Assembly: GCF_011058255.1 (NCBI RefSeq)
Contig: NZ_JAALFH010000048.1
Location: 1 to 64,000, forward strand
DNA from: Thioalkalivibrio sp. XN8
Lineage (GTDB): Bacteria > Pseudomonadota > Gammaproteobacteria > Steroidobacterales > XN24
Length of the DNA stretch: 64,000 bases
Direction of reading: 5' to 3'
The translations under genes were made by a program, and so were the position numbers. Positions within the stretch are counted from its first letter, which is position 1; every line of letters begins with the position of its first letter. This document shows positions 1-64,000 of this stretch, piece by piece. The notes beneath the pieces are model-generated. The model worked only from the letters and a program-made list of their open reading frames with translations. It had not been told where the DNA came from and made no database searches.

Positions 1-1959
1 GAGCCGCCGGCACTGATCGAGCGCGACAAGCTGTTCGGCAACCCCGCCCGCTCCAGCGCCCAGCTCAGCCCCGACGGCCAGCGGATCGCCTACCTGGCGC
101 CGCGCGACGGCGTGATGAATGTCTGGGTCGCCCCGCTCGACGACCCGGCCGCGGCGAAGCCCGTGACGGAGGAGAAGGTCCGCCCCATCCGCGGTTACTC
201 CTGGTCGCCCGACGGCACGCAGATTCTCTATGTGCAGGACAAGGGCGGCGATGAGAACTTCCTGCTCTACGGCGTCGACCTGGAGGGCGGCGAGACCCGC
301 AACTACACCCCCTTCGAGGGCGTGCGCGTCACCCTCGTCGGCGCCAGCAGCCAGATCAAGGACGCGATCCTGATCGGGCTCAACGACCGGGATCCGCGCT
401 GGCACGACGTGCATCGCCTGAACCTGGAGACCGGTGAGATCACCCTGGTCCGCCAGAATGACGGCTATGCCGGTTTCGTCGCCGACGACAACCTGGAGCT
501 GCGCCTGGCCGCCAAGCCCACGCCCGATGGCGGCTTGCTCATCGAGCGCATCGGCGCCGACGGCGAGACCTCGCTGCTCACCACCATCCCGGCGGAAGAC
601 GCGCTGACCAGCAACGTGGTCGGCATCCCGCAGGGCGCCGATTTCGCCTACATGCTGGATTCACGCGACCGTAACCTCGGGGCGCTGGTCAAGCTCGACC
701 TGGAGAGCGGCGAGACCGAGGTCATCGCCAGCGGCCGCAAGGCCGACATCGGCGGGATCATGACCCACCCGGTGACCGGCGAGGTCCAGGCCTACGCCGA
801 GAACTACCTGACCAACCGCTGGTACCCGATCGGCGACGCCATCGAGGACGACATCGCGTTCCTCGACCGGGAAGCCGGCGGTGAGTGGACGGTCACCAGC
901 CGCACCGACGACGACCGCTTCTGGTCGGTGGTGATCGATCGCGTGACCGAGCCCGCGGCCTACTGGCTGTACGACCGGGAGGCCAAGAGCCTCGCCAGGC
1001 TGTTCACCATCCGCCCGGACCTCGAGGGCGAGACGCTCGCGCCGATGTTCCCGGTAGAGATCACGAGCCGCGACGGCCTGACGCTCGTCAGCTTCCTGTC
1101 GCTGCCGCCGCATCTGGATCCCGACGGTGACGGCGTCCCGGTGGAGCCGGTGCCCCTGGTGCTGAACGTCCACGGCGGCCCCTGGGCCCGCGACAGTTTC
1201 GGCTACCGCGGCGACCACCAGTGGCTGGCCAACCGTGGCTACGCCGTGCTGTCGGTGAATTTCCGCGGCTCGACCGGCTTCGGCAAGGACTTCGTCAACG
1301 CCGGCGACCTGCAGTGGGGCCGGAAGATGCACGACGACCTGATCGACGCGATCGACTGGGCCATCGAGCAGCGCATCACCACTCCCGACCAGGTCGCCAT
1401 CTACGGCGGCTCCTACGGCGGTTACGCCGTGCTCTGGGGCATGACGAACACCCCGGAGCGCTTCGCCTGCGGCGTCGATATCGTCGGCCCGTCCAACCTC
1501 AAGACGCTGCTCGACAGTATCCCGCCGTACTGGGCGTCGTTCTTCGAGCAGTTCGCGCGCCGCGTCGGCGACCCGCGCACCGAGGAGGGCCAGGCCCTGC
1601 TGGCGGAGCGTTCGCCGCTGAGCTACGTGGAGAACATCCGGGAGCCGCTGCTGATCGCCCAGGGCGCCAACGACCCCCGCGTCAAGCAGGCCGAGAGCGA
1701 CCAGATCGTGGCCGCCATGACCGAGCGCGAGATCCCGGTGACCTACGTGCTGTACCCGGACGAGGGCCACGGCTTCGCCGTGCCGCAGAACCGGCTCAGC
1801 TTCTTCGCGGTCTCCGAGGCCTTCCTCGCCGACTGCCTGGGCGGACGCTACGAGCCGGTCGGCGACGACTTCGAAGGCTCGAGCATCCAGGTCCCGGCCG
1901 GCGCCGGCTTCGTGCCGGGCCTCGAAGAGGCGCTGCCGAGCGCCTCGGGGGCCGAGTGA
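1..1959 (+). CDS. S9 family peptidase (prolyl oligopeptidase/acylaminoacyl-peptidase type), 5' end missing
   Basis: Serine peptidase of family S9, expected to cleave short peptides. The reading frame is open from base 1, so the start and any signal peptide lie outside the window. About 652 residues are visible: first a beta-propeller with SPDG-type repeats, then an alpha/beta-hydrolase domain. The nucleophile motif GGSYGG has its Ser codon at 1411-1413; the likely Asp is in NDPRVK (1672-1674) and the His in DEGHGF (1768-1770), so the triad is complete. The stop overlaps the GTG start of the next gene by 4 bp, indicating co-transcription. Family assignment is firm; substrate unknown. Confidence 0.93.
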   Translation, partial: EPPALIERDKLFGNPARSSAQLSPDGQRIAYLAPRDGVMNVWVAPLDDPAAAKPVTEEKVRPIRGYSWSPDGTQILYVQDKGGDENFLLYGVDLEGGETRNYTPFEGVRVTLVGASSQIKDAILIGLNDRDPRWHDVHRLNLETGEITLVRQNDGYAGFVADDNLELRLAAKPTPDGGLLIERIGADGETSLLTTIPAEDALTSNVVGIPQGADFAYMLDSRDRNLGALVKLDLESGETEVIASGRKADIGGIMTHPVTGEVQAYAENYLTNRWYPIGDAIEDDIAFLDREAGGEWTVTSRTDDDRFWSVVIDRVTEPAAYWLYDREAKSLARLFTIRPDLEGETLAPMFPVEITSRDGLTLVSFLSLPPHLDPDGDGVPVEPVPLVLNVHGGPWARDSFGYRGDHQWLANRGYAVLSVNFRGSTGFGKDFVNAGDLQWGRKMHDDLIDAIDWAIEQRITTPDQVAIYGGSYGGYAVLWGMTNTPERFACGVDIVGPSNLKTLLDSIPPYWASFFEQFARRVGDPRTEEGQALLAERSPLSYVENIREPLLIAQGANDPRVKQAESDQIVAAMTEREIPVTYVLYPDEGHGFAVPQNRLSFFAVSEAFLADCLGGRYEPVGDDFEGSSIQVPAGAGFVPGLEEALPSASGAE

Positions 1960-2507
1960 TCCGCGAGCATGCGAGCCGTCCCCCCCGGGGGCGGCTCGCC
2001 GGCCTGGCGCTGGCTGTGGCGATCCTCGCCGGTTGCGCCGCGACGCCCCGGCTGAGCGTGGACAGCCTGGACCAGCCCTGGCCCTGCAGCAGCGTGGGCT
2101 GGCTGGAAGAACCCGGGCAGGTGCCGGCGTCGCTGCTTGGGCAGCGGCTCCGGGCGGAGGTGCTGGAGGGCCTGCAGGCGCGCGGCTACACGATCGACCC
2201 GGCGCAGCCTGATTGCCTGGTGCACGGCGTGGTCTTCACCGGCGTGCGACCCGGCTCGCCGGTGAGCGTCGGCATTGGCGCGGGCAGCTGGGGCGGGAAC
2301 GTCGGCGGCAGCGTCGGGGTCAGCCTGCCGCTCGGCGGCAGCCGGACGACCGGCAACCTCGCCATCGACATCATCGACGTCGCGGCCAACGCCGAGATCT
2401 GGCGGGGCACGCTGGAGTCGGCTTTCCCGACGCCGGAGCCGGACACGGCGCAACTGGCGGCGGCGGTGCAGCAGGTGCTGGCGTCCGTGCCCGCACCTGC
2501 GCCCTGA
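1956..2507 (+). CDS. DUF4136-type lipoprotein
   Basis: Predicted 183-residue lipoprotein. The N-terminus has basic residues, a hydrophobic stretch and a lipobox LAGC, so the mature protein should be lipidated and anchored in the envelope. The rest resembles DUF4136: an N-terminal strand/helix region, a Gly-rich central stretch and a final part with an AEIWRG motif. The start is GTG at 1956 (GTGA overlap with the peptidase stop); the open frame continues upstream but only as a shadow of the peptidase gene. Function of the family is unknown; co-translation with the S9 peptidase suggests an envelope role. Confidence 0.78.
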   Translation: MIREHASRPPRGRLAGLALAVAILAGCAATPRLSVDSLDQPWPCSSVGWLEEPGQVPASLLGQRLRAEVLEGLQARGYTIDPAQPDCLVHGVVFTGVRPGSPVSVGIGAGSWGGNVGGSVGVSLPLGGSRTTGNLAIDIIDVAANAEIWRGTLESAFPTPEPDTAQLAAAVQQVLASVPAPAP

Positions 2508-2524
2508 GTCGAGCCGGAGGGGCG

Positions 2525-2544
2525 GCCCGGGAGGGAGCCCGGGC
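2525..2544. terminator. Hairpin between convergent genes
   Basis: A 7-bp perfect stem (GCCCGGG pairing with CCCGGGC) and a 6-nt loop sit between two convergent genes. No T-run follows on either side, so it may end transcription weakly in both directions or only protect 3' ends. Confidence 0.45.
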
Positions 2545-2564
2545 ACACCCCCTGCTTCACGCGC

Positions 2565-3731
2565 CTACGGCTCGAAGAACACGAGGGTCATCCGGCCGTC
2601 GATGACCGAAACCAGTTCGGCCGCGGCAACCGTGCCGGCGCCGTCACCGTCGGCGTCGAAGATCTCCCACTCCTCGAGTCCGCGGAACTCGATGCCGCCG
2701 GGCCGCTCGGCCACGCCCGGGCCTTCCCACCCGATGCGCACGAGCGTCTCGCCGGCCGTCCGCTGCTCATAGGCCTCGGTCAGGCTGTTCAGCCCCACCT
2801 CGCCGTTGACCAGGTCGTCGATATCGTCGTCCGGGTCGATTTCGAGGCAGTAGTCGAAGGCCATGACGAAGCTGTCGCCGACACCGACCGCGCCGTCCGG
2901 ACCGCTGCCGCCATCGCTGCCGTCGTCGATCCAGGAGAAGGTCAGCGCGCCCTGGTTCGGGAACGTCGGCGGCGCCGGCGGCACGCTGAGACCCAGGTCG
3001 CTGAAGGCGTCGCACAGGACCACCACCTGGCCGCCGGTCTGGGCGAGGCCCTCGTTGATGAAGTCGAAAGCCTCGATGCCGACCTGGGCCAGCTCGAACA
3101 TGAACTCGATGGTGCCTTCGTAGGCGAAGTTGCCGAGCAGCTGCCACTCGGTCGCCGCCGGGTCGTCTTCCAGGTCGTCGAACTCGTTCCAGGTGAAGTC
3201 CTCCGACTCCTCGTAGACGCCGTCACCGGCCGCATCCCAGCTGACGCGGACCCCGGCGCCATTGTTGATCACGGCCACCTCGATGCGTTCCTTGCCGCGG
3301 CTGACCACCAGGGCGCCGCTCTCCGGGTCGGAATCCGCGGGCACGGTCCAGTCTGCCGTGGCCTCGACGCTGAAGTCACCGAACAGGGTGATCAGCTCCG
3401 CCGGCGCGTCGTTGGCAAACAGCGGGCCGGACTCCTCGATCGTCAGGCTCGAGCCCGAGAACACCGAGAAGTCGCCGGTTTCCGGGCTGTATTCGCCGAA
3501 CAGGCCGGGCCCCTCGAACAGGTGGCCGATGGTTACTGACAACGGGCTACCCGCCAGCGAAACGGTGATGGGATCGTCGGCGGTGCTGGTCAGCTGGTAC
3601 TCGTACACCGGCAGGACGATGACATCGTCTTCGACCACGTCACCGCTGCTGCCGCTGCTGCCGCAGGCGACCGTGAAGGTCGCCGCCAGCAGGAGCGCCG
3701 GCCAGCGCATGATTCTCGTCGAGATTTTCAT
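2565..3731 (-). CDS. Acidic lipoprotein of unknown function
   Basis: 388-residue protein not recognised as a named family. The N-terminus MKISTRIMRW plus a hydrophobic stretch ends in VACGSS, a plausible lipobox with Cys23, so it is probably an envelope lipoprotein. The mature part is very acidic (many Asp/Glu runs), rich in Gly and aromatic residues, and predicted mostly beta. The C-terminus contains a DADGDGAGT stretch that resembles a calcium-binding loop. A TATACT -10-like hexamer on this strand at 3840-3845 is a possible promoter element. Expressed alone, convergent with the DUF4136 gene. Confidence 0.7.
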   Translation of the reverse strand: MKISTRIMRWPALLLAATFTVACGSSGSSGDVVEDDVIVLPVYEYQLTSTADDPITVSLAGSPLSVTIGHLFEGPGLFGEYSPETGDFSVFSGSSLTIEESGPLFANDAPAELITLFGDFSVEATADWTVPADSDPESGALVVSRGKERIEVAVINNGAGVRVSWDAAGDGVYEESEDFTWNEFDDLEDDPAATEWQLLGNFAYEGTIEFMFELAQVGIEAFDFINEGLAQTGGQVVVLCDAFSDLGLSVPPAPPTFPNQGALTFSWIDDGSDGGSGPDGAVGVGDSFVMAFDYCLEIDPDDDIDDLVNGEVGLNSLTEAYEQRTAGETLVRIGWEGPGVAERPGGIEFRGLEEWEIFDADGDGAGTVAAAELVSVIDGRMTLVFFEP

Positions 3732-3874
3732 GGCAGTCCTCCTCTGCTATTGGGCCAAAAGGAGGTCTCGCAGCTGGATTCGCGGGCTGCCATGGAGTCC
3801 GAAGGCCCGAGCTACGAGGCCTTCCCAAGTCTTGACCTGAGTATAGTCCGCGCGGCGGGGGTTGCCGGCTGCGG

Positions 3875-6592
3875 TCAGCCCGTGTTCTGCAGTCCGTGGG
3901 CGATGCCGTTGACCGACAGCAGGAGCGCCCGGAACAACGCTTCGTCCTCGCGGCCACCCTCGCGCCAGCGCCGCAGCAGGTCCACCTGCAGCAGGCTCAT
4001 CGGGTCCACGTAGGGGTTGCGCAGCCGGATGGTGCGGCTGAGCGTGGGGTCGTTCGCCAGCAGCCGGTCGGCGCCCTTGAGACGCAGCACCAGCTCGACG
4101 GTCTGCCGGTACTCGGCCTCGATCAGCTCGACGTAGGGCCGGGCCGGGGATGCCGCGAGTTCGGCGTAGCGGCGCGCGATGCCGAGGTCGCACTTGGCGA
4201 GCACCATCTCGAGGTCCTCGAGCATGGCGCGCAGGAACAGCCAGTTGCCGAACATTTCCCTCAAGGGGCCCTCGCCATGGCGTTCGACGGCCGCCGCCAG
4301 GCCGGCGCCGACGCCGTACCAGCCAGGCAGGATGGCCCGGGTCTGGGTCCAGGCGAACACCCAGGGGATGGCCCTGAGGTCCCGGATGCCCTGCATCTGC
4401 CGCCGGGAGGGCGGGCGCGAACCGATGTTCATCCGCTCGATTACGTCGATCGGCGTGGCCTGGCGGAAATAGGGATAGAAACCTTCGTCCTCGTGGACCA
4501 GCGCGCGGTAGCAGCGCCGGCTCTCGGTGGTCACCGTATCCATGACGTCACGCCACAGCTGCGGCGGCGGGTCCGAGCCATCCCGCAGCGTAGCTTCCGC
4601 CACGGAGCTTGCCGCCTGCTCGAGGGTACGGATCGCGATGCCCCGCAGGCCGTACTTGGCGTTGATGATTTCGCCCTGCTCGGTGACCCTGAGCCGGCCG
4701 CGCACCGCCCCGCGGGGCGCCGCCAGCGCCGCCGTGTGGGTCCGGCCGCCGCCGCGGCTGATGGTGCCGCCGCGGCCGTGGAACAGCGTCAGGTCCAGCC
4801 CGCGCGCCTCGGCCACGGCGACCAGCCGCTCCTCGGCCTGGTGCAGGGCCCAGCGCGCCGCGGCGATGCCGGAGTCCTTGTTGGAGTCCGAGTAGCCGAT
4901 CATCACCATCTGCCGGCGCCGGCGCGTGTCGAGATGCGCCTTGTACACCCGGTCGTCGAGCAACTCGGCGACGATCTCCGGGCCGCGCTCGAGGTCGTCG
5001 ACCGTCTCGAGCAGCGGGGCGATGTCCAGCGGCACCACGCCCTGCTCGTCGGCCAGCCCGGCCCAGCGCGCCAGCAGCAGGACGGACAGCACGTCGTCGG
5101 CGCCCTGCGCCATGGAGATGATATAGGGACCGATGGCGCGCGCGCCGTAGCGGGCGAGGCACTCGCCGGCAGCGCGGAACACTTCGAGCGTCTTCTCCGC
5201 CTCCTCGTCTTCCACCAGCGGGCACTGGGCGCCCTCGTCGAGCAGCTGCTGCAGGCGCGCGGTACGCTCGGCCTGGGGCCGCTCCATCCAGTCCTCGTCG
5301 CGCAGGCAATGGGCGATGCAGCGGCGATGCACTTCCGAGTCCTGGCGCAGGTCGAGGGTGGCGAGATGGAAGCGGAAAGTCTCGGCGCGCCGCTGCAGGC
5401 GGCGCACGGCGTAGCGCCCGGCATGCTCGCCCTTGTTCTCGAGCAGGCTGCGCGACATCAGCGCCAGGTCCTCGAGGAAGGCCTCGGCGTTGGCGTAGCC
5501 GCCCGGCGCGCCCTGCGCCGTCAGCTGCAACCGGCGCCGGAGCAGGGCGCACCAGACGCGGTAGGGCATGTCGCGGTGCCGGGGCGCGACGTCCGCCAGC
5601 GCCTCCGGGTGCGCCCTCAGGCCGGCTTCGATGCGCGCCAGCAGCTCGGGATCGAAGCCGATGCGGCTGGGCGCCTGGGACAGCTCGCGTGCCACCTGCC
5701 GCAACTCGGCCCGGTACAACTCCAGTGCGGTGCGCCGGTGCAGGGCCAGGGTCTCGCGGATGGTCCCGGGGCCGACGTTCGGGTTGCCGTCCATGTCGCC
5801 GCCGACCCAGCTGCCGAAGCGGAAGATGATGCCCGCCCGCGGCTGGTCGGCATCGTCGCCCCAGACCTCGGCAATGGCCTGTTCGAGGTGCTCGTAGACG
5901 GCCGGGACGACCCGGTAGAGGCTCTCCGCCAGGAAGAACAGGACCTGCTCGCGCTCGTCGCCCACGGTGATCCCGGTGCTGGGATGCTCTTCGGTCTGCC
6001 AGGCCGAGGTGACCTGGGCACGGATATTGGCGAGCAGCGCGGCCTGTTCCTGCGGCGTGAGGGCGGGGTTCATGCGCTCGACCAGGCGCCGCGCGATCTG
6101 CTGCTGCTTCAGCAGGATGGTGCGGCGGGTCGGCTCCGTGGGGTGGGCAGTGAACACCGGCTCGATCAGCAACTCGTCGAGGAAGGCCTGGGCATCGCGC
6201 GCGCCGGGCCGGCGCTCGGCCAGGAGCCGCATCGCCGCCTCGAGGCTGTCGGAGCGCTGCTGGCGCGTGTCGCGCAGCCACTCTCGCCGGCGCCGTATAC
6301 GGTGCACCTTCTCGGCGATGTTCACGACCTGGAAGTAAGTCGAGAAGCCGCGGATGACCGCGCCCGCGGCGGCCGTGTCGAGCGAGTCCAGGAGCGCCCG
6401 CAGGTCGCCGCGCTGGCCCGTCTCCCGTTGCTCGATGGCGGCCTGGCGGATCTGTTCGACGGCCTCGAACACCGCCTCGCCGCATTGCTCGGCGATCACC
6501 GCCCCGACGACGGCGCCGAGTTCGCGCACGTCCTCCCGCAGGGCGGCGTCCTTGGGCTCGAAATGCAGCGGTTCGCGGGCGGAGTCGGCCAC
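3875..6592 (-). CDS. ppc: Phosphoenolpyruvate carboxylase
   Basis: Converts phosphoenolpyruvate plus bicarbonate to oxaloacetate, refilling the TCA cycle. The 905-residue product has the family's normal length. Diagnostic motifs are present: FTAHPTEPTRR (catalytic His), FGSWVGGDMDGNPNV, FHGRGGTISRGGG with the mobile Gly loop, and the invariant C-terminal QNTG. Start taken as GTG at 6592 because the similarity begins just after it; the frame is open further upstream only as a shadow of the GST gene. It begins 5 bp after the GST stop, so the two are probably one transcript. Confidence 0.97.
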   Translation of the reverse strand: MADSAREPLHFEPKDAALREDVRELGAVVGAVIAEQCGEAVFEAVEQIRQAAIEQRETGQRGDLRALLDSLDTAAAGAVIRGFSTYFQVVNIAEKVHRIRRRREWLRDTRQQRSDSLEAAMRLLAERRPGARDAQAFLDELLIEPVFTAHPTEPTRRTILLKQQQIARRLVERMNPALTPQEQAALLANIRAQVTSAWQTEEHPSTGITVGDEREQVLFFLAESLYRVVPAVYEHLEQAIAEVWGDDADQPRAGIIFRFGSWVGGDMDGNPNVGPGTIRETLALHRRTALELYRAELRQVARELSQAPSRIGFDPELLARIEAGLRAHPEALADVAPRHRDMPYRVWCALLRRRLQLTAQGAPGGYANAEAFLEDLALMSRSLLENKGEHAGRYAVRRLQRRAETFRFHLATLDLRQDSEVHRRCIAHCLRDEDWMERPQAERTARLQQLLDEGAQCPLVEDEEAEKTLEVFRAAGECLARYGARAIGPYIISMAQGADDVLSVLLLARWAGLADEQGVVPLDIAPLLETVDDLERGPEIVAELLDDRVYKAHLDTRRRRQMVMIGYSDSNKDSGIAAARWALHQAEERLVAVAEARGLDLTLFHGRGGTISRGGGRTHTAALAAPRGAVRGRLRVTEQGEIINAKYGLRGIAIRTLEQAASSVAEATLRDGSDPPPQLWRDVMDTVTTESRRCYRALVHEDEGFYPYFRQATPIDVIERMNIGSRPPSRRQMQGIRDLRAIPWVFAWTQTRAILPGWYGVGAGLAAAVERHGEGPLREMFGNWLFLRAMLEDLEMVLAKCDLGIARRYAELAASPARPYVELIEAEYRQTVELVLRLKGADRLLANDPTLSRTIRLRNPYVDPMSLLQVDLLRRWREGGREDEALFRALLLSVNGIAHGLQNTG

Positions 6593-6597
6593 GCGGC

Positions 6598-7266
6598 TCA
6601 GACCAGCATCTTGCGCGCGCCGGCGACGAACTTTTCGACGTTCGGGCGCGGGTTCCAGGGCTTCGGCACGTCCATCCCGCGGCGCACTGCGGGCCGTGCG
6701 CCGACCGCGCCCAGCCAGCGCTGCAGGTGCTCGAGCCCGTCCACCACCACCCCCGACCAGTCGTGCGAGATGATCCACGGCCAGGTGGCCATGTCGGCAA
6801 TGGAGTACTCGCCGGCGAGATACTCTTGCTCCGCCAGCCGCCGGTCGTACACCTCGAACAGCCGCCGCACCTCGCGCTGGTAGCGCTCGATGGCGTAGGG
6901 GATCTTCTCTTCCGCGTAGCGGTAGAACACGTTCGCCTGGCCCATCATCGGCCCGACCCCGCCCACCTGGAAGAACAGCCACTGCAGGACCACCGAGCGC
7001 GGCTTCGCCGCCGCCGGCAGGAACCGCCCCGATTTCTCCGCCAGCCAGAGGAGGATCGCGCCCGACTCGAACACCGGGAACCCGCCGGCCTCGCGATCGA
7101 CGATCGCGGGGATGCGGCCGTTCGGGTTGATGGCCAGGAACTCAGGCGTCTTCTGCGCGCCGGCCATCAGGTCGACGGCATGCACCTCGTAGGGCAGCTC
7201 CATTTCCTCCAGGGCGACGGAAACCTTGCGCCCGTTCGGGGTCGGCGCGGTGTAGAGCTCGATCAT
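6598..7266 (-). CDS. Glutathione S-transferase, YghU/YfcG-like
   Basis: 222-residue cytosolic thiol transferase or disulfide-bond reductase. The N-terminal thioredoxin fold starts [16 protein letters not shown], the signature of the Nu-class YfcG/YghU group, in which Thr/Asn rather than Ser/Tyr contacts glutathione. [11 protein letters not shown] is the cis-Pro loop and [11 protein letters not shown] the glutathione-binding segment. The C-terminal part is all-helical with the N-cap motif region IADMATWPW. It lies between yajQ and ppc with gaps of a few bases, so likely belongs to a yajQ-gst-ppc transcript. Confidence 0.9.
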
Positions 7267-7268
7267 GG

Positions 7269-7751
7269 CTAGTCCCGGAAGTTGGTGAACTGCAGCGGCA
7301 GGCCGAGCTCGGCCTGCTTCAGCAGCGCGATCACGGCCTGCAGGTCGTCGCGCTTCTTGCCGGTCACGCGCACCTGGTCGCCCTGCACCTGGGCCTGCAC
7401 CTTGAGCTTGGCTTCCTTCACCAGCTTCACGATCTTGCGCGCATTGTCGCTGTCGATGCCGTGGCGGAGGATCACTTTCTGGCGGGCCTTGTTGAGCGCG
7501 ATCTCTGGCTCCTCGATCTGCATGCAGGCCACGTCGATGCCGCGCTTCGCCAGTTTCTGCGTCAGGATGTCGAGCATCTGCTTGAGCTGGAAATCGGCCG
7601 GCGCCTCGAGGCTGACGACGAAGTCGCCGAGCTCGAACTTCGCGCCCGTGCCCTTGAAGTCGAAGCGCGTGTCGACCTCGCGGTTGGCCTGGTCCACGGC
7701 ATTGGCCACCTCGTGGCCGTCGAGTTCGGATACGACGTCGAATGAAGGCAT
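7269..7751 (-). CDS. yajQ: YajQ family nucleotide/cyclic-di-GMP-binding protein
   Basis: 160-residue YajQ (DUF520) protein with two ferredoxin-like domains. Begins [11 protein letters not shown] as in the family and ends [10 protein letters not shown]. Homologues bind nucleic acid, and some (Xanthomonas, Pseudomonas) bind cyclic-di-GMP and act as transcription co-factors; that role is transferred from the family and not visible here. Start at ATG 7751; the open frame upstream is a shadow of the neighbouring small gene. Confidence 0.94.
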
Positions 7752-7762
7752 GGTGTCTTCGC

Positions 7763-8092
7763 CTAGCCGGGCGGGGCGAGGCGCTCCTTGTGCTTGCGGG
7801 TGAGAGCCAGGAAGCGCGGCGTGGGGCCGGCGTCCTCGTAGACGGGATCGCCGAACTCGTCTTCCCGGGCGACCCGGGTGCCGGCCTGGTAAGGCATCGC
7901 GGCCTCCAGCTCGGCCAGCGCCGCGGCGAGCAGGTCGCGCAGGATGTCCTCCTCGGCGACTGCCGGGTACATCTCGGCCAGCGCGTGGACGCGGGCGGCG
8001 TACTCCACCGGCAGGTGGATGGCGTAGGTCTCGGCGGTCAGCTGCGGCTGGCGCGTCCCTTCCCAGTGCTCGAGCAGGTCCCTGATCTTCAC
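7763..8092 (-). CDS. Small conserved gammaproteobacterial protein (sometimes labelled pilin-assembly/type 1 pili tip component)
   Basis: 109 residues. The N-terminal 70 residues ([46 protein letters not shown]) look like a compact alpha/beta fold recalling ribbon-helix-helix proteins. Similar short Pseudomonas proteins have been called pilin-assembly or type 1 pili tip component, but I see no signal peptide or pilus gene here, so those labels are doubtful. Located 11 bp upstream of yajQ on the same strand, probably co-transcribed. Function unknown. Confidence 0.75.
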
Positions 8093-8253
8093 GTGCGTCT
8101 CCCGTCCGGGCTTTCAATCATGGTGTCCACGGCGCGCCGCTGCAAGGCGCGCGGGACGTTTCCGGGCGCGGTCGCCGCATTCACGCCCTTCAACGGGCGC
8201 GGCGGCCGGGAGAGACTGCGTCCTCCTGTAACGGAGGAAACGGGGGACCAGGG

Positions 8254-9405
8254 ATGGTGGACCTCGATGCAATCCGGGGGCCGGCGGCAGGGACGCCGCC
8301 GGTCCCCGCCCGGGTGGTGCTGCTCGATTCCGCCTGCCCCCTGGAAAACCTCGACGAAGCTGCCCGGCTGCTCGGCGAGGCTCGCGGGGCCGGCTGCCGC
8401 GATACGCTCCGCCTGGTGGGCCCCTGCGAGCCCGAGCCGGCGGGCGCGCTGCTGGCGGCTCTCGCCGCACGCCTGGGCGGGCCGGAACAGGGGCCGGCGG
8501 CGCTGGCCTGGCCGGGCGCCACGCGGGCTCCCGAGGCACTGGCGGCGGAGCTGGGCCTGGCGTCTCCGTCTACGGGCGCGCGCTACCTGTTGTTGCCGGG
8601 CGCCGCCCTGGAGGCAGTGCAGCGGCGGGGCCGGCTGGTCCTCGCGGACGGCGGCGAAGGCGATGCGCGGCGCTGGTGGGCAGAGCTCCTGGCGCTGGCG
8701 GCGGCGGACCCGCGTTGCAGCCTGGTGCCGGAGGCGCCGGGCCCCGGCGTGACCCGGCTCGCGCCCGGCAGCCCCTGGGCCGGTCCCTCACCCGGCGCGG
8801 GCGAGCTGATCCCGGCGCGGGCCCGGCGGCTCCGGCTGCCGCTGGACTTCGACCTGCTGCTCACGGTGGCGGGCGAGCAGCCGGCAGCGGTCGGCCGGCT
8901 GGCCGCCGACCTGGTGACAGCGGCGGACGAGCGCGTTGCCAGCCAGCCGGCAGGCGCTGCCCGGCGACTTGCCCTGGAGCTGGACGGGATCGCCCGTGCC
9001 GCCGTCGCCCGGGGTCGGGACCCGCGGAGTTTCGCCACCCTGCGCTGGGTGAAACGACTGCTGGTGGCCTTCCGCGACGGCGCCTGCGCCGCATCGGTGC
9101 GGCTCGCGCGCCAGCACGGCCCCGGCGGCGGGCCGGCGCCGTTCCCGCTGCCGGGCCGGCTGGAGGTGGCGGAGACCGGGCCCCGCGAGCGCGCGGTCCT
9201 GGCGCACGGGGCCCGGCATTCCCACCTGGTGTGCCTGTCGCCGTGGAGCCTGGCGCCGCCCGAGCTCGGCCGGGATGCGCTCGGGCTCCTGCCGGCGCTG
9301 GCCTGTGCCGACAGCATCAGCTGGCGGCGCCCCGCTGCGGGGCATGATGTCGAGTGGTATAGCGAGGCCCTGCGCTTTGCCTGGGCGGTGGCCCTGCGCA
9401 GCTAG
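8254..9405 (+). CDS. Hypothetical protein, 383 residues
   Basis: Not recognised. Supported as a gene by a good ribosome site (GGGGGACCAGGG before ATG 8254), gammaproteobacterial codon use and coherent hydrophobic/charged patterning. No signal peptide or membrane segment. The sequence is Ala/Arg/Gly/Leu-rich; more specific segments are SFATLRWVKRLLVAFRDG, RHSHLVCLSPWSLAPPELG and a final DVEWYSEALRFAWAVALRS. A 6-bp hairpin (TCCTCC/GGAGGA, 8221-8238) precedes the ribosome site. Stands alone between divergent yajQ genes and the SLC13 transporter; a long antisense open frame is a GC-rich shadow. Confidence 0.6.
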   Translation: MVDLDAIRGPAAGTPPVPARVVLLDSACPLENLDEAARLLGEARGAGCRDTLRLVGPCEPEPAGALLAALAARLGGPEQGPAALAWPGATRAPEALAAELGLASPSTGARYLLLPGAALEAVQRRGRLVLADGGEGDARRWWAELLALAAADPRCSLVPEAPGPGVTRLAPGSPWAGPSPGAGELIPARARRLRLPLDFDLLLTVAGEQPAAVGRLAADLVTAADERVASQPAGAARRLALELDGIARAAVARGRDPRSFATLRWVKRLLVAFRDGACAASVRLARQHGPGGGPAPFPLPGRLEVAETGPRERAVLAHGARHSHLVCLSPWSLAPPELGRDALGLLPALACADSISWRRPAAGHDVEWYSEALRFAWAVALRS

Positions 9406-9459
9406 CGACTTGGAGCCCGGCATGGTAAACGTGGCCTCCCCACGCCAACCCCGGGCCTG

Positions 9460-11337
9460 ATGGAAACACTCGCGAACCTTGCCTTGCCGGATAATCACGG
9501 CCTCGCCGTCATCGGCCTCGCGCTGTTCGCCCTGGTGGCCCTGACGCGCCCGGCCGTGCCGCAGGAGTCCGCCAGCCTGATGGTGCTGATGCTGCTGGTG
9601 CTGGGCTTCGAGATCTTTCCCTACGCCGGCCCGGCCGGCATGGTAGATGCCGGCAACTTCCTGGCGGTGTTCGGCAACCGGGGCCTGATCACGATCCTGG
9701 CCCTGCTGGTGGTCGCCCGCGCGCTCGAGGTCACCGGGGCCATGCAGCCGCTGACCCGGCTGCTGTTGCGGGCATGGCAGGGCCCGCGCCCGCTGGCCCT
9801 GTTCGTGACGCTGCTGGTCGCCATGCTGCTGTCGGCCTTCCTGTCCAATACCCTGGTGGTGCTGGCGCTGCTGCCGGTGCTCGTCGGCGCCTCGACGCGG
9901 CTGCGCTTTCCCGCTTCCCGGGTGCTGATGCCCGCGGGCTTCGCGGCCCTGCTGGGCGGCATGACCACCACCATCGGCACCTCCACCAACCTGCTGGTGG
10001 TGACCGAGGCGGAGAGCCTCGGCCTCCCGGCTTTCGGCATGTTCAGCTTCGTCGTCCCGGCCGCCGCCGGCGCAGTGGTCGGCCTGCTGTTCCTCTGGTT
10101 GCTGGCGCCGCGCATGCTCCCCGAGCGCGACGCCCCGATCCGCCAGGCGGCGCCGCGCATCTTCAAGGCGATGTTCTTCGTCGGCGAGGACAGCTGGGCC
10201 GTGGACCGCACGCTGGCCGAACTGCGGGAGCGCACGGGCCGGCGTATGAACGTCTCGCGCGTCCAGCGTGGCGACGGCCTGCAGGTGGCCAAGCTGCCGT
10301 CGATGCGGCTGCAGGCCGGGGACCGGCTGATGGTGGCGGACACCCGCGAGCACCTGAAAGAGTTCGAGCGCCTGCTCGGCGTGCGGATGCACAGCGAGTT
10401 TGCCGGGGAGGGCGAGGAGCCGGATGACGATGGCGCGGTGGAGCAGCAGCTGGCCGAGCTGGTGGTGACGCCCGATTCGCCGCTGTACGGTCGCACGCTC
10501 TCGACCACCCGCTTCCGGCAGCGGTTCCGCCTGTTGCCGCTGGCCATTCATCGCGCCACTGCCGCCGGGATGAGCGAGGTGACGGGCGACTTCGAGGACG
10601 CGATCCTCCAGGCGGGCGACGTGATCCTCGTCCAGGGCCCGCCCGACCGGATCCGCGAGCTGCGGACCAGCGGCAGCATGCTGGTGCTCGACGGCCGGAT
10701 GGACCTCCCCAAGACTTCGCGCGCGCCGCTCGCGCTGGCCCTGGCGCTGGGCGTAGTCGTCACCGCGGGCGCCGGGTGGCTGCCGATCAGCGTGGCGGCC
10801 GTCGCGGGCGCCGCGCTGCTGATCGCCACGGGGTGCATCGGCTGGCGCGAGGTGGGTGGCGCGCTGTCGGCGCCCCTGGTGCTGATGGTGGTGATGAGCC
10901 TGGCGCTGGCGCAGGCGGCCGTGGCCACCGGCGCCGCGGCCTTCGTCGGCCAGTTGTTCCTGGCCGGCTTCGGCACCTTGCCGGCTGCGGCTTCGCTGGC
11001 CCTGGTGGTGCTGCTGGTCGCACTCGGCGGCAGCCTGGCGCCCAACGTGGCAGTGGCGCTGCTGGCGGTGCCGGTGGCGGTCGCCGTCGCCCAGGGCCTG
11101 GGCGTGGGCGCGGAGCCCTTCGTGCTGGCAGTGCTGTTCGGCGCCAACCTCAGCTTTGCCACCGCCATCGGCTCGCGGCCGAACCTGGTGGTGGCCACGG
11201 CGGGCGGTTACCTGGCGCGCGACTTCCTGCGGGTCGGACTGCCGCTTACCGTGCTGGTATGGCTGGCGGTCTCGCTGGCCCTGGTGTGGACCTACGGGAT
11301 TCCCTGGAGCCTGCCCCGGGGGCTGAATGGGGGTTGA
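9460..11337 (+). CDS. SLC13 (DASS)-type anion/dicarboxylate transporter with RCK_C domains
   Basis: 625-residue inner-membrane transporter. The first ~220 residues hold hydrophobic helices with the hairpin motif TTTIGTSTNLLV; the last ~220 hold a second set with GANLSFATAIGSRPNLVV, the two inverted-repeat substrate/ion sites of the family. Between them (about residues 225-405) lie two TrkA_C/RCK_C-like cytoplasmic domains, seen in the long bacterial SLC13-type permeases. Substrate cannot be read; sulfate or dicarboxylate are usual. Its stop overlaps the likely -35 box of the trp promoter. Confidence 0.88.
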   Translation: METLANLALPDNHGLAVIGLALFALVALTRPAVPQESASLMVLMLLVLGFEIFPYAGPAGMVDAGNFLAVFGNRGLITILALLVVARALEVTGAMQPLTRLLLRAWQGPRPLALFVTLLVAMLLSAFLSNTLVVLALLPVLVGASTRLRFPASRVLMPAGFAALLGGMTTTIGTSTNLLVVTEAESLGLPAFGMFSFVVPAAAGAVVGLLFLWLLAPRMLPERDAPIRQAAPRIFKAMFFVGEDSWAVDRTLAELRERTGRRMNVSRVQRGDGLQVAKLPSMRLQAGDRLMVADTREHLKEFERLLGVRMHSEFAGEGEEPDDDGAVEQQLAELVVTPDSPLYGRTLSTTRFRQRFRLLPLAIHRATAAGMSEVTGDFEDAILQAGDVILVQGPPDRIRELRTSGSMLVLDGRMDLPKTSRAPLALALALGVVVTAGAGWLPISVAAVAGAALLIATGCIGWREVGGALSAPLVLMVVMSLALAQAAVATGAAAFVGQLFLAGFGTLPAAASLALVVLLVALGGSLAPNVAVALLAVPVAVAVAQGLGVGAEPFVLAVLFGANLSFATAIGSRPNLVVATAGGYLARDFLRVGLPLTVLVWLAVSLALVWTYGIPWSLPRGLNGG

Positions 11338-11361
11338 CCGGCGTCCGGCTGCGGGTAACAT
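11334..11361 (+). promoter_or_regulatory. Candidate trp operon promoter
   Basis: TTGACC at 11334-11339 and TAACAT at 11356-11361 are 16 bp apart, a fair sigma-70 match. Transcription would start near 11368, only a few bases before the leader ATG at 11372, so the leader peptide would be made from an almost leaderless mRNA. No TrpR-type operator is evident. Confidence 0.45.
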
Positions 11362-11371
11362 CCCTTCCAGC

Positions 11372-11455
11372 ATGAACACTGAATGCAACTGCGCGCGCAG
11401 CCACTGGTGGTGGCCCGGGTCCCCGGAGGGGGTCCGGTCGCGCGCTGCCGCCTGA
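11372..11455 (+). CDS. trpL: trp operon leader peptide with three tandem Trp codons
   Basis: A 27-residue ORF directly upstream of trpE with three consecutive TGG codons (11405-11413, residues 12-14, HWWWPG). The Trp run in the right place is the hallmark of a ribosome-sensing leader: at low charged tRNA-Trp the ribosome would stall here and alter folding of the downstream RNA. No clear Shine-Dalgarno precedes it, which fits a start very near the 5' end of the mRNA. The ORF is rich in Arg/Ser/Ala after the Trp codons. Assignment rests on position and the Trp run. Confidence 0.82.
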   Translation: MNTECNCARSHWWWPGSPEGVRSRAAA

Positions 11456-11490
11456 CGCAGCCCACGTACCGAACCCGACTCCGGAGCCTG

Positions 11491-11546
11491 CCGGGGAAGG
11501 GTGCCCGCGACCTCCTCCCGGACGGCCCCGGTTCGCTGGAGAGAGG
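11491..11546 (+). promoter_or_regulatory. Candidate trp attenuator acting on the trpE ribosome site
   Basis: CCTCCTCC at 11511-11518 can pair, with one bulged A, with GGAGAGAGG at 11538-11546, which is the trpE Shine-Dalgarno. CCGGGGAAGG at 11491-11500 can instead pair with CCTCCTCCCGG at 11511-11521, leaving the ribosome site open. These folds are mutually exclusive. I see no hairpin followed by a T-run, so a classical terminator is not supported. Structure read by eye. Confidence 0.4.
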
Positions 11547-11547
11547 A

Positions 11548-12908
11548 ATGATGCAGACGCCCTTCGACATCGCCGCCGACCTCGATACGCCGGTCTCGGC
11601 GTATATGAAGCTGGCGCCGTTCCGGCCGCGCTTCCTGCTCGAGAGCGTGGAGGGCGCGGAGCGGCTCGGGCGGTACTCCTTCATCGGTTTCGGCGATGCG
11701 CTCAAGGTGCGGCTGGACCGCGACGGCCTGCATTTCGGCGGCCGCAGCCGCCCGGTGGACGGCGACCTGCGCGCCGGCCTGCGGGAGGCCATGGCGCTGG
11801 CGCCGACGCTGTCGCCGGAGGCCGGGCTGCCGTTCGACGGCGGGCTGGTCGGCATCGCGGCCTACGACATCGTGCGCCATTTCGAACGCGTGCCGGACGG
11901 CGGCCGGGACTTTCCCGAGGGCCTGTGGGTGGCGCCGCAGTCGCTGCTGGTGTTCGACCATCTCACGCGCCGCGCCGCACTGCTGCACGCGGGCGACGAG
12001 GCCGAGCGGCAGGCGCTGCGCCGGGAAGTGGTGCAGGCGCTGGCGGGGGGCGTGCCCTTCCGCCGCAGCGGCCGCCATGCCCCGCCGGTCGCCAGCATGA
12101 GCGAGGCGGAGTTCCTTGCTGTGGTGGAGCAGGCCAAGGGCAACATCACCGCCGGCGACGTGTTCCAGCTGGTGCTGTCGGTGCGCTTCTCGGGCCACAG
12201 CGACCTCTCGCCGTTCGAGGCCTACCGGGCCCTGCGGCTCCTGAACCCCTCGCCCTACATGTACTTTCTCGAACTCGACGGGCTGACGGTCGCCGGCTCG
12301 TCGCCCGAGGCGCTGGTCAAGCTGGAGGGGCGCCGCGCCTCGCTGCGGCCGATCGCCGGCACGCGGCCGCGCGGCGAGACGCCGGCCGAGGACCGGGCCC
12401 GCGAGGCGGAGCTGCTGGCCGACCCCAAGGAGAATGCCGAGCACGTGATGCTGGTGGACCTGGCGCGCAACGACCTGGGCCGCGTGGCGGTGCCGGGCAG
12501 CATCCGGGTGGAGCCGAGCCGGGCCATCGAGCGCTACAGCCACGTGATGCACATCGTCAGCGGCGTGACCGGCGAGCTGGAAGCCGGCCGGGATGCCTTC
12601 GACCTGTTCGCCGCCACTTTCCCCGCCGGCACCCTGGTCGGCGCGCCCAAGGTGCGGGCCATGGAGCTGATCGAGGCCTACGAGCCGGTCGGGCGCGGGC
12701 TGTATGCCGGCACGGTCGGCTATTTCGCCCGGCGCGGCGGCATGGACCAGGCGATCGCCATCCGGACCCTGGCCTTCCAGGGCGACGAATACAGTTACCA
12801 GGCGGGGGCGGGCATCGTCGCCGACAGCATCCCGGCGGCGGAGTACCGCGAAGTGCTGGCCAAGAGCGCCATCCTGCGGCGCGCCCTGCAGATGGCGGAG
12901 GAAGGCCT

Positions 12909-12912
<4 letters not shown>
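11548..12912 (+). CDS. trpE: Anthranilate synthase component I
   Basis: 454 residues, the chorismate-binding subunit that makes anthranilate with ammonia from TrpG; first committed step of tryptophan synthesis. The FLLES motif near residue 30 is the tryptophan feedback site, and the C-terminal two thirds carry the chorismate-enzyme core (IAGTRPRGET, DPKENAEHVMLVDLARNDLG, GTLVGAPKVRAMELI). Slightly shorter than the ~500-residue average because of a compact N-terminal domain. Two ATGs in tandem (11548, 11551) follow a GGAGAGAGG ribosome site. Overlaps trpG by 4 bp. Confidence 0.97.
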
Positions 12913-13492
<580 letters not shown>

Positions 13493-13496
<4 letters not shown>

Positions 13497-14536
13497 GCAC
13501 CCGTGAACTGACCCAGACGCTCGAGAAGCTGCTCGCGGGCACCAACCTGACGGAACAGGAAGCCGCGGAGCTGATGGTGGCGCTGACCCGCGAGGACCTG
13601 CCGCCGGCCCTGGCGGGCGCCCTGCTGGTGGCCCTGCGGGCCAAGGGCGAGACGGCGAACGAGGTGCGCGGCTTCGCCCGCGCGATGCGGGCGCTGGCGC
13701 TCACGCCGGAGATTCCGGCGGACACCCCGCTGCTCGACATCGTCGGCACCGGGGGCGACGGCTCGGGCAGCCTGAACATTTCGACCGGCGCCTCGCTGCT
13801 GGCGGCGGCCTGCGGCATCCCGGTGGTGAAGCACGGCAACCGCAGCGTCTCGAGCCGCAGCGGCAGCGCCGACGTGCTGGAGGCGCTGGGGATGCAGCTG
13901 CCCGCGAACGCGGGGGAAGCCGCGGACCGCCTGGCCGCGACCGGCTACACGTTCCTGTTCGCGCCGCATTTCCATCCGGCCATGAAGGCGGTGGCGCCGG
14001 TGCGCCGCGCGATGGGCGTGCGCACGGTATTCAACCTGCTCGGCCCGCTGACCAATCCGGCAGCCCCCCACTACCTGCTGCTGGGCGCCTTCAGTCCCAC
14101 GGCGGCGCGGCTGATGGCCGAGGCGCTGGCCGGCTTCGAGGGCCTGGAGCGGGCCTGCGTGGTGCATGGCTCGCCCGGCTGGGACGAGGCCACGCCGGTC
14201 GGCCCCTTCGTGCTGTACGAAGTGCAGGGCGAGGACGTGACCGAGACCACGCGTGATCCCGAGGAGTGGGGGTTGCCGCGCTGCGGCGTGGCCGACCTGC
14301 TCGGGGGCGACGCGGACGAGAACGCCGCGCGGCTGCGGGCGGCGTTGCAGGGCGAGGAGCGCGGGGCGCACCTCGACGCCCTGCTGCTCAGCGCCGCGCT
14401 GGCGCTGGAGTTGACCGGCCGCGCGGGCAGCCCGCAGGAAGCGATCCAGCTGGCGCGGGCCGCGGTGGAGGACGGCCGGGCGCGGGCGCAGCTCGAGTCC
14501 CTGTCGTGGCGGCCAGGCCCGGGGGCGACGGCGTGA
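13493..14536 (+). CDS. trpD: Anthranilate phosphoribosyltransferase
   Basis: 347 residues; transfers the phosphoribosyl group of PRPP to anthranilate. The PRPP-binding motif is GTGGDGSGSLNIST (residues 85-98), slightly different from the usual GTGGDG..TFNIST, followed by KHGNRSVSSRSGSADVLEALG. The GVRTVFNLLGPLTNP motif is intact. Unfused to TrpG, unlike in E. coli. Overlaps trpG and trpC by 4 bp at both ends. Confidence 0.97.
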
Positions 14537-15351
14537 GCTTTCTCGACCAGATGGCGGCCGCCTCGGCCGAGCGCGTGCGTGCGGCCCGCGCGACGGGCAG
14601 CGAGGCCGCGCTGCTGGCGGCCTGCCGCGAGGCCCCGGCCGCCCCGCGCCTGCGGCTCGGGGACTTCGAGCTGATCGCGGAGATCAAGCGCCACTCGCCC
14701 GCCGAGGGCGCGCTTGGCGCCGAGACGGACGTGGCGGCCCGGGCGGGCGCCTATGCCGCGGCCGGCGCCGCTGCCGTGTCGGTGCTGACCGAGCCGGCGC
14801 GCTTCGGCGGCAGCCTCGACGACCTCGAAGCCGCCGTGGCGGCGCTCAGCGGCACCGGCGTGCCCGCCATGCGCAAGGATTTCCTCGTCGCTCCGTGGCA
14901 GGTACTCGAGGCGCGGGCCGCCGGCGCCGGGGGCGTGCTGCTGATCGTCGCCATGCTGGCTGACGCGGTCCTGCGCGAGATGCTGGCGGCGGCCCGCGAG
15001 CAGGGGCTGTTCGTGCTGCTGGAGGCTTTCGACGAGGCCGACCTCGAGCGTGCCGCGCCGCTCTGCGGCGGCGTGCCCGGCGCGTCGGTGCTGGTCGGCG
15101 TCAACAGTCGCGACCTGCGGACGCTGGCGGTGGACCCGTCCCGGCTGGAGCGCCTGGCGCCGCGCCTGCCGGCGGGCGTGCCGGCGGTGGCCGAGAGCGG
15201 CCTGCATACGCCGGCCGATGCGGCGACCGCGGCAGCGCTCGGTTACCGGCTGGCGCTGGTCGGCACTGCGCTGATGCGGGCCGAGGATCCGGGCACCCTG
15301 GCCGGGGCCATGCTGGCCGCCGGCCGCAACCAGGCAAGGGAGTGTGCGTGA
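14533..15351 (+). CDS. trpC: Indole-3-glycerol phosphate synthase
   Basis: 272-residue TIM-barrel enzyme that closes the indole ring. Catalytic motifs: AEIKRHSPAEG (Glu, Lys and phosphate loop), RKDFLVAPWQVLEARAAGA, GVNSRDLRTL and AESGLHTP. Start is GTG at 14533 overlapping the trpD stop; the upstream open frame is a shadow. It is a stand-alone TrpC, not fused to TrpF. The stop codon shares a base with the trpF ATG (TGATG). Confidence 0.96.
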   Translation: MSFLDQMAAASAERVRAARATGSEAALLAACREAPAAPRLRLGDFELIAEIKRHSPAEGALGAETDVAARAGAYAAAGAAAVSVLTEPARFGGSLDDLEAAVAALSGTGVPAMRKDFLVAPWQVLEARAAGAGGVLLIVAMLADAVLREMLAAAREQGLFVLLEAFDEADLERAAPLCGGVPGASVLVGVNSRDLRTLAVDPSRLERLAPRLPAGVPAVAESGLHTPADAATAAALGYRLALVGTALMRAEDPGTLAGAMLAAGRNQARECA

Positions 15352-15952
15352 TGAAGGTATTCGTGAAGATCTGCGGCCTGACGACGCCCGAGGGTGTGGC
15401 CGCGGCCGTGCGGGCGCGGGCCGATGCCGTCGGCTTTGTGTTCGCGCCGTCGCCGCGGGAGGTGACGCCGGCCCAGGCGCGCCAGCTGGCGGCAGCCCTG
15501 CCGGCGGGGATGAAGCGCGTGGCGGTGTTCCGGCATCCGCCGCCGGGCCGGATCGCGCAGGTGCTGGAAGAATTCCCGGCCGACTGGGTGCAGAGCGACG
15601 CGGTGGATCTCCCGGGTGCCGACCTCGGCGGCGCCGAGGCGCTGCCGGTGTTCCGCTCCGGTGCGCCGCTGCCGCCGCTGTTGCCGGAGCTGCTCCTGTT
15701 CGAGGGCCCCGACAGCGGCACGGGCCAGGTGGCGGACTGGGCGGCGGCGGCCCGGCTGGCGCCCCGCACCCACGTGATCCTGGCGGGCGGGCTGGACGCG
15801 GGCAACGTGCGCGATGCCATACGGACCGTGCGCCCCTGGGGCGTGGACGTGTCGAGCGGCGTGGAATCGGCGCCTGGCGTGAAAGACCCGTCGCTGGTGG
15901 AAGACTTCGTCGCCGCCGTGCGGCGCGCCGAGCAGAGCGAGGAAGGGAACGC

Positions 15953-15956
<4 letters not shown>
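15351..15956 (+). CDS. trpF: Phosphoribosylanthranilate isomerase
   Basis: 201-residue TIM-barrel that isomerises phosphoribosylanthranilate to CdRP. Contains VKICGLTTPE with the catalytic Cys, AGGLDAGNV for phosphate binding and GVDVSSGVESAPGVKD with the catalytic Asp. Start chosen at ATG 15351, preceded by AAGGGAG at a suitable distance; an in-frame GTG 9 bases earlier is less well placed. Overlaps trpC by one base and trpB by 4 bp. Confidence 0.95.
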
Positions 15957-17196
<1,240 letters not shown>

Positions 17197-17200
<4 letters not shown>

Positions 17201-17967
17201 AGCCCCACGAGCAGGTCAGCGCCGCCATCCGCGCCGCGGGCGAGGAAGGGCGCACGGCGCTGGTCGCCTTCATCACCGCCGGCTACCCCGACAAGAACGC
17301 CTTCTGCCAGACCCTGGCCGAGGTGGCGCAGGCCGCCGACGTGGTCGAGGTGGGCGTGCCTTTCAGCGATCCCATGGCCGACGGCCTCACCATCCAGCGC
17401 GCCAGCCGCGGCGCCATCGAGCAGGGCGTCACCCTGTCGTGGATCCTCGGCGAGATCGAGGCCATGGCGCCGAAGCCGGCCGCGCCGGTGGTGCTGATGA
17501 GCTATCTCAACCCGCTGCTGGCCATGGGCTACCAGCGGCTGGCCGAGCGGGCGGTGGCGGCCGGTGTGGCCGGCTTCATCGTGCCGGACCTGCCGCTGGA
17601 CGAGAGCGAGCCGCTGGACGAGGCCCTGGCCGCCCGGGGCCTGGCGCTCATTCACCTGGTCAGCCCGGTGACGCCGCCGGCGCGGGTCGCAGCTGCGGCC
17701 CAAGCGACGCGCGGGTTCCTCTACGCCGTCAACATCACCGGGATTACCGGCGGCGCCAAGGCGGCCGGCGAGGGGCTGAAAGACTATCTCGCCGGCGTGG
17801 CGGCGCAGTCGCCGGTGCCGGTCTGCGCCGGCTTCGGCGTGCGCAGCGCGGCGCAGGTGCGCGAGCTGGGGCAGGTGGTGCCGGGCGTGATCGTGGGCTC
17901 GGCGCTGGTCGAGGCGCTGGAGCGGGGCGAGGCGCCGGGCGAATTCCTCGGCGCGCTGCGCAGCTGA
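17197..17967 (+). CDS. trpA: Tryptophan synthase alpha chain
   Basis: 256-residue TIM-barrel that splits indole-3-glycerol phosphate into indole and glyceraldehyde 3-phosphate. The catalytic Glu and Asp are in VEVGVPFSDPMADG; ITGITGG and GFGVRSAAQV form the phosphate site. Start at ATG 17197 in a 4-bp overlap with trpB; the open frame upstream is a trpB shadow. Last gene of the trp operon, followed by a strong hairpin. Confidence 0.97.
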
Positions 17968-17979
17968 GCAGGGCGGTGG

Positions 17980-18005
17980 CCCGGCAGGCCCGCGAGCCTG
18001 CCGGG
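17980..18005. terminator. Hairpin ending the trp operon
   Basis: A perfect 10-bp stem (CCCGGCAGGC with GCCTGCCGGG) and 6-nt loop lie 13 bp after the trpA stop and 14 bp from the convergent doxX stop. There is no T-run, so it may work in both directions as a weak or Rho-assisted terminator. Confidence 0.65.
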
Positions 18006-18018
18006 CAGCCTCGAGGTT

Positions 18019-18399
18019 TCAGCGCCGGCGCGCGTCCAGCGAGTACCGGCCGGCGCCGTGAACCACGAGCAGCAGGAAGCCGCCGGCGATGGCCAGGTTC
18101 TTCAGGAACTGCGTCTGCTCGTTGGGATCCAGCGGGCTGTGGAAAATGAGCCCGCTGAGGAACGAGAAGCCGGCCAGCAGGAACGCCACCAGGCGGGTGC
18201 GATAGCCCACCGCGATGGCGATGCCGCCGACCAGTTCGAGGGCGATCACCAGCGGCAGCAGCACGCCGGGCACGCCCATCGAACTCATGTAGCCGGCCAC
18301 GCCCTCGTAGCTGCCGATCTTGCCGAAGCCGGCGATGATGAACAGCGCCGCGAGCGCCAGGCGCGCCGCCAGCTGGATCCAGGGGTTCAGTTTGTCCAT
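18019..18399 (-). CDS. DoxX family membrane protein
   Basis: 126-residue inner-membrane protein with four predicted helices. The start RLALAALFIIAGFGKIGSYEGVAGYM is the DoxX signature (YphA/DoxX group). Members are linked to sulfur/thiol redox or oxidative stress but the biochemistry is unsettled. Downstream of the pirin gene on the same strand (40-bp gap) and likely part of the same LysR-linked unit; this pirin-DoxX pairing is common in proteobacteria. Confidence 0.9.
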   Translation of the reverse strand: MDKLNPWIQLAARLALAALFIIAGFGKIGSYEGVAGYMSSMGVPGVLLPLVIALELVGGIAIAVGYRTRLVAFLLAGFSFLSGLIFHSPLDPNEQTQFLKNLAIAGGFLLLVVHGAGRYSLDARRR

Positions 18400-18439
18400 G
18401 GGTTCTCTCCTGGTTGGAGGTCAGTTCGTGGTTTCTTGA

Positions 18440-19294
18440 TCAATGGCGGGGCGCCACGAGCGCGCCCGTCTGGTAATCGAGAATGGCCTGGCGGATTTCC
18501 TCCGGCGTGTTCATCACGAAGGGGCCGTACTGCACGATCGGCTCGCCCAGCGGCCGGCCGGACAGCAGCAGCATCCCGGCGGGCTCCTCGCCGGCCTGCA
18601 GCGTGATCGGCCCGGCATCGTGGAGCACCGCCATGCGGCCGCTCTCCAGGCCGTCCAGCTGGTCGATGCCAGCGCCAATGCTGACGGCGCCGGCATAAGG
18701 CCGCACCAGCGCCCGGTGGCCGGCCGGCGGGGCCCACTGGTAGCGCCCGCCCGGCGCCAGCTGCAGGTCCAGCACCACGGCTTCGCAGGCCGGGTGATCG
18801 ATCGGCGAGACCAGCTCGCCGTGCCGACCCGCCAGCACCCGCAGGCGCCCGGCCTCGAGTTCCTGCACGGGCAGCTCGGCGGCCTCCGCCTGGGCATAGT
18901 CCGGCTCCTGCAGCTTCGTCGCCGCCGGCAGGTTGATCCACAGCTGGAAGCCGTGGATCCTGCTCTCTTCCGGCAGCGGCATCTCGGAGTGGATCACGCC
19001 GCGCCCGGCGGACATCCACTGCGCCCCGCCGGAGCGGATCGCCGCCCGGTGGCCCATGTGGTCCTGGTGCTCGAAGCCGCCGTCGAGCATGACGGTCAGC
19101 GTCTCGATGCCGCGATGGGGGTGGGGCGGAAAGCCGGCCACGAAGTCGTCGCGCTGGTCGGAGCGGATCTCGTCCAGCATCAGGAACGGGTCCATGTCGT
19201 GCTGGCCGCGGCCCACGGTGCGCAGGATCCGCACGCCGGCGCCGTCGGAGGCGGGCTGGCCGGTGAGTACCTGGCGAATGCGTCTGGCAGTCAT
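18440..19294 (-). CDS. Pirin family protein
   Basis: 284-residue bicupin. The N-terminal cupin has the metal-binding pattern PHPHRGIETLT, plus HQDHMG and SAGRGVIHSE; the C-terminal domain is the pirin_C fold. Some bacterial pirins are quercetin dioxygenases, others redox-sensing regulators; substrate unknown. Start set at ATG 19294 because the ribosome site GGGAG (reverse of CTCCC, 19301-19305) is well spaced from it, while the ATG at 19300 would touch it. Divergent from the LysR gene. Confidence 0.93.
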   Translation of the reverse strand: MTARRIRQVLTGQPASDGAGVRILRTVGRGQHDMDPFLMLDEIRSDQRDDFVAGFPPHPHRGIETLTVMLDGGFEHQDHMGHRAAIRSGGAQWMSAGRGVIHSEMPLPEESRIHGFQLWINLPAATKLQEPDYAQAEAAELPVQELEAGRLRVLAGRHGELVSPIDHPACEAVVLDLQLAPGGRYQWAPPAGHRALVRPYAGAVSIGAGIDQLDGLESGRMAVLHDAGPITLQAGEEPAGMLLLSGRPLGEPIVQYGPFVMNTPEEIRQAILDYQTGALVAPRH

Positions 19295-19338
19295 GTGCAT
19301 CTCCCGAAGGATCAGTTGTCGATGGGCGCTACGTTAAA

Positions 19339-19353
19339 TTCGACTTGATCGAA
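19339..19353. promoter_or_regulatory. Candidate LysR-type operator
   Basis: TTCGA-N5-TCGAA, a perfect 5+5 inverted repeat with the T-N11-A pattern of LysR-type boxes, lies in an AT-rich stretch (rare here) between the divergent pirin and LysR start codons. Likely the binding site of the adjacent regulator. Confidence 0.5.
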
Positions 19354-19396
19354 GATAAACAGCAAAATATCGCGAGTTCTTTTCGAGTAATTAGAA

Positions 19397-20284
19397 ATGA
19401 GGCCCCGGGTTACCCTCGAACAGTGGCGCATGCTCCAGGCCGTGGTCGACCACGACGGCTACGCCGGCGCGGCCGAGGCCCTGTCCAAGTCGGTCTCCAC
19501 GGTCAGCTACGGAATCCGCCGGCTGGAGGCCGGCCTGGGCGTGGCGCTGCTCGAGATGCAGGGGCGTCGGGCGGTGCTGACGACGGCCGGGCGGGAGCTG
19601 CTGCGGCGTTCCCGTTACCTGCTCGACGAGGCGCTGGCGATCGAGCGGGCCGCCGGCATGCTCGCGAAGGGCTGGGAGCCCGTGGTGCGCCTGGCGGTCG
19701 AGGTGATCTTTCCCCAGGAGCGGCTGCTCGCCAGCCTCGATGCCTTCGCCAGCGTCACCGGCACCACGCGGGTGGAGCTGATCGAGAGCGTGCTCTCGGG
19801 CACCAACGAGCAGCTCGTGGCGGGCAAGGCCGACCTCGCGATCACCGCGATGGTGCCGCAGGGGTTTCTCGGCGAGCCGCTTACCACCGTCGAGTTCATC
19901 GCCGTGGCGCATCCGGAGCATCCGCTGCACGCTCTCAGCCGGCCGCTGACCCAGCGCGACCTGCGCCAGCACCGCCAGCTGGTGGTGCGGGACTCGGGCC
20001 TGCGGGAGCCGCGGGACGCGGGCTGGCTCGGCGCGGAGCAGCGCTGGACGGTCAGCCACCTGGCGACCTCGGTCGAGGCCGTGGCGCGCGGCATGGGCTT
20101 CGCCTGGCTGCCGCGGCACCGGATCGCCGGGCTGCTGGCGGACGGGCAGCTCCAGCCCCTGCCGCTGGCCGAAGGCGCGCTGCGGCACGTCGAGCTCTAC
20201 CTGGTGTTCGCCGACCGGGAAGACGCCGGGCCGGCGGCCCGGGCACTGGCGGATTGCCTCAGGCGGAGCTGCCCGGCCGACTGA
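19397..20284 (+). CDS. LysR family transcriptional regulator
   Basis: 295 residues: an N-terminal winged helix-turn-helix (about 5-62, LEQWRMLQAVVDHDGYAGAAEALSKS...) and a C-terminal periplasmic-binding-like effector domain. No signal peptide, as expected for a cytoplasmic DNA-binding protein. Transcribed away from the pirin-doxX genes across a ~100-bp intergenic region, the standard layout for a LysR regulator controlling its divergent neighbour. Its last 26 bp overlap the 3' end of ubiB on the other strand. Confidence 0.93.
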   Translation: MRPRVTLEQWRMLQAVVDHDGYAGAAEALSKSVSTVSYGIRRLEAGLGVALLEMQGRRAVLTTAGRELLRRSRYLLDEALAIERAAGMLAKGWEPVVRLAVEVIFPQERLLASLDAFASVTGTTRVELIESVLSGTNEQLVAGKADLAITAMVPQGFLGEPLTTVEFIAVAHPEHPLHALSRPLTQRDLRQHRQLVVRDSGLREPRDAGWLGAEQRWTVSHLATSVEAVARGMGFAWLPRHRIAGLLADGQLQPLPLAEGALRHVELYLVFADREDAGPAARALADCLRRSCPAD

Positions 20285-21911
20285 AGAGCAGCACGGCCAG
20301 GCCGGCGGCGAGCAGCGCCCAGCCGGCGGGCAGCGGCGCGGCCTCCAGTCCCAGCCACAGCACGCCCGCGAGCAGCAGCGCCCCGCCCGCGGTCACCCGC
20401 CAGCGCTCGCGCCGGCCGCGTGCGAGTTCGGCCCGCAGCGGCTCCAGGCCCGGGTGCTTCACCTCCACCTGCAGCTTGCCGCTGGCGGCCTGCTGCAGGA
20501 TGGCGTGCACAGCCTGCGGCAGTTCCTGGATGGTTTCGCCGACCTCGGGCAGCTGCTCGCGCAGACGCTCGACGATGGCCCGCCCGCTGACCCGCTCGCG
20601 CATCCATTCCTCGAGGATCGGCTGCGCGGTCTCCCACAGGTCGAGGTCGGGGTAGAGTTCGCGGCCCAGGCCCTCGACGTTGAGCAGGGTCTTCTCCAGC
20701 AGGATCAGCTGCGGCTGCACCTCCATGTCGAACTGCCGCGCGACGGTGAACAGCCGCACCAGGAACTGGCCGAAGGAGATGTCTTTCAGCGGCTTGTTGA
20801 AGATCGGCTCGCACACCGTGCGAAAGGCCGACTCGACCTCGTCGATGCGCGTGTCCGGCGCCAGCCAGCCCGACTCCACGTGCAGCCGCGCCACCCGCTG
20901 GTAGTCGCGCTTGAAGAAGGCCAGGAAGCTTTCGGCCAGGTACTGCTGGTCGCTGGCGCTGAGGCTGCCGACGATGCCGAAGTCCACCGCGATGTACTGC
21001 GGGTTTGCCGGGTTGTCGACGTTCACGAAGATGTTGCCCGGGTGCATGTCGGCGTGGAAGAAGTTATGCCGGAACACCTGGGTGAAGAAGATCTCGACGC
21101 CGTTGGCGGCCAGGCGGTGCATGTCGACACTCGCCTCGCGCAAAGTGTCGGTCTGGCCGATGTTGATGCCGTAGATGCGTTCCATCACCAGCACGGTCGG
21201 GCGGCACCAGTCCCAGTAGACTTCGGGGACGAACAGCAGCGACGAGCCCTCGAAGTTGCGTTTCAGCTGGGCCGCGTTGGCCGCCTCGCGCATCAGGTCG
21301 AGCTCGTTCATCAGGGTGTGGTCGAACTCCCGCACCACTTCGCGCGGACGGAGGCGGCGGCCTTCCGGCCAGTAGCGCTCGGCCAGCGCCGCCAGCGCAT
21401 GCAGCACCTCCAGGTCGCGCCGGATCTGTGCCCGTACGCCGGGACGCAGCACCTTGACGATGGCCTCGCGGCCGTCAGTCAGGCGGGCGGTGTGGACCTG
21501 GGCGATGGAGGCCGCCGCCAGCGGCTCGTCGTCGAAGCGCTCGAACAGCTCGGTGAGCGGGCGGCGATAGGCGGCGGCGAGCTGGCGGTGGGTCTCCTCG
21601 GCGGGAAACGGCGGGACGCGGTCCTGCAGTTTCGCCAGCTCGTCAGCGATCTCGCGCGGCAGCAGGTCGCGCCGGGTGGAAAGTGCCTGGCCGAACTTGA
21701 CGAAAATCGGACCCAGCTCGACCAGCGCCTCCCGCACGCGAACGCCCACCGGCTGCGCCCGCGCCGCCCGGCTGACGCCGAGGCCGGGGATGCGACGCAG
21801 CCAGGCCACGGGGCGGAACAGGTGGGTGGCGGCGACCAGTTCGTCCAGGCCATGCTTCAACAGCACGCGCTGGATGTGCAGCAGGCGCCACAGCTGGCGC
21901 GGCCGGATCAC
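20259..21911 (-). CDS. ubiB: Ubiquinone biosynthesis kinase-like protein UbiB
   Basis: 550-residue ABC1/ADCK ATPase needed for ubiquinone synthesis. The family-specific KxGQ motif is VKFGQALSTRRDLLP; AASIAQVH is the Ala-rich loop replacing the normal Gly-rich loop; HADMHPGNIFV and VDFGIVGSL are the catalytic and metal-binding motifs. Two C-terminal hydrophobic helices anchor it to the inner membrane. Follows ubiJ with a 4-bp overlap; convergent overlap with the LysR gene. Confidence 0.96.
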   Translation of the reverse strand: MIRPRQLWRLLHIQRVLLKHGLDELVAATHLFRPVAWLRRIPGLGVSRAARAQPVGVRVREALVELGPIFVKFGQALSTRRDLLPREIADELAKLQDRVPPFPAEETHRQLAAAYRRPLTELFERFDDEPLAAASIAQVHTARLTDGREAIVKVLRPGVRAQIRRDLEVLHALAALAERYWPEGRRLRPREVVREFDHTLMNELDLMREAANAAQLKRNFEGSSLLFVPEVYWDWCRPTVLVMERIYGINIGQTDTLREASVDMHRLAANGVEIFFTQVFRHNFFHADMHPGNIFVNVDNPANPQYIAVDFGIVGSLSASDQQYLAESFLAFFKRDYQRVARLHVESGWLAPDTRIDEVESAFRTVCEPIFNKPLKDISFGQFLVRLFTVARQFDMEVQPQLILLEKTLLNVEGLGRELYPDLDLWETAQPILEEWMRERVSGRAIVERLREQLPEVGETIQELPQAVHAILQQAASGKLQVEVKHPGLEPLRAELARGRRERWRVTAGGALLLAGVLWLGLEAAPLPAGWALLAAGLAVLLFSRPGSSA

Positions 21912-22489
21912 CCCGCCTGCTCCAGCCGCTGCAGCCGCGCCTCGAGCCGGGCCATGTCCTCGGCCAGCTGGTCCACCGCATCGAGGAAGGCCTCGACCTC
22001 GGCGCGCGCCGGCAGGTCGCGGCTCTCTTCCTGCAGGTATTCGGCCGTGGTGCGGGACAGCCGGTCGGCTGCGTCGAGGCCCCAGCCGCCGAGGCCGCGG
22101 ACGAAGTTGCCGACCTGGCGCGCGGCCACGTCGCCGACCAGCCGCGCCAGCTCTTCCTCGAAGTCCGGCGCCGCGATGGCGATCAGGTCACGGAAGTCCC
22201 GGGCCACCAGCGGATCCCCGCTGATGCGCACGGCGCGGCTGCGCAGCAGGCTCTCGTCGCCGCTCATGCCGAGGCGCAGGAGCGCGCCCGGCGAGCCGGC
22301 CAGGGTGGCATCCGGTGTCACGTCGTCGGCGAGTTCCACCTGCTCCTCGCGGGCCAGCAAGGTCAGGCCGAGGTCGAGCCCGTCGAGCTCGATGCGGAAG
22401 CTGCGGCCGTCGAGCTCGCGGCAGCGCCGGGTGGCGTCGGTGGACCGCCGGATGCCGCGATTGAGCAGGCTGGCCAGCGGCCCGAACAT
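21908..22489 (-). CDS. ubiJ: Ubiquinone biosynthesis accessory factor UbiJ
   Basis: 193 residues. The N-terminal part resembles an SCP2 sterol-carrier fold that holds hydrophobic ubiquinone precursors; the end is a predicted coiled coil (AEVEAFLDAVDQLAEDMARLEARLQRLEQ) that should contact UbiK, encoded at 45.3 kb. In E. coli UbiJ scaffolds the soluble Ubi complex. Lies between ubiE and ubiB with 1- and 4-bp overlaps, the diagnostic gene order. Confidence 0.9.
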   Translation of the reverse strand: MFGPLASLLNRGIRRSTDATRRCRELDGRSFRIELDGLDLGLTLLAREEQVELADDVTPDATLAGSPGALLRLGMSGDESLLRSRAVRISGDPLVARDFRDLIAIAAPDFEEELARLVGDVAARQVGNFVRGLGGWGLDAADRLSRTTAEYLQEESRDLPARAEVEAFLDAVDQLAEDMARLEARLQRLEQAG

Positions 22490-23241
22490 CAGTACTTCCA
22501 GCCGCGGTGCAGGGCTACGATGCCGCCGGTGAGGTTGTGGTAGCGGCAGTCCTCGAAGCCCTGCGCCGCCATCATGTCCCGCAGCGTGTCCTGGTCGGGA
22601 TGCATGCGGATGGATTCCGCCAGGTAGCGGTAGCTGTCTTCGTCGCCCGCCACCACCTTGCCGATGGCCGGCAGCACGCGGAAGGAATACACGTCGTAGG
22701 CCGGCGCCAGCGCCGGGACGGGGCGGGAGAACTCCAGCACCAGCAGCTGGCCGCCGGGTTTCAGCACGCGGTACATCTCGCCCAGCGCCGTCTCCTTGTG
22801 GGTGACGTTGCGCAGGCCGAAGGCGATGGTGACCACGTCGAAGGACTCGCTGCCGAAGGGCAGGCGCTCGGCATCGGCCAGGCAGTACTCCACCCGGTCG
22901 CCGGCCAGGCCGCGGTCGAGCAAGCGCTCGCGGCCGCGCGCCAGCATGGCCTCGTTGATGTCGGAGAGGACGACCTTGCCGCCGGGCGCCACGCGCGGCG
23001 CCATCAGCGCCGCCAGGTCGCCGGTGCCGCCGGCCAGGTCCAGCACTTCCATGCCGGGCCTCAGCCCGGCTTTCTCGATCGTGAAGCGCTTCCAGACCCG
23101 GTGGATGCCGAGCGACATCAGGTCGTTCATCAGGTCGTAGCGCGAGGCCACGGAATCGAAGACGCCGCGCACCTTGCGGGCCTTCTCCGTGACCGGCACC
23201 TCGCTGAAGCCGAAGTGCGTGGTGTCCTTGTCGGCGCTCAT
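22489..23241 (-). CDS. ubiE: Ubiquinone/menaquinone C-methyltransferase UbiE
   Basis: 250-residue SAM-dependent methyltransferase that C-methylates the demethoxy-quinone ring in ubiquinone (and menaquinone) synthesis. The SAM site is [15 protein letters not shown], followed by [12 protein letters not shown] and the acidic loop; [34 protein letters not shown] at the start is typical of UbiE. First of ubiE-ubiJ-ubiB, overlapping the DUF971 gene by 4 bp. Confidence 0.96.
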
Positions 23242-23615
23242 CCGGCCGGGACTTCCTTGCGCTTGTAACCGACTTCCTCGCAGCGCTTCAGGTAGGTGGC
23301 CCAGTTCTCGTCGTAGTTGCTGCCGAGCCAGTGCAGGTAGGACCAGGAGAACAGCCCCGAGTCGTGCTTGTCGTCGAAAATCAGCTTCACGGCGTAATTG
23401 CCGACCGGCTCGATGGCGGCGATGCTCACCTTCTCCTTGCCGACCAGGGTCACGGCCTGGCCGGGCCCGTGGCCCTGCACTTCCGCGGAGGGCGAGAACA
23501 CCCGCAGGTATTCGCAGGGCAGGTTGAAAGAGGTGCCGTCCTCCCAGTCCACCTGGAGCACGCGCGACTTGCGGTGCATGCGGATCGCGGACGGCGTCGG
23601 GGTTTCAGCGCTCAT
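23238..23615 (-). CDS. DUF971 protein (gamma-butyrobetaine hydroxylase N-terminal-like)
   Basis: 125-residue DUF971 domain: [30 protein letters not shown], then [26 protein letters not shown]. The fold is like the N-terminal zinc-containing domain of gamma-butyrobetaine hydroxylase, but stand-alone versions have no proven role. Located directly upstream of ubiE with 4-bp overlap and downstream of hslU, a conserved gammaproteobacterial order. Confidence 0.9.
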
Positions 23616-23665
23616 GGCGTCACCTGGCTGGGGCCGGACAAGACCGCCATTTTAACTGATTGCGC

Positions 23666-23707
23666 GTGGGGACTGTCCCCAGGACCGGTCCTGGGGACAG
23701 TCCCCAC
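23666..23707. repeat. 42-nt perfect palindrome (REP-like)
   Basis: Perfect 21+21 inverted repeat centred between 23686 and 23687, with arms built on TGGGGACTGTCCCCAGGACC. It starts 4 bp after the hslU stop codon and before the DUF971 gene. It can act as a 3' hairpin for hslU. A partial copy is at 31085-31109, so it is likely a dispersed repeat. Confidence 0.85.
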
Positions 23708-23710
23708 AGC

Positions 23711-25060
23711 TCAGAGGATATAGCGCGAGAGGTCCTCGTCCGCGGCCAGTTCGCCGAGCGCCTCGTCCACGTAGGCGCCGTCGATGACGACCTCCGCGCC
23801 CTCGCGGTCGGCGGCCTCGTAGGAGATCGCGTCCAGCAGCCGCTCCAGCACCGTATGGAGGCGCCGCGCGCCGATGTTCTCGGCCTGCTCGTTGACCTGG
23901 TCGGCGATCTCGGCGATGCGCCGGATACCGTCGTCGGTGAAGCGGAGCTGCACGCCCTCGGTCGCCAGCAGGGACTGGTACTGCACCGTCAGCGAGTGGT
24001 CGGGCTCGGTGAGGATCCGGACGAAATCGTCGGCCTTCAGCGCGTCCAGCTCCACCCGGATCGGGAGGCGGCCCTGCAGCTCGGGGATGAGGTCCGAAGG
24101 CTTCGCGAGGTGGAAGGCGCCGGAGGCGATGAACAGGATGTGGTCGGTGCGCACCATGCCGTAGCGGGTGCTGACGGTACAGCCCTCCACCAGCGGCAGC
24201 AGGTCGCGCTGCACGCCCTCGCGCGACACGTCCGCGCCCGAACCCATGCCGCCCTCGCGGCGGGTGACCTTGTCGATCTCGTCGATGAACACGATGCCGT
24301 TCTGCTCGACGTTGGCGATCGCCTTGAGCTTGATCTCCTCGTCGTTGACCATCTTGGCGGCTTCCTCGTCCACCAGCAGTTTCATGGCGTCGCGCACCTT
24401 GAGCTTGCGCGGCTTGCTGCGCCGGCCCATGTTGCTGAACAGGCCCTGGAGCTGGTTAGCCATCTCCTCCATGCCCGGCGGCGCCATGATATTCACGCCC
24501 GCCGGCGCGGCGCTGACCTCGACCTCGATCTCCTTGTCGTCGAGCCGGCCCTCGCGCAGCATCTTGCGGAACTTCTGCCGGGTCTCGGCGCCCCGCGCGG
24601 CCTCGCCCTCTTCGCCCCTGGCCTCCCAGCCGGAGCTCGTCCCGGGCAACAGGGCGTCCAGCACCCGCTCCTCGGCGGCGTCCTCGGCCCGGTGGCGGAC
24701 CCGGTCCATTTCCTGCTCGCGGGTCATCTTCACCGCCGCATCGGCCAGGTCGCGCACGATGCTGTCGACCTCGCGCCCGACGTAGCCGACCTCGGTGAAC
24801 TTGGTGGCCTCCACCTTGATGAAAGGCGCGCGCGCCAGCTTCGCCAGGCGCCGCGCGATCTCGGTTTTGCCCACGCCGGTGGGGCCGATCATGAGGATGT
24901 TCTTCGGCGTGATCTCCGAGCGCAGGGGCTCGTCGATCTGCATGCGGCGCCAGCGGTCGCGCAGGGCGATGGCCACGGCCCGCTTGGCCGCCTCCTGGCC
25001 GACGATGTGCTTGTCGAGTTCCTGCACGATCTCGCGCGGTGTCATCGGCGTGCTGCTCAT
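23711..25060 (-). CDS. hslU: HslU ATPase subunit of the HslUV protease
   Basis: 449-residue AAA+ unfoldase that feeds proteins into HslV. Walker [10 protein letters not shown], pore loop [14 protein letters not shown], Walker [10 protein letters not shown], an I-domain between them, sensor regions and the C-terminal SRYIL tail that inserts into HslV. Start at ATG 25060 because the upstream open frame is only an hslV shadow; ATGA overlap with hslV. Heat-shock genes in relatives; no sigma-32 site examined in detail here. Confidence 0.97.
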
Positions 25061-25590
25061 GACAGGGTCTCGATGGTCAGGTTGCGGTTGGTGTAGACGC
25101 AGATGTCGGCGGCGATGCCGAGCGCCTTGTCGACGATGGCCGGCGCGTCGAGCTCGGTGTTCTCCAGCAGCGCGCGGGCGGCAGCCTGGGCGAAGGGCCC
25201 GCCCGAGCCGATCGCCATCAGGTCGTTTTCCGGCTCGATGACGTCGCCGTTGCCGGAGATGATGAAGCTCTTGTCCCGGTCGGCGACGCACAGCAGGGCC
25301 TCGAGCCGGCGCAGCATGCGGTCGGTGCGCCAGTCCTTGGCCAGTTCGATGGCCGCGCGGGTCAGGTTGCCGTGCTGCTGCAGCTTGGCTTCGAAGCGCT
25401 CGAACAGGGTGAAGGCGTCGGCGGTGCCGCCGGCGAAGCCGGCCAGCACCTTGCCGTCGTAGAGCCGGCGCACCTTGCGCGCGTTGCCCTTCATGACGGT
25501 GTTGCCCATGGACACCTGCCCGTCGCCGCCCACGGCGACGACACCGTTGCGACGCACGGACAGGATGGTGGTGCCGCGAAACTGGTCCAT
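25057..25590 (-). CDS. hslV: HslV peptidase subunit of the HslUV protease
   Basis: 177 residues; the N-terminal propeptide is removed so that Thr7 ([11 protein letters not shown]) becomes the catalytic nucleophile. The proteasome-like beta core is intact ([47 protein letters not shown]). Start chosen at ATG 25590, which has a GGAG ribosome site; the longer open frame would add an improbable Arg-rich tail. Downstream of xerC and upstream of hslU. Confidence 0.96.
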
Positions 25591-25621
25591 CTTGGCTCCG
25601 GAGTTCGGGTGGGTCGGCGCC

Positions 25622-26530
25622 TCAGCGGCGCTTGCGCGCCCGCGGGTGCGCCTGGTCATAGATGCGGGCTAAATGCTGGAAATCAAGATGGGTGTAGATC
25701 TGGGTGGTGCTGATGTCGGCGTGGCCGAGCAACTCCTGCACCGCGCGCAGGTCGCCGCTGGACTCCAGCAGGTGGGTGGCGAAGGAGTGGCGGAAGGTGT
25801 GCGGGCTGACGCCCTGGGGGAGGCCGAGGCGCCGGGCCCAGTATTCGACCCGGGCCTGGATATTCCGTGTCGATAGCGGGCGGCCGATGCGGCTGATGAA
25901 CAGCGCGCTGGTCGGCTCCTTCTCGAGTTGCGGCCGGACTTTGAGCCAGTCGCGCAGGGCCGCGCGGGCCTTGGTGCCGACCGGCACGATGCGGGTCTTG
26001 GCGCCCTTGCCGGTGACCCGCACGGTGCCCTCCTCGAGGTCGATCGAGGTGGCTTCGAGGGTCGCCAGTTCCGCCAGCCGGAGACCGGAGGAATACAGCA
26101 GTTCCATGATCGCCCGGTCGCGCGTGGCGATCGGGTGGTCGCCACGGATGTCCAGCAGCCGTCCCATGGCGTCGGCATCCAGCGTGGCGGGCAGCCGCCG
26201 CGGGGCCTTGGGCGCGGTGACGTCCGCTCCCGGGTTGGCGTCCACCACCCCTTCGCGCAGCAGGAAGGCAAACAGGTTGCGTACCGCTGCCAGCCGGCGC
26301 TGGATGCTGCGCGGGGCCTGGCCGCGCCGGTGCAGCCGGGCCGCGAAGGAGCGCACGTGGCCGCTGTCGACCTCGGCCCAGCCCGGCACCTCGGCGTTGC
26401 AGAGGAAGGTGTAGAGGGCCTCGATATCGCGATGGTAGTTCTTCACCGTCAGCGCCGACAGGCGGCGCTCGTAGCGCAGGTGGTCGAGCCACCGCTCCAG
26501 CCAGAGCCGCTCGGGGCCCGCTGTCGTCAT
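25622..26530 (-). CDS. xerC: Tyrosine recombinase XerC
   Basis: 302-residue site-specific recombinase that, with XerD, resolves chromosome dimers at dif. The N-terminal SAM-like DNA-binding domain is about residues 5-95. Catalytic residues read in order: Arg151 (SSGLRLAEL), Lys175, His244/Arg247 ([12 protein letters not shown]), His270 ([14 protein letters not shown]) and Tyr279. Lies in the dapF-DUF484-xerC-hslV order; overlaps the DUF484 gene by 4 bp. XerD would be elsewhere. Confidence 0.96.
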
Positions 26531-27267
26531 GCGCCGCCGGCAGCCCGCGACTGCCGCTGGCGGACGGCGGCCAGCGCGGCGGAGGCCAGGTCGCCGATCC
26601 GCGCCAGGAAGTCGGTGCTCATGGTCGGATTGAAGCGATGCGGGTCGCTGCTGCCGATCGCCAGCATGCCCAGCTCGCAGCCCGCGCCCAGCGGCACCAT
26701 GGCGACCGAGGCGATGACGGCGCTTTCGCCGGGGAAGAGGAAATCGCGCTGCACGTCGCGGATGCGGCCGCAGCGGGGCTTGGCCTGCTGCATGAAGGTG
26801 CCGAAAGCGAGCAGCTCACTGCTGCCACGGCGGGCATGGCGCAGGAAGCGGCCCCCCTCCGGCGGCAGCGGCTCGTCGCTGCCGTAGAACAGGACCACCA
26901 CGGCCTCGTGCGCGCCGAAGTCCTCGCGCAGCCCGGCCTCCAGGGCCGCGAGCACGGCTGCCTGGTCGCCGGCCCGGAGCAGGCGGATGGCCAGGGCGTG
27001 GATCTTGTCCGAGAGCGTCGAATTGTCGCGCGCCACCTGCACCAGTTCGCGCAGGCGCCGCTCCAGGCCCCGGTTCTTGTCCTGCAGCACGCTGACCTGG
27101 CGCTCGACCAGCGAAACCGTGGCGGCGCCGCTGTGATGGGGCAGGCGCAACTGCTCCAGCAGGCCGGCATGGCGCTCGAAGAAGTCGGGATTCTCCGACA
27201 GGTAGTCCGCGACGCCCTGGTCGTCGCCCGCAGTGGCGGCTTCGCCGCTGTGCTCTGTGCTGCTCAC
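26527..27267 (-). CDS. DUF484 protein (GAF-like)
   Basis: 246 residues with DUF484 start [29 protein letters not shown], a short coiled coil ([18 protein letters not shown]), then a GAF-like domain holding [26 protein letters not shown]. Function unknown; possible ligand sensor. Start GTG at 27267 (GTGA overlap with dapF). Same place as YigA of E. coli between dapF and xerC. Confidence 0.9.
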
Positions 27268-28136
27268 AATTCGATGCTTCCTTCGAACACTTTCCTGGAC
27301 GGCCCGCTGAGCCAGACTGGTTGTCCGCGCCCCTGCCACTCGACGACCAGTCGTCCCCCCGGCAGGTCGACGCTCACCCGGGAGTCTACCCTGCCCGCGT
27401 CCCGCAGTACCGCCACGGCGGCGCAGGCGCCCGTGCCGCAGGCCTGCGTCTCGCCGCAGCCGCGCTCCCAGACCCGCAGGCTGACATGTCCCCGGTCGCG
27501 AAGCTCGGCAAAGCCGACATTCACGCGGCGCGGAAAATCCGGGTGCGTCTCGAGCGCCGGCCCGAGCTCCGCGACGGGCGCAGTGGCGGCGGGGCCGAGG
27601 CCCAGCTCGTCCAGTACCAGCACGGCGTGTGGATTGCCCATGGACACGGCCCCGACCTCGACCTGGCGCCCGGCAGCCCGGAGCACGTAACGGGGCGCCT
27701 CGGCGCGGGCCGCCAGCGGGATGGCGGCGGGAGCGAAGTCGGGCACGCCCATGGCCACGGCGGCCTCGCCGCCGCGCACGCAGGCCTCGACCTGCCCGCC
27801 GGCGCTGTGCATGCGGAACGAGGTGCTGCCGGGCGCCAGCTCTGTTCCCCACAGCAAGGCCAGGCAGCGCGCGCCGTTGCCGCACTGCTCGACCTCGCCG
27901 CCGTCGGCGTTCCAGATGCGGTAACTGAAGGCGGTGTCGGCGTCCGGGGCGGGCCCGATGACCAGCAGCTGGTCGCAACCGATGCCCTCGCGCCGGTCGG
28001 CGAGCCGCCGCGCCAGCGCGGCGTCGGGAACAAAGGGCGCGCCGCGGGCGTCGACGACCACGAAGTCGTTGCCGGCGCCCGCCATCTTGTGGAAGTGCAG
28101 GCGAGGCGGAGCGGCGCTGGCGGCTGTTTGGCTCAT
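27264..28136 (-). CDS. dapF: Diaminopimelate epimerase
   Basis: 290-residue enzyme that converts LL- to meso-diaminopimelate for lysine and peptidoglycan. The two catalytic Cys are Cys85 (NADGGEVEQCGNGARC) and Cys233 (GCGETQACGTGAC). Substrate motif MAGAGNDFVVVD is near the start. ATG at 28136 fits the family start. First gene of the dapF-to-ubiB block; a TATAAT hexamer on this strand (28149-28154) may be its -10 box but would leave only a very short leader. Confidence 0.96.
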   Translation of the reverse strand: MSQTAASAAPPRLHFHKMAGAGNDFVVVDARGAPFVPDAALARRLADRREGIGCDQLLVIGPAPDADTAFSYRIWNADGGEVEQCGNGARCLALLWGTELAPGSTSFRMHSAGGQVEACVRGGEAAVAMGVPDFAPAAIPLAARAEAPRYVLRAAGRQVEVGAVSMGNPHAVLVLDELGLGPAATAPVAELGPALETHPDFPRRVNVGFAELRDRGHVSLRVWERGCGETQACGTGACAAVAVLRDAGRVDSRVSVDLPGGRLVVEWQGRGQPVWLSGPSRKVFEGSIEL

Positions 28137-28156
28137 GACTGGGGCGCAATTATAGT
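28128..28156 (+). promoter_or_regulatory. Candidate ubiD promoter
   Basis: TTGGCT at 28128-28133 and TATAGT at 28151-28156 with 17-bp spacing, placing the start about 20 bp before the ubiD ATG. The -35 lies inside the 5' end of dapF on the opposite strand. Confidence 0.5.
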
Positions 28157-28182
28157 GGGCGCGCCGCAACCAGGGTGCTGGG

Positions 28183-29649
28183 ATGAAATATACCGACCTC
28201 AGGGACTTCATGCGCCTGCTCGAGGAGCAGGGCGAACTCAAGCGCATCCGCGCGCCGGTGAGCCCGGTACTGGAGATGACCGAGATCTGCGACCGCACCC
28301 TGAAGCGCGGCGGTCCGGCGCTGCTGTTCGAGCAGCCCAGGGGCTTCGACATGCCGGTACTCGGTAATCTCTTCGGCACGCCGCGGCGCGTGGCGCTGGG
28401 CATGGGGCAGGACTCGGTCGAGGCGCTGCGCGAGGTCGGCAGGCTGCTGGCCTTCCTCAAGGAGCCCGACCCGCCCAAGGGCATGCGCGACGCCTGGGAG
28501 AAGCTGCCGATCTTCCGCCAGGTGCTGAACATGGCGCCGAAGACGGTGCGCTCGGCGGCCTGCCAGCAGAACTTCGTCGCGGGTCCGGACGTGGACCTGG
28601 AGAAGCTGCCGATCCAGACCTGCTGGCCCGGCGACGCGGGCCCGCTGCTGACCTGGGGGCTGGTCGTCACGCGCGGGCCGGAACGACCGCGCCAGAACCT
28701 CGGCATCTACCGCCAGCAGCTGATCGGCAGGAACAGGCTCATCATGCGCTGGTTGTCGCACCGGGGCGGCGCGCTGGACTTCCGCGACTGGCAGCAAAAA
28801 CATCCCGGGCAGCCGTTCCCGCTGGCGGTGGCGCTGGGCGCGGACCCGGCGACCATCCTCGGAGCGGTGACGCCGGTGCCGGATACCCTTTCGGAGTACG
28901 CCTTTGCCGGACTGCTGCGCGGCGGGCGGACCGAGGTGGTGAAGTGCTCGCACGCCGATCTCGAAGTGCCGGCCAGCGCCGAGATCGTGCTGGAGGGTCA
29001 TCTCCATCCCGGCGACACCGCGCCCGAGGGGCCGTTCGGCGACCACACCGGCTACTACAACGAGGTGGACGAGTTCCCGGTCTTCACCGTGGACCGCATC
29101 AGCTGGCGCGACAACCCGATCTACCACAGCACCTACACGGGCCGGCCGCCGGACGAGCCGGCCGTGCTCGGCGTGGCACTGAACGAGGTGTTCGTGCCGA
29201 TCCTGCAGAAGCAGTTCCCGGAAATCGTGGACTTCTACCTGCCGCCCGAGGGCTGCTCCTACCGCATGGCGGTGGTGAGCATGAAAAAGCAGTACCCGGG
29301 CCACGCCAAGCGCGTGATGCTCGGCATCTGGTCCTTCCTGCGCCAGTTCATGTACACCAAGTTCGTGGTGGTCACGGACGACGACGTCGACGTGCGCAAC
29401 TGGCAGGACGTGATCTGGGCCATGACCACGCGCATGGACCCGGCGCGCGACACGGTGATCATCGAGAACACGCCGATCGACTACCTGGACTTCGCCTCGC
29501 CGGTGTCCGGGCTGGGCTCCAAGATCGGCTTCGACGCCACCAACAAGTGGCCGGGCGAGACGCAGCGGGAATGGGGCCGGCCGATCAGCATGGACCCCGA
29601 GGTCAAGGCCCGGATCGATGCGCTCTGGCCCGAGCTGGGTATCGACTGA
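28183..29649 (+). CDS. ubiD: 4-hydroxy-3-polyprenylbenzoate decarboxylase UbiD
   Basis: 488 residues; prenylated-FMN-dependent decarboxylase of ubiquinone synthesis (partner flavin prenyltransferase UbiX must be elsewhere). Typical motifs: [19 protein letters not shown], the [14 protein letters not shown] catalytic loop with the Glu-Arg-Glu network, and [28 protein letters not shown]-terminal [13 protein letters not shown] matches UbiD. Alone in its transcript, divergent from dapF. Confidence 0.96.
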
Positions 29650-29713
29650 AGTAAACATAATCCGGGCCGCTGGTGGTACGCTTGCGGCCGCCCACAGACG
29701 CAGGGAGAGGTTC

Positions 29714-30352
29714 ATGCGGCATATCCTGGTAATGAATCCGAAGGGCGGTTGCGGCAAGAGCACCGTCGCCACCAATCTCGCGAGCTGGTACGCCACGCGC
29801 GGCCGGCCGGTCGCGCTGGCGGACTTCGACCCCCAGCGCTCGAGCCTCGACTGGGCCGGGCTGCGGCCGGCGGATGCTCCGCCGATCACGGCCGTGGCGG
29901 GCTTCGAGGACGGGCTGCGCGGCGTGCCGCGCAGCGCCGACGTAGTGGTGATCGACGCCCCGGCGCGGGCCCATGGCCGGGAGCTGAACGAACTGGTCCG
30001 GCGGGCCGAGACGGTGCTGGTGCCGGTGCTGCCGTCGGCCATCGACATGCGGGCCGCCGCCAACTTCATCACCGAGCTGCTGGAAGTGGGTCGCGTGGCA
30101 CGCCAGCAGGCGAAGATTGCGGTGATCGCCAATCGCATCAAGGAACACACGGTGAGCTTCGACGAGCTGGACGCCTTCCTGCGCAAGCTGGGCGTGCCCT
30201 ACGTCGCGACGCTGCGTGATGCCCAGAATTACGTGCGCGCTTACGCCCGCGGCCTCGGCGTGTTCGAACTGCCGCCATACCTCGCCTGGCAGGACTGGGA
30301 GCAGTGGGCGCCGCTGACGGACTGGCTCGACAGCGCCGCCAGCCGTCCCTGA
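29714..30352 (+). CDS. Orphan ParA/MinD-type ATPase
   Basis: 212-residue deviant-Walker ATPase: KGGCGKST near residue 10, ADFDPQRSS as A', DVVVIDAPARAHG as Walker B. Such ATPases position plasmids, chromosomes, chemoreceptors or carboxysomes. No parB or other partner gene is adjacent, so the cargo is unknown. A good ribosome site (GGGAGAGG) precedes ATG 29714; the longer open frame upstream is not expected to be used. Located between ubiD and a GntR regulator. Confidence 0.88.
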   Translation: MRHILVMNPKGGCGKSTVATNLASWYATRGRPVALADFDPQRSSLDWAGLRPADAPPITAVAGFEDGLRGVPRSADVVVIDAPARAHGRELNELVRRAETVLVPVLPSAIDMRAAANFITELLEVGRVARQQAKIAVIANRIKEHTVSFDELDAFLRKLGVPYVATLRDAQNYVRAYARGLGVFELPPYLAWQDWEQWAPLTDWLDSAASRP

Positions 30353-30379
30353 CCGTCTCCGGGCGGCCGGCGCGGCGGA

Positions 30380-31030
30380 CTAGGCGGCGTGGCCGCCCTG
30401 GATCCAGGCGGTGACGACCCGGATGCCGCCGACCCAGTGGCGCAGGACAGCTTCGGCTGCCTGGTCCACTTCGCCCCGCGCCAGCAGGCGCGCGATTTCC
30501 GCGTGCTCGCTGCGCGCCTGCTCGACGTCCCGGGCGCTGCGCTCCCAGCTGCCGGCGTAGGGGCGCAGGCGGGCACGCACCCGCTCCAGCAGCTGCCCCA
30601 GTTCCCGGTTCGGATTCCGGCTCACCAGGGTCTGGTGCCAGCGCCGGTCCAGGTCGGCACGCTGCATGGGGCTGAGATGGACCGAGCCCAGCCGCTCATT
30701 GAGGGCCTCGAGCTGTGACGCGAGTTGTGGGGCCTGGGGCCCGCTGAGGCGCACCGCCAGTCCCTCGAGCGCGCCGACGACGGGGTGGAGGTTCCGCACC
30801 CGCTCGGCCGACAGCTTGGGGACCCGGAAGCCGCGGCGGGGGATCGCTTCCACCAGGCCGTCACTGGCCAGGCTGGTGAGGGCCTCGCGCAGCGGCGTGC
30901 GGCTGACGCCGAGCGCCCGGCTGATCCGCTCCTCTTCGAGCCGCTGCCCGGGCGGCAGGCGGCCATCGGCCAGCCAGTCGAGCAGCTCCTCGCGGACCTG
31001 GTCACGCAGGTTCGAACGCTGGATAGCCAT
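30380..31030 (-). CDS. GntR family (FadR/FCD type) transcriptional regulator
   Basis: 216 residues: N-terminal winged helix-turn-helix (about 5-75, LRDQVREELLDWLADGRLPPGQRLEEERISRALGVSRTPLREAL) and a shorter all-helical FCD-like C-terminal domain with His/Asp/Arg residues that may bind metal plus an organic acid. The target is not obvious; the operator candidate at 31051-31079 suggests it controls itself. Separated by a small gap from the epimerase gene. Confidence 0.9.
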   Translation of the reverse strand: MAIQRSNLRDQVREELLDWLADGRLPPGQRLEEERISRALGVSRTPLREALTSLASDGLVEAIPRRGFRVPKLSAERVRNLHPVVGALEGLAVRLSGPQAPQLASQLEALNERLGSVHLSPMQRADLDRRWHQTLVSRNPNRELGQLLERVRARLRPYAGSWERSARDVEQARSEHAEIARLLARGEVDQAAEAVLRHWVGGIRVVTAWIQGGHAA

Positions 31031-31050
31031 GGGAGCGCTCCTTCAGCTTG

Positions 31051-31079
31051 GAAATACTGTGGATTGTATACCGTATTTC
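31051..31079. promoter_or_regulatory. Candidate GntR operator
   Basis: GAAATAC and GTATTTC (31051-31057, 31073-31079) form a perfect 7-bp inverted repeat with a central GTATAC palindrome (31066-31071). This AT-rich block, 21 bp upstream of the GntR start, matches the TTGTATACAA-like sites of FCD-type regulators. Confidence 0.5.
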
Positions 31080-32001
31080 ACAGCTGGGGACTGTCCCAAG
31101 GACCGGTCCCTAGGCTGGCGGCGATGCCGGCCTCGAGCGAATCGTAGCGCGGGGTGAAACCCAGTTCCGTCCGCATCCGGCTCGTATCCACCCGCCGGCT
31201 CTCAACCAGGAACCCGCGCATGGCCGGGGATACCATCGCGAGCAGCTCTTCCAGGGGCACCTCCGGAGGCGGGGGCAGGCCGGCCGCTGCCGCCACCGCA
31301 CGGCAGTACTCGGTCGTGCTGGCATGGTTGCCGTCGCCCACGTTGAACACCCGGCACAGCCCCTGGTAATCGGCGGCCGCCAGGCAGGCGGCGGCGAGAT
31401 CATCGACATGAATCCGGTTGCCCGGCCCGGCGTCGCCAGTCCGCACGATGGGCGCCCCCTGCCGGATCCGCTCCAGTGGCAGGCGGCCGGGGCCATAGAT
31501 GCCGGGGACGCGCAGGATGCGCAGCGGCACCCCGCGTTCCCCGGCCCAGGCCAGCAGCGCCTGCTCGGCGTCGAGCCGGCGCCGGCCCCGGATTGAACCC
31601 GGCGCCGGCGACGTCTCTTCGTCCACCACTGCGCCGCCGGTGTCGCCGTAGACCCCGGTGGTGCTGAGGTAGACTAGAACCCGCGGCAAAGCCGGCAGGC
31701 CGGCAAGGAAAGCACGCAGCCGGGGATCCGTGTCGGCCGTGTCGGGTGGTGGCGCCATGTAGACCACCGCCCGGTCCCGGCACTGCTCCGGCGCCAGTCG
31801 GGCGTCGGCGCGATCGAGATCGAGCCGCACGGCGGGAATCCCGAGCGCGCGCAGGCCGGCGAGGCTTTCATCCGAGCTCGCCGTGCCGACGAAGTCGCGG
31901 TCCCGGGCCCGACAGATTTGCCACAGGCGGCGGCCGGTGTAGCCGCAGCCCACCACGGTCAGGCCGGCGGGAGCGGCCGCGGGAAGTTCTGCATGACTCA
32001 T
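31078..32001 (-). CDS. NAD-dependent epimerase/dehydratase-like (YeeZ-type SDR) protein
   Basis: 307 residues. An extended SDR Rossmann fold starts TVVGCGYTGRRLWQ (glycine-rich GxGYxG), with YLSTTGVYGDTGG as the Ser/Tyr region and PGIYGPGRLPLERI for substrate. No nucleotide-sugar pathway is adjacent; YeeZ-like SDRs are not understood. The last eight residues (GPWDSPQL) are encoded by a partial copy of the 42-nt repeat, so the normal C-terminus may be lost. The start (ATG at 32001) overlaps the divergent reductase start by 9 bp. Confidence 0.85.
   Translation of the reverse strand: MSHAELPAAAPAGLTVVGCGYTGRRLWQICRARDRDFVGTASSDESLAGLRALGIPAVRLDLDRADARLAPEQCRDRAVVYMAPPPDTADTDPRLRAFLAGLPALPRVLVYLSTTGVYGDTGGAVVDEETSPAPGSIRGRRRLDAEQALLAWAGERGVPLRILRVPGIYGPGRLPLERIRQGAPIVRTGDAGPGNRIHVDDLAAACLAAADYQGLCRVFNVGDGNHASTTEYCRAVAAAAGLPPPPEVPLEELLAMVSPAMRGFLVESRRVDTSRMRTELGFTPRYDSLEAGIAASLGTGPWDSPQL
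31085..31109. repeat. Partial copy of the 42-nt palindromic repeat
   Basis: 25 bases match the first half-plus of the palindrome at 23666-23707 with one mismatch (GGGACTGTCCC, then AAGGACCGGTCC). It falls in the 3' end of the SDR gene and supplies its last codons. Confidence 0.7.
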
Positions 32002-33012
32002 CGCGTCAGATTACAGCCAGGCGGCGAAACCTTCGAGGTTCTCGACGAGGAGTCCGTGCTCGCCGCGGGGCTGCGGGCCGGCTTGCACCTGCCGCACAGC
32101 TGCCGGGGCGGCAGCTGCGGTGCATGCGAGGCGCGAGTGCTCAGGGGCGAGCTGCGCTACCCCAACGGCCTGCCGCCCGGCATCACCGCCGACGAGGTGG
32201 CGGCCGGGCGCGCGCTGTTGTGCCAGGCGCGCGCCTGCAGCGATCTCGAGCTGGAGGCGCGGGCCCTCGAAGTGCCGGAGGAGGTGCGCATCCGCCGGCT
32301 GCCCTGCCGGGTCGAGAAGCACGAGCGCCTGTGCCACGACGTCGTGCGGATGGCGGTGAAGCTCCCGGCGCTCGACCCCTTCGTCTTCCTGCCCGGCCAA
32401 TACGTCGACTTCCTGCTGCATGGCGGGCGCCGGCGCAGCTATTCCATCGCCAGCCCGCCGCACCAGCCTGAACGGCTCGAGTTCCACGTCCGTCGTGTCG
32501 CGGGCGGCGAGTTCACGACCCAGGTGTTCGAGGAGATCGACGCCCGCTCGCTGCTGCGGCTCGAGGGGCCGCTGGGCGGGTTCTGGCTGCGCGAGGACAG
32601 CGGGCGCCCGCTGGTGATGGTGGCGGGAGGTACGGGCTTCGCGCCCATCAAGTCGATGCTGGCGCACCTGCGCCATGCCGGGGCGGTGCAGCCGGTCCGG
32701 CTCTACTGGGGCGTGCGCCGGCCGCGGGACCTCTACGAAGGGGACCTCGTGGCGCAGTGGGCGGCGGAGCACGACTGGCTGGAGTTCATCCCGGTGATGT
32801 CCGAGGCCTTGCCGGAGGATGCGTGGACGGGGCGGACCGGCTGGGTGCACCAGGCGGTGCTGGAAGATTACCCCTCGCTGGCCGGCGTGGACGTCTACGC
32901 GGCCGGTCCGCCGCCGATGATCGCCGTGATCCAGGAGCTGTTCCCGGCCCGCGGATTGCCCCAGGGACGGCTGTTCTTCGATTCTTTCGAGTTCTCCAGC
33001 CCGGCGGACTGA
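31993..33012 (+). CDS. 2Fe-2S ferredoxin-NAD(P)H flavoreductase (AscD/CDP-6-deoxyglucoseen reductase-like)
   Basis: 339 residues in three domains: an N-terminal plant-type 2Fe-2S ferredoxin (CRGGSCGACEARV with the fourth Cys in CQARA), an FAD domain (RRSYSIASPPHQ) and an NAD(P) domain (VAGGTGFAPIKSM, AAGPPPMIAV). Transfers electrons from NAD(P)H through FAD to the cluster; the acceptor is not known. Such enzymes sit next to ubiD in several gammaproteobacteria and are often named only by similarity to AscD. Start ATG 31993. Confidence 0.88.
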   Translation: MTHRVRLQPGGETFEVLDEESVLAAGLRAGLHLPHSCRGGSCGACEARVLRGELRYPNGLPPGITADEVAAGRALLCQARACSDLELEARALEVPEEVRIRRLPCRVEKHERLCHDVVRMAVKLPALDPFVFLPGQYVDFLLHGGRRRSYSIASPPHQPERLEFHVRRVAGGEFTTQVFEEIDARSLLRLEGPLGGFWLREDSGRPLVMVAGGTGFAPIKSMLAHLRHAGAVQPVRLYWGVRRPRDLYEGDLVAQWAAEHDWLEFIPVMSEALPEDAWTGRTGWVHQAVLEDYPSLAGVDVYAAGPPPMIAVIQELFPARGLPQGRLFFDSFEFSSPAD

Positions 33013-33023
33013 ACGCCGCCGCC

Positions 33024-34220
33024 TCAGCCAGCGGCGGATCGGGGCGCGGCCAGCGCGGGCGTGTCGCCGGCGGCCGCGGCCAGGCCCTTGCGAAACGCCT
33101 CGGAGGCGGCACCGGACTCGCCCAGCTGCACCAGCAGCTCGCCATAGATGCGCCAGGTTTCCGGCCGCGGCCGGATTGCGAGGCTGGTCTCGAGATAGCT
33201 GCGCGCCTTGCCCCACAGCTCGTTCTTCAGGCACAGCCGCCCGCAGGCCAGCAGCAGCTCGGCATCCTCGGGCCGCTGGGTGAGCCACTTCTCCAGAACC
33301 GCCAGCTGGGCCGCCGGGTCCTTGGTCTCGAGGCGGCCGTAAAGCCCTACCAGCTGCGGCGCCCACTCGGATTTCAAAGCCTTGCGCAGCACGGCCTCTG
33401 CCTCTCCGGCGAGCCCGAGCTGCGCCGCGCGGCGGGCATAGGCCTCGATGAGCTCCGGTCGCTGGCGCAGCCGGCGCGCGCGGCTTTTCCATGCGGCTTC
33501 CAGCGCGGCCGCATCGCCCGCCTTCTCCAGGGCCGCGCGGGCGGCGCGGACCTCGAGCTGTTGCAGGGCCTCGTCGTCGAGCACTTTCGCGCTGCGCAGG
33601 CGCGGCAGCAGGGCCTCCAGCCCCTGCCAGTCGCGCAGCTGTTCCAGCGCGCGCGCCTGGAGCGTCAAGCCGCGCGGGTGGGCCGGGCTGGTCTGCTCGA
33701 GCCGCTGCAGCGTCGCCAGCGCTTCTTCCAGCTGGCCGCTGTCCAGCTGCAGCTCCGCCTGCGTCAGCAGCACCGCGGGCGTGGCGGCCGGGTCGGCCTC
33801 GTAAGCCAGCCGCAGCCACTCGTCGCGCCGGTCCACCGCCGCCTGGTGCTGGGCCGCCCGCGCGGCGGAGAGGTAGCCGGCCAGGGACGCAGGCCCGCGC
33901 GCGGCGCGCCCGAGCAGCCGCTCGCCGCGGCTCCACTGGCCTTCGGCGATGGCAGCGAAAGCCTGGTCCAGGTGGCGCTGGGTCCGGCGGGCACGGTACT
34001 CGCCGACGGCCTCGCCCATGCGCCGCGGGGCGCGGACGAGCCAGATGACCAGCCGCACGGCCGCGTAAAGCAGGAGCAGTGCGATCACCAGTCCCGGCAC
34101 GGAGGTTTCCACGGTCCAGCCGCGGATGTCGATCAGCACGTAACCCTGGTCCCCGAGCAGCCAGTGCGCGCTAATCGCCCCGAGGGCGAGCGCCACCAGC
34201 AGGAGGATGCCCCAGCGCAT
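33024..34220 (-). CDS. hemY: Heme biosynthesis-associated TPR protein HemY
   Basis: 398 residues, HemY N-domain plus TPR repeats: two N-terminal helices (about 2-20 and 42-65) anchor it in the inner membrane, followed by repeated helical TPR-like units through residue ~380. Not the protoporphyrinogen oxidase also called HemY; a role in heme delivery or in organizing the pathway is proposed. Immediately follows hemX. Confidence 0.9.
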   Translation of the reverse strand: MRWGILLLVALALGAISAHWLLGDQGYVLIDIRGWTVETSVPGLVIALLLLYAAVRLVIWLVRAPRRMGEAVGEYRARRTQRHLDQAFAAIAEGQWSRGERLLGRAARGPASLAGYLSAARAAQHQAAVDRRDEWLRLAYEADPAATPAVLLTQAELQLDSGQLEEALATLQRLEQTSPAHPRGLTLQARALEQLRDWQGLEALLPRLRSAKVLDDEALQQLEVRAARAALEKAGDAAALEAAWKSRARRLRQRPELIEAYARRAAQLGLAGEAEAVLRKALKSEWAPQLVGLYGRLETKDPAAQLAVLEKWLTQRPEDAELLLACGRLCLKNELWGKARSYLETSLAIRPRPETWRIYGELLVQLGESGAASEAFRKGLAAAAGDTPALAAPRSAAG

Positions 34221-35429
34221 CTAGTTTCCGGTCCCCACGCCGCGCAGCAGCGCCAGCGAGCGAGAGATCTCCGGCCACTGCGGCTCGATATCGCGCTGCT
34301 GCAGCTCTTCGACGGCAGCGAGCACGGCAGCCACCGCCGGGTCGCCGGCCTCGAAGTACTCGACCAGCGCAGCCCGGGCGCTCGCCAGCCCGGCCGCATA
34401 GTTGGCGCTGTCGCCCGCCAGCACGGCGAGCCGGGCGCTCTTCAGGTCGAGTTCGACGTTGCGGTAGAGAAAGAACGACTCGTCCGGGGCCAGCAGGGGC
34501 GCCGCGGGCTGGTCGCTGCGCCGGACCCTGAACAACCCGGCAGCGGCGCCGCGCACCCGGGCCACGAACCGTTCCCACCCGCTGGCCGCAATCTCGTCGC
34601 CCGGCGCGCCGTCGACGGGCGGCGGCGCCAGGCTGCCCCGCAGCGGCAGGCCCTCGATACGATCGGCCAGGCTGGCAAGGCGCATGGCGATGCCGGCATG
34701 GTCGATCCCCGCGACGGCCTCGACCGCCGCGATTTCGTCGTTGACGGCCGCCCGCACCTCGGCCAGCGCCGGCTCGTCCATGCGGGCGATACGCCGGTCG
34801 GCTTCGCGCAGCGCCGCCAGCGCGATGCGCGGGTTGTCCGCCAGGTGCAGCTCCCGGTCCGCCAGCAGCAGCAGGTACTCCAGTTCCGCCAGCGAGGGGG
34901 CGCGCGCCGGGCCGGCGTCCACCTGCGCCAGTGATTCGAGGCGCTCGCGGACCGCCGCCACCTGTCGTTGCACCTGCTGTTCCAGGGTCGCGACGGCCCG
35001 GCCGCGCTCCGCCTGGGCGTCCTCCAGGGCGGCGAGCCGACGACGCAACGCATCTTCTTCGGCGCGAAGCTCCGCCAGCTCGCCGGCAGTCTCGGCTGCG
35101 CGCGTAGCAGCCGCCGCCCTTGCGGTCTGCGCCTCTTGTTGCAGCCAGTAGAGGTAACCGGCGCCGCCGGCCGCCGCCAGTGCGACCAGCAATGCCAGCA
35201 GCGCCACGCCGCCGCCGCGCCGTTCGCTGCGGCCGGTTTCGGGCCGCGGATCGCGGGGCGGGGGCGGAGGTGGGGGGGCCGTCGTGTCGCCCAGCAGGGG
35301 GGAAGATTCGGGGGCCTCGGCGGCTTCGGGGCCGGGTTCGGCCGGGGCGCTGCTCTCGGCACTCTCGGTGTCGGGCGCTTTCGAGCCGATGGCGTCGTCC
35401 CTGGGTTCGTCAGTCCGGGAATCGTTCAT
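34221..35429 (-). CDS. hemX: HemX family protein
   Basis: 402 residues. N-terminal low-complexity acidic/Pro region (PPPPPPPRD), one transmembrane helix (about 75-95), then a long coiled coil (AETAGELAELRAEEDALRRRLAALED) and a helical C-terminal domain. In E. coli, HemX (once called a uroporphyrinogen methyltransferase) is a membrane protein of unclear function encoded between hemD and hemY, exactly as here. ATG at 35429 overlaps hemD by 4 bp; the open frame upstream is a shadow. Confidence 0.9.
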   Translation of the reverse strand: MNDSRTDEPRDDAIGSKAPDTESAESSAPAEPGPEAAEAPESSPLLGDTTAPPPPPPPRDPRPETGRSERRGGGVALLALLVALAAAGGAGYLYWLQQEAQTARAAAATRAAETAGELAELRAEEDALRRRLAALEDAQAERGRAVATLEQQVQRQVAAVRERLESLAQVDAGPARAPSLAELEYLLLLADRELHLADNPRIALAALREADRRIARMDEPALAEVRAAVNDEIAAVEAVAGIDHAGIAMRLASLADRIEGLPLRGSLAPPPVDGAPGDEIAASGWERFVARVRGAAAGLFRVRRSDQPAAPLLAPDESFFLYRNVELDLKSARLAVLAGDSANYAAGLASARAALVEYFEAGDPAVAAVLAAVEELQQRDIEPQWPEISRSLALLRGVGTGN

Positions 35430-36223
35430 TCCTTCGCTCCCGTCCGGTCTGTCGCCAGGGCCGCATGCCAGCGGGCGATGGCCTCGGCGAGGCTGTGGTC
35501 GTCGGGCCCGTCCGCCAGGATCCGGTCGGCGTCGTGGCCCCACTCTGTCGCAATTTGTAACACACGCTCGCTCACGGTCACCAGCGGCGTCCGCCGGATC
35601 AATGCCTCGCCCTCGCGTCCCAGCATGCCGCACAGGTTGTGGAACACGTCGCCGCTGGTGGCGGTGAAAACGTGGATCTCGCCCCCGGCCCAGCGGTCGA
35701 GGATGATCTGGCGGCGGTCCGGGTCCAGCGTGGCCTGCGCCCGCCGGTAGACGTCGAGGAAGCGCACCCGAGCGCCGCGCTCCTTCAGCCCCGCCGCCAG
35801 GGCCTCGCGCCCCCCCTCGCCGCGGATGATGAAGACCCGGACGCCGGCGAGATTCTCCAGCTCGGGCTGCGCCAGCAGGTCTTCGGACGTGAATCCGGCC
35901 GGGCGCACGTCCGGCTGCAGCCCGAGCTCGGCCAGGGCCTTGGCGGTGGAGGGCCCGATGGCCGCGATGCGCGGGCGCGGCTGCGGCAGGTACCGGGCGC
36001 CCCAGGCGACGGCATTGCGGCTGGTGAAGACCACCAGGCCGCCGGCCGGCACGGTAGACAGCTCGGCCAGCTCGGAGGTGTCGGGCTGGACCGGCTGGAT
36101 ATTGATGCTGGGCATGAGGATGGCCTCGCCGCCCCGCGACTCGATCGCCTGCACGAGGTCCTCGCCCAGCCCCTGGGGCCGGGTGACCAGCACTGTCACG
36201 CCGCGGAGGCTGGTCGCCGTCAT
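35426..36223 (-). CDS. hemD: Uroporphyrinogen-III synthase
   Basis: 265-residue HemD: cyclises hydroxymethylbilane with inversion of ring D to make uroporphyrinogen III. Two-lobed fold with TSRNAVAWGARYL, AAIGPSTAKALAELG, TATSGDVFHNLCGML and LVTVSERVLQIATEWG. The family is poorly conserved, so identification leans on neighbours (hemC before, hemX-hemY after). ATG 36223; a 4-bp gap to hemC. Confidence 0.92.
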   Translation of the reverse strand: MTATSLRGVTVLVTRPQGLGEDLVQAIESRGGEAILMPSINIQPVQPDTSELAELSTVPAGGLVVFTSRNAVAWGARYLPQPRPRIAAIGPSTAKALAELGLQPDVRPAGFTSEDLLAQPELENLAGVRVFIIRGEGGREALAAGLKERGARVRFLDVYRRAQATLDPDRRQIILDRWAGGEIHVFTATSGDVFHNLCGMLGREGEALIRRTPLVTVSERVLQIATEWGHDADRILADGPDDHSLAEAIARWHAALATDRTGAKE

Positions 36224-36227
36224 CCGC

Positions 36228-37145
36228 TCAGCGGTCCTGGAGCAGCGCTGCCGCTCCGCGGTCGAAGAGGTCCTGCGCCAGCGCCGCGCCGATGGCCGCG
36301 GCCTCGCTCGCCGGGCCGCGCCGCTCCCCGCGCAGGACGGAGGCGCCGTCATGCGTCGCGACCAGGCCGCGCAGCCACAGCTCATCGCCCTCGATCACGG
36401 CGAACCCGGCCACCGGCGATTCGCAGCTCGCGCCCAGCCCCCCGGCAAAGGCCCGCTCCGCGTCGACGCACCGGCGCGTGTCCGGGTGCTCGAGCGCGGC
36501 CACCAGGGTCGCCACCTCCGCGTTGCTGTCCAGCGCTTCGATGCCGACGGCGCCCTGGCCCACGGCCGGCAGCGATACCTCGCAGGGCAGGAAGCCGGCG
36601 ATCCGTTCGGCCAGGCCGAGCCGCTTGAGGCCGGCCGCCGCCAGCAGGATGGCGGCGAAGTGGCCGTGATCCAGCTTGCGCAGCCGCGTCTCGACATTGC
36701 CCCGCACCGGCTCGACCGCCAAATCGGGGCGGGCGTGGCGAAGCTGGGCCTGCCGCCGCAGGCTCGAGGTGCCGACGACGCCGCCGGCGGGGATGTCGGC
36801 GATATTGAGGTAGTCGGCCGACACCAGCGCATCCCGCGGGTCCTCGCGTTCCAGCACGGCGGCGATCCCGAAGCCGGCCGGCATCTCGGCCGGGACATCC
36901 TTCATGGAGTGCACGGCGATATCGGCCCGTCCTTCCAGCATCGCGGTCTCGAGTTCCTTGATGAACAGGCCCTTGCCGCCGATCTTGGCCAGCGTGGTGT
37001 CCAGGATCTGGTCGCCCTTGGTGGTCATGGGCACGAGTTCCACGGTCAGGCCGGGATGGTGGCGGCACAGTTCGGCGGCGACGTGCTCCGCCTGCCACAT
37101 GGCGAGCCGGCTCTCCCGAGTCGCGATCCTGATGGTCCTGTTCAT
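36228..37145 (-). CDS. hemC: Porphobilinogen deaminase (hydroxymethylbilane synthase)
   Basis: 305 residues; polymerises four porphobilinogens using a dipyrromethane cofactor bound to Cys241 (GLGASCESPVAG). Catalytic Asp83 is in VHSMKDVP; RESRLAMWQAEHVAAEL, GTSSLRRQAQL and RGNVETRLRKLD are also typical. ATG overlaps the algR stop by 4 bp, so heme genes are read with the two-component pair. Confidence 0.97.
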   Translation of the reverse strand: MNRTIRIATRESRLAMWQAEHVAAELCRHHPGLTVELVPMTTKGDQILDTTLAKIGGKGLFIKELETAMLEGRADIAVHSMKDVPAEMPAGFGIAAVLEREDPRDALVSADYLNIADIPAGGVVGTSSLRRQAQLRHARPDLAVEPVRGNVETRLRKLDHGHFAAILLAAAGLKRLGLAERIAGFLPCEVSLPAVGQGAVGIEALDSNAEVATLVAALEHPDTRRCVDAERAFAGGLGASCESPVAGFAVIEGDELWLRGLVATHDGASVLRGERRGPASEAAAIGAALAQDLFDRGAAALLQDR

Positions 37146-37870
37146 CCCGACTGTATCCTCCTGCGCAGCTCCGGCGCGTGCCGGCGGCTGACTGCCAATG
37201 GTTCCGCGACGCCCTCGATCCGCACGACCAGCTGGCCGCCCTCGCCCCGTTCGATTGCCGCCAGGTGCCGGAGCGCCACCAGCGCGTTACGGTGGATGCG
37301 CACGAAATCGTCCGCGAACTCGCTCTCGAGGTCCTTCAGGGACTCGTCGATCAGGTCCCTGCCGGCCTCATGGTAGACCGTCACGTACTTCTGGTCGGCC
37401 TGGAAAAACCGAATTGTATCAACCGGGATCAGTTGCAGCGCGTCGCCGAGCCGGGCGGCGATGCGTTGCCGGCGCGCGCCGGCGCCGGGGCCCAGCGCAT
37501 CGAGCTGCGGCCGGGTGAGCCGCGCGGCCCGGGCCAGCGCGGCTGCGAGGCGCTCGCGGCGCACGGGCTTGAGCAGGTAGCCGACGGCCTGGGCCTCGAA
37601 GGCCTCGATGGCGAAGGCGTCGTAGGCGGTGACGAAGATCACGGCCGGCGGGGCCTCGAGCGCGGCGAGGTGCCGGGCGGCTTCGAGTCCCTGCATCCCC
37701 GGCATCCGGATGTCCAGCAGCACCACGTCCGGCTGCAGCGCCACTGCTTCGCTCAGGCAGGTCTCGCCGCTGTCCGCCTCGCCGACGACCTCGTGCTCGC
37801 CCATCTTGGCCAGCAGCGCGCGCAGGCGATCACGCGCCAGGGCCTCGTCGTCGACCAGCAGGATCCTCAC
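37142..37870 (-). CDS. algR: LytTR response regulator (AlgR-like)
   Basis: 242 residues: N-terminal receiver (phospho-acceptor Asp53, acidic DDE at 7-9) and a C-terminal LytTR DNA-binding domain (RFFQADQKYVTVYHEAGRDLIDESLKDLE...FVRIHRNALVALRHLAAIE). AlgR of Pseudomonas controls alginate, type IV pili and other traits and is also encoded just upstream of hemC, so the order supports this assignment. Regulon here unknown. Confidence 0.93.
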   Translation of the reverse strand: MRILLVDDEALARDRLRALLAKMGEHEVVGEADSGETCLSEAVALQPDVVLLDIRMPGMQGLEAARHLAALEAPPAVIFVTAYDAFAIEAFEAQAVGYLLKPVRRERLAAALARAARLTRPQLDALGPGAGARRQRIAARLGDALQLIPVDTIRFFQADQKYVTVYHEAGRDLIDESLKDLESEFADDFVRIHRNALVALRHLAAIERGEGGQLVVRIEGVAEPLAVSRRHAPELRRRIQSG

Positions 37871-38949
37871 GGCTGCTCCTCAGCCGGGAATCGCAGCACC
37901 ACGCGGTAACTCTCTCCCTGCGGGCCGGCTTCTACCGAGGCCCGCGTGCCCCAGGCCAGCTCGAAACGCTGGCGCAGGTTGTCGAGTGCGATCCGGTTGC
38001 CCTCGCGCGGCCCGCCGTTGCCGCCTGCGCCGGCGGGCAGGGGATTCTCGATCGACAGCTCGACGATGCCATCGACGCAGCGGCCGGTGATGATTACGGT
38101 GCCGCCGCCCGGCCGGGGCTCGATGCCGTGGTAGATCGCGTTCTCCAGCAGCGGCTGAACCGACAGGGCGGGAATGCGGGCGCGGGTCGGCAGGTCCTCG
38201 AGGCGCCAGCGGACCTGGAGCCGCTCGCCGAGCCGGTGCTGCTCGACGCGCTGGTAGGTGCGCGAGAGCTCCAGTTCCTCCCGCAGGGTGACGGTGCTGG
38301 CGGCGTCCGACAGCGAGGCGCGGAACAGGTCGGCAAGGTCTTCCACCGCTTCTTCGGCCCGGGCCGGGTCGCTGCGGGTCAGCGCGGCGATGGTGTTCAT
38401 GCTGTTGAACAAAAAATGCGGCCGCATGCGCGCCTGCAGCGCGCGGATGCGCGAACGCGCTTCTTCGCGGACCTGGCGCCGCCACTGGGCGGTGACCCAG
38501 AAATAGCGCAGCAACAGCCCCGTGAAGATGGCCGCAATCGCCAGGTTGGCGAGCAGGAACTCGGACAGTGCCCCGGGTTCGCCGCCGAGCAGCACCGGCA
38601 TGCCCTGCCAGTTGCCGGCCAGCCACCAGGCGCCGACCGATACCAGCGACACCGCCAGCAGCACGATGGCCAGGGCCGCGGTGCTGGTGGCGACGGGTCC
38701 CCGCCCGGCGAACAGCCGCCGCGTCCAGCACAGCAGCGCGGCCGACAGCAGGGTGCACCAGAGCAGGAACAGGGAAATGCGGCCGAGCGCGTCCCAGAAC
38801 CGGTCGCTCGATTCGTAGCGGGCCAGCGCCAGCAGGATCGCCACCAGCTGCGCCAGCAGCACGACCGCCAGCGCTACTCGCGCGGAGCAGAAATCGGGCA
38901 GGAAGGGCCCGTCGCTGGGGCGGGCCTGGCGTGACTCGTGCGGCTCCAT
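37867..38949 (-). CDS. algZ: LytS-type sensor histidine kinase (AlgZ/FimS-like)
   Basis: 360 residues. Four predicted N-terminal transmembrane helices (residues ~25-150), then a HisKA_LytS (His_kinase) domain: phospho-His178 in RMRPHFLFNSMNTIAAL, and N-box LLENAIYHGIEP and a Gly-rich ATP lid at the end. Partner of the overlapping LytTR regulator. FimS of Pseudomonas lacks some catalytic motifs; here the N-box and H-box look intact. Confidence 0.92.
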   Translation of the reverse strand: MEPHESRQARPSDGPFLPDFCSARVALAVVLLAQLVAILLALARYESSDRFWDALGRISLFLLWCTLLSAALLCWTRRLFAGRGPVATSTAALAIVLLAVSLVSVGAWWLAGNWQGMPVLLGGEPGALSEFLLANLAIAAIFTGLLLRYFWVTAQWRRQVREEARSRIRALQARMRPHFLFNSMNTIAALTRSDPARAEEAVEDLADLFRASLSDAASTVTLREELELSRTYQRVEQHRLGERLQVRWRLEDLPTRARIPALSVQPLLENAIYHGIEPRPGGGTVIITGRCVDGIVELSIENPLPAGAGGNGGPREGNRIALDNLRQRFELAWGTRASVEAGPQGESYRVVLRFPAEEQP

Positions 38950-38969
38950 GGGGGTCGCGCTGGCGCGAC

Positions 38970-39845
38970 TCAGTCGTCGCTGGCGTCGAACATATCCGAT
39001 TTCAGGCGGAAAAGCGCGGAGATGTCCTCGTCGGCGCTGGGCGCGGGCAGCCGCGCGTAGTGCAGCAGCGTCATCTCCACCACGGGCAGCTTCACGCCCA
39101 GCTCGGCGGCCATGCGGCGGCAGATCTCCAGGTCCTTGGCGTGCAGCCCGACCTTGAAGCCCAGTGGATACTCGCCCCGGATCATGGTCGGTCCGCGCCG
39201 CGACAGGAACCAGTTGCCGGCCGCGCCCTGTTCGAGCGCCGTGATCAGTCGGTCCATCGGCAGGCCCTGGGCCCGGCCGAAGGCGAGGGCCTCGGTGACG
39301 GCCTGGTTGATGCCGGCGACCATGATCTGGTTGGTGGCCTTGGCGGCCTGGCCGGCGCCGACCGGGCCCAGGTGCACGATACTGCCGCCCATCGCTTCCA
39401 GCGCCGGGCGCGCCGCGGCCAGGTGGGTTTCGTCGCCGCCGACCATGATCGACAGCGTGCCGGCCGCGGCGCCCTCGGTGCCGCCGCTCACCGGGCAGTC
39501 GAGAAAGCCCGCGCCGACGGCCGCGAGTTTGGCCGCGGCGGCGCGCGCGGTGGCGGCGGCGACGGTCGAGCAGTCCACCACCACGGCGCCTGCCGGCAGG
39601 GCCGGCGCCACGGCATCGATCACCTCGAGCAGGTCGTCGTCGGCGGAGACGCAGGTCACCAGCACGTCGCAGCCCGCCGCGAGTTCGGCGGGGTTGGCCG
39701 CGGCCGTGGCGCCGGTCTCGGCCGCCAGGGCTTCCGCCCTGGCGCGGGTGCGGTTCCAGGCGCCGACCAGCAGCCCGGCGCGATGGAGGTTGAGCGCCAT
39801 GGGAAGGCCCATGGCGCCGAGGCCGATGAAGCCGACGCGCAGCAT
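38970..39845 (-). CDS. 3-hydroxyisobutyrate dehydrogenase-like beta-hydroxyacid dehydrogenase
   Basis: 291-residue NAD(P)-dependent dehydrogenase: Rossmann GFIGLGAMGLPMALNL, catalytic GPVGAGQAAKATNQIMVAGI with the conserved Lys, and CPVSGGTEGAAAGTLSIMVGG. The group includes 3-hydroxyisobutyrate, tartronate semialdehyde and glyoxylate/succinic semialdehyde reductases; substrate unassigned. Starts just before speA's stop (a 2-bp gap) so it is likely co-transcribed with speA. Confidence 0.9.
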   Translation of the reverse strand: MLRVGFIGLGAMGLPMALNLHRAGLLVGAWNRTRARAEALAAETGATAAANPAELAAGCDVLVTCVSADDDLLEVIDAVAPALPAGAVVVDCSTVAAATARAAAAKLAAVGAGFLDCPVSGGTEGAAAGTLSIMVGGDETHLAAARPALEAMGGSIVHLGPVGAGQAAKATNQIMVAGINQAVTEALAFGRAQGLPMDRLITALEQGAAGNWFLSRRGPTMIRGEYPLGFKVGLHAKDLEICRRMAAELGVKLPVVEMTLLHYARLPAPSADEDISALFRLKSDMFDASDD

Positions 39846-39847
39846 GT

Positions 39848-41725
39848 TCAGTCCTCCAGGTAGGTGTAGCCGGAGAGGCCGTCGCTCAGCGCCCGCAGGA
39901 AGTAACTCTGGTCTTCCTCGTCGAGACCCGCCGCGGCGATCTTGCGGGCGTAGGCCGCGCGCAGCTCGTCGGCGGCGAAATGCACATAGGCCAGGAGCTG
40001 TTCCGCCGTGTCGCCGCTGCGCGGCATGCCCAGCACCGGGTCGCCGGCCGGCGAGAGATAGACGTCGACACTGTCGGTGTCGCCGAAGAGGTTGTGCAGG
40101 TCGCCGAGGATTTCCTGGTAGGCCCCCACCATGAGGATGGCCAGGAGGTACTCCTCGTCGGCGCTGATGGCATGCACCGGCAGGCTGTGCTCGATGCCCT
40201 CGCCGTCGACGTACAGGTCGACCCGGCCGTCGGAGTCGCAGGTCAGGTCGCGCAGCACGCCGCGGCGCGTCGGCGCCTCGTCCAGGCGCTGTGCCGGAAT
40301 GATCGGGAACACCTGGTCGATGGCCCAGATGTCGGGCAGCGACTGGAACACCGACATGTTGATGAACAGCTTGTCGGCAGTAATCTGCTTGAGTTCGTCG
40401 ACGATGGCCCGCGGCGGGTTGCCCTGCGCCAGCAGGCGGTCGCGCACCGCGTGCATCAGGGCGCGGGCCAGTGCCTCGCCATGGGCTCGTTCGCGCAGGT
40501 CGAGCTCGCCGCCGATATAGCGCTGGTGGAGTTCCGCCATCAGGTGCTGGGTCTCGCGGTAGACCTCTTCCGGCGAGCCGTCCTCGAGCCGCTCGAACTG
40601 CCGCCACAGGCCCTGCACCTCGGCGCCGGCCCCGTCGGGCGGCTCGGTCGGCCGTGCCTGCGACGGCACGTCCGTGTCGATGACGTTGGTTACCAGCACG
40701 GCGTGCTGCGCCGCCATGGCGCGGCCGGACTCGGACACGATTTCGGGCCGCTCGATCCCGGCGGCGTCACAGACGTCGGCAATGGTGTCGACGACGGTGC
40801 GGGCGTAGTCCTCGATGCTGTAGTTGACCGAGTTGGCGCTGCGCGAGCGCGTGCCCTCGTAGTCGACGCCGAGTCCGCCGCCGACGTCCATCAGCCCGAG
40901 GCCCAGCCCGGCCCGCTGCAGGTCGGCGTAGACGCGCGCAGCCTCGGTCATGCCGCGGCGGATGTCACGCAAATTCGGCACCTGGGAGCCGACGTGGACG
41001 TGCAGCATCCGCACGCAATGGCCCATGCCGGCCTGGGTGGCCCGTTCCGCGGCCGCCAGCAGCTGTCCGGCGGTCAGGCCGAACTTGGATTTCTCGCCGC
41101 CGGTGTCCTGCCAGTTGCCGGCGCCCACGCTGGACAGCCGCAGCCGCACGCCGAGCCGCGGCTCGAGCTCGAACTCCCGCGCGATCTGGATGATGCGGTC
41201 CATTTCCGACAGCTTCTCGACCACGATGTAGACCTCGTGGCCGAGGCGCTGGGCGATCAACGCCAACTCCAGGTACTCGTGGTCCTTGTAGCCGTTGCAG
41301 ACGATCAGGCCGCCCGGGGGGGAAACGCCCAGCACGGCCATCAACTCCGGCTTGCTGCCGGTCTCGAGGCCAACGCGGGCGCCGCCGTGACCGACGAGCG
41401 TGTCGACCACGCTGCGCTGCTGGTTGACCTTGATCGGGTAGACGACACGGTAGCGGGCCTCGTAATCGCGCTCGGTCATCGCGTTGCGGAAGGCGTTGTG
41501 CAGCCGGTCGAGGCGATCGCGCAGGATGTCGGTGAAGCGGAACAGGATCGGCGGCGCCAGTCCGGCGAGGCGGGCGCGGCGAACCAGTTCGACGAGATCG
41601 ATCGCTGCCCCGTTGCGGAACGGGCGCACCACCAGGCGGCCCTTCGGCCCGATGTCGAAGTAGCCGTCGCTCCAGCGGGAAATCCCGTACAGGCGCCGGT
41701 TTGATTCGATCTGGTCCTGGCTCAT
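39848..41725 (-). CDS. speA: Biosynthetic arginine decarboxylase
   Basis: 625-residue PLP enzyme that makes agmatine from arginine, the first step of the agmatine route to putrescine. PLP lysine Lys99 is in RVVYPIKVNQQR; HVHVGSQVPN and GGGLGVDYEGTRS are phosphate/substrate motifs. Full length for SpeA. No signal peptide is seen, so it is likely cytoplasmic. A TATACT hexamer on this strand at 41776-41781 is a possible -10 box. Confidence 0.96.
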   Translation of the reverse strand: MSQDQIESNRRLYGISRWSDGYFDIGPKGRLVVRPFRNGAAIDLVELVRRARLAGLAPPILFRFTDILRDRLDRLHNAFRNAMTERDYEARYRVVYPIKVNQQRSVVDTLVGHGGARVGLETGSKPELMAVLGVSPPGGLIVCNGYKDHEYLELALIAQRLGHEVYIVVEKLSEMDRIIQIAREFELEPRLGVRLRLSSVGAGNWQDTGGEKSKFGLTAGQLLAAAERATQAGMGHCVRMLHVHVGSQVPNLRDIRRGMTEAARVYADLQRAGLGLGLMDVGGGLGVDYEGTRSRSANSVNYSIEDYARTVVDTIADVCDAAGIERPEIVSESGRAMAAQHAVLVTNVIDTDVPSQARPTEPPDGAGAEVQGLWRQFERLEDGSPEEVYRETQHLMAELHQRYIGGELDLRERAHGEALARALMHAVRDRLLAQGNPPRAIVDELKQITADKLFINMSVFQSLPDIWAIDQVFPIIPAQRLDEAPTRRGVLRDLTCDSDGRVDLYVDGEGIEHSLPVHAISADEEYLLAILMVGAYQEILGDLHNLFGDTDSVDVYLSPAGDPVLGMPRSGDTAEQLLAYVHFAADELRAAYARKIAAAGLDEEDQSYFLRALSDGLSGYTYLED

Positions 41726-41874
41726 GCGGGCATGCCTCCGGCGGTCGGGTGGGAGGGCGGGGGAAAAGGCCGCGCAGTATAGCGCATCGAGGTGCGGTTG
41801 CAGGTACGGGAGGAGGGCGCGGCACGGGTACCGCGCCGGCGCTCAGGCGGGCAACAGGAGGGCCGGGTCGGCGG

Positions 41875-42330
41875 CTAGTTGCTAGACTCGGGCTCGCAGA
41901 AGTTCGCCACTGCCTGGCGCGCCTTCTGCCGGGCCTCGATCACTTCTTCGTCGCTGAGATAGCGACGGCCCCCGTCCGGCAGCTGCTCATACAGCCGCGG
42001 GGAGTTCTCGTAGGTTTCCAGGGCCTTGCGCGCTTCGGCGCAGGCCTCGGCCTTGAGCCGTGACTGCTCGGCGCGCGCCGCCGCCATATCGGCGCCGTTG
42101 CCGGCCCCGCGGCTGCCGGCTGCCGGCGGGGAGCCGGACTGGCCGGACGTTGCCGGCGCCTGGCCCTGCTGTCCCGGCTGGGACCGCATCTGGACCCGCA
42201 CTGAGCCGGCCGAGATCGGGCGGTCGCTGTAGACCACCGTGCCGTCGGGCTGCACGGTGCGATAGACCTCTTCGGCCTGGACGCCGAAGGCCGCGAGCGC
42301 CAGCAGCAGGGTGATCAGCAGCGTTCTCAT
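41875..42330 (-). CDS. DUF4124 secreted protein
   Basis: 151 residues with a signal peptide (MRTLLITLLLALAAFGVQA|EE) and the short DUF4124 beta-hairpin domain VYRTVQPDGTVVYSDRP, then a Gly/Ser/Pro-rich linker and a charged helical tail. The family is widespread in gammaproteobacteria and its role is unknown. Likely periplasmic. Downstream of the second PII gene on the same strand (12-bp gap). Confidence 0.9.
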   Translation of the reverse strand: MRTLLITLLLALAAFGVQAEEVYRTVQPDGTVVYSDRPISAGSVRVQMRSQPGQQGQAPATSGQSGSPPAAGSRGAGNGADMAAARAEQSRLKAEACAEARKALETYENSPRLYEQLPDGGRRYLSDEEVIEARQKARQAVANFCEPESSN

Positions 42331-42342
42331 GTCGTGGCCTCC

Positions 42343-44072
<1,730 letters not shown>

Positions 44073-44085
44073 TTGCTTCCTCCCC

Positions 44086-45059
<974 letters not shown>

Positions 45060-45119
45060 GTTGGTTCCTCCCAGTGCAAAGCGTGGTCCGGGTCGACATG
45101 GCCCGGTTGCATGCTGCAT

Positions 45120-45136
45120 AGCACGATGCGTGCCAG
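45120..45136 (-). promoter_or_regulatory. Sigma-54 (-24/-12) promoter
   Basis: On the minus strand CTGGCACGCATCGTGCT, with GG-N10-GC spacing, matches the consensus YTGGCACGrNNNTTGCW at 15 of 17 positions. Transcription would start near 45108, about 50 bases before the porin ATG, leaving room for the GGGAGG ribosome site. Drives torF-glnK-amtB. Confidence 0.8.
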
Positions 45137-45188
45137 CTTCGAGGAATCAACGGCTTGGCCCCGGCAAGAGGCCGCCGGCGGGCACTGG

Positions 45189-45205
45189 CGCACCGTCATG
45201 GTGCA
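45189..45205. promoter_or_regulatory. NtrC-like binding site
   Basis: CGCACC-GTCAT-GGTGCA is a near-perfect match to the NtrC dyad TGCACY-N5-RGTGCA. It is centred about 90 bp upstream of the predicted sigma-54 start, a normal distance for an enhancer site. Confidence 0.7.
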
Positions 45206-45250
45206 GGGCAGCATCCCCCTATGCCCCATCACGGGGCGCGAGGAGCGAGC

Positions 45251-45499
45251 ATGGAACCCAGGAAGCCGAACATTGATGAACTCGCCCGGCGGCTGGCCGA
45301 CAGCCTGCCCGGCGGGCTGAAGGCGCTGCGCGAGGACGCGGAGCAGAACTTCCGCGCCGTGCTCCAGGCCGGGCTGGCCCGGCTCGACCTGGTGACCCGG
45401 GAGGAGTTCGACGTGCAGGCCGCCGTCCTGCGGCGAACCCGCGAGAAGCTCGAGGCCCTCGAAGAGCGCCTGGCGCAGCTGGAGCAGTCGCCCGACTGA
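45251..45499 (+). CDS. ubiK: Ubiquinone biosynthesis accessory factor UbiK
   Basis: 82-residue UbiK/YqiC (BMFP) protein: amphipathic N-terminal helix (NIDELARRLADSLPGGLKALREDAEQNFRAVLQ) and a C-terminal coiled coil (REKLEALEERLAQLEQ). It pairs with UbiJ in the soluble ubiquinone-synthesis complex; the partner gene is at 21.9 kb. The ATG has a GGAGCGAG ribosome site. Confidence 0.92.
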   Translation: MEPRKPNIDELARRLADSLPGGLKALREDAEQNFRAVLQAGLARLDLVTREEFDVQAAVLRRTREKLEALEERLAQLEQSPD

Positions 45500-45629
45500 G
45501 TCCGGCGCCGCCGCTTCCCCGCAGGATTCCCTGCCGATGGCCGCGCACAGTGGCGGGACCGTGAATTTGCGTCCATAGTTAGCCGACGGCCGCACCGGAT
45601 GCACGGCCGGTCAGGAGGACAGCACTTCG

Positions 45630-47282
45630 ATGGATCGGTCTGAAATCCCCGACCGGGGTGGCAGGAGCCCGCGGCATCCCGCCGGCATCGCGGCGCCGCG
45701 CACGGGTCGGGCAGCGGCGCCGCCGGTGGTGCGCACCTGGATTCTGCCGATGGTGATCGTGATCGCGATCGCCGTGTTTTTCTGCACCGCCTTCTACGTC
45801 ATCGACGCGATTTATTTCGGGGCCGGCCTGCATGGCCCGCTCGGCCTCTTCGAGCACTACCTGTCCTTCGACGCCGAGCTCATCACCGACGCCCTGCCCG
45901 CGCTCGGCATGACCATCGTGGCGGTGCTCGGCATCGTGCTGACGGTCGTCGCGATCATCGTCCAGCTGTCGTCCGAGCGGTACACCAGCGTCGCGATCAT
46001 GTTCCTGCGCGAGCCGGTCCACATCGCCGTCATCAGCTTCTACATCGTCGCCAGCCTCTGCGCAGTCTGGCTCAGCGTCACATTGCGCCCCGACTTCGTA
46101 CCGCGCAGCCTGCTGCTGCTGGTGATGATCCTCACCAGCCTCGGCCTGGCCGTGATGCTGCCGTACTTCGCCTACACCTTCTGGTTCCTGGAGCCCGGCA
46201 ACATCATCGACCGCTTGCGCCGCCACACCACGCAGCTCACCGGGCGCGGCCTCGCCGCCGCGTCCACGGAGGAAGCTCACAAGCTGCAGGGCCGGGTCCT
46301 GGAACAGATGGAAGAGATCACGGATATCGCCAACAACTCCATCGAGGGTCGGGACAAGATCATCGCGGGCCGCGCCATCGATGCCCTGTGCGACTTCACC
46401 GTCCACTACATCGCGACCAAGCCGCGCGAGGACCTGGCCTGGTACCACCTCAGTCCGGAATTGCGCGCGAATCCGGATTTCGTCGCCATGGACCGCGAGC
46501 TGCTGGCCGAACTCGAGGCGCGCCGGCTGTGGGTGGAGTGGAAGACGCTGCACGAGTTCCTGCGCGTCTACCACGAAGCGCTCGAGTCGATGGGGGACAT
46601 CGATTCCCAGGTGGCCATCGATACCCGCTACCTCGCCGAGGCCGGGGCCGTCCACCGCGAGACCGACCTGATCCGGATGGTGTTCCGCTTCCTCAACTCC
46701 TACCTGCGGGCCGCCATCGACCGCCGCATCGAGCAGACGGCGGACGCCGTGCTGCTGCAGTACCGGATGCTGATCGAGGAACTCCTGCGGCGCGACTTGT
46801 GCGACGAAGCCTGCGAAGGCGTACGGTTCCTGAAGTTCTACGGGTACCTGGCGTTCGAGGACGAGCTGAGCGCCATCACCGAGACGGTCGCCTACGATAT
46901 TGCCAGCCTGTGCCGCTATGCCCACAGCGAGCGCCTCGGCTGCGACCTGGCGATGCTGCGCGAGCTGCTGGCGCTGGACGCCGAGGAAGCCAGCCACTCC
47001 CATCGCCACTATCGCGGGCTGCGCGGCGTCCGCAAGGCGCAGATCCGGCTCGGGGTCTACTACCTTTCCGAAGGCGAGGAGCAGCGGGCGCAGCTGATCG
47101 CCGACGACATGGCCGACATGTCCGAGGATTCCAGGGCCACGCTCCGCGAAGAGCTGATGACGCAGGCGCCGCCCCACTTCTGGGAGATCGTGGACCGCGG
47201 GCGCAACCTGCACTACCTCACCGACAGTGAGCGCGCTCACCTCGACCGGTTCTTCCAGCGGGTCGGCGCGCCCGGTCCCTAG
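45630..47282 (+). CDS. DUF2254-like membrane protein
   Basis: 550 residues with four predicted transmembrane helices (residues ~40-65, 90-115, 130-150, 165-190) and a long C-terminal cytoplasmic region, rich in His/Arg/Glu, that looks helical. The N-terminus (ITDALPALGMTIVAVLGIVLTVVAIIVQLSSERYT) resembles DUF2254. Function unknown. Ribosome site AGGAGG is 11 bp before the ATG. Monocistronic between ubiK and comM. Confidence 0.7.
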   Translation: MDRSEIPDRGGRSPRHPAGIAAPRTGRAAAPPVVRTWILPMVIVIAIAVFFCTAFYVIDAIYFGAGLHGPLGLFEHYLSFDAELITDALPALGMTIVAVLGIVLTVVAIIVQLSSERYTSVAIMFLREPVHIAVISFYIVASLCAVWLSVTLRPDFVPRSLLLLVMILTSLGLAVMLPYFAYTFWFLEPGNIIDRLRRHTTQLTGRGLAAASTEEAHKLQGRVLEQMEEITDIANNSIEGRDKIIAGRAIDALCDFTVHYIATKPREDLAWYHLSPELRANPDFVAMDRELLAELEARRLWVEWKTLHEFLRVYHEALESMGDIDSQVAIDTRYLAEAGAVHRETDLIRMVFRFLNSYLRAAIDRRIEQTADAVLLQYRMLIEELLRRDLCDEACEGVRFLKFYGYLAFEDELSAITETVAYDIASLCRYAHSERLGCDLAMLRELLALDAEEASHSHRHYRGLRGVRKAQIRLGVYYLSEGEEQRAQLIADDMADMSEDSRATLREELMTQAPPHFWEIVDRGRNLHYLTDSERAHLDRFFQRVGAPGP

Positions 47283-47376
47283 CCGCCGCATTTCCCGCCG
47301 CCGTCCCCCGATTACCGGCCTGCCGGCGGCGGTGATGCCCGGGGCATCATGAGCGCTGGTTCCCGCGGAGCCCGTC

Positions 47377-48870
47377 ATGGCCCTCGCCAAAGTGCTCAGC
47401 CGCGCGCAGTGCGGCTTGGACGCCCTGCCGGTCACCGTCGAGGTCCACGCCGGCGGCGGATTGCCGGGCTTCAGCATCGTCGGCCTGCCCGCCACCGCCG
47501 TGCGCGAGAGCCGCGACCGGGTCCGCGCCGCGCTGGCCAATTGCGGCTTCGACTTCCCGACCGGCAAGGTGATCGTGAACCTGGCGCCGGCCGACCTGCC
47601 CAAGGAGGGCGGCCGCTTCGACCTGCCGATCGCCATCGGCGTGCTCGCCGCGTCCGGCCAGTTGCCGGGCCGCGGCTGCAGGGAGACCGAGTTCCTGGGC
47701 GAGCTGTCGCTCAACGGCGACCTCCGCCCGATCCACGCCGCGCTCTGTGCCGCAATCGCGGCGGCGCAGGACGGCCGCGTCCTGGTCCTGCCGGCGGTCT
47801 CGGCCGCCGAGGCGGCGGTGGCCGGGGTCAGCGGCGTGCGCGCAGCGGAGCACCTGCTGGCCGTGGCGGCGCATCTCCGCGGGCGCCAGCCGCTGCCTGC
47901 ACCCGCCGCCCCGGAGCCCGAGCGCGGGCCCGGCGCTGCTGCCGACCTCGCCGACGTCCGCGGCCAGCAGCGCGGTCGCCGGCTGCTGGAGATTGCGGCG
48001 GCCGGCGGGCACAACCTGTTGTTCATCGGCCCGCCCGGCACCGGCAAGACCATGCTGGCGCGCCGCCTGCCGGGCCTGCTGCCGCCGCTCGAGCCCGCGG
48101 CGGCGCTCGAGGTAGCCGCCATCGCCTCGGCGGCCGGGCGCCCGTTCCGGGTCGCCGACTGGGGCCGCCGGCCGTTCCGGGCGCCGCACCATTCGGCCTC
48201 GGCAGCGGCGCTCACCGGCGGCGGCAATCACCCGCGCCCGGGCGAGGTCACGCTGGCGCACCGCGGCGTGCTGTTCCTCGATGAGTTGCCCGAGTTCAAC
48301 CGGAGCGCGCTGGAGGCGCTGCGCCAGCCGCTGGAGGCAGGCGAGCTCACGCTCAGCCGCGCCGGCCTGCAGCGGACCTTCCCGGCCGGCTTCATGCTGG
48401 TGGCGGCGATGAATCCCTGCCCCTGCGGTTACCTGGGCGACCCGCGCGGCAATTGCCGCTGCAGCGCCGACGTGGTGCAACGCTACCGGGCGCGGATTTC
48501 CGGACCGCTGCTGGACCGGATCGACCTGATGGCCGAGATGCCGCGACCCGGGCCGGTCGAGCTGCTCGGGCCGCCGGCCGAGGGCTCGCGTCTCGTCGCC
48601 GCCCGCGTGGCGCAGGTGCGGGCACTCGGCCGGACCCGCCAGGGTGGCCTGAACGCAGGGCTGGAAGGCGCCGCGCTCGACCGGCACGCGAAGCTGGGCG
48701 CCGCGGAACAGGCGCTGCTGGCGCGCGCGGCCCTGCAGTTGGGCCTGTCCGCGCGCGCCCAGGCGCGGGTACGGCGGGTGGCGCGGACGATCGCCGATGC
48801 GGCGGGGGCCGACCGCATCGAGACCGCGCACCTGGCCGAGGCGATCGCCGCCCGGCCGGTGGCGGCATAA
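47377..48870 (+). CDS. comM: ComM/YifB Mg-chelatase-like AAA+ ATPase
   Basis: 497 residues: N-terminal Lon-protease-like domain (about 5-130), central AAA+ core (Walker A GPPGTGKTMLARRLPG, Walker B GVLFLDELPEF, RAPHHSASAAALTGGG) and a zinc-finger-like NPCPCGYLGDPRGNCRCS. ComM is a hexameric helicase that helps natural transformation and homologous strand exchange. Monocistronic; followed by a hairpin. No competence genes adjacent. Confidence 0.95.
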   Translation: MALAKVLSRAQCGLDALPVTVEVHAGGGLPGFSIVGLPATAVRESRDRVRAALANCGFDFPTGKVIVNLAPADLPKEGGRFDLPIAIGVLAASGQLPGRGCRETEFLGELSLNGDLRPIHAALCAAIAAAQDGRVLVLPAVSAAEAAVAGVSGVRAAEHLLAVAAHLRGRQPLPAPAAPEPERGPGAAADLADVRGQQRGRRLLEIAAAGGHNLLFIGPPGTGKTMLARRLPGLLPPLEPAAALEVAAIASAAGRPFRVADWGRRPFRAPHHSASAAALTGGGNHPRPGEVTLAHRGVLFLDELPEFNRSALEALRQPLEAGELTLSRAGLQRTFPAGFMLVAAMNPCPCGYLGDPRGNCRCSADVVQRYRARISGPLLDRIDLMAEMPRPGPVELLGPPAEGSRLVAARVAQVRALGRTRQGGLNAGLEGAALDRHAKLGAAEQALLARAALQLGLSARAQARVRRVARTIADAAGADRIETAHLAEAIAARPVAA

Positions 48871-48872
48871 GA

Positions 48873-48901
48873 CAAGCCCGGGGCCGCCGGCCCCGGGCTT
48901 G
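48873..48901. terminator. Hairpin between comM and the convergent secreted-protein gene
   Basis: A 13-bp stem (CAAGCCCGGGGCC with GGCCCCGGGCTTG, 3-nt loop) immediately follows the comM stop and precedes the convergent gene. No strong T-run but very stable. Confidence 0.7.
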
Positions 48902-48922
48902 CCTGCCGCGTGGCGCGGCGGC

Positions 48923-49678
48923 TTACTGGCTGTGGCTCAGGTCCGGCACGCGCCGGTAAATGTAGCTCCAGCCCGCGTCCATCGACTTCATGAAATCGGC
49001 GCGCAGGCGCTCCGATTCTTCTGCGCCATGGACCTTGGTCACGATGTCCCAGACGCCGTCCCGCTCCTGGTCGAGGGCGGCGAAATTCTCGAACGGCGTG
49101 GAGACGAAGAAATCGGGGGCCTTCTCGTGCCCGCCCGCCACGTCGTACCAGTAGCCGCGGGAATCGCCTTCCACCTGCTTCATCGCGGCGCTGACCTTAC
49201 GGACCACGTCCATCATCAGCCGGCCGTCCTTCGCCCTGAAGCTGGAAACCCAGAGCACGTCGCCGCTGGGCCCGGCGCGACTGATGTCCGGCATGCTGGA
49301 GGCATAGGAGTTGACCGTCTTCTCCCCGTGGGTGAAGGGGATGATCTGGTCGCGGGCCACTTCCTGGCAGGCCTGGGACGCCGCGTCCGGCGTGTCCACG
49401 TCGGCCCAGCTCTTCATCTGGAAGACGGCCGCGTACACGTTGCCCATGCCCTGTTGCCGGCGCCACAGGTTCCAGCTGCCCTCGCCGTCGTTCGCCAGGT
49501 AGCATTCCTTCCAGGCCGCGAGGCCGGCCCGGAAGTCGCTGTCGTGCCCGGCCTTGACCTGGATCTCGAGAATCGAAAGCATGTGGCTTTCCGCTTCTTC
49601 CTGGGCCGTCGCGATCGATGCGGCGCACAACGCCATGGCGCTGACGAACGTCAGCGCAATCCTCTTGCGGTCGTTCAT
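48923..49678 (-). CDS. Secreted protein of unknown function
   Basis: 251 residues with an N-terminal signal sequence (MNDRKRIALTFVSAMALCAASIATAQ|EE). The mature part has repeated beta-strand/helix units with conserved-looking aromatic residues (GHDSDFRAGLAAWKECYLANDGEGSWNLWRRQQG) and may be an antibiotic-biosynthesis-monooxygenase-like (dimeric alpha/beta-barrel) fold; this is inference from pattern. No catalytic motif recognised. The promoter region is unusually AT-rich. Likely periplasmic. Confidence 0.6.
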   Translation of the reverse strand: MNDRKRIALTFVSAMALCAASIATAQEEAESHMLSILEIQVKAGHDSDFRAGLAAWKECYLANDGEGSWNLWRRQQGMGNVYAAVFQMKSWADVDTPDAASQACQEVARDQIIPFTHGEKTVNSYASSMPDISRAGPSGDVLWVSSFRAKDGRLMMDVVRKVSAAMKQVEGDSRGYWYDVAGGHEKAPDFFVSTPFENFAALDQERDGVWDIVTKVHGAEESERLRADFMKSMDAGWSYIYRRVPDLSHSQ

Positions 49679-49867
49679 TGACTCTCTCCCTTTGATATTA
49701 ACTTTTTGTTTTGTCGGGCATTGTGCCGCTTTTGGGCGGGCGCAGTGCCGGCCGACGGTAGTCCCTCTCGCGAGGCCCTGTCAAATGAGCCGGTCGAATC
49801 CCGCCGGCCTGCGGCGCGCCGGCTTCGGGTATAGTCGCGCCGTCCCAGACGCCGACGCCCCTGCCCG

Positions 49868-51871
49868 ATGTCCCTGAATTCCGTCCAGCTAGAGGCCGTG
49901 AACTACACGGCCGGCCCCCTGCTCGTGCTCGCCGGCGCGGGCAGCGGCAAGACGCGCGTCATCACCCACAAGATCGGCGCGCTGGTGGCGGGCGGCGTGC
50001 CCGCCTACGCCATCGCGGCGGTCACTTTCACCAACAAGGCGGCGCGCGAGATGCGCCAGCGCGCGGCGGCCCTGCTGGACAAGGACACGGCGAAGGCGCT
50101 GAAGATCTCGACCTTCCACACCCTCGGCCTGAACATCCTGCGCCGCGAGTACGGCAACCTCGGCTACAAGCGCGGCTTCACCATTTTCGACGCGCATGAC
50201 AGCCGCGCGCTGGTGAAGGAGCTGCTGCGCAGCGACAACGCCGACACCGAGGCCGCCGTGGACATGGCCGGCGCGGCGATCTCGAACTGGAAGAGCGAGC
50301 TGGTGGATCCGCCCACCGCGCTGGCGACGGCGAGCGACGAGCTCGAGGCCGCGCGCGCGCGCCAGTACGCTGCCTACCAGCGCGCGCTGCAGGCCTACAA
50401 CGCGCTGGACTTCGACGACCTGATTGCGCGCCCCGTGTTCCTGTTCCGCGAGCTGCCGCAGGTGCTGGCGGCGTGGCAGGACCGCATCCGCTACGTGCTC
50501 GGCGACGAGTACCAGGACACCAACCAGGCCCAGTACCAGCTCATGAGCCAGCTGGTGGGCACGCGCGGCGCTTTCACCGTGGTCGGCGACGACGACCAGT
50601 CGATCTACGCCTGGCGCGGGGCCCGCCCCGATAATCTCAAGCGGCTCGCCGAGGACTTTCCGGCGCTGCGGGTCATCAAGCTGGAGCAGAACTACCGCTC
50701 CTCCGGCCGCATCCTCGAGGCCGCCAACGGCCTTATCGCCAACAACCCGCACCTGTTCGAGAAGCGGCTGTGGAGCGGGCACGGGCCGGGCGACCGAATC
50801 CGCGTCATGGCGGCGCGCGACGGCGCCGACGAGGCCGACCGCGTGGCGATGGAGATCATGCGCCAGCGCATGGAGCGCGGCGGCAGCTGGGGGGATTTCG
50901 CGGTGCTCTATCGCGGCAACCACCAGGCGCGGCCCTTCGAGCAGTCGCTGCGCACCCTGCAGATCCCGTACTCCGTCACCGGCGGCACGTCGTTTTTCGA
51001 CCGCAGCGAGGTCAAGGACGTGCTGGCGTATCTCCGGCTGATCGCCAACCCGGACGACGATGCGGCCTTCCTGCGCATCGTCAACGTGCCGCGCCGCGAG
51101 ATCGGCACGGCGACGCTGGAGAAACTCGGCGGCTGGGCTTCCGAGCGCGGCCTGGGCCTGCTGGCAGCGTGCATGGAGACGGGTTTGCACGGCGTGCTGC
51201 CGGCGCGCGCCGTCGAGCGCCTGTACGGCTTCGGCCGGCGCATCATCGAGCTCGGCGACGCGGCCGAGGGCGGCGCGCCGGTGGACGAGCTGGCGCGCGA
51301 GCTGATCGAGGACATCGGCTACCGCGACTGGCTGTTCGAGAACGCGCGCGACCCGCGCCAGGCGGAGACGGCGAACGAGAACCTCGGCGAGCTGCTCGAC
51401 TGGCTGGCGAAAGCGGCGCGCAACGACGAGGCGCCGACGCTGGCGGACGCGCTGCGCCGGCTGTCGCTGATGGACATGCTGGACCGCGAGGCCGGCGAGG
51501 GGCAGGACGACCGCGTGCGCCTCATGACCCTGCATGCGGCCAAGGGGCTGGAGTTCCCGGTGGTGTTCCTCGCCGGCTGCGAGGAAGAGCTGCTGCCGCA
51601 CCGCGCCAACCTGGCAGGGCCCGGGCTGGAGGAGGAGCGGCGCCTCGCCTATGTCGGCATCACGCGCGCCCAGCGGCGCCTGTTCCTCAGCTATGCGCGG
51701 CGGCGCAAGCGCTTCGGCGAGACGCTGGAGTGCACGCCCAGCCGCTTCCTCGAGGAGCTGCCGGCCGAGGTGCTGGAGTGGGAGGGCCGCACGGAGCTGA
51801 GCGCAGACGAGAAAAAGGCCCGCGGGCAGAATGCCATCGCGGGCCTGCGGTCGATGCTGGGCGAGGACTAG
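49868..51871 (+). CDS. rep: ATP-dependent DNA helicase Rep
   Basis: 667-residue superfamily 1A (UvrD/Rep) helicase: motif I AGAGSGKTRVIT, Ia VTFTNKAAREM, II LGDEYQDTNQAQY, III VGDDDQSIYAWRG, IV LEQNYRSS, V/VI LMTLHAAKGLEFPVVF...YVGITRAQRRL. Unwinds DNA 3'-5' and helps forks restart; Rep rather than UvrD by similarity of N- and C-termini. TATAGT at 49830-49835 could be its -10 box. Confidence 0.94.
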   Translation: MSLNSVQLEAVNYTAGPLLVLAGAGSGKTRVITHKIGALVAGGVPAYAIAAVTFTNKAAREMRQRAAALLDKDTAKALKISTFHTLGLNILRREYGNLGYKRGFTIFDAHDSRALVKELLRSDNADTEAAVDMAGAAISNWKSELVDPPTALATASDELEAARARQYAAYQRALQAYNALDFDDLIARPVFLFRELPQVLAAWQDRIRYVLGDEYQDTNQAQYQLMSQLVGTRGAFTVVGDDDQSIYAWRGARPDNLKRLAEDFPALRVIKLEQNYRSSGRILEAANGLIANNPHLFEKRLWSGHGPGDRIRVMAARDGADEADRVAMEIMRQRMERGGSWGDFAVLYRGNHQARPFEQSLRTLQIPYSVTGGTSFFDRSEVKDVLAYLRLIANPDDDAAFLRIVNVPRREIGTATLEKLGGWASERGLGLLAACMETGLHGVLPARAVERLYGFGRRIIELGDAAEGGAPVDELARELIEDIGYRDWLFENARDPRQAETANENLGELLDWLAKAARNDEAPTLADALRRLSLMDMLDREAGEGQDDRVRLMTLHAAKGLEFPVVFLAGCEEELLPHRANLAGPGLEEERRLAYVGITRAQRRLFLSYARRRKRFGETLECTPSRFLEELPAEVLEWEGRTELSADEKKARGQNAIAGLRSMLGED

Positions 51872-51872
51872 C

Positions 51873-52415
51873 TCAGTTCGGTAGCTGGTCCACCATGTAC
51901 TGCACGGCGTCGCGGACCTGCTCGTCGGTCAGGCTCGAGAGGCCGCCGCGGGGCGGCATGTAGCCGGCCTCGCCCTGGAAGCCCTCGATGGCGTGCGTCA
52001 CCAGCGTGTCCATGCCCTGCGCGAGCCGGGGTTCCCAGGCCGCGACAGCGCCGGTCTTGGGCGCGCCCGCGATACCGGCGCCATGGCAGGCCGTGCAGGC
52101 CACCTTGTAGACGTCTTCTCCCGTGAGGTCGGCGGCGGGCTGGGCCGCGGCAGCCGGGGCGGCGGCCAGGGCTGGACGGGGACCGCCCGGATCACGGATC
52201 TCCGAGTTGTCGGCGCCGGCCACGGCGACCTGGCCGACGGGCCGGATCCGTCCGACGTTGCGTTGCTGGAAGGCCGGGTCTTCCTTGATGTGGACTTCCT
52301 GGGTCCTGGCGGCCATGGAGTTCGCCAGGATGAAGATCCCGATGGAAATCACCACCAGGGCGCCGAGCACCAGCATGAAGGTGTCGAAAAACTTGCGATC
52401 CTCTTCTGCGGTCAA
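51873..52415 (-). CDS. Membrane-anchored cytochrome c (c5-like)
   Basis: 180 residues: N-terminal transmembrane helix (about 11-33), a Pro/Ala-rich linker, and a C-terminal class-I cytochrome c with heme motif CTACHG (Cys107, Cys110, His111) and axial Met153 (YMPPRGG). No cleavable signal peptide: the helix likely stays as an anchor with heme domain in the periplasm. Electron carrier role inferred. Convergent with rep (1-bp gap). Confidence 0.88.
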   Translation of the reverse strand: MTAEEDRKFFDTFMLVLGALVVISIGIFILANSMAARTQEVHIKEDPAFQQRNVGRIRPVGQVAVAGADNSEIRDPGGPRPALAAAPAAAAQPAADLTGEDVYKVACTACHGAGIAGAPKTGAVAAWEPRLAQGMDTLVTHAIEGFQGEAGYMPPRGGLSSLTDEQVRDAVQYMVDQLPN

Positions 52416-52518
52416 CGCTGTTTCCTCTTCGCATGCGGGCGGGCCGCCGGCAGGTGCCGGTTCCCGGGGAAGCGCGGATTATATGGGTTTGCCGCAGTGC
52501 CGCCAAACGCCCGCGGGG

Positions 52519-52537
52519 GCGGGCCCGAAGGGCCCGC
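52519..52537. other. GC-rich hairpin upstream of tRNA-Arg
   Basis: GCGGGCCC-gaa-GGGCCCGC, a perfect 8-bp stem with a 3-nt loop, between the cytochrome gene start and the tRNA promoter. Purpose unclear; no T-run. Confidence 0.4.
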
Positions 52538-52555
52538 GCCGGGCCCCGGGGCGCA

Positions 52556-52584
52556 TGGACGATTCAGGCGCATGCCGGTATGAT
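52556..52584 (+). promoter_or_regulatory. Candidate tRNA-Arg promoter
   Basis: TGGACG (52556-52561) and TATGAT (52579-52584) with 17-bp spacing, 19 bp before the tRNA 5' end. Confidence 0.5.
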
Positions 52585-52602
52585 TGCGCCCCCTCGTCGC
52601 GT

Positions 52603-52960
<358 letters not shown>

Positions 52961-52974
52961 TAACATTGGCGCCC

Positions 52975-53967
52975 ATGCCGACCCGCACCGCCAACCTCGT
53001 CCTCGCCGGCCTGCTCCTGATCGGGGTAACCGTAGCCGCTCGTCAAATGCTGCGGACCGTCTATCCGCCCGACCCCCACGCCCACGCGCCCTGTGCCATC
53101 CCGGTGCACTACGCCCTGGGCAAGGTCGATCCGGGCTTCGGCCTGGACCGTATCACGGCTGTCACCGCCCTGGCCGAGGCGGTCAACCTATGGCAGGCGG
53201 AAGCCGGCCGGACGCTGTTCATCGAGTCCACCGATCCCCGCGCCATGCAGGTCGAGCTCAGCTTCGACGAGCGCCAGCAGGGCGCCGTCGAGCGCCGCTC
53301 GCTCCGCAGCCGGCTGGAGCTCGACCAGGGCGACCTGGAGCGGGAGCAGGCCACGCTGCAGTCCTGGAGCGAGCGGATCGAGCGCAACCAGGCGGCGCGG
53401 GAGCGGCGCGCCGCAGAGCTGCAGCCGCGACTTGAACGGCACGAGGCGGCCGTCGCCGGCTGGAACGCCGATCCCGTCAGTCGCTCGGAGTCGCAGCGCC
53501 GGGCGCTGGAGGCCGAAGGCGCCGCGCTGCGGGCCGAGCTCGCTGCACTGGAGCGCCGGACGAACGAACTCAAGGCCGACATCGATGCCTACAACCGGCG
53601 CGCCGAGGACGCGCGACGGCGGGCCGGGGAGATGCGCTCACGGGTCGAGCGGTACAACGCCACCGCCGCCGACGACCCGGTGGAGTCCGGCCGCTACAGC
53701 TACGACTACGAGCAGGGGCGCCGGATCGAGGTGTTCCGGGCCGCGAGTTTCGACGAGCTGGTCTGGGTGCTGGCGCACGAGTTCGGCCATGCGCTGGGCA
53801 TCGGCCATGTCGACGAACCGGGGGCGATCATGCACGGCATGGTGCACGAGGGCGGGGCGCTGGAGCCCGGTCGCGGCCGGCCGGTGGCCCTGTCGGCGGC
53901 GGACCGGGAGGCATTGGGCGCAGTGTGCGGCAACGAGCGCCTAGGGGCCGCCGCGGGTTCCGAGTAG
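52975..53967 (+). CDS. Matrixin-like zinc metalloprotease with coiled-coil insertion
   Basis: 330 residues. An N-terminal hydrophobic anchor/signal (5-22) is followed by a protease-like segment (40-100), a long charged coiled coil (about 102-228) and the metzincin zinc site HEFGHALGIGH (268-278) with a Met-turn at 286 (AIMHGM). Glu269 is the general base. The coiled coil sits inside the catalytic domain, which is unusual. Start ATG 52975; the GTG at 52942 lies in the tRNA repeat. Probably periplasmic or cell-surface. Its 3' end overlaps the ion-channel gene by 27 bp. Confidence 0.82.
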   Translation: MPTRTANLVLAGLLLIGVTVAARQMLRTVYPPDPHAHAPCAIPVHYALGKVDPGFGLDRITAVTALAEAVNLWQAEAGRTLFIESTDPRAMQVELSFDERQQGAVERRSLRSRLELDQGDLEREQATLQSWSERIERNQAARERRAAELQPRLERHEAAVAGWNADPVSRSESQRRALEAEGAALRAELAALERRTNELKADIDAYNRRAEDARRRAGEMRSRVERYNATAADDPVESGRYSYDYEQGRRIEVFRAASFDELVWVLAHEFGHALGIGHVDEPGAIMHGMVHEGGALEPGRGRPVALSAADREALGAVCGNERLGAAAGSE

Positions 53968-54756
53968 CGCCCGCAGTTCGGCGATCTCCGCCCGCAGCGA
54001 GCGCATCTCCGCGTGCAGCTCGCCCTCGATGTGGTCCTGGGCCTCGTGCACGACCTGCATCGTCTCCTCGTGTTCCGCTTCCTGGAAGGTCTGCATGGCG
54101 TTGACGATGATGGCGATGAACAGGTTCAGCATGGTGAAGGTCGCCACCAGGATGAAGGTGACGAAGAACAGCCAGGCATAGGGATGCGTCTCCATCACCG
54201 GCCGCGAGATGCCCATGGACCAGCTCTCCAGGGTCATCACCTGGAACAGGGTGTAGAGCGAACGGCCGAGGGTGCCGAACCATTGGGGGTGGGTTGCGGC
54301 GAACAGGTTGGTGCCGATGACGCCGAAGACGTAGAAGATGATTGCCAGCACCAGCGCGATGGACCCGAGCCCGGGAATCGCGGCCAGCAATGCGCCCACC
54401 ACGCGGCGCATCGACGGCACCATGGTGAGCAGGCGCAGGACGCGCAATACGCGCAGGGCGCGCAGCACCGAGAACGGACCGGCCGCCGGCACCAGCGCGA
54501 TCGCCACCACCGCGAAATCGAACAGGCTCCAGGGGTCGCGCCAGAAGGCGGCCCGGTGGGCGTAGATGCGCAGCGCGATCTCGACCACGAACACTGCGAG
54601 GATCGCCCGGTCCAGCGCCTTCAGCAGCCCGCCGGCGGTCGCCATCGCCGCGGGCCAGGTCTCCAGTCCCAGGATCGCGGCGTTGAGCAGGATCAGGCCG
54701 ATGATGGTCGTCTGGAAACGCGGGTGCTGGATCCAGTGCGTGGCGCGCTCGCGCAT
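53941..54756 (-). CDS. Voltage-gated ion channel, single-domain NaChBac-like
   Basis: 271 residues with six transmembrane segments: S1-S3 (~16-35, 50-65, 77-92), S4 with Arg every third residue (99-118), S5, pore loop and S6. The selectivity filter TLESWS (175-180) is that of bacterial sodium channels, so Na+ is expected. A C-terminal coiled coil (~230-262) would hold the tetramer. Convergent, 27-bp overlap with the metalloprotease gene. Confidence 0.93.
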   Translation of the reverse strand: MRERATHWIQHPRFQTTIIGLILLNAAILGLETWPAAMATAGGLLKALDRAILAVFVVEIALRIYAHRAAFWRDPWSLFDFAVVAIALVPAAGPFSVLRALRVLRVLRLLTMVPSMRRVVGALLAAIPGLGSIALVLAIIFYVFGVIGTNLFAATHPQWFGTLGRSLYTLFQVMTLESWSMGISRPVMETHPYAWLFFVTFILVATFTMLNLFIAIIVNAMQTFQEAEHEETMQVVHEAQDHIEGELHAEMRSLRAEIAELRALLGTRGGP

Positions 54757-54765
54757 GGGGTGGGC

Positions 54766-55437
54766 TCAGGTGGTGGTGCTGGACTCTACAGCGGAGTGCA
54801 GTTCATGCACCAGCCCCGGCTCGAGCTGCAGCGCGCGGGCCAGCGTGTCGAGGTAGATCTTCTCCGCGGGGGAGGCGGGATGCGCCACCAGCACCGAGGC
54901 GGCATAGACCTCGGCGGCATGCTCCGGCGAGTCCACGGCGGCCACCAGGCCCTGGATATCCAGCGGGCGCGAGTACTCGGCAAACAGGAAGGCCTTGTCG
55001 TCCTCGTCCAGCTGCGAGTCGTTGACCTGCTGCAGGATCATCTGGCTCTCGCGGGTGTCGATCTGGCCGTCGGCCTTGGCCGCGGAAATCATCGCGCGGA
55101 CGATCAGCTGGCTGAGCTGCTCCGCGCCGCGGGTGTCGCCGGCCGCGGGCAGGAAACCCGTGCCCTGGGGCACGGCCGGCAGCGGCTCGGCGCCGCCCGG
55201 CGAAGCCGGCACGGCGACGGCGCCCGGTTTGCCGGCAGACTGCTGGTGGTTCTGCCAGGCCTTGTAGGCCAGCCCGCCCACCAGCGCCAGGCCCCCGATC
55301 TTCGCCGCCGACCTGGTCAGCTTGCGGCCTTTCTTGCCCATGAAAGCGCTGGCCAGCGCGCCGCCGGCAAGCCCGCCGGCGAAGCCGCCCGCGGCCCCGC
55401 TGCCGAGGAACTGGTCGAGCAGTTTCTTCGCATCCAT
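54766..55437 (-). CDS. DUF533 (YebE/TerB-like) protein
   Basis: 223 residues. N-terminal Gly-rich hydrophobic region (GSGAAGGFAGGLAGGALASAF, GLALVGGLAYKAWQ) typical of DUF533, a Pro/Gly linker, then a TerB-like helical domain (LIVRAMISAAKADGQIDTRESQMILQQV). Family linked by name to tellurite-type proteins but no metal resistance genes nearby. Function unknown. Confidence 0.88.
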   Translation of the reverse strand: MDAKKLLDQFLGSGAAGGFAGGLAGGALASAFMGKKGRKLTRSAAKIGGLALVGGLAYKAWQNHQQSAGKPGAVAVPASPGGAEPLPAVPQGTGFLPAAGDTRGAEQLSQLIVRAMISAAKADGQIDTRESQMILQQVNDSQLDEDDKAFLFAEYSRPLDIQGLVAAVDSPEHAAEVYAASVLVAHPASPAEKIYLDTLARALQLEPGLVHELHSAVESSTTT

Positions 55438-55507
55438 CTCTGGTCTCTCCCTGGTGACGATCCCGATTTGACCGCGCCCGCGCGGCGCGGTTCCCGGTTC
55501 CGCCGGG

Positions 55508-56293
55508 TCAGGCGCCGGGACCCGGCAGGCAGACGTGCCGGCCGCTCGGCGTGCGCTCGACCATCACGGGCACGCCGTAGACTTCGCTCAGCGAAGCGGC
55601 CGTGAGCGCCGCCTCGGGCCGGCCGCGCCGATGGATGGCGCCGTCGTGCATCAGCACCACCTCGGCGCCGAGCGCGAAGGCATGGTCCGGGTTGTGGGTG
55701 GAGAGGATGACGCCCTGGCCGTCGCGGCTGGCGGCATGCGCCAGCTTGCCGATCTCGCCCAGCACCAGCGACTGGTTGCCGAAGTCGAGGCTGGCGGTCG
55801 GCTCGTCCATGACGATCAGGGGCGCCTGCTGCGCCAGCGCGCGGGCGATGAGCACGAGTTGCCGCTGCCCGCCGGACAGGCGGCTGTAGTCGCGGTGCGC
55901 CAGGTCGGCGATGCCCAGCCGCTCCATTTCCGCGCAGGCCGCGGTGCGGTCGCCCGGACCGGGCTGCGCGAAGCGCCCGAGCCGCGCGGTGCGGCCCATC
56001 ATCACGATCTCCAGCGCCTCATAGGGGAAGGGCGGCGCGTGGGCCTGGGGCACGTAGCTGATGCGCCGCGCGATCTCGGCGCGGGCCAGCCGCCGGAGCG
56101 GCGCGCCGCCCAGCAGCGCTTCGCCGCCCAGCGCCGGGATCAGCCCCAGCAGGGTCCGGAACAGCGTGGTCTTGCCGCAGCCGTTCGGGCCGAGCAGGCA
56201 GACGATCTGCCCGGGCGCGACTTCGAGGTCGAGGTCCCGCCCGACCAGCCGGCGGCCATAGCCGATCGACAGTCCGCGCGCCTCGAGCTTCAC
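55508..56293 (-). CDS. ABC transporter ATP-binding protein (FecE/BtuD type)
   Basis: 261-residue ATPase of a siderophore/cobalamin-type importer: Walker A GPNGCGKTT, Q-loop, signature LSGGQRQ, Walker B VLIARALAQQAPLIVMDEP, H-loop (ILSTHNPDH). Powers the neighbouring permease. Translated with it through a 4-bp overlap. Confidence 0.95.
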   Translation of the reverse strand: MKLEARGLSIGYGRRLVGRDLDLEVAPGQIVCLLGPNGCGKTTLFRTLLGLIPALGGEALLGGAPLRRLARAEIARRISYVPQAHAPPFPYEALEIVMMGRTARLGRFAQPGPGDRTAACAEMERLGIADLAHRDYSRLSGGQRQLVLIARALAQQAPLIVMDEPTASLDFGNQSLVLGEIGKLAHAASRDGQGVILSTHNPDHAFALGAEVVLMHDGAIHRRGRPEAALTAASLSEVYGVPVMVERTPSGRHVCLPGPGA

Positions 56294-57294
56294 GACCAGC
56301 CCCGGCGGCCCCGGGCGAGGAGCCAGACGAAGAACGGCGCCCCGATCACGGCGGTGAGGATCCCGAGCGGCACCTCGACTTCACCGATGGTCCGCGCCAG
56401 CGTGTCCACCACCAGCAGGTAGCCGGCGCCGAGCGCGGCGGAAACCGGCAGCAGGCGCGCGAAGCTGGGCCCCACCAGCATGCGGCCGATGTGCGGTATG
56501 ACCAGGCCGACCCAGCCGACCACGCCCGCGACCGCCGTCACGCTGGCCGTGACCAGGGTCGCGGCGGCGATGACGGTGAAGCGGATGCGGCCCGCTTCCA
56601 CGCCCAGCGCCCTGGCCTCGTCGTCGCCCAGCGCCAGGACGTTGATGCGCCAGCGCAGCAGGAACAGCGGCACCAGGCCGAGGGCCACGGCGGGCAGCGC
56701 CGGCAGGATGTCGGTGGTGGTGGTGGAGGCGAGTGAGCCCAGCAGCCAGAAGGTAATGGCCGGCAGCTGGTCGTAGGGGTCCGCCAGCACCTTCAGCAGC
56801 GAGGTGGCGGCGCCGGCCAGCGCGCCGATCACCACCCCGGTCAGCACCAGCGCCAGGACGTGGTCCGTGTTGCGCACCGCCGAGGCCACCAGCATCACCA
56901 GCAGCACCGCTGCCATGCCACCGGCGAAGGCGAAGAGCTGGATGAAGGCCACCGGCAGGGACAGGAAAATGCCGATCACGGCGCCGAGGCCGGCGCCGGC
57001 GGAGACCCCGAGGATGTCCGGGGAGACCAGCGGGTTGCGGAACAGGGTCTGGTAGCTGGCGCCGGCAGCCGCGAGCGCCGCCCCCACCAGCAGGGCCGCC
57101 ACCACCCGGGGCAGGCGGATGTTCTGCACCACCAGCTGCGACTGCGGCTCGCCGGCCCCGAACAGGGCGGCGAGCGCTTCGGGCACCGACAGCGGGAACG
57201 GGCCGATGGTGAGGGCGGCCAGCGACAGCGCCACCAGCGCGGCCACCAGGGCCAGGCCGAGCGTCAGCCGCGGCAGCGGCAGGCCGCGGCTCAT
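56290..57294 (-). CDS. FecCD/BtuC-type ABC transporter permease
   Basis: 334 residues, about ten transmembrane helices; family motifs RLPRVVAALLVGAALAAAGASYQTLFRNPLVSPDILGVSAGA and GWVGLVIPHIGRMLVG are complete. Imports iron-chelate, heme or cobalamin. ATG 57294 lies in a 4-bp overlap with the binding protein; the open frame upstream is a shadow. Confidence 0.95.
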   Translation of the reverse strand: MSRGLPLPRLTLGLALVAALVALSLAALTIGPFPLSVPEALAALFGAGEPQSQLVVQNIRLPRVVAALLVGAALAAAGASYQTLFRNPLVSPDILGVSAGAGLGAVIGIFLSLPVAFIQLFAFAGGMAAVLLVMLVASAVRNTDHVLALVLTGVVIGALAGAATSLLKVLADPYDQLPAITFWLLGSLASTTTTDILPALPAVALGLVPLFLLRWRINVLALGDDEARALGVEAGRIRFTVIAAATLVTASVTAVAGVVGWVGLVIPHIGRMLVGPSFARLLPVSAALGAGYLLVVDTLARTIGEVEVPLGILTAVIGAPFFVWLLARGRRGWS

Positions 57295-58337
57295 TGCGGC
57301 GGTTTTCCCTCGCTCCATTCCAGCAGCCTGTCCAGGTCGGCCTCGTCGAGGTCGACATGGTAGTACAGGCGATAGAAGTCGCGGGCCTCCTGCCGCAGGT
57401 CGCCTTCCCACTGCTCCGGGTAGAACAGGCCGGCCAGCCAGCGCAGGCCCATGAGCCGGTTCAGCGAGGGCGGCCGGTCGATCCAGCCGAAGGGCGCGGT
57501 GGGCGAGAGGTAGACCCGGCCGTCGCGCACGGCGTCGATCTCGGTCCACAGCGGGTTGTAGAACACATGGGCGTAGAAGTTCGGGTCCCAGGTCACGATG
57601 ATCTCGGGGTTCGCGACCATCACCTGCTCGTTGGAGGCCCGGACCAGGCCGCGCCGGCCGTCGCCCGGATCGGCCACGTTGCGGCCGCCGGCGCGCTCGA
57701 TGATCTCGGTGTTGATCGAGCCCTTCAGGCCGGTCTCGAGGCCGTCGGGGCCGCGCGCCATGTAGACCCGCGGGCGTTCCTCCTCCGGCGTCGCGGCGAG
57801 GATGGCGTCCAGCCGGGCGAAGGTCTGCTCCACGTCCCGGGCCAGCGCCTCGCCGCGCTCGGGGACGCCGAGCGCTTCGCCCACCAGCCTGAGGGCCGCC
57901 GGCGTCGCCTCGAAGCGGCCGTCCACCAGGATGTACGGAATGCCCGTCTGGGCCTGCACCCGGTCCGCCAGGTCGATGTAGGTATCGCGCACCGAGCCGA
58001 AATCGATGATCAGGTCGGGCTCGATTTCCAGCACCCGCTCGAGGTTGGCGTCGCCGCCGCGGCCGGTGAGGCGGCCGGTACCCGGCAGGTCACGGTAAGG
58101 CGCGGCGATGTAGGGCGCCTCGTCGGGGCGGAGCGCCCGCGGCCAGCCGCTGAGGACCTCGGGTCGCAGCACGTACACGAGAATCGACGCCGGCGGGCCC
58201 GAGGCGAACACGGTGTCGACCCGGTCGGGGATCGCGACCTCGCGGCCGGCGCTGTCGACGATGGTGCGCGCGATCGCCGGGGGGGCCGCCAGCAGGACAG
58301 CGAGCAGGATCAGGGCAGCCGGGACGGGGCGCAGCAC
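57291..58337 (-). CDS. Periplasmic binding protein of the metal-chelate/B12-type ABC importer
   Basis: 348-residue class-III periplasmic binding protein (FecB/BtuF type): signal peptide (LILLAVLLAAPPAIA|RT), first lobe (IEPDLIIDFGSVRDTYIDLADRVQAQTGIPYILVDG), long linker helix, second lobe with ...NVADPGDGRRGLVRASNEQVMVANPEIIVTWDPNFY. GTG 58337 chosen as start because GAGGG lies 8 bp upstream; ATG 58370 lacks a ribosome site. No cobalamin riboswitch was seen upstream. Substrate unknown. Confidence 0.9.
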   Translation of the reverse strand: MLRPVPAALILLAVLLAAPPAIARTIVDSAGREVAIPDRVDTVFASGPPASILVYVLRPEVLSGWPRALRPDEAPYIAAPYRDLPGTGRLTGRGGDANLERVLEIEPDLIIDFGSVRDTYIDLADRVQAQTGIPYILVDGRFEATPAALRLVGEALGVPERGEALARDVEQTFARLDAILAATPEEERPRVYMARGPDGLETGLKGSINTEIIERAGGRNVADPGDGRRGLVRASNEQVMVANPEIIVTWDPNFYAHVFYNPLWTEIDAVRDGRVYLSPTAPFGWIDRPPSLNRLMGLRWLAGLFYPEQWEGDLRQEARDFYRLYYHVDLDEADLDRLLEWSEGKPPQ

Positions 58338-58424
58338 GGTGGAACCCTCGCGTTGCGTGTCGGGGGGCATGTTGTATCACGGAACCGGCGCCCCGCTGAG
58401 CCCGGCGGGCCCGTCTACGCGATC

Positions 58425-59450
58425 TTAACGGCCCCTGCCGCCATCATCGGCACCGACTGAGGCCGCCGCCAGCTCCCGCCCGAGGAACCGGGCCACCGCC
58501 CGCATGGCGCGGCGCCCGCCGCCGGCCTCGAGTTCGGCCTGCCGGTTGTAGTTGGTGTTCATGTTGACGTCGTAGACGAAGCGCCGGCCCTGCGCGTCGG
58601 CGACGAACTCGGCCGCGGCGATTTCGGCGTCGTTCGCCTGGAAGAAACGCTCGAGCCGGCCGAGGAAGTCCGGCTCGGGCGCCGCGGCGGCGAGCCGGAA
58701 TTTGTGCTTCGGCTGCGCGCCGGGCGCGGGGCAGTAGGCCTCGCCGACTTCGCAGGCGTCGGCCGGGCACAGCTCGAAGCCCGCCGAAGCATCCACCTCG
58801 ACGGCGTAGTAGTAGCGCCCGCCGATGAACTCCACCCGGGTGATGCACCCGTCGGCCGGCCGCACGTATTCCTGCAGCAGGGCGATACCGTCGAGCGAGA
58901 AGGCGCCCGGGTCGGGCAGCCCGTCGAGCCAGCGCGCCAGCGCAGCCTCGTCGTCGAACAGCTGCACGCCGAGGCCCTTGCCGCCGCGGTTGGGCTTGAG
59001 GATGAAGGGCGTGCGGCCGAGCGCCCGGGCGGCGGCCCGGATGTCCTCCCGGCCGCTGGCGGCGACGGTCGCCGGCGTGGCGATGCCGTGGGCACGCAAC
59101 GCCAGGTACTGCTCGAACTTCGAGACTTCCAGCTGCAGCGCCCGGCGCCCGTTCACGACGCGGCGGCCGTGCTGCTGCAGCCAGGCCAGCAGTTGGGCCG
59201 TGAGCTCGGCCGCATAGCGGTGGTCGCGGGTGTGCGAGGAGGCGCTCATGCGGTTGTAGAACACGCCGGCGGGCGGCGCCGCGTCGAGGTCCAGGTGCCC
59301 CTCGTGCACGAACCAGTCGACCCAGGGGATGCCTTCGGCTTCCAGCGCCGCGCGCAGGGGCACCAGCCACTCCTCGTTCTCGTGGATGACGTAGACCGCC
59401 GGGGCGGCCGCGACCGGGAAGGCGCCGGCCGTCGCAGGCGGGCTGCTCAC
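58425..59450 (-). CDS. ATP-grasp protein, RimK-like
   Basis: 341 residues with the ATP-grasp layout: N-terminal preATP fold, ATP site ILKPNRGGKGLGVQLF (Lys plus Gly loop), and metal-binding residues in FVYDVNMNTNYNRQAE. Similar to RimK/LysX-type carboxylate-amine ligases that add glutamate or an amino acid. Start GTG 59450 (GTGA overlap with the lipoprotein stop); upstream frame is a shadow. The gap to the ABC-importer start is ~54-90 bp. Substrate unknown. Confidence 0.87.
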   Translation of the reverse strand: MSSPPATAGAFPVAAAPAVYVIHENEEWLVPLRAALEAEGIPWVDWFVHEGHLDLDAAPPAGVFYNRMSASSHTRDHRYAAELTAQLLAWLQQHGRRVVNGRRALQLEVSKFEQYLALRAHGIATPATVAASGREDIRAAARALGRTPFILKPNRGGKGLGVQLFDDEAALARWLDGLPDPGAFSLDGIALLQEYVRPADGCITRVEFIGGRYYYAVEVDASAGFELCPADACEVGEAYCPAPGAQPKHKFRLAAAAPEPDFLGRLERFFQANDAEIAAAEFVADAQGRRFVYDVNMNTNYNRQAELEAGGGRRAMRAVARFLGRELAAASVGADDGGRGR

Positions 59451-60733
59451 TGCGGTGGTGCTGCGCCGGGCGGGGGCGACGTCGGATAGGCCTTCATGGT
59501 GCCGTTGCCGCCGAAGAGCAGCAGGGCCCCGGTGGCGTCGATGTCGAAACGGTTCACGCCCTCGAGGATCCGGAAGAACTTGCGCTCCTGGTTCATCAGC
59601 GCCTCGGGACAGGCCATCCTGGTGGCGGCGACGTTGCCGAAGCTGAGGCCTTCGCCGGTCAGCACGAAGCCGCCGGTGTAGGTGTTGCAGGAGGCGCGGC
59701 CGTGGACGCGCCGCTCGGCCGCATCGAACACCAGCGTGACCCGCGAGCGGTCGATGATGCCGCCGCCGTCGAGGTCCTCGACCACCCATTCCCGGCCGGC
59801 CAGCAGGTCGACCGGCTCGCCGCCGCAGCCGGTGAAGACCTGGCCGTCGAACTCGACCGCCACGATGTAGGGGTGGGGCATGCCGCTCATGCTGTCGTTG
59901 CAGTTGCGCCGCGCCACGTCCATGGCCAGGCGATGGCCCGACCCGGCGGCGCGGAAGCGCGTCACGCGGCCCTCGGTGGTCGCGGTGAGCAGCGGCATGA
60001 CCGCGCGCCGCTGGTCGTAGCCGAGCAGGATTTCCGCTTCACCCGGGGCCAGCGACACGGTCCACGGCGGCTCCTGGCCGCGCGCGCGGAACGGCACGGC
60101 CGGCGCCTCCGCCCGGCGGCAGGTCGGCAGCCCGCGGCCCTCGATCTCGACCACGGCTTCATTCCCCTTGCCGTGGAAGAAGGTGGTCTCGTCGCCGAGC
60201 GCGCGGTACAGCACGCCGGACGCAGCTCGCGCTTGCTTCATGTCCACCACGCGGCCCTGGATCGCCATGCGGGCAGTCTCGCCCTCGGCGCTGAACAACA
60301 GCTCCTCGGCGCCGCAGACATAGTGTGTGCCGAGGGCGACCTGTTCCACCGGCAGCAGCCGCAGCATGCCGAGATCCACCGTGCCGGCGCCCGGGTCGAC
60401 CATCACGGGCCGGGTGATGCGGAACGGCTCCGCGCCCAGCGTGACGCTGCCGCGCAGCTCGTAGACGGCCGCCTCGGCGGGCAAGGCCGTCGCCTCCAGG
60501 CTGAAAGGCACCGGGACCTGCCGGCCCTGCAAGGGAATCTCCTGCGTGGCGACGACCTGGCCGCCGGTCGCGTCGAAGCGCTTCAGCGTGACCCGGGCGA
60601 CGCTGTCGGGCGGCAGGGCGATGCGCTCCGGATAGAACAGCGACCCCTGCAGCACCAGCGGCTGGCCCTGGGGGGCCAGCTGGCAGCCGGCGAGGCCGAG
60701 CAGGAGCAGGGCGGGCAGGGTGATCATTTTCAT
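59447..60733 (-). CDS. Multi-domain lipoprotein (YbaY + MliC-like + COG3650-like + META)
   Basis: 428 residues. Lipobox LAGC with Cys17 and a short signal. Domains in order: YbaY-type (27-125), an MliC lysozyme-inhibitor-like stretch (137-208, YVCGAEELLF...TFFHGKGNEAVVEIEG), a COG3650-like region (210-305, FRARGQEPPWTVSL, RRNCNDSMSGMPHPYI, GCGGEP) and a META/DUF306 domain (308-415, SCNTYTGG, ATRMACPEALMNQERKFFRIL). Envelope stress/protection suggested. Overlaps the ATP-grasp gene by 4 bp; 21 bp from the M14 stop. Confidence 0.83.
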   Translation of the reverse strand: MKMITLPALLLLGLAGCQLAPQGQPLVLQGSLFYPERIALPPDSVARVTLKRFDATGGQVVATQEIPLQGRQVPVPFSLEATALPAEAAVYELRGSVTLGAEPFRITRPVMVDPGAGTVDLGMLRLLPVEQVALGTHYVCGAEELLFSAEGETARMAIQGRVVDMKQARAASGVLYRALGDETTFFHGKGNEAVVEIEGRGLPTCRRAEAPAVPFRARGQEPPWTVSLAPGEAEILLGYDQRRAVMPLLTATTEGRVTRFRAAGSGHRLAMDVARRNCNDSMSGMPHPYIVAVEFDGQVFTGCGGEPVDLLAGREWVVEDLDGGGIIDRSRVTLVFDAAERRVHGRASCNTYTGGFVLTGEGLSFGNVAATRMACPEALMNQERKFFRILEGVNRFDIDATGALLLFGGNGTMKAYPTSPPPGAAPPQ

Positions 60734-60754
60734 GTTGTGTCTCCCGGCGACGGC

Positions 60755-63295
60755 TCAGTCCTCGTCCGGCGCCGGGGTCCGGTCCACCAGGCTGCCGAAG
60801 AACAGGGCGTTGGCAAAGAGCTTCTCGGTGCCGTGCCAGTAGCCCCGGAAAAGATAGTCGTCCGCCATCCGCACCACCAGGCCGTCGCCATGGCGCGTCG
60901 CCACCAGCGCCGGTCCGCCGGCGAGCCGCTCGCGGTTGCGCGGGGAGAGGAAACCGGCGACCAGCGGGTCGTCCGCATAGGTGCCGGCCTGGACGTAGGG
61001 GTTGTCGACCGGCCGCAGCACCTGGGCGCCGCGGCGCATCACGCTGAGCTCGCCCTGGGCATAGCCGAAGCCGAGCGGATGGGTCGTGTCGAGCTGCAGG
61101 CGCAGCACGCTGCCGCCGATCTGTTCCCGGCCGCGATCGTCTTGGGCCTGGCCGTAGGGCCGGCGCTCGGGCGCGACACTTGCGGCCTCGTCCTGGTCGT
61201 CCTGCGCCTCGACGAAGTCCCAGCCGAGCTCCAGCTGCTCGACCCAGGCGGCTGCACGCCGCACCGCCAGCAGCTGGCCGCCGCCTTGCACGAAGGCCTC
61301 GAGGGTCTTGCCGACCGACTCGGGCAGCTCGCCGTAGTTGCCGTCGGGGAGGATCAGGTGGGTGTAGTCGTCCAGTTGCCGGGGCAGGCGCTGCCAGTCG
61401 ATGCGCGTCAGCGGCTGCTGCAGGCGGGTATCGAACCAGTGCCAGGTGTAACCCGCGCTGTAGGGGTTCAGCCCGCGGCCGGTCAGCATGGCTGCGCGGG
61501 GTGCGACCAGCACCTCGGCGGCGGGTGAGCCCAGGTCGATGCCGGCCTGGGCCAGGCCGCTGGTGGCGCCGAACACCCTGGCGCTGAATTCCGCCGACAG
61601 GGCGGCGAGGCGCCGGTCGACGGGCGGCCGGTCCTCCGGCTGGAGTCCGCCGTGAATCACCAGGCTCCCGCGCACCAGCGCCTGCGGCCCCTCGGAGGTT
61701 GCCGCGACCAGCGGCTCCGCGACGGCCTGCACGCGATAGCCCTCGGCCAGCAGCGCGGCCAGCAAGCCCGGCGCGCCGTGCTGGTCCCAGGGCACGACCC
61801 AGGCCACGGCCTCCACGGGCAGGCGCGGGGCCGGCAGTGCCGGCGGCGCCGTGAGCGGGGCGCCGGTATCCGGGGCCCGGCGCACGGGGGCGACCGGCAG
61901 GTTGAAGGCGTGCTGCAGCGGCCAGGCCGAGACGTCATAGAAGATGTCGGCGGCCGGTTCGGCGGAGACGTCGAACATGGCCCTGAGGAGCAGGTACCGT
62001 TCCTGTTCGGCGGGGACGAACCAGGCCTGCTCGGGGCGCCCCTGGCGCTCGTCGGGCTCGACCGGGCGCACCTCGATGCCGTGCGCCAGCAGCGTCGCCA
62101 GCAGGGCCCGCGCCCGCCCCGGGTCGCCGGCGTCCGACACCAGCCAGCCGGCATTGCGGTCACGCCGGGCCTGCTCCGCGGAGTTGCGGAAGAATTCCGC
62201 CTGGTAGGCCGCCAGTTCGTCCGACATGGCGCGGCTGGCGCGCAGCGTGGAGATCGAGGTGCGGACTTGGTTGGCAACGGCGTCGGCGAAGCTGCGCCGG
62301 CCGTAGGGCGTGTCCATCAGGTGGCCGCGCGCGCTGCCCTGCTCGAACAGGATGCCAATGCTGCCGCTGATGTCCGGGTAGGTCGAGCCCTTGCCGACGT
62401 AGTAGTCGTCGAAGCCTTCGCGGGCGTAGAAGGGTTCGCCGGCCGCGTCCAGGATTTCGCCGTGGAAGCCGGCGATGCGCGCGGTAATCTCCTGGTTGCT
62501 GTCCGGGATGAGCGGGTTGACCCGTCCCGGCACGCCGGGCTGGAAGAAGTAGGTCGAGTTCGCCCCCATCTCGTGGAAGTCGGTGACCACGTGCGGGCGC
62601 CAGGCGTGGTAGTGCTGCAGCCGCGCGCGCGACTCGGGGTGCACGGCGGGCAGCCAGTCGCGGTTCAGGTCGAACCAGTAGTAGTTCGTGCGGCCGTTGG
62701 GCCAGGGCTCGTGGTGCTCCCGGTCCAGCGGGTCGGCCGAGGGATGGCGCCCGCGATGCATGTTGACCCAGTGGGCGAAGCGGTCCAGCCCATCGGGATT
62801 CAGCACCGGCTCCATGACGATGACCAGGTTGTCCAGCCAGTCCAGCACCTCGGGGTCGCGCGAGGCGGCGAGGTGCCACGCTGTGACCATGGCGGCGGAG
62901 GCGGCGGAAGCCTCGTTGCCGTGGACCGAGTAGCCCAGCCAGACGACCGGCGGGCCTTCGCCCGTGCGGCTGGCGTCGCGGCGCGCGTCCCGCAGGGCCT
63001 CGAGGTCCGCCAGCCGGTCGGGGCGGGCGAAGTACGCGAGGAACAGCGGCCGGCCGCCATGGGTCTCGCCCGTGTGCTCGATGCGCACGCGGTCCGAAGC
63101 TGCGGCCAACGCCTCGAAGTAGGCGACCACCTGGTCGTGCCGTGGGTGACGCTGGCCGGGCTCGAAGCCGATTACGGTGGCCGGCGCAGGCACGCTGGCA
63201 TCGATGGGCTGGCCGTCCGGCAGGCCCGGGGCCGCGAGGGCGCGGCCGGCCAGCAGCAGGGCGGCGAGCGGCAGGATCAGTCGGGTCGGGCTCAT
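60755..63295 (-). CDS. M14 family zinc carboxypeptidase-like protein
   Basis: 846 residues. Signal peptide (LILPLAALLLAGRALA|AP). N-terminal M14 domain with zinc ligands His125 and Glu128 (SVHGNEAS) and His241 (TDFHEMGANS), then the substrate/catalytic region around GILFEQGSARG. C-terminal ~300 residues look like a class-I glutamine amidotransferase-like lobe (DDYTHLILPDGNY, LEAFVQGGGQLLAVRRAAAW). Likely a secreted peptidase. ATG 63295; an in-frame TTG at 63301 has a nearer ribosome site and is possible. Confidence 0.9.
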   Translation of the reverse strand: MSPTRLILPLAALLLAGRALAAPGLPDGQPIDASVPAPATVIGFEPGQRHPRHDQVVAYFEALAAASDRVRIEHTGETHGGRPLFLAYFARPDRLADLEALRDARRDASRTGEGPPVVWLGYSVHGNEASAASAAMVTAWHLAASRDPEVLDWLDNLVIVMEPVLNPDGLDRFAHWVNMHRGRHPSADPLDREHHEPWPNGRTNYYWFDLNRDWLPAVHPESRARLQHYHAWRPHVVTDFHEMGANSTYFFQPGVPGRVNPLIPDSNQEITARIAGFHGEILDAAGEPFYAREGFDDYYVGKGSTYPDISGSIGILFEQGSARGHLMDTPYGRRSFADAVANQVRTSISTLRASRAMSDELAAYQAEFFRNSAEQARRDRNAGWLVSDAGDPGRARALLATLLAHGIEVRPVEPDERQGRPEQAWFVPAEQERYLLLRAMFDVSAEPAADIFYDVSAWPLQHAFNLPVAPVRRAPDTGAPLTAPPALPAPRLPVEAVAWVVPWDQHGAPGLLAALLAEGYRVQAVAEPLVAATSEGPQALVRGSLVIHGGLQPEDRPPVDRRLAALSAEFSARVFGATSGLAQAGIDLGSPAAEVLVAPRAAMLTGRGLNPYSAGYTWHWFDTRLQQPLTRIDWQRLPRQLDDYTHLILPDGNYGELPESVGKTLEAFVQGGGQLLAVRRAAAWVEQLELGWDFVEAQDDQDEAASVAPERRPYGQAQDDRGREQIGGSVLRLQLDTTHPLGFGYAQGELSVMRRGAQVLRPVDNPYVQAGTYADDPLVAGFLSPRNRERLAGGPALVATRHGDGLVVRMADDYLFRGYWHGTEKLFANALFFGSLVDRTPAPDED

Positions 63296-63340
63296 CGGCA
63301 ACAGGGCTCCGGTTCATGGTCGGCAAAGCGCCCAATGATA

Positions 63341-63372
63341 ACGGCGCCGGCGCAGCAGTGCGCCGGCGCCGT
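63341..63372. terminator. Hairpin between redoxin and M14 peptidase genes
   Basis: A perfect 14-bp stem (ACGGCGCCGGCGCA with TGCGCCGGCGCCGT, 4-nt loop) 20 bp after the redoxin stop. No T-run; probably a terminator or mRNA end stabiliser. Confidence 0.6.
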
Positions 63373-63392
63373 TGCCGGGACGAGGGTCGGCG

Positions 63393-63995
63393 TCAGTACT
63401 TGACGCTGCAGCCGTAGGGCTGGGTCAGCGGCCGGCTCACCGGCTGGCCCGCGGCCAGCTCGGCCAGGGCGATCTCGACGTACTGCTCGGCCTTCTCGAT
63501 GTCGGCCGGGCTGGCGCTCGGGATCGAGTCGATGGCGCCGTTGTAACGCAGCACGCCTTCGGGGTCGATGATGTACATGTGCGGGGTGGTCTTGGCGCCG
63601 TAGGCGCGACCCACCGTGCCGTCGGTGTCGAACAGGTAGGCAGTCTGCTGCGCCTTCCAGTCGGCCTGGATCTGGTCGGCCTGCGCCGGGGTCACATGGC
63701 CCTGCTTGCCCTCGGCCGAGGAGTTCACCACCAGCCAGACCACGCCGTCGCCGGTGGCCTCGGCCTGCTGCCGCTGCATGTTCTCGCCGTCATAGTGCTT
63801 CTTCACGAAGGGGCAGTCGTGGTTGGTCCATTCCAGCACCACTGTCTTGCCCCTGAAGTCGGCCAGGTTGTGGGTGACGCCCGCCGTGTCGCTCAGGGTG
63901 AAGGCGGGGGCGGGTTCGCCGATCCTGGCGTCGGAGGCCAGGGCCGGCGACGCGGCGAGCGTGAGCGCGAGGGCAATGCCCAGGGTCTTGTGCAT
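63393..63995 (-). CDS. Secreted redoxin (AhpC/TSA-like) protein
   Basis: 200 residues with a signal peptide (MHKTLGIALALTLAASPALA|SD). Thioredoxin fold with one reactive Cys61 in NHDCPFVKKHY; the usual CXXC is replaced by CPFV, so it is more like a peroxiredoxin-type thiol protein than a disulfide reductase. A second Cys (197) at the end may be a resolving Cys. TKTTPHMYIIDPEG-type cis-Pro loop is present (TTPHMYIID). First gene of, or independent from, the leftward M14-lipoprotein-ATP-grasp group. Confidence 0.9.
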   Translation of the reverse strand: MHKTLGIALALTLAASPALASDARIGEPAPAFTLSDTAGVTHNLADFRGKTVVLEWTNHDCPFVKKHYDGENMQRQQAEATGDGVVWLVVNSSAEGKQGHVTPAQADQIQADWKAQQTAYLFDTDGTVGRAYGAKTTPHMYIIDPEGVLRYNGAIDSIPSASPADIEKAEQYVEIALAELAAGQPVSRPLTQPYGCSVKY

Positions 63996-64000
63996 GATTT

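Follow-up and report, generated by a model that had tools for sequence, protein, structure and literature searches.

The trp leader and its neighbourhood

The window, i.e., the whole stretch of 64,000 nucleotides of Thioalkalivibrio sp. XN8 analysed here, carries a trpEGDCFB operon, recognised with Pfam from the gene order trpE-G-D-C-F-B found 3' of a short leader. The upstream neighbour of this leader is a CitMHS/TrkA-C transporter gene. The leader ORF and trpE are separated by 95 bases, and an in-frame ATG at 11548 offers an alternative trpE start. The initial annotation had described a leader peptide with three consecutive Trp codons ahead of trpE, and this peptide is indeed encoded there, behind a promoter of the sigma70 type (Table 1).

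Table 1. Features of the trpE leader, with positions in the window. L006 is a second species of the genus; energies are in kcal/mol.
Feature	Position	Strand	Remarks
sigma70-type promoter, TTGACC-N16-TAACAT	11334..11361	+	hexamers identical in 3/3 genus members, spacer diverges
Trp leader peptide ORF, 27 codons, product MNTECNCARSHWWWPGSPEGVRSRAAA	11372..11455	+	
Three regulatory Trp codons, WWW (TGGTGGTGG)	11405..11413	+	9/9 identical to L006; nearly all members of the order have WWW or WW
Region 2 (GGAGGGGG)	11420..11437	+	partner of region 3 (antiterminator, -17.6) or of region 5 (duplex -23.6); 3' part of leader 41/42 identical to L006
Region 3, 5' side of the former terminator stem; can also pair with region 2	11470..11486	+	17/17 identical to L006
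Region 4, 3' side of the former terminator stem; alternative partner of region 5 (-13.8)	11490..11502	+	order-wide homologues end GGGGATGGGTTTTTT
Site of the lost U-tract, GCCCGCG	11503..11509	+	90% or more of 44 sequences from the order have T at the homologous columns; U-tract absent in window and L006
Region 5, anti-Shine-Dalgarno arm GACCTCCTCCCGGACGGC	11509..11526	+	complementary to the Shine-Dalgarno in 7/7 family members
trpE Shine-Dalgarno arm, GGAG-A-GAGG and inner pairs, predicted to be sequestered by region 5	11531..11546	+	
trpE, anthranilate synthase component I	11551..12912	+	PF04715 and PF00425; NCBIfam top match TIGR00564, under its own cut-off

An equivalent promoter, with a spacer of 16-18 bp, is present in 137 members of the order. 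In the window, only 10 nt separate the -10 box from the start codon of the leader, which must therefore be nearly leaderless and devoid of a Shine-Dalgarno (SD) sequence. Trp leader ORFs are nearly leaderless throughout the order, the distance from the -10 box to the start being 6-10 nt in 135 of 137 cases, and an SD-like 4-mer precedes the start in only two of the 137. The 5' end of the Sinorhizobium meliloti trpL RNA has likewise been reported at its ATG (PMC7298713).

A search with PF01371 and NCBIfam found no TrpR equivalog in this genome. The sole protein of the PF01371 (Trp_repressor) family, encoded at G000:C32:236801-237043 (L238), is assigned by NCBIfam to the YerC/YecD type, and a TrpR repressor as replacement control was discarded on this ground. 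For the same reason, attenuation may be the main control by Trp in this group.

Two mutually exclusive stems can be drawn in the leader, 2:3 (-17.6 kcal/mol; shuffle p 0.016) and 3:4 (-17.3 kcal/mol; p 0.003). The latter forms a terminator-like hairpin at 11473-11502 (placed by alignment to L006, with region boundaries set by eye), which carries a mismatched 2x2 internal loop and is followed by GCCCGCG. From the leader to trpE there is no T-run, the richest 9-base stretch holding three T; the reported lack of a hairpin followed by a T-run is thus borne out, with the hairpin itself still in place. The leader gave no match to Rfam at either gathering or permissive thresholds, and no NAG repeat array, a TRAP-type feature, is apparent in it.

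Loss of the U-tract and constraint on the remaining parts

We collected trpE orthologues from the genus (three species), from its family, sampled by seven species only (f1), and from the order, and took the upstream regions at 149 loci. Nearly all of these leaders contain two to four Trp codons, a hairpin CCCAUCUCCG...CGGGGAUGGG and a U-tract; in a 44-sequence alignment, 90% or more of the sequences have T at the first tail positions. Judging from this comparison, the device started out as a classical transcription attenuator. The initial annotation had held that homologous leaders ending in a T-run terminator would speak against its reading; such terminators do occur outside the genus and, in a weak form, in the third congener (L007), but in the window and in L006 the tail is truly gone. 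Indeed, these two are the only ones among the 149 loci with a recognisable Trp attenuator and no tail (at most three and two T in nine bases, respectively). At a few other loci the tail is weakened or the whole leader has been lost, and the tails of two other family members, L009 and L011, are shortened. An assembly error was rejected as an explanation for the lack of a U-tract, since L006 is an independent genome in which it is absent as well.

The hairpin has changed together with its tail. In the window and in L006, region 3 reads CCCGAC in place of CCCAUC and region 4 GGGAAGGG in place of GGGAUGGG, which results in the mismatched internal loop and in a weaker 3:4 stem (-18.7 kcal/mol in L006, against -24.7 kcal/mol in L007). 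A covariance model of the order's attenuators, built from 44 relatives outside the genus, gives 17.7 bits to the window and 15.4 bits to L006, and 43-67 bits to the five remaining members of the family, of which L008 and L010 belong to the training set.

The L007 leader shows the opposite loss. Its WWW has become GGW by a paired one-base deletion and insertion, while the hairpin and a U5 tail are retained. This single Trp codon suggests, as far as sequence can tell, that attenuation has been relaxed in the genus. Hence, both ends of the device have been tinkered with, the Trp codons in L007 and the tail in the window and L006. Elsewhere in the order, at three loci of family f7 (L184, L226 and L195), the Trp leader or the terminator is missing or set apart from trpE, and trpE of L226 is preceded by a repeat-like sequence (GTAGGAGGG... 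together with its complement).

Such differences could reflect an attenuator that is no longer needed in the genus and is losing its parts at random. Congeners broken in different places (the tail in two, two of three Trp codons in the other) and the shortened tails of L009 and L011 are what random decay would produce. On the other hand, the surviving parts are conserved far beyond neutral expectation. Between the window and L006, the TrpE proteins are 93% identical and the fourfold sites of trpE 63% identical, whereas the Trp codons and regions 2-5 are identical at 96 of 98 positions (binomial p ~4e-17 against fourfold sites). Conservation is much lower in the N-terminal portion of the leader (26/33) and from its stop codon to region 3 (11/14). 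Moreover, WWW is intact in both tail-less species, and region 5 is nearly invariant in the three congeners (positions 11510-11526: 17/17, 16/17 and 16/17). Decay is therefore improbable in our estimation, and the tail-less leader is, on this sequence evidence, under strong purifying selection and not simply drifting. Something besides intrinsic termination keeps these parts in place.

The main rival to control at the level of translation is that the leader still terminates transcription without a U-tract, either through Rho, acting on leader RNA that goes untranslated while the SD is covered, or through the GC-rich hairpin alone, with NusA/NusG. In its favour, all pairing parts, including the former terminator arms, are covered by the 96/98 identity, and there is a precedent in mycobacterial cys attenuator-like leaders without obvious terminator, for which Rho dependence was suggested (PMC1262725). 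We nevertheless regard this explanation as unlikely, if less so than decay. The hairpin itself is weakened, with two mismatched positions in the window, by comparison with L007, and a U-tailed hairpin is still found in the same genome (52777-52856, GGGGTTTTTTTTG), so that the species has not given up U-tracts. The latter hairpin, which has an eight-T tail, lies 100 bases beyond a tRNA gene (52603-52676).

Predicted sequestration of the trpE Shine-Dalgarno and the fold of the leader

The proposal that a segment of the leader pairs with the trpE SD holds. The stretch CCUCCUCC at 11511-11518 is complementary to it; in the predicted duplex (-17.2 kcal/mol), these positions (CCTCCTCC) pair with GGAG 11538-11541 and GAGG 11543-11546, and five inner pairs are added. 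In folding calculations, the trpE SD is 99% paired with upstream sequence, a level of at least 95% being reached by one of 29 window genes in a control based on GC-position gene calls and pairing probability. Shuffling of the window sequence alone gives p values of 0.035-0.09. By itself, in a GC-rich genome, this pairing is only moderately unusual; it is its conservation across the family that makes it more than chance.

Indeed, each of the seven family members has, 3' of the terminator, a C-rich sequence with complementarity to the trpE SD, and the SD/anti-SD duplex energies lie under those of shuffled controls (mean z -2.3; p<=0.05 in five of the seven). In the sister genera, the arm stands alongside the terminator. 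By the same shuffle test, z averages are near zero in the large families f7, f11 and f15, for which SD sequestration as an order-wide feature was accordingly rejected. Single members of other families (L153, L202, L228 and related loci) have a strong anti-SD stem past the terminator, for instance GCTCCTC/GAGGAGC in L228; these are possibly independent gains.

The arm also tracks its own SD. Swapping arm and SD between species weakens the pairing (p 0.0004 with the seven related taxa), and with one species per genus the cognate combination is the best of 24 permutations (p 0.04). Narrower segments give 0.0036 with seven taxa and 0.08-0.13 with one species per genus, so that the covariation looks real but modest. 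It includes compensatory differences, such as CCUCCCU/AGGGAGG in L010 and CUCCCCG/CGGGGAG in L011. The comparison thus supports region 5 as a putative SD-sequestering arm. Termination without a U-tract leaves this family-wide arm unexplained, even if Rho could act on top of it.

The initial annotation had further proposed that an upstream segment competes for the anti-SD bases. Candidate partners do exist. Region 4 can pair with region 5 at -13.8 kcal/mol, and 5:SD is the more stable of these two duplexes in the window. A stronger competitor lies in region 2, where GGAGGGGGUC (11425-11434) can form ten contiguous pairs with GACCUCCUCC (11509-11518; duplex -23.6 kcal/mol, shuffle p 0.012). Both tail-less species have this strong 2:5 complementarity, and the remaining family members a weaker one. 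Both 4:5 and 2:5 fail the swap tests, and the seven family members show no covariation for the competing stems, a lack that the initial annotation had named as speaking against its reading. Region 4 was rejected as a specific competitor for the SD arm, as it behaves like any G-rich segment (z about -0.9 to -1.1; swap p 0.48-0.60).

We also computed partition-function folds with a ribosome placed at WWW or at the stop codon. With the stalled ribosome, 5:SD is lost in L010 and L011 and partly lost in the window and L008, changes little or not at all in L007 and L009, and responds in the reverse direction in L006, the closest relative of the window species. When the downstream coding sequence is included, the mean SD accessibility in the window is the same in both states (0.33 stalled, 0.36 at the stop codon), and the outcome of a simple co-transcriptional folding varies with the barrier threshold. 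Hence, of the competitor proposal, the partners stand; release of the SD upon stalling finds no covariation and appears in the folds of some family members only. As the folds of the species disagree, the swap tests fail and the SD accessibility is unchanged, we can only infer that the leader ribosome releases the SD, and in which direction.

In the accessibility calculation, the SD stays mostly covered whether the ribosome is stalled or at the stop codon, as would be expected if the SD hairpin were a constitutive brake keeping trpE initiation low, unlinked to Trp or to the leader ribosome. The leader would then serve another purpose, for instance through a trans-acting peptide or RNA, and S. 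meliloti offers a precedent for a Trp leader that acts in trans (PMC7298713). Such a brake does not account for the conservation of regions 2 and 3, whose pairing is above that of shuffled sequences, nor for the 2:5 complementarity being strong precisely in the two tail-less species. We consider it the least probable of the three alternatives, slightly behind decay.

A putative translational attenuator and its known counterparts

We favour, with a probability of about one half, a Trp-codon-sensing, ribosome-mediated attenuator that has no intrinsic terminator and now most likely controls the initiation of trpE translation. The comparison of sequences establishes three of its elements, as far as such data reach: homology to the attenuators of the order, loss of the tail and strong constraint on the remainder. 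For the original suggestion that Trp starvation controls trpE translation rather than termination, these last two elements and the arm that tracks its own SD are favourable, and the ribosome-driven release is the part left without covariation.

In this putative attenuator, when Trp is sufficient, the leader ribosome would reach the stop codon and mask region 2; the remnant 3:4 hairpin would then form and region 5 would cover the trpE SD, turning expression off. When Trp is short, the ribosome would stall at WWW and leave region 2 exposed. Region 2 could then form the 2:3 stem, so that region 4 would be available to pair with region 5, or it could pair with region 5 itself. In both cases, region 5 would be occupied, by region 4 or by region 2, and the trpE SD would be released, turning expression on.

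It is possible, and we hold this more tentatively than the control of translation itself, that the leader illustrates a natural conversion, from ribosome-mediated attenuation of transcription to attenuation of translation, whose intermediates can be seen in one family. The sister genera, with terminator and SD hairpin, and two species of this genus, with the SD hairpin alone, might represent successive states of this conversion. Since three states occur within one order and family, the change of output level is testable with small constructs. Riboswitches exist in terminating and in translation-blocking versions; to our knowledge, a change between the two is seldom seen among close relatives. 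The rtpA leader of Bacillus subtilis also uses Trp codons for translation control.

The leader resembles the classical proteobacterial trp attenuators (E. coli trpL; the Rfam Trp leader) by its leader peptide with a run of Trp codons and by 2:3 and 3:4 stems in the same places. It differs from them by the absent U-tract, the mismatched terminator stem, the additional anti-SD arm past the terminator and the nearly leaderless start. In S. meliloti, too, the Trp leader ORF begins at the 5' end of its RNA or close to it; unlike the leader in the window, this trpL retains a working terminator and makes the sRNA rnTrpL (PMC7298713). The B. subtilis trpE gene, regulated by TRAP, combines transcription attenuation with an SD-sequestering hairpin (PMC4347634, PMC12288461). 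As in the proposal made here, ample Trp leads to a hairpin over the trpE SD, next to a terminator; the sensor there is the TRAP protein, and not a ribosome translating Trp codons, as proposed for the window. In the sister genera of the window species, arm and terminator would form a double lock resembling this B. subtilis case (PMC4347634, PMC12288461).

Leaders of other kinds share the same logic. The mycobacterial polycysteine leaders are leaderless short ORFs in which several codons for the end product follow one another and ribosome speed attenuates the translation of the next gene (Canestrari et al. 2020, as summarised in PMC9031893); they respond to cysteine, not tryptophan, belong to actinobacteria and do not descend from a trp attenuator. 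The erm, tlrB and vmlR leaders are cases of translation attenuation, with transcription attenuation in addition for tlrB and vmlR (PMC12288461, PMC9226507). There too the stalling of a leader ribosome frees a sequestered SD and both levels can be combined, but the trigger is an antibiotic and not a missing amino acid. With B. subtilis trpE, the mycobacterial leaders and tlrB/vmlR already known, the logic proposed here is not new. If correct, it would place a Trp-codon-sensing SD switch on a proteobacterial trp operon and would give the small group of amino-acid-sensing leaders that work at the translational level a Trp-responsive case. What makes it interesting is that the transition can be seen: a single order and family contain the ancestral state of one trp attenuator, the combined state and the state without terminator.
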